Positions 1 through 34,308 of a DNA stretch of 34,308 bases are shown here, piece by piece. Source of the DNA: an uncultured Bacilli bacterium. GTDB taxonomy: Bacteria; Bacillota_I; Bacilli_A; RFN20; CAG-826. The notes under the pieces are model-generated. The model was not told the DNA's origin and did not search any database. It saw nothing but the letters and a program-made list of their open reading frames with translations. The translations under genes and the position numbers were made by a program. Every line of letters begins with the position of its first letter. The stretch's first letter is position 1. The stretch is from assembly GCA_944336335.1 (NCBI GenBank), contig CALVLC010000004.1, forward strand, positions 1 through 34,308, given 5' to 3'.

Positions 1-410
1 TTATATAAGCAGTAAGCAAAGCTCTTGATGCATCATCTTTGGATAAGCAAATAGAAGCATTATCTAATGAACTCAATGATATGAATAAAGAGTTTGAACT
101 ATTGGTTAAAATGAATACGACCACGCAGCAAGATCAAACGATTTAGTGAAAAAAGTATGCAGAACTTGAAGATATTTATAAAAACAAAGATGCAGAACTT
201 AATTCATTAGTTATGAAAAAGAACGAAATCAAACTAAAAGTTAATAAGTTTAATATCTTCATAGAAACACTTAAAAAAGGTGAACTCATTACTGATTTTG
301 ATGAAACGATATTCAATTTCAATCTAGAAAAAGCGATAGTACATAAAGATAAATCAATAACATTTAAGTTCTATAGTGGTTTTGAAACGACGAAAAAGAC
401 CGGGGAGTGA
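1..410 (+). pseudogene. C-terminal remnant of a large serine recombinase
   Basis: One frame can be read from position 9 to the TGA at 408-410 if the two adjacent stops TAG-TGA at 144-149 are ignored. It gives a glutamate/lysine-rich coiled-coil stretch, then a tail containing FIETLKKGELITDFDE and a final ITFKFYSG. This is the usual C-terminus of large serine recombinases of integrative elements: a coiled coil, an 'F...L....i.eFDe' segment, then a V..dg.itF.f.dG strand. A further stop (TAA at 6-8) lies upstream, and the catalytic N-terminal domain is not in the window. The stops and the missing 5' part make it a dead remnant. Family assignment rests only on the tail, so it is probable rather than certain. 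Confidence 0.65.
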
Positions 411-426
411 TTCCTTGGTCTTTTTT
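394..426 (+). terminator. Rho-independent terminator after the recombinase remnant
   Basis: Arms 394-405 and 413-424 pair over 12 bp (8 Watson-Crick pairs AAAAGACC/GGTCTTTT plus a GGGG/CCTT extension with two G-U pairs). The loop is 7 nt and includes the recombinase stop codon. The T-run reaches 426. It separates the remnant from the promoter that starts at 432. Confidence 0.85.
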
Positions 427-431
427 ACAAA

Positions 432-459
432 TTGAATTTTTGAATATTTTTGATATAAT
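432..459 (+). promoter_or_regulatory. Promoter of the RNA-HNH unit
   Basis: A -35 box TTGAAT (432-437), a 16-nt spacer and a perfect -10 box TATAAT (454-459) stand just after the preceding terminator. The expected transcription start is 466-467, which is the first base of the GTAAGG strand that closes the downstream RNA fold. Confidence 0.75.
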
Positions 460-466
460 TTCAAAT

Positions 467-622
467 GTAAGGAAACAAATCCTAAATCTCTTGTAAAAGA
501 GTAGATTGATAAAGTTTTCTATCAAAGCTGTAAAGAGAACTACCCTTTGAGGTATCAGCAATAGGTCGCCCTATAGTCAATCAGTGCATTTGTTAGCCTT
601 ACGAAAGGAGGTTAACTCATAG
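467..622 (+). ncRNA. Multi-branched structured RNA upstream of and partly enclosing the HNH gene
   Basis: The closing stem pairs GTAAGG (467-472) with CCTTAC (597-602), and after a 1x2 internal loop AACAAAT (474-480) with ATTTGTT (588-594), 13 bp in all. Inside are four hairpins in a row: CTCTT/AAGAG with a GTAA (GNRA) tetraloop (488-501), TTGATA/TATCAA (506-525), TACC/GGTA (541-554), and ATAGG/CCTAT with a 4-nt loop (561-574). A strong Shine-Dalgarno-like AAGGAGG follows at 605-611, but no start codon lies at normal spacing from it. The segment 605-622 can pair with 1639-1654 beyond the gene (separate entry). The class is not recognised. HEARO-type RNAs are the nearest precedent by layout. 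No group I or group II intron core was found by eye. Confidence 0.65.
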
Positions 623-1654
623 TTTTTTCTTGTTGAAAGAATTAATTATGAAAGATGAAATGATTGTTAATAAAGAAACTGCTATGCGTTTGTGGACTTC
701 TCAATATGGGAAGAAGACAAAAGCGGTCGACTTTGCTGGTCGAACAATGGCTAAATCTGCCTATGATGATCGTAACAGTGAATTTGGGTGGAATTTAGAT
801 CACATCTATCCTCAATCAAAAGGAGGAAAAACAGCTGACCATAATTTGATATGCTGCCATATCCTTACTAATGATGAGAAGGCTGATAAGATTTGCTTTA
901 ATGCTAATGGTCAATTATTTAAAGTGGTTAAGTTTCAAAATCATTATGAAATTGTTAATGAAACAAAACCAGATGATGAAGTAAAACAGCCTACTTTATT
1001 TGATTCGGCATATGGCGTTAGACGATTCAAACAGCTAATTAAAGAATCAAAAAAAGAAAAATTCTGCGGTGAAGTACTAATCGATTTAAGATTGGTCAAG
1101 ACGAGCGCTCTTTTTGATTTTATTAGAGAGGTATTCAACTCTGAAAATGTTAATATTTTTTCAAAAGACCCTAGTTATTTATCTTTATACTCTTCACAAG
1201 CTCAAAGCTATTTAGTCGTTATAAGAAGTTATGATGTTGGTTTAAAATCGCTGATTCAAGATTTGCTTGATAAATGTCTTTTAATAAATACTTACTTGAA
1301 TCACTATTTTTTGCCTAAGGAATATCTTTTTGCATTTGGTATTTATTTCGATGTAAGTTATAACGAAAATGCTGATGAATACTATAAAAATGTTAAGTTA
1401 AAAGATATGAATGCCTATTCAGGCGAACCAACTAACACTTTATATATTGGTGATTTAGTAGTAGCGAATACCGACGCAAAAGAAGATTTAGATAAGGAAA
1501 ATTCTACTTTTAGTCCATACGGATTAATGATGAGTAATAATAGAAACTTTGGTGGAAAAGAATATGTTAAATACGACTATATTTACTCTAAGTTAGCTAA
1601 AAACCTAGATAAGGAGGTAAATAGACAAGGTTAAATTTCTATGAGGACCTCCTT
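605..1654 (+). other. Long-range helix that loops out the HNH gene
   Basis: AAGGAGGT (605-612) is complementary to ACCTCCTT (1647-1654). CTCATAG (616-622) is complementary to CTATGAG (1639-1645). The two stems are continuous apart from a small internal loop (TAA at 613-615 against G1646). The 15 bp flank the HNH coding region exactly: the 3' strand starts five bases after the TAA stop (1632-1634). The helix buries the only strong Shine-Dalgarno-like sequence of the unit, so it could also control translation. The pairing is read directly from the sequence; its biological role is inference. Confidence 0.6.
648..1634 (+). CDS. HNH endonuclease, RNA-embedded, mobile-element type
   Basis: A 328-residue protein with an HNH nuclease fold near its N-terminus. 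The metal-binding Asp51-His52 is in WNLDHIYPQSKGG, Asn66 in the following ADHNL, and Asn75 in TNDEKAD, so the ββα-metal core looks complete. It is of the kind carried by Firmicutes mobile elements. Residues from about 110 onward match nothing I recognise, and there are no visible RuvC, PLMP or arginine-rich bridge motifs of IscB. ATG 648 is preferred because the conserved NKETAMRLW segment follows at once; in-frame TTG codons at 630 and 633 are alternatives. The strong AAGGAGG at 605-611 is too far upstream and is predicted to be base-paired. The gene has its own promoter and terminator and lies between remnants of an integrative element. Confidence 0.8.
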   Translation: MKDEMIVNKETAMRLWTSQYGKKTKAVDFAGRTMAKSAYDDRNSEFGWNLDHIYPQSKGGKTADHNLICCHILTNDEKADKICFNANGQLFKVVKFQNHYEIVNETKPDDEVKQPTLFDSAYGVRRFKQLIKESKKEKFCGEVLIDLRLVKTSALFDFIREVFNSENVNIFSKDPSYLSLYSSQAQSYLVVIRSYDVGLKSLIQDLLDKCLLINTYLNHYFLPKEYLFAFGIYFDVSYNENADEYYKNVKLKDMNAYSGEPTNTLYIGDLVVANTDAKEDLDKENSTFSPYGLMMSNNRNFGGKEYVKYDYIYSKLAKNLDKEVNRQG

Positions 1655-1664
1655 AAACTGAATT

Positions 1665-1693
1665 GGGTGGTGGGCGACAACCATCCTTTTTTT
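1665..1693 (+). terminator. Rho-independent terminator of the HNH unit
   Basis: GGGTGGT (1665-1671) pairs with ACCATCC (1680-1686), with one G-U pair and an 8-nt loop, and seven T follow directly (1687-1693). It comes 10 nt after the 3' strand of the long-range helix, so the transcription unit is about 1.23 kb. Confidence 0.85.
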
Positions 1694-2226
1694 ACTCTTA
1701 AAAGTTGCCGTTGTTGCCGTTGTAAGGGCGTGCAATGTATCAAAAGCGTAGTATGTAGGCAATTCCGATAGAAATCCATGTGTTTTGCAGGGTTTTTATT
1801 TATCTTTACAACAATTTACTTTTGCAGTAATTAATGTTTTCTGCATTTATTAATAATTTAAATACTCACAATAAGAAAGACATGGAGTTGTTTTTCTAAT
1901 AATAAAGTTGTAATTATTGTTGCCATATGTGAAACCTCCTTCGTCAATACACAAATAGACAACTCATAATTTCTTCAAAAGCCTAACGAAATTACGATAA
2001 TGCGTATTGCTCCCGGCGGAGTCCGTATAAGTATATCAAAGGGTTTTGGTAATCAAGGTTTATTTAAATTTAAAATATTGGACTTATGTCAAAATTAAAG
2101 AACTTATTTTTTATTTTGAAAGTTTCAAGCTTGTTAAATTACTAAAGCACTTATTAGATTTCTTGATTAATGTATTAACAAAAAATACGATTAAATACGT
2201 TTTTTATATGCATTGTCAATTAACTC
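1694..2226. other. Gene-poor scar of a mobile element
   Basis: No convincing gene is present. Parts are richer in G+C than the surroundings (1704-1800 and about 1998-2033), unlike the AT-rich flanks, which suggests imported DNA. A 9-bp tandem repeat, GTTGCCGTT twice, lies at 1704-1721. A minus-strand Shine-Dalgarno followed by a very short reading frame lies at 1858-1941 (separate entry). The G+C-rich piece near 2008-2025 contains CTCC/GGAG arms that could form a small hairpin. From about 2040 the sequence becomes AT-rich again up to the lipoprotein promoter region. Origin from the same element as the recombinase remnant is inference. Confidence 0.4.
1858..1926 (-). CDS. 22-codon reading frame with strong ribosome-binding site, possibly a truncated gene start
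   Basis: On the minus strand an AAGGAGG (complement of 1935-1941) stands 8 nt before an ATG (1924-1926). The frame starts MATIITTLLLEK and ends at TAA (1858-1860). The site is far better than chance, but the peptide has no recognised family. It may be a leader peptide or, more likely in this scar, the first codons of an element gene whose remainder was lost. Confidence 0.3.
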   Translation of the reverse strand: MATIITTLLLEKQLHVFLIVSI

Positions 2227-2286
2227 TTGTATAATTTAGTTAAAGAAAAATCAATCCAAAAAAGAATAATTATAAAGGAGTGGATT

Positions 2287-3351
2287 ATGAAAAGAAAAAG
2301 ACTTGTACTAGTAGGATTAGTGGCCTTACTTTCAGGAATTGGTCTAGCTTCGTGTGGTGGAGAAGAAAGTATTGATCCTGAAATTTTTAACATAACCTAC
2401 GAAGAAAATGATAATTATGAAATCATTGATTTATCTTCAACTGGTCAAGAAGGAAGTACTATTTTATTTGACGTAAATTCAACAAGTATCTTTTATGAAA
2501 TCGGCGATGTTACTTATAATGGAAAACCTACCGAAATAAGTAGTCTTGGATATAAATTTGTAATGCCAGGAGAAGATGTTGAAATTGAAGTTGAATTGAT
2601 TCCAATTACTGAATATGACGATGAAGATGATAATTTATCCTGGGGTAGTGATGTTGATGGAAATATTGTTATTCCTGAAGATTTAGAAACATCTTATGAA
2701 AAAACACAAAGAATTAGTTTAAAATTTGACAATATAACTTCAGGAGCTTGGATAACGGATATAGATAGTGAAATTGAAACATCTGATGAAAGTATAATTC
2801 CTAGTTCAGCTATCACTTTTAAAGAAACGAAAGCTTCGACTAGTAACGCAATTATTGGCGGCTATTTAGAAGTTGATTTAACAAAAGTTAAAGAAGGAAA
2901 ATGTTCTATTTATGTTTCTTTAAGACCTAATAATAGTAAATTAGGTACTTTAATGAGAGAGTTTAACGTTATCAAAGAAAGTGATTATGAACCTGAAACA
3001 ATGCCAGTTGTTTTATCTTTTAAAAACAATTCTAGTATAGATGATGAAGAGATTTTCATTAATGTTTATGAAAGAAACACAATGGATCCTTTCCACTCTT
3101 TAGATTTAAAAGATTTAACTAATGGTGAATATGAAATGGACTATTTAGTAGGTCATCAATATTTCGTAACTGCTGGTTATAAAACAGCCGAAACTAGGGT
3201 TGAATCATTGTCTTTCCTTGAATCTGTTCGGTCAACTGATGGCAGAAAAGAGAAGGATTATTTAGATAGAGATGGCGATTCAGAAAGATTTATATTAAAT
3301 TTAGTAACACCTGGAACTAAAGCCAGTATGACAATTGTAGATGCTAAATAA
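2287..3351 (+). CDS. Surface lipoprotein of unknown function
   Basis: The start is ATG 2287, with AAAGGAG just upstream; the open frame extends further 5' but lacks a signal there. The first residues are a lysine/arginine n-region, a hydrophobic segment and the lipobox LASC with Cys23, so the product is exported, lipidated and anchored outside the membrane. The mature part (about 330 residues) is acidic and rich in beta-strand-like sequence. It has an Asp/Glu run near residues 115-125 but no catalytic motif I can recognise. It stands alone: the nearest genes on either side are remnants or a small lipoprotein. A TATAAT at about 2229-2234 is a possible -10 box. Function unknown. Confidence 0.85.
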   Translation: MKRKRLVLVGLVALLSGIGLASCGGEESIDPEIFNITYEENDNYEIIDLSSTGQEGSTILFDVNSTSIFYEIGDVTYNGKPTEISSLGYKFVMPGEDVEIEVELIPITEYDDEDDNLSWGSDVDGNIVIPEDLETSYEKTQRISLKFDNITSGAWITDIDSEIETSDESIIPSSAITFKETKASTSNAIIGGYLEVDLTKVKEGKCSIYVSLRPNNSKLGTLMREFNVIKESDYEPETMPVVLSFKNNSSIDDEEIFINVYERNTMDPFHSLDLKDLTNGEYEMDYLVGHQYFVTAGYKTAETRVESLSFLESVRSTDGRKEKDYLDRDGDSERFILNLVTPGTKASMTIVDAK

Positions 3352-3591
3352 TAAGCAAAAACCTTGTAAAAACTCAATTAAATTCTTGTAATTCTATAAA
3401 ATTAAGTTTAAATTAACGTAGTTTTTGAAATTACATAATCATTTAATAAACATCTAAATTTCTTGTATATTTTAGTTTTGATTTTGGTCACATTTATTTT
3501 TTAACTTGTTGTCTCATTAATCCGCTGTTGATACAAATTTCAAATGAAATTCATGAATATATAATTTAAGAAAAGAAATGGATATTAAAAT

Positions 3592-3933
3592 CTGAAAAGA
3601 AGAGCATTTTTGTTAACGCTTTCGCTAGTAGGCTTACTAATTGGATGTAGCTCAGAACGACAAAGCGGAAATAATAATCAACAAACCATTAAAGGCGAAG
3701 ATGGAGTAGGAATTGAGACTATTAATTTAACTTCCAGCGAAGGTAATGTAGATATTTACACAATTACATACACTGATAAAACAACTACAACCTTTAAGGT
3801 AACTAATGGAAAAAATGGAGAACAAGGCATTCAAGGAGAACCTGGAAAGGATGGCATAACTCCAACAATTGAAATTGGTGAAAATGGAAATTGGATAATT
3901 AATGGGGAAGACAGCGGCATTGATAATGTTTAA
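3592..3933 (+). CDS. Small collagen-like lipoprotein, probably starting at CTG
   Basis: The frame opens after a stop at 3586-3588. From CTG 3592 it reads as a textbook lipoprotein signal: KRR n-region, hydrophobic core, then LLIGC. A TTG at 3610 would remove the charged n-region, so CTG (or a mutated ATG) fits better. After the signal come a short beta segment, collagen-like triplets (NGKNGEQGIQGEPGKDG), and one copy of a 'TPTIEIGENGNWIING' unit that in related gut-bacterial surface proteins is usually followed by a much longer protein. At about 113 residues this is very short, so it may be truncated. No clear Shine-Dalgarno is seen. The 240 bp before it hold only AT-rich sequence. Confidence 0.55.
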   Translation: MKRRAFLLTLSLVGLLIGCSSERQSGNNNQQTIKGEDGVGIETINLTSSEGNVDIYTITYTDKTTTTFKVTNGKNGEQGIQGEPGKDGITPTIEIGENGNWIINGEDSGIDNV

Positions 3934-3981
3934 CAAGAATTTCATTGCATGTGTCTTGTAAATAACTAATTTTTGATTTAG

Positions 3982-4313
3982 TTACCCACGAAATTTATTG
4001 AATTCAATTTGTGCCTTAAATTGTTTTGCTCTTTTTATAAGTATAAAGGCATAAATTCCTTAAGTAATAATGGTTAGAAAAATCCACAAAAGATGATGCA
4101 AGAATAGATTCATTGCTTTGCCTTCAAATTCTAATCTTTTTCCATCATAAACAGTGTGTTTAGCGTTCCGTCTTTCATAAACACACAAAAAATACCAATA
4201 GGTTAATCCAAAAGTTAATAATATTAAAAGATTTGAACCAATTAAAATGATTTTTTAACTAAAATTGATCCATCAAAGGTACTTTCATTTTTCGAATTAT
4301 TAGTAATTGACAT
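3982..4313 (-). pseudogene. Decayed DUF898-like membrane protein gene
   Basis: On the minus strand an ATG at 4311-4313 opens a frame with STFDGSIL, the start typical of small DUF898-like membrane proteins. It then shifts frame at an A/T homopolymer (4245-4260). The next frame gives a transmembrane segment, AKHTVYDGKRLEFEG, and LLWIFLTIIT, then a TAA (4060-4062) where the family has Leu in TLGIY, then GIYAFILIKRAKQF to a final stop at 3982-3984. One frameshift and one nonsense change (TTA to TAA) therefore inactivate a gene of about 105 codons. Family members carry an HTVI.G..L.F.G repeat pattern, which is what was recognised here. This fills most of the gap between 3934 and 4484. Confidence 0.65.
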
Positions 4314-4484
4314 TACAAATCTATAATAGCACCAAAATCTAAGTAGTAATAATAAGAATTTAGTGGTGTGGTTTATTTAAATTCATGTCTATTTTACTTA
4401 GTGAAAAATTAATGTGAAAAAATAGAAATTGGTGCATCAAAAAACTACTAACTTAAGTTATAATTGATATAGGTAATTTTTGTC

Positions 4485-7400
4485 ATGACGAGCGTAAAAA
4501 AGGTAAAAATTGGCAGGTTCATAAAATATCTTTTTTTCTTGCTTTATTTTACTGCTTGTACAGTGGCTATAGCTGAATCATGTTTACCATCTGAAATTTC
4601 TGCTGAGCAATCTGATTCTCTTGCAGGAAATTTTGATGATAGTGTAAACGATATGTACGATGAAGATAAGTTAATTCCTTTAAACGGGTTTAATATTACT
4701 TTTTCAAGTGAGAAAAAAGATTTTAAAGTTGGTGAAAGTATAAATTATGAAGTTAGTTATCTACCAGAAAATACCTCATACAAAGGAATAGAAGTTATTG
4801 GCGACAATACTTATTTTACTAGTAATCCTGATTCATCAATAACATTTATAAAAGCTGTTGATAATTTAAACATTTCATTTGTTTCAACACATAATAAAGA
4901 TTTAGTTAAAACTTTCGCTTTTAATGTTACAAATATAAATGTTGAAACTGTTTCTATAACAAATAAGCCGCTCCAAGTTTTAGATGTAGGCTCAAACTAT
5001 CAATTAAATTTTGAAGTTAAACCTCAAAATGCAACAAATAAGGAAGTCCAATTTGTTTCATCAAATGAAGAAGTTGCAATTATTAATCAAAATGGATTAA
5101 TAAATGCAAAAAAAGAAGGTAAAATAGAAATAACTCTTTTATCTAAAGAAAACAACAGTATCAAAGATAGCTTCATTCTTGAAGTAAAAAATAAAGAAGA
5201 TAATATTGAGAAAAAGGTCGAATCCATTGTTATTAATGATGTTTCTCTTTATGCTCTTAACGACGAAGTTAGAGTGAAGATTTTAGTCAATCCATTAGAT
5301 GCAAATTTTGATTCTACTAAAGCAAAAATCTCAAATTATGAAAATTTAAAGATTAGAATAAGTGGAAAAGAATTAATTATTAACTCTCCAAATGTAAACG
5401 AAGAAAAACTTTATGAAAATATTCTTTTTGAATATCAAAGCAGCGAAGAATTAATCATCAAAGTGTATTTCAATGTTAAAGTCGTTAAGAAAAATGAACT
5501 TAGTTTAAATCTTATAAATAAAGATAATTTAACTCTTAATTATGAACCTACGATAAACTATGTTAACGAAACTTTCTCGATCGAATCATTTGTTATTAAC
5601 ATTCCTTTTAATCATTTTAATGATGATGAATATGTTTTAAACAATTACTCAGTAAAATTTGATAACGAAAATTTAACTTTGGTTTCTTCTACTTGTAAAA
5701 GACTTGTATTTAAATTGAAAGATATATCCTCAAGCCGAGAAGGCAAAATTACTTACTATTTTAATAAAAACAACATAAATGAATTTATTGAATTTGCTTA
5801 TTCATATCAAGAAAATCACGAAGTTGTTCATCTAGAAAAAATAAGTTTAACTCGACTTTTTACTGATGAAGATTCTTTAGCTAATCCGACTAATATAAAC
5901 TTATTATATAAAGGAATCAAAGAAAGAAATCTTTTTACAAAATATCAAATTGAACCTAATCAATATTCAAATACTGATTTATTTGTTAATGTTTTAAGTG
6001 GTCACGAAAACATTGAATTTTATGATTCTAGAAACGGAATTTTAGATAATAACTTGCCAATAAACATTCATCGAATTAACTACGTTTTACCAATAAAAAA
6101 TGGCGATGTTAAGTTTAAATTATCATCTAATTTTGATAAGGAAGGAAGTCACTTAAAAGATTTAAATTATACTTTCAAAATTGTTGATGAACCTACTGAT
6201 TCAAAACTAGTTTTAGAAAAAGGAAATAAGATTTGTGAGGTTTTTGATGGGATTACTATTGATTTAGGTATCAAAGATTTAACAAATATGTCTTTAAAAT
6301 TTGAATTTAATAATGCATTTAAAGACGGATATTTAGTGAGTCACGAAGTGAGTTATCCGTATAGTGTTAAAGTTGATGGTGACGATATTCTTTATAATGA
6401 AGCAAGCAAAACATTTACCCCATTAAAAACTGGACTTACTCGAGTTGATTTTATTGTTTTAAATCATGAAGAGTTATCTAAATCTATTTTCTTTAATGTT
6501 TTTTATGTGCCAATTAAAATTGATGAATTTAAGCTAAATTTATCCATTATTTCCTATCCTGAAAATAATGTGCCTGATTTAGAAAATGATGTTTTTGCGG
6601 TTGGTTCGACTTTTAAAATTGATTATTCACTAAATCAAGATGCTACTTATAAAGAAGTTAAATTTGCTTCATCAAATGAAGAAATAATTTCTATTGAAAA
6701 TGGAATTTATAAAGCTTTAAAAGAAGGAGTTTCTATAATAACTTGTCAATCAATTCAAAATCCAGAAATTTCAGTTAGCAAAAACATAACTGTTGTTGAT
6801 GCGATTTCACCTTTTGTCTTAGATAACACTAGTTTAAATGCTAGAGAATTTAATGAAAGTGAAAATAATGGGACAAAAGAATATTCAATTACTTTGCTTT
6901 ATGGCGAAAGTTACAAATTAGCGCCAAAATTTTCAGACTATGCAACGAGTAAGAAAGTTGATTATGAAATTATAGAAGGAAATGATTTTATAAACATTGA
7001 TGCAAGCGGTCAAATAAGTTTAAAAAATATCGGAAACGTAAAAGTTAAGATGAGTTGCGGCGATAATAATTCATTATTTAAATATTCAGTAATTCTGAAT
7101 ATCAATATTATCAGAGACACCACTGATGTTTTTAAAGAATTTGCCTTATTTATTAGAAAGTCTTTTGGCCATTTTGGACTGTTCTTCTTTATTGGTTTCT
7201 TATCTTGTGTATTTATGGTTATTCAATTTAAGATCTTTTTCACTAGAGTTCTTGCTTCAATGGGCTCATCTTGTTTAGGTATAGGTCTGGCTATTTTAAC
7301 TGAATTTATTCAAAAATTTGTACCTGGTAGAGGACCATCATTAAAAGATGTTGGAATTGATGCTATGGGATATCTTTCAGCAATGATTATATTCATAATT

Positions 7401-7502
7401 GTTGTTGGTATTATTTATATTGTAAAAAAAGTTAAAGCCAGTAAAGTTGATAAAAAATACAGTATAGTTAGCAAACCATCAACATTTAAAACTATTGATT
7501 GA
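4485..7502 (+). CDS. VanZ-family membrane protein with a very large Ig-like extracellular insertion
   Basis: This 1005-residue protein is a VanZ domain split in two. Residues 13-30 are a membrane helix followed by ESCLPSEISAEQS, the conserved segment after the first VanZ helix. The rest of VanZ lies at 888-980: RKSFGHFGLF, LTEFIQ (near 940), and PGRGPSLKDVGIDAMG (947-962), with three further helices. Between them are about 830 residues of beta-rich extracellular sequence including at least two BIG2 Ig-like domains (about 153-236 and 680-770, each with an 'evqFvSSNEEv' strand pattern). VanZ proteins are linked to glycopeptide tolerance and envelope processes, and BIG2 domains to adhesion or cell-wall contact; the role here is inferred to be envelope-associated. 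A TATAAT lies 20 nt before the ATG, and no Shine-Dalgarno is visible. Confidence 0.85.
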   Translation: MTSVKKVKIGRFIKYLFFLLYFTACTVAIAESCLPSEISAEQSDSLAGNFDDSVNDMYDEDKLIPLNGFNITFSSEKKDFKVGESINYEVSYLPENTSYKGIEVIGDNTYFTSNPDSSITFIKAVDNLNISFVSTHNKDLVKTFAFNVTNINVETVSITNKPLQVLDVGSNYQLNFEVKPQNATNKEVQFVSSNEEVAIINQNGLINAKKEGKIEITLLSKENNSIKDSFILEVKNKEDNIEKKVESIVINDVSLYALNDEVRVKILVNPLDANFDSTKAKISNYENLKIRISGKELIINSPNVNEEKLYENILFEYQSSEELIIKVYFNVKVVKKNELSLNLINKDNLTLNYEPTINYVNETFSIESFVINIPFNHFNDDEYVLNNYSVKFDNENLTLVSSTCKRLVFKLKDISSSREGKITYYFNKNNINEFIEFAYSYQENHEVVHLEKISLTRLFTDEDSLANPTNINLLYKGIKERNLFTKYQIEPNQYSNTDLFVNVLSGHENIEFYDSRNGILDNNLPINIHRINYVLPIKNGDVKFKLSSNFDKEGSHLKDLNYTFKIVDEPTDSKLVLEKGNKICEVFDGITIDLGIKDLTNMSLKFEFNNAFKDGYLVSHEVSYPYSVKVDGDDILYNEASKTFTPLKTGLTRVDFIVLNHEELSKSIFFNVFYVPIKIDEFKLNLSIISYPENNVPDLENDVFAVGSTFKIDYSLNQDATYKEVKFASSNEEIISIENGIYKALKEGVSIITCQSIQNPEISVSKNITVVDAISPFVLDNTSLNAREFNESENNGTKEYSITLLYGESYKLAPKFSDYATSKKVDYEIIEGNDFINIDASGQISLKNIGNVKVKMSCGDNNSLFKYSVILNINIIRDTTDVFKEFALFIRKSFGHFGLFFFIGFLSCVFMVIQFKIFFTRVLASMGSSCLGIGLAILTEFIQKFVPGRGPSLKDVGIDAMGYLSAMIIFIIVVGIIYIVKKVKASKVDKKYSIVSKPSTFKTID

Positions 7503-7580
7503 TTTTTTGACCTATAACTGACAAATTGATTTAGCAAATGACTATTTTTCTTTTTAAAAATATAATGAATAAGAAATTAT

Positions 7581-8042
7581 TTAACTATTTCTCGCTATAT
7601 GTTGATATATTCTTGATGATTCGCCATCATCGCATTTAACATCAAAAAGATACGTCCAACCATATCTTTCGTAAAAAGTGGTGTGATCAGTAATTAAGTA
7701 AAGTTTAATAAAACCTTTTTTTCTCATGTCTTCAACGACTCGATTTAACAAGTTTCCAGCAATGCCTTTATTTCGATATTCTTCTTCAACATAAAGAGCA
7801 CAAACATTAGGTGTTAAATCTTTTCTTTCATGAAAATCGTTATCAATAATTCCGATTCCAGCAATGATTTTATCGTTATATAAAACCACATACCATGAAG
7901 GAATGCCTGTAGAAGCAGCAAGACTTCGTTTCATATCAAATAGATAAGCTTCTTTGGGAACTCGCCATTTTGAGGAAAACCAATTTGCAGCGTTTTCAAA
8001 TAAATCTATCCTGGTTCTTAAATCTATAATTTCGTAATCCAT
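7581..8042 (-). CDS. GNAT N-acetyltransferase
   Basis: A 153-residue acetyl-CoA-dependent transferase of the GNAT fold. The start is placed at ATG 8042 because family members begin within a few residues of IIDLRTR; the upstream extension is a hydrophobic run with no signal. NAANWFSSKWRVP (helices 1-2), VCALYVEEEYRNKGIAGNLL (beta4 and the acetyl-CoA pyrophosphate loop, R/Q-x-x-G-x-A type) and YERYGW near the C-terminus are all present. The substrate is unknown. No Shine-Dalgarno is present. It is transcribed divergently from the GNAT at 8261. Confidence 0.85.
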   Translation of the reverse strand: MDYEIIDLRTRIDLFENAANWFSSKWRVPKEAYLFDMKRSLAASTGIPSWYVVLYNDKIIAGIGIIDNDFHERKDLTPNVCALYVEEEYRNKGIAGNLLNRVVEDMRKKGFIKLYLITDHTTFYERYGWTYLFDVKCDDGESSRIYQHIARNS

Positions 8043-8098
8043 GAATATAATGGTAATAAAAAAGACTATTTTTAACAACTTTAAGATAAAATATCTAA

Positions 8099-8129
8099 AA
8101 ACTACTTAAATTATTAAATTTAGTAGTTT
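8099..8129. repeat. Inverted repeat between divergent GNAT genes
   Basis: AAACTACT (8099-8106) and AGTAGTTT (8122-8129) are perfect 8-bp arms. They are extended inward by AAATT/AATTT with one bulged T, leaving a 4-nt loop. It sits in the 218-bp region between two divergently transcribed genes, so it may be an operator or a relic terminator. There is no T-run on either side. Confidence 0.45.
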
Positions 8130-8223
8130 ATTGGTAGATTATTTAGTTGTTTATTAGCGAATTTAAAGTATATTTTTAATAAATCATTCGCCATTTTCGG
8201 TCGCATTGGGATCCCATTGTATT

Positions 8224-8251
8224 TTGTCAATGCTACCTAATACTTTAAAAT
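8224..8251 (+). promoter_or_regulatory. Promoter of the YafP-like GNAT gene
   Basis: TTGTCA (8224-8229), a 16-nt spacer and TAAAAT (8246-8251) end 9 nt before the ATG at 8261. The mRNA would have a leader of only about 2-3 nt, and there is no Shine-Dalgarno site. Confidence 0.55.
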
Positions 8252-8260
8252 AAATTTAGA

Positions 8261-8737
8261 ATGAATAGAAAAGTTCAAATCAGAAAATACATAGAGAAAG
8301 ATATTGATAAAGTAATAGTCTTATTTAAAGATTCGGTCATTAGTAACTGTAAAAATGATTATTCAAAAGAAGCTATCGATGCTTGGACTCAATGTTTTGA
8401 TGAAGACAGACTCGATAAAATCTTTTTAGAAAATTATTCGATCGTTGCGACTATCGATAATGAAATTGTGGGTTTTGGCGATATTAATATTAAAAATTCT
8501 TATTTAAATTGCTTATATGTTAAACCTACTTATCAAAGGCAAGGTATTGCAACTTTAATTTGTGATGAGCTAGAAAAGCAAGTTGATAGCAGAATTGACG
8601 TGCATGCATCAATTACTGCACTAAATTTCTTTTTAAAAAGAAATTATGACCTGATTAATAAGCAAGAAGTTGTTCGTAATGGTGTAAAGCTTACTAATTA
8701 TGTGCTCCAAAAGGACTACAAGCTTACTAATTGTTAA
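8261..8737 (+). CDS. GNAT N-acetyltransferase, YafP-like
   Basis: A 158-residue GNAT protein. It has FLENYSIVATIDNEIVGFGD (beta2-beta3), LYVKPTYQRQGIATLICDELE (acetyl-CoA-binding motif A with QRQGIA), VHASITALNFFLKRNY, and GVKLTNYVLQK at the end. This combination (THAS-like strand plus 'RrGv.LtNyvM.K') is characteristic of the YafP-type family. The acceptor substrate is unknown. The upstream promoter ends 9 nt before the start. The next gene follows after 21 nt without its own ribosome-binding site, so the two may be co-transcribed. Confidence 0.85.
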   Translation: MNRKVQIRKYIEKDIDKVIVLFKDSVISNCKNDYSKEAIDAWTQCFDEDRLDKIFLENYSIVATIDNEIVGFGDINIKNSYLNCLYVKPTYQRQGIATLICDELEKQVDSRIDVHASITALNFFLKRNYDLINKQEVVRNGVKLTNYVLQKDYKLTNC

Positions 8738-8758
8738 TAAATCTTTTAAAATTTAGCT

Positions 8759-9208
8759 ATGGATATAATTTTATACACTTACCCATTATTTTTAACTTTG
8801 TTAATAGAAACGCCAATTTATTTTAGATTTAGTGGAAAGAAAAATGTTTTGACACTTATCTTATTAACAATGATGAACTTGATTTCCAATCTTTCATTTA
8901 ATTTTTTGTATTCTTTCTTTAACCATTATTTAGTGTTTTTAATTTATGGAGAAATACTAGTTATTTTCATAGAAGGAGCGATTCTCTATTTAATTTATGA
9001 TGATATTAAACGAATCTTTTTAACTATACCAGCCAATGGACTATCTTTAGCTATTGGTCGGCTTTTAAATACTTATGTTGTTATAACAAAAGAGTCGCTA
9101 GTAGTTGCGGCTCTAATATGTGAAACATTATTTTTGGTCTATTTTATTTTTGAATTGATTAACTGTGTTAAAAGGTTTAAAAAAATTAGGTTAAAAACTA
9201 AAGAATGA
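8759..9208 (+). CDS. Multi-pass membrane protein of unknown function
   Basis: A 149-residue, strongly hydrophobic protein with about four to five predicted membrane helices and a basic C-terminal tail (KRFKKIRLKTK), which suggests the C-terminus faces the cytoplasm. No family motif is recognised. It starts 21 nt after the YafP-like GNAT and probably shares its transcript. Its TGA stop (9206-9208) directly abuts the stop codon of the converging gene (9209-9211), with no space and no terminator between them. Confidence 0.7.
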   Translation: MDIILYTYPLFLTLLIETPIYFRFSGKKNVLTLILLTMMNLISNLSFNFLYSFFNHYLVFLIYGEILVIFIEGAILYLIYDDIKRIFLTIPANGLSLAIGRLLNTYVVITKESLVVAALICETLFLVYFIFELINCVKRFKKIRLKTKE

Positions 9209-9997
9209 TTAAATCTTTCGATATTTAAAAATCATTCTAATGAGTAATATTATAAAAACAACAACTGCAGGAATAACTAGAAGACCGATGCCTAGGATGG
9301 AGTATAATCCAACCATTAAACCGAAGCCGCCATCTCCATTTTCTATTGTAAATTTATAATTAATAACGTAATTATCTAGACTTTCATATTTACCAGGCAG
9401 GGTGATTGTAGTTACATAATGTCCTGATTCATCTTTAAAGCGTTCTGTAGAGATATAATCTGATCCGTAAACATAAGCATCAATATTTGAATCATAAAAA
9501 TAGAAAATTGCAGTATGTAAATTAAAATCATCTAAATCTGTGAATTCATAATTTATATCAACGTAAGTTAAATCATCTTCAGCATCATAACTTGAAACAG
9601 TGGCTTCTATATTTTCTATTCTAGATTGTGGCTTAGAAAGATCGTAACAAGTGTATTGAACAGTAATATCTCCGTTTATGTCAGATATATCAGTGCCATT
9701 ATAAAGTGTTTCTATAATATTTCCAGATTGATTTGGCGGAACTAAATAGCCAAACATATTATATTGAGATGAATAAGCGATTTGATTATCAGTTTCATCC
9801 ATTATAATAGTGCCTTTTATAAAATAATCAGTTTTATTATCACAATTAAAAATTAATTTATCGCCTTCAATTCTGTATTCGTCTTTAGTTATAGTTTCAG
9901 AATAAGTATCTGATTCAAATTGATCAGGCTGAACTGAATTTGATATTAAAAGTGGTAATAATAATGGCAAAACTAGTAATATTTTTCTTGCTTTCAT
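9209..9997 (-). CDS. Exported protein with signal peptide and C-terminal membrane anchor, function unknown
   Basis: This 262-residue protein has an N-terminal signal (MKARKILLVLPLLLPLLIS), an extracellular beta-rich region of about 200 residues, and a C-terminal membrane helix (about 228-255) followed by the short basic tail FKYRKI. That is a type I topology. There is no lipobox and no LPXTG. Two acidic-aromatic stretches in the middle (a DDLTYVDINYEF-like strand and an FYDSN segment) resemble carbohydrate- or protein-binding beta sandwiches, but no family is recognised. The -10 box lies 6 nt before the ATG (separate entry). Confidence 0.75.
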   Translation of the reverse strand: MKARKILLVLPLLLPLLISNSVQPDQFESDTYSETITKDEYRIEGDKLIFNCDNKTDYFIKGTIIMDETDNQIAYSSQYNMFGYLVPPNQSGNIIETLYNGTDISDINGDITVQYTCYDLSKPQSRIENIEATVSSYDAEDDLTYVDINYEFTDLDDFNLHTAIFYFYDSNIDAYVYGSDYISTERFKDESGHYVTTITLPGKYESLDNYVINYKFTIENGDGGFGLMVGLYSILGIGLLVIPAVVVFIILLIRMIFKYRKI

Positions 9998-10003
9998 GTA
10001 TTA

Positions 10004-10012
10004 ATTATATCA
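10004..10012 (-). promoter_or_regulatory. Extended -10 promoter giving a leaderless transcript
   Basis: On the minus strand TGATATAAT (TG-n-TATAAT, complement of 10004-10012) lies 6 nt before the ATG at 9997. The transcription start is therefore expected at the A of the start codon. Confidence 0.65.
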
Positions 10013-10134
10013 ATTTTATGGATTAATAAATATGTTAATGTTTTATCTGGTTTTTTGGCTGAAGTATTGCTGGTTTAAGGCATAAAAAATTATGTTAAAA
10101 TTAAAAGGAATTAAAGAAGCGATTAAAGTAAATT

Positions 10135-10551
10135 ATGTTAAGAAAATTAAATATTAGTGATTTTGAATTTGTTAAAAAGTTATTACCAAGAATAAGAGAA
10201 GAACAATTTGCCTCAAAAGTAAATGGAGTAAACGATTTTATTGTTTTAAACGAAGATAACGAACCTGTTGGATTCATGTTTTATATTATCCTATGGGAAA
10301 AATTTCCTTTTATTGAACATTTAATAATTGATGAAAAGTATCGAAATAAAGGTTACGGAACAAAAGCTATTTTAGATTTTGAAAATTTAATGAAGAGTAA
10401 AAACTATAAAATGGTAATGCTTTCTACCCAAGTTGATGAAAAAGCACAATTTTTATACCGCCGATTAGGTTATATTGATAATGGTTCGATATTCTTTGAA
10501 AATACTCCATTTGATCAACCTGCTGAATTATTCTTAAAGAAAAATCTTTAA
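10135..10551 (+). CDS. GNAT N-acetyltransferase
   Basis: A compact 138-residue GNAT protein. EPVGFMFYIILW is beta2-beta3, FIEHLIIDEKYRNKGYGTKAI is beta4 plus the acetyl-CoA loop (RNKGYG), and AQFLYRRLGY is the C-terminal helix and turn. It resembles small-molecule acetyltransferases; the substrate is unknown. An extended -10 (TGTTAAAAT, 10093-10101) gives a leader of about 27 nt without a well-placed Shine-Dalgarno. The next gene starts 2 nt after its stop, so the two are very likely co-transcribed. Confidence 0.85.
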   Translation: MLRKLNISDFEFVKKLLPRIREEQFASKVNGVNDFIVLNEDNEPVGFMFYIILWEKFPFIEHLIIDEKYRNKGYGTKAILDFENLMKSKNYKMVMLSTQVDEKAQFLYRRLGYIDNGSIFFENTPFDQPAELFLKKNL

Positions 10552-10553
10552 TA

Positions 10554-12131
10554 ATGAAACCTCGCTTTTTAATTCTTGTAGATTCTTTTAAAAACTCAAT
10601 TTCTTCTAAAGATATTGGTTTACTTTTATCTAGCATAATTCCAAATTCTAAATATTTTCCGATTTCAGATGGTGGAGAAAGATTTTTAGATACAATTAAA
10701 GCCATTAATATTTGTAAAGTTATTAAGATTAAAACAATTTCTGCTTGCTATAAAGAAGTTGAAGCAAATGTTTTAATCGATGAAGAAAACAATGCTTATT
10801 TTGAATCATCTGAAGTTATAGGTTATAAGTTTAAGAATGAGTTATCTATCTTAGAAAGATCATCATTTGGAATAGGCGAAGTTTTAAAAGAACTAAATAA
10901 ATTTAATATTAATAAGCTTTATATTGGTTTAGGTGGTACATCAACATCAGATGTTGGGGTAGGACTTCTTTCATCGCTTGGTGCTAAATTTTATGTAAGT
11001 GGTGTAGAAATAGAACGTCCTAAAATGAGTGATTTAATTAGTGTCGATAAAATTGATTTATCAGTATTAATTAAACTTAATTATGAAATATCTATTGTTA
11101 ATGACGTAACTAATCCACTTTTAGGCAAAAATGGAGCCAATTTTGTTTTCGCTAAGCAAAAAGGAGCTAGCGAAGAAGAGATAGAAACTTTAGAAAAGTG
11201 CTTTGGAAACTTCGAAAAATTAGTAAGAAGACAAGTATATAATATAGAAAATGATATCGGTGACGGATCAGCTGGCGGCCTTGGATTTACTTTTAAACAT
11301 ATTTTAAATGCTCATTATCTTCAAGGAATTGATTTTATTCTTTCTTTAATTAACATTGATAAGATTAAGAAAAATTATGATTATGTAATTACTGGTGAAG
11401 GAAGACTTGATAATCAATCTTTTGATGGGAAAGTAGTTGGTGGTATACTCAATCATTTTGCCAAATCGAAAGTGATAATAGTGACTGGTCAAAACCTAAC
11501 AAGTAAAATGAACAATGTTTTTACATTGTTTCCTACATATACTGATAACGTTGAAGAATCCATAAATAATCCAAAAGTTTATTTGAAACAAATTGGCTCA
11601 GATATTAAAAATAAGTTTTGCATTGTTAAAAGAATCACTCATACATTGCCTGCTTTTTATAATGAAGATAGCGAAATACTAATACTCGGTTCTTTTCCAA
11701 GTGAGAAATCTAGAAGTGAAAATTTCTATTACATGCATCGTGGCAATCGTTTTTATAGAATTCTTTCTGATATATTTGAGGAAACCATTCCTGAATCGGT
11801 TAGTGGTAGAAAGAAATTCTTATCTAAGCACAAGATCGCTCTTTATGATGTAATTGATGAATGTGAAATTGTTGGTTCAGATGATAGTTCAATAACTAAT
11901 CCACAGCCAACAAATTTAAAAGAAATTATAAGTAGAAGTAGAATTAAGAAAATTATTGTGAATGGGAAGACCGCTGAATTTTATTTCAAAAAGTTCTTTA
12001 ATGATATTGATATACCTAAGTATTTCTTGCCATCAACTTCGGCAAGAAACGCACATTTTAAATTAAACGAACTTGTTAATGCTTATAAAACTACTATTTT
12101 TGACCATAAAAATATACTAAATAACTACTAA
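10554..12131 (+). CDS. Fusion of glycerate kinase and hypoxanthine-DNA glycosylase
   Basis: One uninterrupted 525-codon frame joins two enzymes. Residues 1 to about 350 are a GlxK/GarK-type glycerate kinase: ISDGGERF (37-44), GLGGTSTSDVG (125-135), GDGSAGGLGF (236-245) and ITGEGRLDNQSFDGK (279-293). This part phosphorylates glycerate. Residues about 360-515 are a uracil-glycosylase-superfamily enzyme of the deoxyinosine/hypoxanthine type: ILILGSFPSEKSR (375-387), FYYMHRGNRFY (391-401), IALYDVIDECEIVGSDDSSI and LPSTSARNA (492-500). It would excise deaminated adenine from DNA. Each half has its family's expected length and complete motifs, and the junction (about 350-362) is short. The ATG is 2 nt after the GNAT stop. 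An assembly error joining two genes is possible, but no broken codon is seen. Confidence 0.85.
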   Translation: MKPRFLILVDSFKNSISSKDIGLLLSSIIPNSKYFPISDGGERFLDTIKAINICKVIKIKTISACYKEVEANVLIDEENNAYFESSEVIGYKFKNELSILERSSFGIGEVLKELNKFNINKLYIGLGGTSTSDVGVGLLSSLGAKFYVSGVEIERPKMSDLISVDKIDLSVLIKLNYEISIVNDVTNPLLGKNGANFVFAKQKGASEEEIETLEKCFGNFEKLVRRQVYNIENDIGDGSAGGLGFTFKHILNAHYLQGIDFILSLINIDKIKKNYDYVITGEGRLDNQSFDGKVVGGILNHFAKSKVIIVTGQNLTSKMNNVFTLFPTYTDNVEESINNPKVYLKQIGSDIKNKFCIVKRITHTLPAFYNEDSEILILGSFPSEKSRSENFYYMHRGNRFYRILSDIFEETIPESVSGRKKFLSKHKIALYDVIDECEIVGSDDSSITNPQPTNLKEIISRSRIKKIIVNGKTAEFYFKKFFNDIDIPKYFLPSTSARNAHFKLNELVNAYKTTIFDHKNILNNY

Positions 12132-12222
12132 TTATCTACTAGTAGCTAGAATATTTATAAATTTCAATATAAAAACGAGATTCCTAAAACAGTAAGAATT
12201 TTTGAAAGGAGAATGATAAAAA

Positions 12223-13884
12223 ATGAAATATGTTATTGTTGGTGGTGTTGCTGGTGGAGCTTCATTTGCTTGTAGACTTAGAAGGTTAGATGAATTTGCC
12301 GAAATAAAAATTTATGAAAAAACAGGTTTTGTTTCTTACGCAAACTGTGGACTTCCATATTACATCTCATCAGTTATCAAAGAGAAAGAATCACTTACCT
12401 TACAAACTCCTCAAAGTTTAAAAGCAAGATTTAATATTGATGTTTTTACGTCACATGAAGTTTTAGAAATAGATGCGAAAACTAAAAAAGTTTTGGTTGA
12501 GAATCTATTAACTGGCAAAAAGTATTATGAATCATATGATAAATTGATTTTATCTCCTGGAAGCGAAGCTATTAAATTGACTTCAAATTCAAAAAGAATA
12601 TATGAACTTAAAACAGTTGAAGATAGTTGTAAGATTAAAGATTTTGTTACAAAATTTAATGTCAAAAAAGCTGTTATTATAGGTGGCGGTTTTATCGGCT
12701 TAGAAATTGCCGAAAATCTAAAAGAAAGAAATCTTGATGTTACTGTTATTGAAGGCAAAAATCATGTTTTAGCTAATCTTGATTCTGAGATGGCTGCATT
12801 TGTTCATCATGAGTTAAGAAGAAATGGCGTAAAACTTTTAATCAATAAACTAGTAACCGAAATTAAAGAAGAAAACGATAAAGTTTACATTAAATACGAT
12901 GATAAAGTTATTGAATGTGACTTATTGATTCAAGCAGTTGGAGTAAAACCAAATTCAACATTAGCCAAATCTGCTGATTTAGAACTAGAGATTAAAGGTG
13001 CATTTAAAACTGATGATGATTTTGAAACAAGTGGAAAGGATATTTATGCAATAGGAGATGCTATCGCTTTAAATTCTTTGATAGATAATTCTAGAACTAA
13101 CATACCATTAGCTGGCTTAGCTAATAAAGAAGGTAGAGAATTAGCGAGTAGTTTTATATTAAATAAAAAGAATGAAATTAAACCTTTAGGCACCTCAATT
13201 TTGAAAGTTTTCTCATTAGCAGCCGCCTCAACTGGTTTTAGTGAAGAACAATTAGAATCAAAAGGAATGAAATACGAGAAAATTTATCTTTGTCCAGCAA
13301 ATCATGCTTCATACTATCCAGGTGCATCAATATTAAATATAAAAGTTATGTTTGACAAAGACACATATCAAATTTTAGGCGCTCAAATTGTTGGAGAAAG
13401 TGGAGTCGATAAAAGAATTGATATTTTATCTTTAGCAATTCAAGCAAAGCTTCCTATTTATGAACTTGCAAAGTGTGAATTAAGTTACGCGCCACCTTTT
13501 GGTTCGGCCAAAGATCCAATAAATATGATTGGTTATATTGCCGAAAACTTGAAAAATAATTTAGTAGAACAATTTTATATAGAAGATATTCCCGTATTAA
13601 AAGAAGATCCAAATAATCTTTTCATTGACGTGAGAACAAGAGAGGAGTATTCAGCAGGGCATATTGAAGGAACAATCAATATTCCGCTCGATGAACTAAG
13701 AGATCGATTAGACAAAATCGATAAAACAAAAACTTTGTGTTTAAATTGCCAAAGTGCTTTAAGAAGTTACCTCGCTTGCCGAATTCTTACTCAACATGGA
13801 TTTAAATGCAAACATCTAAGTGGTGGATATCGAATTTATTCAAATTACATGAGTGATTTGAAATTAATAGAAGAAACAAAATAA
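12223..13884 (+). CDS. CoA-disulfide reductase/NADH oxidase-type flavoenzyme with C-terminal rhodanese domain
   Basis: A 553-residue FAD- and NAD(P)H-dependent oxidoreductase. It has an N-terminal FAD site (VIVGGVAGGAS), the redox cysteine Cys42 in SYANCGLPYY typical of CoA-disulfide reductases, a second dinucleotide site (AVIIGGGFIGLEIAENL, about 150-166), and YAIGDA for FAD. The region from about 457 is a rhodanese domain: FIDVRTREEYSAGHIEGTIN, then a loop Cys in NCQSALRSYLA. Such CoADR-RHD enzymes reduce CoA persulfides or polysulfides and help with thiol balance. ATG 12223 is preceded by GAAAGGAG. An A+T-rich leader of about 90 nt separates it from the previous gene. NADH oxidase or polysulfide reductase activity are alternatives. 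Confidence 0.88.
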   Translation: MKYVIVGGVAGGASFACRLRRLDEFAEIKIYEKTGFVSYANCGLPYYISSVIKEKESLTLQTPQSLKARFNIDVFTSHEVLEIDAKTKKVLVENLLTGKKYYESYDKLILSPGSEAIKLTSNSKRIYELKTVEDSCKIKDFVTKFNVKKAVIIGGGFIGLEIAENLKERNLDVTVIEGKNHVLANLDSEMAAFVHHELRRNGVKLLINKLVTEIKEENDKVYIKYDDKVIECDLLIQAVGVKPNSTLAKSADLELEIKGAFKTDDDFETSGKDIYAIGDAIALNSLIDNSRTNIPLAGLANKEGRELASSFILNKKNEIKPLGTSILKVFSLAAASTGFSEEQLESKGMKYEKIYLCPANHASYYPGASILNIKVMFDKDTYQILGAQIVGESGVDKRIDILSLAIQAKLPIYELAKCELSYAPPFGSAKDPINMIGYIAENLKNNLVEQFYIEDIPVLKEDPNNLFIDVRTREEYSAGHIEGTINIPLDELRDRLDKIDKTKTLCLNCQSALRSYLACRILTQHGFKCKHLSGGYRIYSNYMSDLKLIEETK

Positions 13885-13916
13885 TTAGCACATTTCTTTT
13901 TAAAAATTTCTTTCTT

Positions 13917-13924
13917 GCTATTAT
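13917..13924 (+). promoter_or_regulatory. Extended -10 promoter of the ZIP transporter gene
   Basis: TGCTATTAT (TG at 13916-13917 region, hexamer TATTAT 13919-13924) is an extended -10. It is followed by exactly 6 nt and then ATG 13931. No Shine-Dalgarno is present, so a leaderless mRNA is predicted. Confidence 0.6.
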
Positions 13925-13930
13925 TTAAGC

Positions 13931-14737
13931 ATGTCTATTCTTATTACGTTTTTAGGATTAATCGTTCCTTTTGTTGGAACAACTTTAGGTTCATCATTAA
14001 TCTATTTATTCAAAAATAAAGGTATTAGTTTAAACCTAAGTAAAATATTTAATGGCTTTGCAGCTGGAGTAATGTTTTCGGCTTCAATTTTTGGTCTAAT
14101 TTTACCAGCATTAGAATATGAAACAAACTACATGCCTAATATTTTAGTGGTAATTATTGCTTTTATTTTAGGTGTCTTACTTTTACTTTTAATTGACCAT
14201 GTTGTACCTCATATTCATGCACAAGATCATTATGAAGAAGGAATACATACAAAACGAGTTAATCGAAAACAAAAGATGCTTTTAGCTGTTACAATTCATA
14301 ATATTCCTGAAGGTTTATCAGTTGGAGTTATCTTTGGAGTAGCACTTGCAAATTTATCTACTAATCAAGATCCATGGTTAGTGTTATCTTCGGCAATGAT
14401 GTTAAGTTTAGGTATTGCTATTCAAAATATTCCAGAAGGAGCAATTGTTTCTTTGCCATTTAAAGATGAAACTAATTCTGTACATAAGGCTTTTATGTTT
14501 GGAAGTTTAAGTGGAATTGTTGAACCAATTTTTGCTTTATTTGGAATCCTACTTGCTTATTTTATCGAACCTATAATGCCATGGGCGTTAGCACTTGCTG
14601 CAGGTTGTATGATTTATGTAACAATTGAAGATTTAATTCCAACAGCAGTAAGTGGAGAAGGCAAAAACCACTATGGAATTATTGCTTTTGTGTTTGGCTT
14701 CTTATTAATGATGGCTCTTGATGTTTTATTAGGATAA
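13931..14737 (+). CDS. ZIP-family metal transporter
   Basis: A 268-residue membrane protein with about eight helices and the two signature helices of ZIP transporters: HNIPEGLSVGV and QNIPEGAIVSLP, whose His, Asn and Glu residues form the metal path. A histidine-containing loop (DHVVPHIHAQDHYEEGIHTKR) lies between helices 3 and 4, as is usual. It likely imports zinc or another divalent metal into the cytoplasm, similar to ZupT/GufA. The next gene begins 1 nt after its stop, so the two form a transcription unit. Confidence 0.9.
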   Translation: MSILITFLGLIVPFVGTTLGSSLIYLFKNKGISLNLSKIFNGFAAGVMFSASIFGLILPALEYETNYMPNILVVIIAFILGVLLLLLIDHVVPHIHAQDHYEEGIHTKRVNRKQKMLLAVTIHNIPEGLSVGVIFGVALANLSTNQDPWLVLSSAMMLSLGIAIQNIPEGAIVSLPFKDETNSVHKAFMFGSLSGIVEPIFALFGILLAYFIEPIMPWALALAAGCMIYVTIEDLIPTAVSGEGKNHYGIIAFVFGFLLMMALDVLLG

Positions 14738-14738
14738 T

Positions 14739-15398
14739 ATGAAAAATCTTAAATATTGTTTAATTAAAAGTATTAATAAAAATGCACCATTAGTTGTTAT
14801 TCCAAGTTTTGAAGACAATGGTCAAGAGATATTTAGTGAAGCAGGTAAAATAACGAAAGAAGAATTTACTTTACTTAGTGTTTACAATCTTGATTGGAAC
14901 GATGATTTATCGCCTTATTTTGCTAAATCAATTTTTGACAATGCACCAGATTTTAAAGGTGAAGCTGATAATCTTTTGAACTATTTAACAAATACTTTGA
15001 TATCAAAAGTTTGTAATGAAAATGAAATTAATCCAAGCTATTTTATGTTAGTAGGTTATTCTATGTCGGGATTATTTTCGATTTATTCTTTATATAAAAC
15101 AAATTATTTTAAAAAGATTGGTTCAGTCTCTGGATCTTTATGGTATCCAGGTTTTCTAGATTTTATAAATAAAAGCAAAACAGTTAAAAATGTTTCTACG
15201 CTTTATATGTCTTTAGGCGATAAAGAAAAACATACAAAGAATATTTACATGAAAAAAGTTGAAGAAAAAACTTTAGAAATATTCGAACTAATTAAACAAG
15301 ATTTTATAAATGCAAAGTTTGAGTTTAATACTGGAAATCATTTCCAAGATGAAAGTTTAAGAATAGCAAAATGCATTAAATATTTGCTTGAAAACTAA
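14739..15398 (+). CDS. Alpha/beta-hydrolase esterase (esterase D-like)
   Basis: A 219-residue hydrolase. The nucleophile elbow GYSMSG places the catalytic serine at Ser108, followed by the SVSGSLWYPGF segment seen in esterase-D/IroE-type enzymes. SLGDKE (about 171-176) supplies a likely catalytic Asp, and GNHFQDE (about 203-209) the histidine. There is no signal peptide, so it is cytoplasmic. The substrate is unknown; siderophore esters or acyl-CoA-like esters are possibilities. It starts 1 nt after the ZIP gene, so a metal-related role is conceivable but unproven. Confidence 0.8.
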   Translation: MKNLKYCLIKSINKNAPLVVIPSFEDNGQEIFSEAGKITKEEFTLLSVYNLDWNDDLSPYFAKSIFDNAPDFKGEADNLLNYLTNTLISKVCNENEINPSYFMLVGYSMSGLFSIYSLYKTNYFKKIGSVSGSLWYPGFLDFINKSKTVKNVSTLYMSLGDKEKHTKNIYMKKVEEKTLEIFELIKQDFINAKFEFNTGNHFQDESLRIAKCIKYLLEN

Positions 15399-15402
15399 CT
15401 TT

Positions 15403-15421
15403 GCACTGATAAAGTGCTTTT
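15403..15421 (+). terminator. Weak terminator after the esterase gene
   Basis: GCACT (15403-15407) and AGTGC (15413-15417) form a 5-bp stem with a 5-nt loop, followed by four T. It lies 4 nt after the esterase stop codon and before the promoter of the next gene. Confidence 0.45.
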
Positions 15422-15440
15422 AAATTAGCTAAAAATAACA

Positions 15441-15446
15441 TAGAAT
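15441..15446 (+). promoter_or_regulatory. -10 box of the XRE-DUF1648 gene
   Basis: TAGAAT (15441-15446) is followed by exactly 6 nt and ATG 15453. No Shine-Dalgarno is present, so a leaderless transcript is likely. The -35 region is poor. Confidence 0.45.
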
Positions 15447-15452
15447 TTTAGT

Positions 15453-16358
15453 ATGAAAAAAGATTTAGGAAGTCGACTTAAACAAGCAAGAGAAAAAGCT
15501 AATTTCACTCAACAAGAAGTCACTGATAAATTAAATATTTCCCGACAAACTATTTCTAAATATGAATTAAACATTAATGAACCTGATTTAGAGACATTAA
15601 AAAGTTTAGCATTATTATATGGTGCTGATATAAACGAACTTTTAGGAATAAAGAATAAAAGTTCAAACTCAGAAAAAAGTGAAACAGTGAACAAAATTTT
15701 GCTTATTTTTAATCTTATAGTTGTATTTATTTCAGTATTCGCATCCTCAATTATTATTTTTAAGTTTCTTCCCGAAACAGTACCTGTTCATTACAATTTT
15801 GAAGGCGTTGTTGATCGTTATGGTTCAAAATATGAACTTTTGTTTTTAAATCTTATTTTTATTGTAATCTTAGCGGTTTATTTACCAATCTATTTTTTAT
15901 CTAAATCAGCTTTAGAAAACGAACCAGTAAACCCTTTTAAAAGAAACTTAGTTTTAATATTTATTAATGGAACTTTTTCAATAACTTTTTTAGTTGAATC
16001 AATCTTATCTTTTTATTATATATTCATTGTCTCAATAATTAATTCAATCGGCAAAATAGTATCGGTCATTTTCATCTTTATGTATCTTTTTATGATGACA
16101 ATGTCTTTTCTTAGCAATCCAAAAATCAATGAGATGAATATTTTTGTCGGATATCGAACTAAATTTGCTTTATCATGTAGTGAAAATTGGGCGAAACTTA
16201 ATTGGTGTGCGTCAATTTCTTTATTTGTTTTTTCGTTAATTTCATTAATCATTTCCTGCTTATTTAACTCAATCTATTTATGTTTTACTGCCTTTATTTT
16301 ACTTTTAAGTATCGTCCCTCCTATTGTTTTTGAACAATATTTAAAAAAGAACGCGTAA
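15453..16358 (+). CDS. XRE regulator fused to DUF1648/SdpI-type membrane domains
   Basis: Residues 1-65 are an XRE helix-turn-helix: RLKQAREKANFTQQEVTDKL, then ISRQTISKYELNINEPDLETL. After a linker come five to six membrane helices. FLPETVPVHYNFEGVVDRYG is the DUF1648 signature, and NEMNIFVGYRTKFALSCSENW matches the SdpI segment (VGYRT..s..s...W). SdpI of Bacillus subtilis is the membrane immunity protein against the SDP killing factor and also signals to its repressor. Here regulator and membrane sensor would be one polypeptide of 301 residues. No toxin gene is seen next to it. Function as a membrane-tethered regulator or an immunity protein is inference. Confidence 0.8.
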   Translation: MKKDLGSRLKQAREKANFTQQEVTDKLNISRQTISKYELNINEPDLETLKSLALLYGADINELLGIKNKSSNSEKSETVNKILLIFNLIVVFISVFASSIIIFKFLPETVPVHYNFEGVVDRYGSKYELLFLNLIFIVILAVYLPIYFLSKSALENEPVNPFKRNLVLIFINGTFSITFLVESILSFYYIFIVSIINSIGKIVSVIFIFMYLFMMTMSFLSNPKINEMNIFVGYRTKFALSCSENWAKLNWCASISLFVFSLISLIISCLFNSIYLCFTAFILLLSIVPPIVFEQYLKKNA

Positions 16359-16500
16359 AGCTTAAGCTTCTTCTTTAAATAAATTTACAATTCTCTTTAA
16401 TCAACCCCAATTTTAAAGTGCTAAAATATAAGTAATTAGAAATGAAGCAAACCATTCCTAAAAAAAGTTTTTCAGATAATAATAGGAGGTTAAATCTAAG

Positions 16501-17676
16501 ATGGAAAAACAATACAAAATAGGGACGGAGGAGCAACAAGCATATTTTAAAGACTATAATATAGCTCCTAAAGGTTGTGCGTTTTTAGAGCCAGGTATCG
16601 TGGCGAAAGATTCTAAAGAATTTGTAGCTTTTAATATAGCTAAATCTTTCTACCAAGTTTATCCTGAAGTATTTAATCTAACTTATGTTTCTAAAAAAGT
16701 TGGATTAGATAAAGATGAAATCGCTAAACGCATTAAGAGAATGTATGATGAGAAACTTTTCATGTTAGTTTCAAATTCATATGTTGGTATTATGGGATTT
16801 GGTCTTTATTATTGGTTAGTTAAGTTAAAGAAAGATACTACCAAAGAAGAAAGAGAAGCTTTAACTAAACGGTTCCAAGAAAATGATCAAATTTGTACAG
16901 GTTATATGATGGAAGAAGGTGGAGACTTTGACTATTTTAACGGTAACCATATGAGGAATTTAGATAATCTCGTTTATGGCGTTTTAGATAAATTTAGATC
17001 TAACCGTTGTGTTGAATACGTTCATATTCTTCCTATTAGAAGACTTGTCCGTGAATCACACGTAAATATGTTTGATTGCAAAGAAGACTATAGACATTAT
17101 TTCTGGAGTGATGAACAATTAAAGAATGTTTTAAAGATGCAAAAGAAAATGGATAAATATGATTTTGCAATCATCGATGCTTTAAATAATTGTGGCAGCA
17201 TTGCTAACATGTTTGATTATGATGTTTTAGCAAAACTTTCTGGTTTAAACGCAGAAGAGATGAGAACAGATATCATGAAAATTGTTGATGACCAAAAAAC
17301 AATAATCCCAATGATTTATTTTAACTATGCAAGTTTAGGACTTAAGTTACATTTCTTTGCAGTTTCGTTATTCCAAAATACCCCAACTTATCGAGTTGAA
17401 CAAATTTGTGATGAACTTGCAAAAGAACCAGCTTTTGAAAATATCTTTGATTGTTGTGATGGACATCATAACTTTATTTTATCCGCTTATGAAGGAATCA
17501 CCGACCTTGATAAGATTAGAGAAAAGATTTTAAGTTATGGTGAAGTTATTGAAGTACTTGAAGCAAATTCTCCACGTCAATTTAGAAGATGGACTTGTCG
17601 TTTAGATGATAAAAATGGTTTCTATGAGGAATGCATTTTTACCGATGATGTCTTACTGGATAGAAGTAAGGAGTAG
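16501..17676 (+). CDS. Tandem Lrp/AsnC-like regulator
   Basis: A 391-residue protein that looks like two Lrp/AsnC units in a row. Winged-helix regions lie near residues 45-90 (VSKKVGLDKDEIAKRIKRMYDE) and 220-268 (YDFAIIDALNN...LAKLSGLNAEEMRTDI). Each is followed by an alpha/beta ligand-binding (RAM-like) region, the second ending in ICDELAKEPAFENIFDCCDG and IREKILSYGEVIEV. The tandem form also occurs in AhbA/AhbB-like siroheme decarboxylases, so an enzymatic role cannot be excluded. The start has a strong AGGAGG 11 nt upstream, and TAAAAT at about 16423 is a possible -10. It lies 12 nt before the acyl-CoA synthetase alpha gene, so it probably senses or controls that pathway. Confidence 0.7.
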   Translation: MEKQYKIGTEEQQAYFKDYNIAPKGCAFLEPGIVAKDSKEFVAFNIAKSFYQVYPEVFNLTYVSKKVGLDKDEIAKRIKRMYDEKLFMLVSNSYVGIMGFGLYYWLVKLKKDTTKEEREALTKRFQENDQICTGYMMEEGGDFDYFNGNHMRNLDNLVYGVLDKFRSNRCVEYVHILPIRRLVRESHVNMFDCKEDYRHYFWSDEQLKNVLKMQKKMDKYDFAIIDALNNCGSIANMFDYDVLAKLSGLNAEEMRTDIMKIVDDQKTIIPMIYFNYASLGLKLHFFAVSLFQNTPTYRVEQICDELAKEPAFENIFDCCDGHHNFILSAYEGITDLDKIREKILSYGEVIEVLEANSPRQFRRWTCRLDDKNGFYEECIFTDDVLLDRSKE

Positions 17677-17688
17677 GAGGAAAATCAT

Positions 17689-19089
17689 ATGAAAATTTTA
17701 GAAGCTAGAGATTACGTAGTTAATAATTTGAAATATGCTCTAAATCCTAAATCTATTGCCGTTGTTGGTGCCAGTAGATATCCAACGAAAGTTGGCTATA
17801 AAGTAGTTTATGAACTTATGAAATGGGGGTTTAAGGGAACGATTTATCCTGTAAATCCAAGAGCCGACCAAATTTTAGGTTTAAAATGTTATCACACTTT
17901 AAGAGATATTAAAGAAAGTGTTGATTTAGTATTTGTTGCAGTACCAGCTCACTTAGTTACACAAATTGTAAATGATGCAATTGAAATCAAAGCTAAAGTT
18001 TTAGTTGTTGCAACTAGTGCTTTTAAAGAAATTGGTAGAGAAAAACTTCAAAATGATATTGTTAATACTTGTCGTAAGGCAAAATTACCATTTATCGGGC
18101 CAAATCTTGTCGGTTTAGGTTCGCCATATCATCATTTTAACTGTGGATTTATTCCATATTTACCAGTTGAAGGGCCAATTGCTATGATTTCTCAATCTGG
18201 TGCAAACCTACTTGCTGCATTAGGTACCAGCCAAGCTGACCATTTTGGAATGTCATTCTTTGTTGGTTTAGGAAATAAAGCAGACGTCGACTTTGCAGAG
18301 TTTATTGAATACGCAGGACAAGATCCTCATACAAAATGCTTAGCAATTTATATTGAAGGTCTTGATTCACCTGAAGCTTTCATTTCTAGCTGTAAAAAAG
18401 TAGATAAACCAATAGTAGTAATTAAAGTTGGTGGAAGTAAGATTGGTGTTAAAGCAGCCTTTGCTCATACCGCTAGTGAAAATCCAAATGGCGATGAATA
18501 TTATGACAAAGTCATTAAAGATGCCGGAGCAATTAGAGCTCAAACCTGGCAAGAATTCCTCGATGTATCTTTAGCACTTGGATATTTACCACCTCTTAAA
18601 GATGATAAAGTTGTTATGATTACAAATGGTGGTGGGGCAGGACTTTTAAGTTGTGATCACTTTGAAAGACTTGGCATGCCTCTTCATGAACTAAAAGACA
18701 TTTCACCAATGCTTGCTCAAAGAATTAGAGCTTATATGCCAATGTTTGGATCACCATTAAATCCGGTCGATATTTCAGGTACTGCAACAGTTATTCAATA
18801 TAAAGGAGCTTTCCAACAAGCCTTGAGAGATCCTAATGTTGATGGTGTTTTAGGTGCAATTTGTCCAACAGCAGTAACTGATGTTTTAGGTGTTGCTAAA
18901 GCCGCTATTGAAGTTTATGAATCTACAAAAGATTTAAATAAACCATTTATCATGATTTGCCAAGGCGGCGAAGAATGTCATGAAGCAATTAAACTTTTAA
19001 GAGAACATAACATTCCAGCTTATCCAACAGCAGAACAAGCAGTTAATGCAATGGTGGCTCTATATAAATACGGAAAAAGCAAAAAATAA
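17689..19089 (+). CDS. ADP-forming acyl-CoA synthetase alpha subunit
   Basis: This 466-residue protein has the alpha-subunit layout of ADP/NDP-forming acetyl-CoA synthetases. An N-terminal CoA-binding Rossmann domain (SIAVVGASRYPTKVGYKV) is followed by succinyl-CoA-ligase-like domains, with ISQSGANL, KVGGSKIGVKAAFAHTAS and a C-terminal domain with NGGGAGLL and GSPLNPVDISGTA. His260 in AHTAS is at the position of the phosphohistidine. The enzyme converts acyl-CoA, ADP and phosphate to acid, CoA and ATP. The ATP-grasp beta subunit, needed for nucleotide transfer, is neither fused nor adjacent. GGAGG lies 8 nt before ATG 17689. The gene follows the Lrp-like gene closely and ends at a strong terminator. 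Confidence 0.85.
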   Translation: MKILEARDYVVNNLKYALNPKSIAVVGASRYPTKVGYKVVYELMKWGFKGTIYPVNPRADQILGLKCYHTLRDIKESVDLVFVAVPAHLVTQIVNDAIEIKAKVLVVATSAFKEIGREKLQNDIVNTCRKAKLPFIGPNLVGLGSPYHHFNCGFIPYLPVEGPIAMISQSGANLLAALGTSQADHFGMSFFVGLGNKADVDFAEFIEYAGQDPHTKCLAIYIEGLDSPEAFISSCKKVDKPIVVIKVGGSKIGVKAAFAHTASENPNGDEYYDKVIKDAGAIRAQTWQEFLDVSLALGYLPPLKDDKVVMITNGGGAGLLSCDHFERLGMPLHELKDISPMLAQRIRAYMPMFGSPLNPVDISGTATVIQYKGAFQQALRDPNVDGVLGAICPTAVTDVLGVAKAAIEVYESTKDLNKPFIMICQGGEECHEAIKLLREHNIPAYPTAEQAVNAMVALYKYGKSKK

Positions 19090-19113
19090 TTTAGTTTTGC
19101 AGTAATTTTCTCC

Positions 19114-19139
19114 GAGGCATCGCTATTTAGCGGTGCCTC
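19114..19139. terminator. Bidirectional terminator between convergent genes
   Basis: GAGGCATCGCT (19114-19124) pairs with AGCGGTGCCTC (19129-19139) over 11 bp with one wobble and a 4-nt loop, followed by ATTTTATT. It serves the acyl-CoA synthetase gene on the plus strand. The minus-strand XRE gene ends inside it, its TGA being the complement of 19138-19140. Confidence 0.85.
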
Positions 19140-19749
19140 ATTTTATTATTTTTAACTTATCGTTTATAGCAATTGTTAAAATAAGCGCTATCTGAACAGG
19201 AATCATTAAGAAGTATAATGGCCAGATATTGTACTCGATAAATTGCACGTAGCATGCAGTTATTAAAGTCCAAAAAAAGATACTTCTTACTATGAAAGTA
19301 TATAGTTTATTTTTCCATACTTTTGTAAAAAAGAGCATAACAATTGATGTTCCAGGCAAAGCCCATATAAAAATTTGCCAATAATTAATAGATGAAAAAG
19401 TAAATAGATAGACGTAAATGATAACTGCAAGCACCCAAACAAAGGAGCAATATAGAAGCTCGATTAAAGAATTGTTGATGATAATCTTTCTATTAAGATG
19501 ATTTATATACTTTATCTTGTCTTCAAAGCTTTGTTCATTTACTAAAAAGTCTAGTGTGACATTATAAAATTCACAAAGCTGATAAAGAGTTTGAATGTCG
19601 GGTAAAGTATCACCATTTTCCCATTTGCTGATGGCTTTATCGCTATATCCAAACTGTTCAGCTAGCTCTGTTTGAGTTATTTTTTTATTTTTCCTTAGAT
19701 TTGCAAGGTTTTTTGCAACAATCTTCTTAATATCTTTGTTTTCTGGCAT
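19138..19749 (-). CDS. XRE regulator with four membrane helices
   Basis: A 203-residue protein. Residues 8-70 are an XRE helix-turn-helix (ITQTELAEQFGYSDKAISKW, then ENGDTLPDIQTLYQL), and about four hydrophobic helices span 90-195. It is a membrane-tethered regulator of a type common in Firmicutes. The signal it senses is unknown. Its promoter has consensus -35 and -10 boxes and an embedded dyad, which suggests autoregulation. It is divergent from the exported-protein pair at 19906-23740, which it may control. Its end overlaps the terminator shared with the convergent gene. Confidence 0.85.
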   Translation of the reverse strand: MPENKDIKKIVAKNLANLRKNKKITQTELAEQFGYSDKAISKWENGDTLPDIQTLYQLCEFYNVTLDFLVNEQSFEDKIKYINHLNRKIIINNSLIELLYCSFVWVLAVIIYVYLFTFSSINYWQIFIWALPGTSIVMLFFTKVWKNKLYTFIVRSIFFWTLITACYVQFIEYNIWPLYFLMIPVQIALILTIAINDKLKIIK

Positions 19750-19755
19750 GTAAAT

Positions 19756-19784
19756 ATATTAATTTTTTATCAAGAGAATGTCAA
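19756..19784 (-). promoter_or_regulatory. Consensus promoter of the XRE membrane regulator
   Basis: On the minus strand a perfect -35 TTGACA (19784-19779), a 17-nt spacer and TAATAT (19761-19756) end 6 nt before the ATG at 19749. The predicted transcription start is the A of the start codon, so the mRNA would be leaderless. Confidence 0.8.
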
Positions 19785-19791
19785 TTCTCTT
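19772..19791. promoter_or_regulatory. Operator-like dyad centred on the -35 box
   Basis: AAGAGAAT (19772-19779) and ATTCTCTT (19784-19791) are perfect 8-bp arms around GTCA. The -35 box of the XRE gene lies inside this dyad, so a bound dimer would block RNA polymerase. The arms share AAGAGA with the adjacent hairpin at 19792-19823. Confidence 0.65.
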
Positions 19792-19823
19792 AAAAAGAGA
19801 GTGTTAGATTGAACTCTCTTTTT
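19792..19823. repeat. 11-bp inverted repeat in a divergent intergenic region
   Basis: AAAAAGAGAGT (19792-19802) and ACTCTCTTTTT (19813-19823) pair perfectly with a 10-nt loop. It looks like a bidirectional terminator, yet it lies between divergent genes where no upstream transcript should arrive. A second operator or a transcript insulator is possible. Confidence 0.55.
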
Positions 19824-19905
19824 AGTTCTTTTTGCTTATCGTGTTTTATTTTTGAAAACTTGATTAAATATTGTTGGTCAAAAAAGACCGATTATTGAAT
19901 TTACT

Positions 19906-20820
19906 ATGGAAATTAAAACTAAAAAGAAAATGTCAAAAAAGAAAGTAATCTTTACTAGCGTAGGGGTTGTCTTATGCATTGCTGTAGGAACTCTTACAGG
20001 TGTTTTACTTGCGAACCAATTATCACCTAAAGGAGTTGACTCATCTACTTTAGATGAAAACAGTTATTCTGATAATCCACAAAAGTTATATGAGAATTAT
20101 TTAGCTGATCCAAAAGATCCTTTGGAATATAAACCATATGATTTAGCTAATATCTCTATATATAAGTATTCGTTAAACAAATATACAACAAGCGAAGTCA
20201 CATCAACCGCAAACGCAGTAGCTCTTGGCTTTGCCACAAAACAAACCACATATGGTAAAAGCATCAAAAACGATGACAAATATTTTAACGAAAGTTTATC
20301 AAACGGATTTATTGGTGTTGCAAAAAGATTTTATCAAACAGGTGAAGAAGTAGATATTTATAGCGGCACACTTAAAAATGACGATAAGGGTGTATACGGA
20401 ACTTATACTGATGATAAAGAAATACTCGAATTAAAAGAATATGAAAATATTTGGGGTAAAAACTTAACTAATCCTGTTATTTATATCATATCTTCTAAAA
20501 CAGCGTTAGATACATCGGTTGTTTCTGAAACTGAACAAGGCTATAAGATATCATTAGATTTGGATCCAGTAAGTAGTGTTATTAAATATGCTAAACAAAT
20601 GGTTAGAATTTCTAATTTAACTGACACACCTAGATTTGATAAAGTTCATGTCGAATTTGATGTAGATAAAGAACTTAATTTATTAGAGATGAACGTTTCT
20701 GAACACTATAAAGCTGAGATGGGAATTTCAGCTGATACAACAGCAACTTTAACTGAAAAATATACTATCTTAGATAGTCCAATGGAAATACCAACTATAG
20801 ACGAAGAAATTTATTTTTAA
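19906..20820 (+). CDS. Membrane-anchored extracellular protein, partner of the next gene, function unknown
   Basis: This 304-residue protein has a lysine-rich N-terminus (TKKKMSKKK), one membrane helix (about 13-36) and an extracellular domain of about 265 residues rich in Asp, Ser, Thr and beta structure. There is no lipobox. No enzyme motif or known family is recognised. It is 16 nt upstream of the large secreted protein gene and surely co-transcribed with it. It is divergent from the XRE membrane regulator, and their shared 156-bp region carries the dyads described. A weak -10-like TATTGA lies 7 nt before the ATG, and no Shine-Dalgarno is visible. Confidence 0.75.
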   Translation: MEIKTKKKMSKKKVIFTSVGVVLCIAVGTLTGVLLANQLSPKGVDSSTLDENSYSDNPQKLYENYLADPKDPLEYKPYDLANISIYKYSLNKYTTSEVTSTANAVALGFATKQTTYGKSIKNDDKYFNESLSNGFIGVAKRFYQTGEEVDIYSGTLKNDDKGVYGTYTDDKEILELKEYENIWGKNLTNPVIYIISSKTALDTSVVSETEQGYKISLDLDPVSSVIKYAKQMVRISNLTDTPRFDKVHVEFDVDKELNLLEMNVSEHYKAEMGISADTTATLTEKYTILDSPMEIPTIDEEIYF

Positions 20821-20836
20821 AAAGGGGTAGAAAGAT

Positions 20837-23740
20837 ATGAAACCAATATTTAAGCAAATTACTTTATTCGCAAGCACTTTTGTCTTGTCGACTGGAATCG
20901 CATTCGCATCATTTTTTGATTATGGTGCTTTAAATCAAACTCAACCAGGTAATAACAATGGCGGAAACAATGGTGGGGACAATGGGCAAACAGAGAAACC
21001 AGTTTCACCTTCCGAAAAATTACTTAGTAGCATGCTAAGTATTGATGAAGCATTAATTGACGGCGGAATTGAAGTTACATTCGATAACAATACAGTAGAT
21101 ATCAATGTTGATGGTCAACTTGGGCTTGATACTTCAAATATTGCTAACACAAGATTTGAGGGAGACGTTAACGTTCAATATAACGGCATCAATTTTAATG
21201 GCGATATTAATTACTATGGTGGCAAAATCTTTTTTGATTATGAAAAAGCTAAATTATTTTTAGAAACTGATTCATTATTAGATTTTGTCAACATGATTCC
21301 AAATTATGGAATTAATGTTGCTTTACCTGAAGAACTTACAAAACTTGATATTAATAAAATCACAACTCAACTAAGTTCGATGGAGCCTGAAAAAGTAACT
21401 GGTGGTTATTACTTTAAATTAAATTTAACTGACAATATTGAACTCAAATTCAAAAGCGATGAAAACTATAATTTCATTGGTGTCAGAACAAATAAATTTT
21501 ATTTTGAAGATACATATATTTATTTAGATTTTAATGTTAAACAAGATTTAGAAGAAAACTTAGTTTTTACTGAACCAAATATTCTTGAATATCAAGATTT
21601 TGCACCAACCTTTGATTTAATAAATGTTTTATATAATACATTTACTAAAGATAACAACACATTAAATTTGAACGTTGCTATTTCAAATTTAGATAAACCT
21701 TATTTATCTTTTGGCGGTGATATTTCTTATGATACATCTCTTTCAAGGTTATCTTTTGATGGAAACGTATTTGAAGCAAATTATGATCGTACACATACTT
21801 TTAAATTAGGTATGCAAGATAGTAATTTGATTGTTAATTATAATAATTTAAAATTCAGAGTCGAAAATCAAAGCATCATCGGTATTTTAAATTATGTTTT
21901 GGAACAAGTTGGGGATGATTACCTTAATGACGCTTTAGCTGGAATGGGGGATATTCTTCAAAATACAGATATATTAGGTGCACTTGAGAATTTAAGTACT
22001 ATAAATAATTTGATTACAAATATTGAAGTAAGTAATAATTCTTTTATTGTAACTTTAAATTTGGAAGTTTTAGGAATAGGAGCAGATGACATTAAGATAA
22101 TTCTTAATTTTGATACACAAAATTTCCAAGGCATTCAAATTAAGGGACTTAATATAAGTGGATATAGTGTTGATATTAATTTAACAACTAAAGAGTATGC
22201 ACCAATCAACTTTAATTTAGAAGAATATACTGCAATTGATCCAGCACTTTGCCTTGTAGATACATTCTTTGCATTATCTAAGGAAACTAGATTCAGGTTA
22301 GATTTTACAGGTGGAGTTGATGATACAAGTGCTAGTAATCAAGATTTAAGCATTGATGGCGGACTTCAATTCGATATCGCTAACAAATATGGTTATGGCG
22401 ATTTAAATTTAGTTGATCCAACTTCATATAACCATAACATTAAAGTTGATATGAGAAGTTACGATGAAATCTTGTTTACTTATAACGATGTAACTAAAGG
22501 AAGATTCTCATCTAATTTCTTTACCGATGTTATTGATATGGTTAGTGAAATCTTAAATAACAAAGATGACCATTTCTATGAGTTATTTGGAGATTTATTA
22601 AATTCGATGTCTTCATTGCCAATTATGGACGCAATTAATGATAAAGATTACGGAAGACTCTTTGAAATCGGTTTAATCGATTCATTTAATGTAACAGATA
22701 GTTCAATCGAACTTGGTCTAAAAGGTGGATTAATTGGAATTGATTCGACATTAAATGTTGTTATAGGTTACGATAGAAATGTTTCAACAGCTAAAGATGC
22801 CTTAAAATATTTAGAAGTAAAAAATTTTAAATATGGTGATAGTGTTTATTCATTCAAAATTAATTTAAATAAATTTGACGATAAACTTGAAAGTGAAAGA
22901 CTTGACCCATCTTTAAATTATATCGATTTCGATAGTTTAACTGTTTTATTACGACTTGGTATTAATACATCAATATATAATCATTACCACTTTAAAGGAA
23001 ATGCTACTGTTAACTTATCTTTGTTAGGAGATATCGAAGTACTTAATATTCCTATTGAAGTTAAAATATTAAATGAAAAAGGAAATGTCAGCTTAGCAAT
23101 TGAGTTCTCTGATATTCCTCTAATTCCTGGCGTTAATTCTGGTTTATTCAATATATCAGATAGAAAAGCAAGTATTTATATGAAAGATGGTATGTTCTAT
23201 ATTTATAGAACAGAAACTAAACACGAATATGAATTCCCGCTTTTCAGAGATTACAAATATGAGACCTATGTTAAAGCAGATGCAAACAATTTCTTGGATA
23301 ATATTGTTACTTATCTCTGCAAAACCGTACTCGGTTTAAATGATTCAATAATGGAACAAATTATAGGCGATGGATCTACTGAAGATTCAGGTTCTAGTAA
23401 CGATTCTACAATTCATTATGAGAATTTATTAACAGATTACTCATATAACAGCGTAAGCGAAACACCATATTTCAATGTGGGTATTAACATGGTTGAACTT
23501 ACAAAAATGGATATGTTCACTGATTTATCTCTTAAAGTATATGTTAATGATGAGAAAAAAGAATTAAGTGGACTTGATGTTAATATTGGAATTGATGTAC
23601 TTGCAAGAATAAATATTGGTGCTTCATTGGATCTTCAAAATTTAGGTGAAAAATTTACTTTAGATGAAATGAATTCTTATATTGCAAATCATAGTAATGA
23701 TGCACTTAATGAAGTTATTGAAAACAAAACACGCATCTAA
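20837..23740 (+). CDS. Large secreted beta-repeat protein, function unknown
   Basis: A 967-residue protein with a signal peptide (residues 1 to about 25, cleavage near AFAS) and a low-complexity Asn/Gly linker (about 38-50). Roughly four diverged units of about 200-250 residues follow. Each has alternating hydrophobic strands such as a 'LNLNVAISNL' or 'FRLDFTGGV' strand, a segment like LSFDGNVFEANYD or INFNGDINYYGG, and a helical stretch such as IIGILNYVLEQ or VIDMVSEILN. The pattern resembles long curved beta-sheet proteins that bind hydrophobic ligands (LolA-like folds), but this is only a structural impression. There is no lipobox, sorting signal or C-terminal helix, so it is probably released or held by the protein encoded just upstream. 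GGGG lies 12 nt before the ATG. A terminator follows. Confidence 0.75.
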   Translation: MKPIFKQITLFASTFVLSTGIAFASFFDYGALNQTQPGNNNGGNNGGDNGQTEKPVSPSEKLLSSMLSIDEALIDGGIEVTFDNNTVDINVDGQLGLDTSNIANTRFEGDVNVQYNGINFNGDINYYGGKIFFDYEKAKLFLETDSLLDFVNMIPNYGINVALPEELTKLDINKITTQLSSMEPEKVTGGYYFKLNLTDNIELKFKSDENYNFIGVRTNKFYFEDTYIYLDFNVKQDLEENLVFTEPNILEYQDFAPTFDLINVLYNTFTKDNNTLNLNVAISNLDKPYLSFGGDISYDTSLSRLSFDGNVFEANYDRTHTFKLGMQDSNLIVNYNNLKFRVENQSIIGILNYVLEQVGDDYLNDALAGMGDILQNTDILGALENLSTINNLITNIEVSNNSFIVTLNLEVLGIGADDIKIILNFDTQNFQGIQIKGLNISGYSVDINLTTKEYAPINFNLEEYTAIDPALCLVDTFFALSKETRFRLDFTGGVDDTSASNQDLSIDGGLQFDIANKYGYGDLNLVDPTSYNHNIKVDMRSYDEILFTYNDVTKGRFSSNFFTDVIDMVSEILNNKDDHFYELFGDLLNSMSSLPIMDAINDKDYGRLFEIGLIDSFNVTDSSIELGLKGGLIGIDSTLNVVIGYDRNVSTAKDALKYLEVKNFKYGDSVYSFKINLNKFDDKLESERLDPSLNYIDFDSLTVLLRLGINTSIYNHYHFKGNATVNLSLLGDIEVLNIPIEVKILNEKGNVSLAIEFSDIPLIPGVNSGLFNISDRKASIYMKDGMFYIYRTETKHEYEFPLFRDYKYETYVKADANNFLDNIVTYLCKTVLGLNDSIMEQIIGDGSTEDSGSSNDSTIHYENLLTDYSYNSVSETPYFNVGINMVELTKMDMFTDLSLKVYVNDEKKELSGLDVNIGIDVLARINIGASLDLQNLGEKFTLDEMNSYIANHSNDALNEVIENKTRI

Positions 23741-23763
23741 AATAATTTGCAAGATAAACAATT

Positions 23764-23796
23764 AAGCAATCGTTATTAACTAGCGGTTGCTTTTTT
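23764..23796 (+). terminator. Rho-independent terminator after the secreted-protein operon
   Basis: AAGCAATCG (23764-23772) pairs with CGGTTGCTT (23784-23792), with one wobble pair and an 11-nt loop, and a T-run continues to 23796. Confidence 0.85.
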
Positions 23797-23886
23797 CTTG
23801 CTCGAGGAAATCAGCTAAAATAACACTTATTAATTAAGTCAAAAATTTAATATAATTATTGAGTAAGAACTGAAGAGGACAGATAA

Positions 23887-24714
23887 ATGATATTAAAGCA
23901 TAATGACTACTTGGAAATGGTTAAAAAGATTAGAGAAATAACCGATTTTAAGCCTTTAATTGGAGTTGTACTTGGAACTGGATTAGGGAACTTTATAGAT
24001 AATGTAGATGTTAAAGCTTCTATTTATTATAAAGATATACCTAATTTACCAATCTCAACTAACCCAGCACATAAGGGACGTTTTGTATTTGGCTACTATA
24101 ACAATATTCCATGTGTTTTTATGCAAGGAAGATTGCATTACTATGAAGGATTTACTCCTGAAGAAGTAATACGTCCAATTAGACTTATGGGAGCTCTTGG
24201 AATTAAAAAGCTAATTCTAACTAATGCAGCTGGCGGAATTAATTTAAATTTTAAACCAGGCGACTTTATGTTAATAGAAGATCATATTGATTGTTTTATT
24301 CCTTCTCCTTTAATTGGAGAAAACGATGATAATATCGGAACTCGCTTCCCAGATATGAGTGACCCTTACAACTTAGAATTAGTTGAAAAAGTTTATAAAT
24401 GCGCTAAAAATCTGGATTTACCAATTCACAAAGGTGTTTATGTTCAATATTCTGGACCACAATTTGAAACAAAGTCTTTAATTAAGGCCTTTAGAAATAT
24501 GGGGGCCGATGCATGTGGAATGTCAACAGCTACTGAAGCGGTTGCTTCTAATCATATGGGAGTTAAAACAATTGCTGTTTCTTTTATTTCTAATATGGCA
24601 TGTGGTATTGAAAAGAAAAAGATAACCGATGAAGAAGTGGTTATTGAAGCTAAGAAAGCAGAAGCTAATTTTACTAAATTAATTGGCGAAGCTATTAAAA
24701 TTTTAAGCGAATAA
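23887..24714 (+). CDS. punA: Purine nucleoside phosphorylase, trimeric type
   Basis: A 275-residue enzyme that splits inosine or guanosine with phosphate into base and ribose 1-phosphate, for purine salvage. Family motifs are present in order: VVLGTGLG (phosphate loop), PNLPISTNPAHKGRF, QGRLHYYEG, LTNAAGGIN, VQYSGPQFET, GADACGMSTATEAVAS (usually GMSTvpE) and SFISNMACGI with the base-binding Asn. TATAAT at about 23850 and AGAGGA before ATG 23887 give expression signals. The carboxylesterase gene starts 10 nt downstream. The symbol follows common usage for this family; the exact purine preference cannot be read from the sequence. Confidence 0.93.
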   Translation: MILKHNDYLEMVKKIREITDFKPLIGVVLGTGLGNFIDNVDVKASIYYKDIPNLPISTNPAHKGRFVFGYYNNIPCVFMQGRLHYYEGFTPEEVIRPIRLMGALGIKKLILTNAAGGINLNFKPGDFMLIEDHIDCFIPSPLIGENDDNIGTRFPDMSDPYNLELVEKVYKCAKNLDLPIHKGVYVQYSGPQFETKSLIKAFRNMGADACGMSTATEAVASNHMGVKTIAVSFISNMACGIEKKKITDEEVVIEAKKAEANFTKLIGEAIKILSE

Positions 24715-24724
24715 GGTTTCTTAT

Positions 24725-26080
24725 ATGATTAGTAAAATCGTTGAAACAACAAAAGGCAAAGTTGAAGGCGTCGAGGAAAGTTGCGGATATCGCTTTTTAG
24801 GTATTCCTTTTGTTAAACCTCCAGTTGGAAAATTATCTTATAAACACCCAGTTGAAATTGATAAGTGGGAAGGTATCTATAAAGCTGATAAACCAAAGCC
24901 AAATCCTATTCAAAGAGAAGGAACTTTTAGTGTTGGATATAATGATCAAGATTCACTATATTTAAATATTTATGTACCTAATATTGCTAAGGAAAAAGAT
25001 AACTTACCAGTAATGGTTTGGATTTATGGTGGAAGCTATGCAACAGGTGGAACTGGCTTAAAAGATAAAAAAACCTCGCAAATTGAATATGATTCTTCTG
25101 ATTTTGCTAACGATACAGGTTGCATAATCATAAACTTCAACTATCGATTAAACGTATATGGTTATTTAAATTTGAACTCAATTGATTCTTCTTTTGAATT
25201 AAATAATGGAATTTACGACCAAATTGCTGCTTTAAAATTTATTAAAGAAAACATCAAATTTTTTGGTGGTGATGAAAACAATATTACTTTATTTGGGCAA
25301 TCAGCTGGCGGTTCATCCATCATCGCTTTAATGTCCATTCCTGAAATAAGCAACTTATTTAATAAAGCTATTGTTATGTCACCAGTTAGTGAACATTTTT
25401 TCTTCCCTAAAGAAAGCAAAAAACTAACTAAAAAGTACTTGGGCTATCTTGGTATAAATAAGAACAATTTAGATAAGTTATATCATTTAACTCAAGAAGA
25501 GATTAAAAACGCTAATAAGAAACTAGCTGATTATGCTTACCGTAAAGGTGAGTTAAGATGTCCTTTTTCACCAACAATTGATGGTAGTTTATTAAAAGAT
25601 GAACCAAAAAAACTTTCTGCACTTAACAATATACCACTTTTAATTGGACACGTAATTAATGAAGGAAATCTGTTTTTACTTAAAGCCCCAGATTTTGTTT
25701 TGCCATTCATGGTTAAACTATTTGGATTAAAACTTAAGAAAAATAAGGGAGATACCTATCGTCATCGCGCAAGTATTGCTTTGACTCATAAACTTTATAT
25801 AGATCCAATGCTTGAAATTTTAAAAGAATATAAAGGTAAAGCTTATAAGTATGTTTATAAATACACGACTCCAGATTGTAAAAAGTTAGGTGTTGAAACA
25901 TTCCATGCCTGTGATGTACCTGTACTATTTGGTTATAATACTCCATTTGAACAAGTAGACGATCCAGAAACTAAAAGAATTACTTCCGACATGAGAAAAC
26001 TATTTTCTAAATTTGTGCATGATAATTTTGATGAATACGAAGAATATCGTATTAATCATAAAGAAATAGTTATTCAATAG
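24725..26080 (+). CDS. Type-B carboxylesterase
   Basis: A 451-residue serine hydrolase of the carboxylesterase-B family. YRFLGIPFVKPPVGKL (22-37) and DSLYLNIYVP (76-85) are family signatures. The nucleophile is Ser193 in FGQSAGGSS, and a likely catalytic His lies in FHACDVPVLFG near residue 393. The oxyanion segment reads WIYGGSY (99-105), where the family usually has HGG, so His is replaced by Tyr. The protein is somewhat shorter than typical (about 500). There is no signal peptide, so it is probably cytoplasmic. It starts 10 nt after the phosphorylase stop, most likely in one operon, though no functional link is evident. Confidence 0.85.
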   Translation: MISKIVETTKGKVEGVEESCGYRFLGIPFVKPPVGKLSYKHPVEIDKWEGIYKADKPKPNPIQREGTFSVGYNDQDSLYLNIYVPNIAKEKDNLPVMVWIYGGSYATGGTGLKDKKTSQIEYDSSDFANDTGCIIINFNYRLNVYGYLNLNSIDSSFELNNGIYDQIAALKFIKENIKFFGGDENNITLFGQSAGGSSIIALMSIPEISNLFNKAIVMSPVSEHFFFPKESKKLTKKYLGYLGINKNNLDKLYHLTQEEIKNANKKLADYAYRKGELRCPFSPTIDGSLLKDEPKKLSALNNIPLLIGHVINEGNLFLLKAPDFVLPFMVKLFGLKLKKNKGDTYRHRASIALTHKLYIDPMLEILKEYKGKAYKYVYKYTTPDCKKLGVETFHACDVPVLFGYNTPFEQVDDPETKRITSDMRKLFSKFVHDNFDEYEEYRINHKEIVIQ

Positions 26081-26145
26081 TTTTAACTAAAAAACCTGCA
26101 AAATCACTATATTTTGACAAAAATTAAATAGAAAGGAAAAACAAT

Positions 26146-27255
26146 ATGTTTGAAGAAATTAAGAAACTCCTTGGCTTTGGCGTAATGAGATTACCATTAG
26201 ATAAAGACAATAAAGTTAATCTCGAAGACTTCCAAAAGATGGTTGATTACTTTATGTGTAATGGTTTTAATTATTTTGATACAGCACATGTTTATTTAAA
26301 TGGTCAAAGTGAAATCGCTATAAGAGAATGCTTATCAAAAAGATATAAAAGAGAAGATTTCGTTTTAGCTAATAAACTTTCTTCTAGCTGTTTTTCTAAA
26401 GAAGAAGACATAATTCCTTTTTTTAACAAACAACTAGAATGTTGTGGTGTTGATTACTTTGATATTTATTTGATGCATGCTCAACAAAGAAACAATTATG
26501 AACAATATCAAAACGCTAACACTTATGAAATTGCAAAACAGTTAAAGAGCGAAGGTAAAATAAAACATATTGGTATATCTTTCCACGACACAGCAGATTT
26601 TTTAGATAAGATTTTAACTGAACATCCAGAAATTGAAGTTGTTCAATTGCAATTCAATTACTTGGATATGGAGGATCCAAAAATCCAATCTAGACTTTGT
26701 TATGAGACGGCTATAAAACATGGCAAACATATAATTGTTATGGAACCTGTAAAAGGCGGTAGTCTTGTTAAATTACCTAAGAAAGCTGATGAAATTCTTA
26801 GAAATTTAAACAATGGTAGTAATGCCTCTTTTGCTATTAGGTTCGCTGCCTCATTTAATAGAGTAATAATGGTTTTAAGCGGAATGAGCAATATGGAACA
26901 ACTTGTAGAAAATGTTTCTTTTATGAAAGATTTTAAAGAAATTGATAACATAGAGCGTGCTGCTTTGGAACATGTAGCTAATGCTATTAACAAAGTTCCA
27001 ACAATTGCTTGTACATCTTGTAGATATTGTGTAGATGGCTGCCCAAAAAATATACCTATTCCTGATATTTTTTATGACTACAATCTTTCTGTTGTAGGTA
27101 AAGGCGACATGGGTGGTTGTTCTTATGTAATCGATACTTATCATAAAGGAGAAGTGCGTGAATGTATTAAATGTGGTAAGTGCGAAAAAGTATGTCCACA
27201 ACATTTAAAAATTAGAGATCTTTTGGAGAAAGTTAGTAAACTTTACGACGATTAA
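26146..27255 (+). CDS. Aldo/keto reductase with C-terminal two-[4Fe-4S] ferredoxin domain
   Basis: A 369-residue fusion. Residues 1 to about 270 form an aldo/keto reductase barrel with FGVMRLP, NYFDTAHVYLNGQSE (Asp and Tyr of the active site), LANKLS (Lys) and YLMHAQQ (His). The C-terminal region carries two cluster motifs: CTSCRYCVDGCP and CIKCGKCEKVCP, each C-x2-C-x2-C-x3-C-P. Enzymes of this kind are common in anaerobes and are thought to link carbonyl reduction to ferredoxin-type electron flow. This supports an anaerobic host. GAAAGGA lies before ATG 26146. It stands alone, with 65 bp upstream. Confidence 0.92.
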   Translation: MFEEIKKLLGFGVMRLPLDKDNKVNLEDFQKMVDYFMCNGFNYFDTAHVYLNGQSEIAIRECLSKRYKREDFVLANKLSSSCFSKEEDIIPFFNKQLECCGVDYFDIYLMHAQQRNNYEQYQNANTYEIAKQLKSEGKIKHIGISFHDTADFLDKILTEHPEIEVVQLQFNYLDMEDPKIQSRLCYETAIKHGKHIIVMEPVKGGSLVKLPKKADEILRNLNNGSNASFAIRFAASFNRVIMVLSGMSNMEQLVENVSFMKDFKEIDNIERAALEHVANAINKVPTIACTSCRYCVDGCPKNIPIPDIFYDYNLSVVGKGDMGGCSYVIDTYHKGEVRECIKCGKCEKVCPQHLKIRDLLEKVSKLYDD

Positions 27256-27313
27256 ACAATTAAATTGTAAAGAAAATCTTACAAAAAATGATTTAAGAAA
27301 TGCCTTTATAGGA

Positions 27314-27322
27314 TGGTATAAT
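27314..27322 (+). promoter_or_regulatory. Extended -10 promoter of the HAD-transporter-GDPD operon
   Basis: TGGTATAAT (27314-27322) is a TG-n-TATAAT extended -10. The ATG at 27335 follows 12 nt later, so the leader would be only about 5-6 nt and has no Shine-Dalgarno. Confidence 0.65.
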
Positions 27323-27334
27323 TAACGGTAGTTT

Positions 27335-27985
27335 ATGAACAATTTAGCAAACAAAAATGCAATTTTCTTTGATTTAGATGGCACTTTATGGGATGCTTTA
27401 GACGCAATTACTAAGGCTTGGAATAAAGCGATGGAAGATAATAATCTTAACTATCGTTTTTCAAAAGAAACAATGAAGTCTTTTATGGGATTGACACCAA
27501 AAGAGACTGCGCCATTAGCTTTTAAAGATGTAGATCTTAATACTGGTTTAAAGTATTTTGCATTGTGTTTAAACGAAGAAATTAGATACCTACGAATTAA
27601 TCCTGGTAAACTTTATCCAAATGAAGAAGAAACTTTAAAATTGTTATTTAAAGATTATCCTCTTTTTGTTGTATCAAATAGCGATAAAGGATATATCGAA
27701 GACTACATTGACGCATATAAGTTTAATAAATATTTTACTGATCATGTTTGTGCTGGCGACACTAATTTAGAAAAATGGCAAAATATTCTTTATATGAAGA
27801 GCAAATATAATTTAGACAAAGTTATCTATGTTGGCGATACGAATAAAGACTTTATCGAAAGCTCTAAAGCCGGAGTAGAATTTATCCATGCTTCGTACGG
27901 ATTTGGAAAAATAGAAAAAGAAGTTTACAAGATATCTGAACTTAAAGAATTACATGATGTGATTCAAAAAGTCTTCAAAAATTGA
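27335..27985 (+). CDS. HAD-superfamily phosphatase, phosphoglycolate phosphatase-like
   Basis: A 216-residue hydrolase with all HAD motifs: FFDLDGTLWD (nucleophile Asp and acid/base Asp), VVSNSDKGY (motif II Ser/Asn), a Lys near EKWQNI (motif III) and VIYVGDTNKDF (motif IV acidic pair). A helical cap follows motif I, as in the Gph/beta-phosphoglucomutase subgroup. It likely dephosphorylates a small sugar phosphate. It heads a set with a sugar transporter and a glycerophosphodiesterase, 29 nt and 2 nt apart, which fits uptake and processing of phosphorylated or glycosidic carbon compounds. Confidence 0.9.
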   Translation: MNNLANKNAIFFDLDGTLWDALDAITKAWNKAMEDNNLNYRFSKETMKSFMGLTPKETAPLAFKDVDLNTGLKYFALCLNEEIRYLRINPGKLYPNEEETLKLLFKDYPLFVVSNSDKGYIEDYIDAYKFNKYFTDHVCAGDTNLEKWQNILYMKSKYNLDKVIYVGDTNKDFIESSKAGVEFIHASYGFGKIEKEVYKISELKELHDVIQKVFKN

Positions 27986-28014
27986 CTTTTTTATAAATTT
28001 TGGAGGAGTTCCTT

Positions 28015-29445
28015 ATGGAGAACAATGTTACTCAAAACCAAGAACCCGCTTTAAAGCTTAATATCAAAAGAACTGCAATTATTGGTTTTGCATTCTTTGG
28101 TATTTTGCTTCTACGGCAAGTTTATGATTCTTGGTGTCCAACCTTTTTAACTGAACTTTTTAAAGGTGCATTTCCAAACATCACAAATGAAGAAGAAGTT
28201 CAATATTTAGTTGGCATTATCATGGCGCTTGATAATTTGGCTGCCCTCATTCTTTTACCAATATTCGGTGCATTATCTGACAAGACTAAGTCGCCAATAG
28301 GAAAAAGAATGCCTTATATTTTAGTTGGTACTTTCGTATGTGCAGTAGCCTTCCCATTTATTCCAGTATTTTTCCACTATAACAATATTGCTGGTGTAAT
28401 TGCGATGATGGCCATTGTTGTAATCTTTATGATGATGTATCGAAACCCAGCTGTTAGTTTAATGCCTGACATGACACCAACACCATTAAGAAGTAAAGCT
28501 AATGGCATCATCAATATCATGGGTTATATTGGTGGAGCATTCGCTACTGTCGTTGGTATAGTTTTTGTTTTAAGTGACTATCTTGATATTAATGGAGAAG
28601 GTGGATGGGCCGCCGGTAACATTTGGGTTATAGAAATTCCATTTTTACTCGCATCAGTTTTAATGGTTGCTTCTTGCTTAGTTTTATTCTTTAAAATTAA
28701 AGAAAACAAAATTGAAGCAGAGATAGCACCTGAAATGAAACGTGGTGAAGAGCTATCAGAACTTAAAGAAAAAGTTGTAGATGATAAACCTTTAACTAGA
28801 GGAAATAAGATTATGCTTATTTTAATCTTAGTTGCCGAATTCTTCTGGTTTATGAGCGACAATGGTATTGCTACATTTATGGGCAATTACACGATTTATT
28901 ACTTTGAAGCTTCTTCAAGCTCAAATATGATTAATACCATCGTTGGTGGTGTCGGATCTGTTATCGGTTTTGCACTTGGCGGTTTAATTGCTGGTAAAAT
29001 TGGACGCAAATGGACACTTGTTGGTGGTCTTGGATTAACTCTTGTTTCATATATTATTTGGGCTATTTTAAGTTTCACTCTCTTAGAATTTTCTAAAGGA
29101 AGTGGTCAATTCCCTATTTTCTTATACATAATTTGGTTTGTTAAAGGATTTGGAATGTCTTTAGTTCACGTTAATTCCTATCCAATGGTTGTTGAATTAT
29201 GTAATTCTAAAAAGATTGGTCGTTTCACTGGATATTATTACGCTGCATCCATGGCTGCTCAAACAATAACTCCAGTCGCATTAGGTTCAATTTTACTTGT
29301 TCCTTCATTTGACTTTGGTATTTTACCAATCTACGCATTAGTTTGTCTTGGAATCTCATTTGTAGTATTCCTTTTTGTAAAGAATGTTAAATCTACAAAA
29401 ACAGAATTTAAAAAAGGCTTAGAATCTATAGGAAGTGATGACTAA
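28015..29445 (+). CDS. MFS/GPH-type sugar transporter
   Basis: A 476-residue membrane protein with about twelve helices. The start is ATG 28015, since GGAGG (28002-28006) lies 8 nt upstream; an in-frame TTG at 28000 overlaps that site and is not used. The loop after helix 2 reads GALSDKTKSPIGKRMPY and another conserved stretch is RNPAVSLMPDMTPTPLRSKAN. Both are characteristic of glycoside-pentoside-hexuronide:cation symporters of the SLC45-like group, which take up disaccharides such as sucrose or maltose. The exact sugar is not readable from sequence. It lies between the HAD and GDPD genes in one operon. Confidence 0.88.
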   Translation: MENNVTQNQEPALKLNIKRTAIIGFAFFGILLLRQVYDSWCPTFLTELFKGAFPNITNEEEVQYLVGIIMALDNLAALILLPIFGALSDKTKSPIGKRMPYILVGTFVCAVAFPFIPVFFHYNNIAGVIAMMAIVVIFMMMYRNPAVSLMPDMTPTPLRSKANGIINIMGYIGGAFATVVGIVFVLSDYLDINGEGGWAAGNIWVIEIPFLLASVLMVASCLVLFFKIKENKIEAEIAPEMKRGEELSELKEKVVDDKPLTRGNKIMLILILVAEFFWFMSDNGIATFMGNYTIYYFEASSSSNMINTIVGGVGSVIGFALGGLIAGKIGRKWTLVGGLGLTLVSYIIWAILSFTLLEFSKGSGQFPIFLYIIWFVKGFGMSLVHVNSYPMVVELCNSKKIGRFTGYYYAASMAAQTITPVALGSILLVPSFDFGILPIYALVCLGISFVVFLFVKNVKSTKTEFKKGLESIGSDD

Positions 29446-29447
29446 TA

Positions 29448-30161
29448 ATGAAAAAAGATGAAATTATTAAAAATATCAATCCTTTATTTTTGAAAGGCGT
29501 TGCTCATCGTGGATACCACAACGAAACTATAACTGAAAATAGTTTGGGTGCTTTTAAAAATGCAATCACACATAATTTTGCTTTCGAGCTTGATGTTCAT
29601 TTAACAAAAGATGAAAAATTAATTGTTTCACATGATTCTTCTTTAAAAAGAACAACGGGCAAAGAAGGTATCATCGAAGAATTAACTTTAAAAGAAATTA
29701 AAGATAACTATCGACTTTTAAATGATGAAGAAGTTCCTACTTTAGAAGAAGTCTTTGAGTTAACTAAAGAAAGCGTTCCTATTGTTGTAGAGTTAAAACC
29801 ATATACTAAAACTAAAAATTATAAAGTATTGGCTTTAAAGGTCATGGAATCTCTAAAAGTTATTATAGATAAGAAAAACATCATCTTAATTTCTTTTTAT
29901 CCTCAATGTTTATTACATTTTAAGAATAGTGGTTTTGTTAGATGCTTACTTGTTGATCGAAAGAATAGCCGGGTCTACGCTTTACGATATTTCTTTGAAG
30001 GAGTTGATCTAGAATGGCAACTTCTTGAAGAAGAGAAGTATCAAAAAGCTAAGGAAACAAAACTTGTAATGTGCTGGACTATTGAAAGCAAAGAGGAATA
30101 CAACAAAATCAAAGAATTTTCAGATTCAGTTACTTTTCAATATTTTGATATAACTAAATAA
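29448..30161 (+). CDS. Glycerophosphodiester phosphodiesterase
   Basis: A 237-residue cytoplasmic GDPD, without signal peptide, that splits glycerophosphodiesters into an alcohol and glycerol 3-phosphate. His20 (GVAHRGYH), Glu47 and Asp49 (FELDVHLT) and His62 (SHDSSLKRTTG) correspond to the metal-binding and catalytic residues, with PTLEEVFEL and VVELKP later. It resembles UgpQ-type enzymes. It starts 2 nt after the transporter stop. It converges on the MATE remnant with only 14 nt between them and no visible terminator. Confidence 0.9.
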   Translation: MKKDEIIKNINPLFLKGVAHRGYHNETITENSLGAFKNAITHNFAFELDVHLTKDEKLIVSHDSSLKRTTGKEGIIEELTLKEIKDNYRLLNDEEVPTLEEVFELTKESVPIVVELKPYTKTKNYKVLALKVMESLKVIIDKKNIILISFYPQCLLHFKNSGFVRCLLVDRKNSRVYALRYFFEGVDLEWQLLEEEKYQKAKETKLVMCWTIESKEEYNKIKEFSDSVTFQYFDITK

Positions 30162-30175
30162 AGCTCACTAAAAAT

Positions 30176-31584
30176 CTATTGTGCATTTTGAAACTCTAAC
30201 TTATTTTGTTCAATTTCGCGATAGATTTTTTTGCGTTCAATGAAATAATAAATCATTTGAGAGAGTAATGAAGCAATCCAACTAACTGGATAACACGTAT
30301 AAAGAATTAGTGTGGAATGCATTATGCTATTTGGTTCAGGAGAATAAACAAAATAGTTCCAAATTAGTCTGAAAATACAAGCCCAAAAAATAGAAATAAT
30401 CATTGGAATAGCCGCACGATTTAAACCTCTTAAAAAATTCGTAAAAGAATCCATTGCGCCGCATAAAAAATAAGTTGGTAAAAGGAGTGATAGCCTTTCA
30501 AAACAAAGTAGGTAGAACTCTGAATCGGCTTTTCCGCCTGTGTAAGCTGATATCAGTGGCACATTTAAGGAAAGTAAAAACATACCAATTAATAAACCGA
30601 AAGACATACAAGTGCCTTCAATTATAAAAATTAGTTTTTTAACATTCTTTGCTTCGCCTTTACCATAATTTGCACTAATAAAAGCAGAACCACCTTGAGC
30701 AATTGAAAAAGTTGAAGTGTAACAGAAATTTTCTATCGATTCGCAATCAGCGTTCACCTCAACAATTCTTGGGCCCCAGGTATTAACAGTAGATTGCAAG
30801 ATCATGTTGGAGACAGCAAAGATCATGCCTTGCAAGCCGCTAGGAATGCCAACCTTCAAAATCTCAATTGTTTCTTTTTTGTACAATCGAATGTTTTTGA
30901 ACTTAAAATCAATAAAGTTTTTGTTTCTCTTCAAGAAAACAAATACAAGAATCGTAGCCGTGCAGTATGAGAAGATACTACTTAATCCAGTTCCGACGAC
31001 TGATAAATTACAAGATAAACGAACAGGTAATTTAAAGTTATGTGTAACACACCAGCTATACCTAAAAAGATTAAAGGCATACGAGAATTTCCTGTACCTC
31101 TAAAGATTGCACTTCCAAAATTATAAATGCTTATAAAAGGTAGTGCGTAAAAATATGTTCTTAAATATTCGACAGCTAAATCAAAATATGAATCATCGGC
31201 ATTTTGAAGTCTTAATAAAGCTGGTGCTAAAAAGTAGCCAATTATCATAACCAAAACGCCAGCAATAAAAGCTAAAATAAGTCCAGAATAGCAGGCTTTT
31301 TCAGCCGAAACTTTGTCATTTTCTCCATAGTACTTTGCAATAATGACGTTTTCTCCAGCAGATAAGCCAATAAAAACATTAGTTAATAAAGCGTTCAAAG
31401 CAGCATTTGCGCCAACGGCAGCAGCTGCAAGTTCGCCTTCATAGCCTTCTATTACAATTAAATCAAAAGTCGAAAATAAAATTTCAAGACAGCCAACAAC
31501 CATTAAAGGTAAAGAGAACAGAATTACTTTCTTTATTAAAGTAGCGGTTGATCCGCTAGTTAAATCCATAGATTTGAGCTTCAT
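30176..31584 (-). pseudogene. MATE-family efflux transporter gene split by a frameshift
   Basis: Two minus-strand frames together make one MATE transporter of about 470 residues. The 5' part (31584 to about 30982) has KVILFSLPLMVVGCLEILF, VGANAALNALLTNVFIG and IFRGTGNSRMP, then runs into a stop after NYLFVYLV. The 3' part continues in another frame with NLSVVGTGLSSIFSY, an IPSGLQGMIFAVSNM segment and the remaining helices to 30176. The switch is near 31010, where one missing base in CTTGTAATTT would restore the frame. The start is ATG 31584 rather than the upstream in-frame TTG 31608, with TAAAAT (31596-31601) as a -10. It is either a recent pseudogene or a sequencing error. MATE proteins export drugs or metabolites using ion gradients. 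Confidence 0.85.
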
Positions 31585-31603
31585 ACCGAAACAATATTTT
31601 AGT

Positions 31604-31635
31604 CTCAACTATTTAAAAAGCAATAAATAATTGAG
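31604..31635. repeat. Inverted repeat at the MATE promoter
   Basis: CTCAACTATTTA (31604-31615) and TAAATAATTGAG (31624-31635) pair over 11 of 12 positions with an 8-nt loop. It lies between the minus-strand GNAT stop and the MATE start, just upstream of the MATE -10 box. A weak terminator for the GNAT gene or an operator are both possible. Confidence 0.4.
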
Positions 31636-31664
31636 GCACAAAACAAATATCTAGAATTATTTAT

Positions 31665-32168
31665 TTAGTCTTTAAAAGATTCTTTTGGATTAGCCAAAAA
31701 TTCAAGATTTTGGAAAGTAAACTTCTTAGTTTTACCAACAATAGAAGTGGATAAAGTAATTGTATCAATTGAAGTAAAGCCTTGTTTATAGTAGAGCTTT
31801 AAAGCGCTAATATTATTTGGAGCGACTTCAATTTGAACACGTTGGTTACCTTTTGCATAAAGTATTTCTTTTATTCTCTTTAAAGCGAAACTTGCTAAAC
31901 CTTTACGACGGAAGTCTGGTTTAATATAAAGATATTCAATATTATTGGTGTAGCCGTATTTTTCATTGACGAAAGTGAAGCCGGCTATACTCTCATCAAT
32001 CATAATAAGATAACCAAAACATTTTGGAGAAAGCATTCTACGAATGTCTTCTAGTATATCTTCATCGCTTGCTTCAATTAGTTGAGAATGCCAAAAATCT
32101 TTGAGCATCGCGGATAACTCAGTTAGGTCAGCTAGTGTTACTTTCTTTAAATACCTTTTGTTCGTCAT
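31665..32168 (-). CDS. GNAT N-acetyltransferase
   Basis: A 167-residue GNAT enzyme. SIAGFTFVNEKYG is beta2-beta3, NIEYLYIKPDFRRKGLASFAL is beta4 with the acetyl-CoA loop (RRKGLA), VQIEVAPNNISALKLYYKQGF is the beta5/helix4 region, and the C-terminal strand carries a FTFQNLEF run. The pattern is the RimI-like or aminoglycoside-acetyltransferase-like general GNAT type, with unknown substrate. Its promoter is an extended -10, TGCTAGAAT, 6 nt before the ATG. It lies upstream of the MATE remnant on the same strand, 56 nt from that start. Confidence 0.87.
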   Translation of the reverse strand: MTNKRYLKKVTLADLTELSAMLKDFWHSQLIEASDEDILEDIRRMLSPKCFGYLIMIDESIAGFTFVNEKYGYTNNIEYLYIKPDFRRKGLASFALKRIKEILYAKGNQRVQIEVAPNNISALKLYYKQGFTSIDTITLSTSIVGKTKKFTFQNLEFLANPKESFKD

Positions 32169-32174
32169 ATAACG

Positions 32175-32183
32175 ATTCTAGCA
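32175..32183 (-). promoter_or_regulatory. Extended -10 promoter giving a leaderless GNAT mRNA
   Basis: On the minus strand TGCTAGAAT (complement of 32175-32183) is followed by 6 nt and the ATG at 32168. There is no Shine-Dalgarno site. Confidence 0.65.
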
Positions 32184-32660
32184 AAGATATTTTTAAAAAG
32201 CAAATTTTAACTTGTTTTTGTTGACTTTTTTGTGGAAATAAAAGTTTTTTCGGATAACTTTAACTTTACGGATTCATATTAATACTTATGTCTTTCCTCC
32301 TATAAAGACTTTAACTCATAAAGAAAAATAGAGTAAAAGTAAGCATTTCAATCGACTAATCAAATGAAATCCATCACCTCCTTAAGTGAAAGGAATGAAT
32401 AAAACATGTCCTTTCACTAATATAAAGGAGTTTAAAGCTGAAAATTTTAAAAAAATGTTAAAAAAATTATTTTGAGTGTCAGTTCTTTACATTTTGCAGA
32501 TAATTTTTTCTTGAAATGTGAATAGAGATAAATGAAATATTAGTAAAATCAAGTGGTGTAAAGTACTAAAAAAAGATGAACAATCATCAAATAAAAAACT
32601 TTAATATAAAATAAATAACTTGCAAAACTTAACTATTTGTATATTTTTTTTGAATAATTG
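32184..32660. other. AT-rich non-coding stretch with relic gene-start signals
   Basis: No gene is supported. The minus strand carries two good Shine-Dalgarno sequences with no real frame after them: AAGGAGGTGAT (complement of 32373-32383), followed at once by a four-codon frame, and AGGAGG (complement of 32296-32301), whose nearest ATG opens three codons. On the plus strand AAAGGAG (32424-32430) also leads only to tiny frames. Together these look like the starts of lost genes or leader peptides. A 10-bp hairpin lies at 32385-32418. Confidence 0.4.
32385..32418. repeat. 10-bp perfect inverted repeat
   Basis: AGTGAAAGGA (32385-32394) and TCCTTTCACT (32409-32418) are exact complements with a 14-nt loop. 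On the minus strand it stands directly before the AAGGAGGTGAT site, so it could form a 5' leader hairpin. No T-run follows on either strand. Confidence 0.5.
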
Positions 32661-32666
32661 TATAAT
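32661..32666 (+). promoter_or_regulatory. -10 box for the structured element at 32674-32912
   Basis: A perfect TATAAT (32661-32666) preceded by TTG, with a weak TTGTAT -35 18 nt upstream. The transcription start is expected at about 32673, just before GAAGGAG and the folded region. Confidence 0.55.
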
Positions 32667-32673
32667 AGAAACG

Positions 32674-32912
32674 TTGAAGGAGACATGCTTATGTCGCACT
32701 CAACCATAAGGCTTTCGCTTTGTTGCTTCTTTGTTTATTACTTAAGTGATTATATGTAGATGAAAAAGAGGAAACGTAGGAAGAGATTTCCTATGAAAAA
32801 ATGTTAGAAGTAATCAAGTTGATTCTTGAAATACTTCTAACATACCTAAGCATTTATAGTTTAATCAAGTAATAGTAATAAGTAAACAAAAGAAAGGTTT
32901 TATGGTTGAGTG
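32674..32912 (+). ncRNA. Candidate structured RNA, or MITE-like element, with 13-bp terminal helix
   Basis: CACTCAACCATAA (32697-32709) is exactly complementary to TTATGGTTGAGTG (32900-32912). The helix continues inward through CTTTC/GAAAG (32712-32716 with 32892-32896) and TTTGTTTA/TAAACAAA (32730-32737 with 32883-32890). Inside are two strong hairpins: CGTAGGAA/TTCCTATG with a 5-nt loop (32775-32795), and ATGTTAGAAGTA/TACTTCTAACAT (32801-32843), which contains a nested TCAAG/CTTGA. A TATAAT lies just upstream. No known RNA family is recognised; it is not 6S, RNase P or tmRNA by motif. The terminal inverted repeats would also fit a small non-autonomous transposable element. No T-run closes it. 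Confidence 0.55.
32691..32759 (+). CDS. 22-codon reading frame inside the structured element
   Basis: GAAGGAG (32676-32682) lies 8 nt before ATG 32691; an in-frame ATG at 32685 is closer. The frame begins MSHSTIRLSLCC and ends at TAG, with a hydrophobic, cysteine-containing middle and tyrosines near the end. It overlaps the 5' strand of the RNA's terminal helix, so translation and folding would compete. A leader peptide or small membrane peptide is possible, but it could be fortuitous. Confidence 0.3.
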   Translation: MSHSTIRLSLCCFFVYYLSDYM

Positions 32913-33009
32913 TTTAATAGATAATGTTTTGCTTTCTAGAAATAATATAAATTTTTTTAGCTTGCACTAAAGCACTAATATTTTCTCTAGAAAACTAAAT
33001 TCAATATTT

Positions 33010-33015
33010 TATAAT
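33010..33015 (+). promoter_or_regulatory. -10 box of the GH13 gene
   Basis: TATAAT (33010-33015) lies about 26 nt before ATG 33042 and would give a leader of about 20 nt containing AAAAAGGA. The -35 region is not obvious. Confidence 0.5.
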
Positions 33016-33041
33016 ATTCACGAAAAAGGAATAGAAAAAAT

Positions 33042-34308
33042 ATGAATAGATTTGCTTTATTACATCGTATAGATTCTGAATATGCTTATCCACTTGATGA
33101 GAAAAATCTTGTTTTAAGATTAAGAGTTAGTAAAGACGATGAATTTAAAAAGATTGAAGTTTTCTTTAATCCAGCGATGCGCTTTATTAAAGAAAGACAA
33201 GTTCAAGAAATGAAAGTCAAATATGTTGATAATCTTTTTAAATATTATGAAGTAACTATTTATAATGCATTTCCTTCTTTTTCTTATATCTTTCATATAG
33301 TAAGTAGTAATGATGAAGAATACTATTTAAGTGATGAAGGATTAAATAATACTTATGATTATGAATTATCGCAGGTTAGTGCTTTTCGTTATGCTTTTAT
33401 AAATAAAGATGACATTATTAAAGTTAACCATAAATTTGAAGGTAGACTTGTCTATCAAATCTTTGTTGATAGCTTTATGAAAACAGATTCTTTAAATAAA
33501 GATTACGTTAATAGAGAGTGGGACTCTTTTGATCTATCTCCAATTAAAGATCATAAATATGTCCCTATCTTTTTAGGTGGAGATTTAAAAGGCGTCATCT
33601 CTAAATTAACTTATTTAAAGGATTTAGGAATTGGAGCAATTTACCTTACTCCAATTTTTAAAGCTAACACTAATCATAAATACGACACCTTAGATTATTT
33701 TGAAATTGATCCTCGAATTGGCGACATCTCAACTTTAAAAGAGTTAGTTAAAAAAGCTCATGAATTAGACATTCTTGTTTGTCTTGATCTTGTATTTAAT
33801 CATACATCTTTCTATCATCCTTATTTTGAGGACGTTATTAAAAATGGCAAGAACTCAAAATACTTTGATTACTACATGATTGAAGGAGATGAAATTAAGT
33901 TAACACGACCAGTTAACTACATGACTTTTTCAGAAAGTCCAATGATGCCTAAATTAAATGGTAATAATCCTGATGTCCAAAAATTTTGTTTAGAAGTTGC
34001 TAAATACTATTTAAAAGAAGCTCAAATTGATGGCTATCGACTTGACGTTTCAAATGAACTACCTCATTCTTTTTGGACTCAATTTAAAAAAGAATTAAAG
34101 AAAGAAAAAGAAGATATCTTTTTAATTGGAGAATGTTGGTATAACGCTTATTCTTTTTTAAATTCATTAGAATGGGATTCATCAATGAACTATGCTTTCT
34201 TATTTACTAGTAAAGAATATTTTGTAAATAAATCATTAAGCACCAAAGAATTCATCGAAAAATTAAATGCTAATTTAATCCGTTATAAAGAACCAACAAA
34301 CAAAATGC
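33042..34308 (+). CDS. GH13 alpha-amylase-family enzyme (neopullulanase/cyclomaltodextrinase-like), 3' end outside the window
   Basis: Frame open from ATG 33042 (AAAGGAA upstream) to the window end, 422 codons. Residues 1 to about 125 form an N-terminal beta domain of the kind found in GH13 subfamily 20 enzymes. The barrel follows: VYQIFVDSF, LGGDLKGVISKLTYLKDLGI, AIYLTPIF, DLVFNHTS (region I), GYRLDVSNE with the nucleophile Asp (region II) and LIGECWY with the acid/base Glu (region III). The region IV Asp is beyond the edge or not yet reached. There is no signal peptide, so the enzyme acts in the cytoplasm on imported maltooligosaccharides or cyclodextrins. A link with the GPH transporter at 28015 is plausible but only by proximity. 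Confidence 0.9.
   Translation, partial: MNRFALLHRIDSEYAYPLDEKNLVLRLRVSKDDEFKKIEVFFNPAMRFIKERQVQEMKVKYVDNLFKYYEVTIYNAFPSFSYIFHIVSSNDEEYYLSDEGLNNTYDYELSQVSAFRYAFINKDDIIKVNHKFEGRLVYQIFVDSFMKTDSLNKDYVNREWDSFDLSPIKDHKYVPIFLGGDLKGVISKLTYLKDLGIGAIYLTPIFKANTNHKYDTLDYFEIDPRIGDISTLKELVKKAHELDILVCLDLVFNHTSFYHPYFEDVIKNGKNSKYFDYYMIEGDEIKLTRPVNYMTFSESPMMPKLNGNNPDVQKFCLEVAKYYLKEAQIDGYRLDVSNELPHSFWTQFKKELKKEKEDIFLIGECWYNAYSFLNSLEWDSSMNYAFLFTSKEYFVNKSLSTKEFIEKLNANLIRYKEPTNKM

What the first reader, a model, noticed from the sequence alone, without database searches (positions are those of the whole stretch)
432..1693. HNH nuclease gene embedded in a folded RNA transcription unit
Promoter, 13-bp-closed multi-branch RNA (467-602), a 15-bp helix joining 605-622 to 1639-1654 across the whole gene, the HNH gene and a terminator form one compact 1.26-kb unit beside recombinase debris. 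The layout recalls HEARO/OMEGA elements and intron-borne homing nucleases. However, the protein shows no RuvC, and no intron core is visible. It could be a new RNA-associated HNH mobile element or an RNA-guided system.
Basis: partly seen in the sequence, partly recalled or inferred. Interest (0 to 1): 0.85.

Follow-up and report, generated by a model that had tools for sequence, protein, structure and literature searches.

The report
Nuclease gene inside its own RNA
A small bacterial DNA-cutting enzyme gene is wrapped inside a conserved folded RNA made from both ends of its own messenger, which gives an RNA family of unknown function a partner protein and suggests a new kind of RNA-coupled nuclease.

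Summary
The 5' RNA (window 472-596) is a divergent member of Rfam RF03112 "Staphylococcus-1 RNA", catalogued as an sRNA, with no described function that I could find (74 bits, E 2.7e-14; relatives up to 134 bits). About 55 homologues of the HNH protein from Bacilli and Clostridia were collected; nearly all carry this RNA directly upstream, and HNH-bearing genomes carry one copy. The long helix across the gene covaries. An H-type pseudoknot (513-519 x 535-541) is intact in 52 of 52. So both ends of one mRNA fold into one RNA with the ORF looped out. A promoter sits 6-8 nt before the RNA, leaving no room for a 5' guide. The HNH is Cas9/IscB-like, the C-terminal domain cyclase/ferredoxin-like; no RuvC was detected. 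In one genus the bare unit lies in a gap that is empty in relatives. Most likely an accessory RNA-coupled HNH nuclease; whether the RNA is cofactor or translation switch is open.

The parts
432..459 (+). sigma-70-type promoter (TTGAAT-16-TATAAT), 7 nt before the RNA 5' end
   Evidence: the same TTGACA-17-TATAAT arrangement precedes the RNA in most of 52 loci
467..602 (+). 5' structured RNA closed by helix P1 (467-480 x 588-602); RF03112 match at 472-596
   Evidence: covarying P1 pair 476-592
488..501 (+). hairpin P2 (488-492 x 497-501)
   Evidence: covariation of 488-501
504..582 (+). helix P3 (504-510 x 576-582)
   Evidence: 508-578 all-pairs E 0.017; also 504-582, 507-579
513..541 (+). H-type pseudoknot helix AGTTTTC 513-519 x GAGAACT 535-541, interlocked with P4 (527-530 x 556-559)
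   Evidence: complete in 52/52 loci, 0/20000 permutations; 7 double changes, 0 breaks
561..574 (+). hairpin P5; its loop GTCGCCC 565-571 pairs with the 3' hairpin loop
605..622 (+). 5' strand of long-range helix LR1
   Evidence: 0/20000 permutations; perfect or near-perfect 12-18 bp versions in L058, L060, L070
628..634 (+). 5' strand of LR2 (TCTTGTT), just before the start codon; in many relatives it can alternatively pair with the start region
648..1634 (+). HNH protein gene, 328 aa: Cas9/IscB-type HNH (DH 51-52, N66, H71), C-terminal ferredoxin/cyclase-like domain (about 134-315)
1624..1630 (+). 3' strand of LR2 (GACAAGG), in the last codons
1639..1654 (+). 3' strand of LR1 (CTATGAG..CCTCCTT)
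1665..1693 (+). 3' hairpin (1665-1671 x 1680-1686) with loop GGGCGAC 1672-1678 kissing 565-571, then a T-run (terminator)
   Evidence: stem covariation 1666-1685 E 0.017; kissing pair 567-1676; 19 double changes
1689..1761 (+). direct-repeat sequence; in relative L003/L041 two copies flank [upstream fragment + HNH unit]

Best explanation
This is a self-contained accessory gene whose transcript is both messenger and structural RNA. Shown by comparative sequence: one promoter precedes one RNA that starts at the RF03112 domain; the pseudoknotted 5' domain, the stretch before the start codon, the last codons and the 3' hairpin pair with one another, so the HNH frame is looped out of one folded RNA. 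Inferred: the HNH protein (C-terminal ferredoxin/cyclase-like domain as the likely RNA contact) binds this RNA, in cis or as a trimmed form, and works as an RNA-dependent DNA nickase or nuclease serving defence or its own spread. Closing of the ends onto the start region would also shut translation off, giving autoregulation of a dangerous nuclease.
For: Near-strict linkage: every RF03112 hit above 40 bits in the phylum survey lies directly upstream of an HNH homologue; 24 of 25 HNH-bearing genomes carry one RF03112 copy. Covariation of the 5'-3' kissing loop, pseudoknot and long-range helices. The HNH segment matches Cas9d in 50/50 members (best E 2.7e-9), Cas9 in 20 and IscB in 8. The core is more conserved than a simple leader would need. 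The three homologues lacking the RNA core have damaged HNH motifs. Dual pairing of the pre-AUG strand. Precedents: HEARO was first known only as a structured RNA with an HNH ORF and proved RNA-guided (PMC9755519); RAGATH-18, from the same discovery list, proved to be a TnpB guide scaffold (PMC11061315).
Against: No experiment shows that RNA and protein bind. No guide-like variable segment is visible. Everything found also fits RNA that only controls translation. Catalysis is inferred from motif conservation. L086 (no RF03112 copy found in its genome) keeps the HNH gene without the RNA.
Confidence: 0.45

Rival explanations
1. Purely cis-acting control: the 5'-3' closure is a fold-back translational switch (as recalled for hok mRNA) that keeps a toxic, probably defensive, HNH nuclease silent until the 3' end is removed or the fold is opened; the protein then acts without RNA.
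For: The pre-AUG strand pairs either with the start region or with the last codons, both better than any of 20000 re-pairings; many members lack a Shine-Dalgarno at normal spacing; solo gene with its own promoter and terminator in tRNA-linked islands and in an otherwise empty gene gap.
Against: The very conserved 5' core with pseudoknot and conserved unpaired stretches is more than a fold-back switch needs; HNH is of the RNA-guided-nuclease type; no recurrent antitoxin partner.
Confidence: 0.37
2. An OMEGA-like RNA-guided nuclease that carries a guide in or next to the RNA.
For: Cas9/IscB-type HNH; conserved RNA upstream as in HEARO/IscB; accessory behaviour.
Against: RNA starts at the first paired nucleotide 6-8 nt after the -10 box, so no 5' guide fits; the RNA variability seen is mostly compensated pairing inside the fold; no HEARO match, no RuvC profile match; single copy per genome.
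Confidence: 0.1
3. A self-splicing intron or free-standing homing endonuclease cassette that cuts the empty site.
For: HNH is a homing nuclease domain; bare unit in a gap that is empty in relatives; direct repeats around 4 of 52 units.
Against: Own promoter and terminator, sits between genes, not inside them; no group I/II intron match at the unit; insertion sites differ between loci, unlike fixed homing sites.
Confidence: 0.06
4. Chance pairing.
For: Short helices occur by chance in AT-rich DNA.
Against: Rfam match and independent compensatory changes.
Confidence: 0.01

Closest known systems
Rfam RF03112 Staphylococcus-1 RNA
   Same: The 5' domain aligns over the full 127-position model; relatives exceed the gathering score.
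   Different: The window copy is divergent (74.4 bits against 87.7). The model covers only the 5' domain; as aligned here it does not include the pseudoknot helix, the 3' kissing hairpin, the long-range helices or the HNH partner.
HEARO / IscB (RF02033, OMEGA)
   Same: HNH gene with a conserved structured RNA in its 5' leader; Cas9-like HNH; accessory.
   Different: No RuvC found, no RF02033 match, RNA at the transcript's 5' end without guide space, RNA partly made of the 3' end, one copy per genome.
IS607 TnpB with RAGATH-18 RNA
   Same: An orphan structured RNA of the same discovery list that co-occurs with one nuclease family (PMC11061315).
   Different: RuvC nuclease; RNA downstream of the gene.
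hok/sok type fold-back mRNA (from memory)
   Same: 5' and 3' ends of a toxin-type mRNA pair and can control translation.
   Different: No antisense RNA seen; large pseudoknotted 5' domain; nuclease product.
Group I/II introns with HNH ORF
   Same: ORF looped out of a folded RNA; HNH domain.
   Different: Own promoter and terminator; no intron core match; lies between genes.

Membership tests
RF03112 Staphylococcus-1 RNA | Score at or above the curated gathering score (window copy) | tested here: not met
   74.4 bits against 87.7, E 2.7e-14, full-length; homologues L043, L095, L056 at 127-133 bits meet it
RF03112 Staphylococcus-1 RNA | Consensus helices and conserved core | tested here: met
   full-length alignment 1-127 and covarying P1-P4
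HEARO/IscB (OMEGA) | RF02033 RNA | tested here: not met
   no match up to E 1 in window 400-1750
HEARO/IscB (OMEGA) | RuvC domain | tested here: not met
   no RuvC profile match in 50 members in Pfam; for the window protein the Cas9d match covers only the HNH segment, residues 49-82
HEARO/IscB (OMEGA) | HNH of Cas9/IscB type | tested here: met
   HNH_4 49/50, Cas9d profile 50/50, IscB 8/50
HEARO/IscB (OMEGA) | Guide segment in the RNA directing DNA cleavage | tested here: inconclusive
   no room at the 5' end; other positions and activity not testable
Group I/II intron | Catalytic intron core | tested here: not met
   no intron family match at the unit; the group II hit in L043 lies outside the unit
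Class III nucleotidyl cyclase | Cyclase fold | tested here: inconclusive
   VIA Z 11.1-11.5 over 140-146 residues in two models, Foldseek best E 8e-3 and 2.8e-3 with PII-like proteins also ranking
Class III nucleotidyl cyclase | Metal-binding aspartates | tested here: inconclusive
   no conserved Asp at the end of the first strand in alignment A4; judged by eye, no structure-based residue mapping was done
Type I toxin-antitoxin (hok-like) | Antisense RNA antitoxin | not tested
   no transcript data

The most novel reading that the evidence does not exclude
A new class of RNA-dependent nuclease in which a RuvC-less, Cas9-type HNH protein uses as its RNA cofactor a single fold built from both ends of its own mRNA, so that one 1.2-kb transcript is messenger, cofactor and off-switch of a mobile or defensive nuclease.
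Probability: 0.3. Interest if true: 0.95.

Novelty: new variant of a known kind. Interest (0 to 1): 0.75.

Why it matters
It gives an orphan Rfam RNA a constant protein partner and a wider structure (pseudoknot, kissing loop, 5'-3' closure), which makes its function testable. Two earlier orphan RNAs with such partners (HEARO, RAGATH-18) turned out to be guide scaffolds of programmable nucleases. If the HNH protein proves RNA-dependent, it would be a very small Cas9-type HNH system without RuvC and would show another route by which nucleases acquired RNA. If the RNA is only a switch, it would be an unusually elaborate mRNA self-closure controlling a nuclease.

Tried and rejected
Rfam at gathering threshold on the window gave nothing; the E-value mode and the relatives were needed. 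Phage (50,697 records) and plasmid collections: no phage relative; one Mycoplasmopsis cynos record with RNA and HNH, whose RNA lacks the P5 kissing loop. Viral contigs: one. Defence-island idea: 132 neighbour proteins show no recurrent partner and only scattered defence genes. Hairpin at the stop codon as a second local alternative: not supported (3541 of 20000 permutations). att repeats of the neighbouring tRNA genes on the far side within 2 kb: none convincing. Target-site duplications: no clear excess except 4 loci with long repeats, of which L068 resembles a dispersed repeat. PDB sequence search with the family profile: no hit. In the unrestricted all-pairs covariation test only two pairs pass E<0.05; the others are significant only when the test is limited to the proposed pairs. 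In one search the anchor was misplaced for L054 and L059; one search corrects this. Literature: no held paper mentions RF03112; the discovery paper (gkx699) could not be read and no Staphylococcus member was examined.

Full report
What was checked. The promoter, the closed multibranch RNA, the helix across the gene, the HNH frame and the terminator-like hairpin are all at the stated positions. The HNH protein is 328 aa with a weak HNH_4 match.

The RNA. The window RNA is a divergent full-length match to RF03112 Staphylococcus-1 RNA, 74.4 bits, E 2.7e-14, below the gathering score of 87.7. Homologous loci score up to 133 bits and 134. No paper held mentions the family, and the discovery paper could not be read.

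Homologues. DNA and protein searches found the RNA-HNH unit in the same genus (L002, 92% aa), elsewhere in the order (L003 75%, L028 82%, L029 46%) and in about 50 further loci from Bacilli and Clostridia, mostly gut and rumen. In a survey of 392 genomes of the phylum made with the RNA alone, 7 had hits; all six above 40 bits lie directly upstream of an HNH homologue, and the seventh (30 bits) lies inside an unrelated gene. Among 25 HNH-bearing genomes 24 have exactly one RF03112 copy. The association is therefore near-obligate and single-copy.

Structure by covariation. (1) H-type pseudoknot: AAUCUUC/GAGGAUU and other versions, intact in 52 of 52 loci, 7 double changes and no break on a protein tree. 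(2) Kissing loop across the gene: GUCGCC/GGCGAC, GUUGCC/GGCAAC, GCCGCC/GGCGGC, GCCACC/GGUGGC, GUCACC/GGUGAC, GUCGUC/GACGAC and others; 19 double changes, 2 single changes, 1 break in 47 loci, while partners slid by 1-2 positions give no double change and 17-22 breaks. (3) Long-range helix LR1 (605-622 x 1639-1654), for example 12 bp in L070, 13 bp in L060 and 18 bp in L058; and LR2 between the pre-AUG stretch and the last codons; for each, own 5'-3' pairs beat all 20000 re-pairings. Relatedness inflates permutation tests, so the tree-based counts carry more weight. (4) A tree-simulated all-pairs test gives E 0.017 for 508-578 and 1666-1685; 567-1676 (a kissing pair) has E 1.4 among about 49,000 pairs, which falls to about 0.002 if only about 75 proposed pairs are tested.

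A possible switch. The strand just before the start codon pairs either with the start region (ATCTTTCC x GGAAAGAT in L043) or with the ORF end (CTTTCCGC x GCGGAAAG); both pairings beat all re-pairings. The two are mutually exclusive, which suggests an open, translatable form and a closed form. This is inferred from sequence only.

Promoter. In most of 52 loci a TTGACA-17-TATAAT-like promoter lies 6-8 nt before the RNA. The unit is its own transcript, not an intron, and there is no space for a 5' guide.

Protein. The N-terminal HNH is of the Cas9/IscB sort: HNH_4 in 49 of 50, the NCBIfam Cas9d profile in 50 of 50, IscB in 8; in the window protein the Cas9d match spans only residues 49-82. No RuvC profile matched. 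Two AlphaFold models (pLDDT 75.7 and 74.1; HNH part poorly modelled) give a confident C-terminal domain nearest to class III nucleotidyl cyclases (Z 11.1-11.5) with PII-like ferredoxin folds also ranking. By eye the cyclase metal aspartates are not conserved, so an RNA-binding or oligomerisation role is a guess. Homologues L004-L006 lack the RNA core and have damaged HNH motifs.

Accessory behaviour. In L061 the unit, from promoter to terminator and nothing else, lies between fba and a trkA-like gene; in G698, G689, G693 and G690 the same genes are separated by only short gaps. In L070 it follows recA-tRNA-Ser, an arrangement conserved in the genus without the unit's downstream flank. Ten of 50 loci have a tRNA within about 2.5 kb, and in all ten the tRNA 3' end faces the unit. 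Direct repeats closely flank four units, including the close relative L003/L041. No fixed partner gene accompanies the unit.

Judgement. Shown: a conserved RNA-protein gene unit with 5'-3' closure. Inferred: RNP formation, nuclease activity, role in defence or spread. The most economical rival is a translation switch without RNP. Membership in OMEGA/HEARO fails on tested features; a functional likeness stays possible.

Noticed in passing
window 1-410: Fragment of an upstream gene (first read as recombinase debris) with an in-frame stop; homologous fragment also upstream of the unit in L002 and L003. No NCBIfam match, identity not verified.
   Followed up: partly
window 1689-1761; L041 871-926 and 3058-3113: A repeat present once at the window unit's 3' edge and twice, as direct repeats flanking the fragment plus unit, in L041/L003: a likely recombination site.
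   Followed up: partly
L010, L011, L013, L014, L015, L017-L021, L023 (genomes G081, G083, G085, G087, G092, G095): Open frames of about 970-1290 aa, several with two matches to the HNH part of this protein (27-34% identity): apparently a separate, larger protein family with repeated HNH-like parts.
   Followed up: no
L123 and L127 (fba-trkA gap in G695 and G682): The gap that holds the unit in L061 holds different single genes (lipoproteins with collagen-like repeats) in relatives: an insertion hotspot.
   Followed up: partly
L043 3093-3181: Group II intron D1-D4 match just downstream of the unit.
   Followed up: no
window 1611-1618 and 605-611: AAGGAGGT occurs both in the 5' leader and in the last codons of the ORF in many members, so the 3' CCTCCTT has two possible partners; the local alternative was not supported statistically.
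   Followed up: yes
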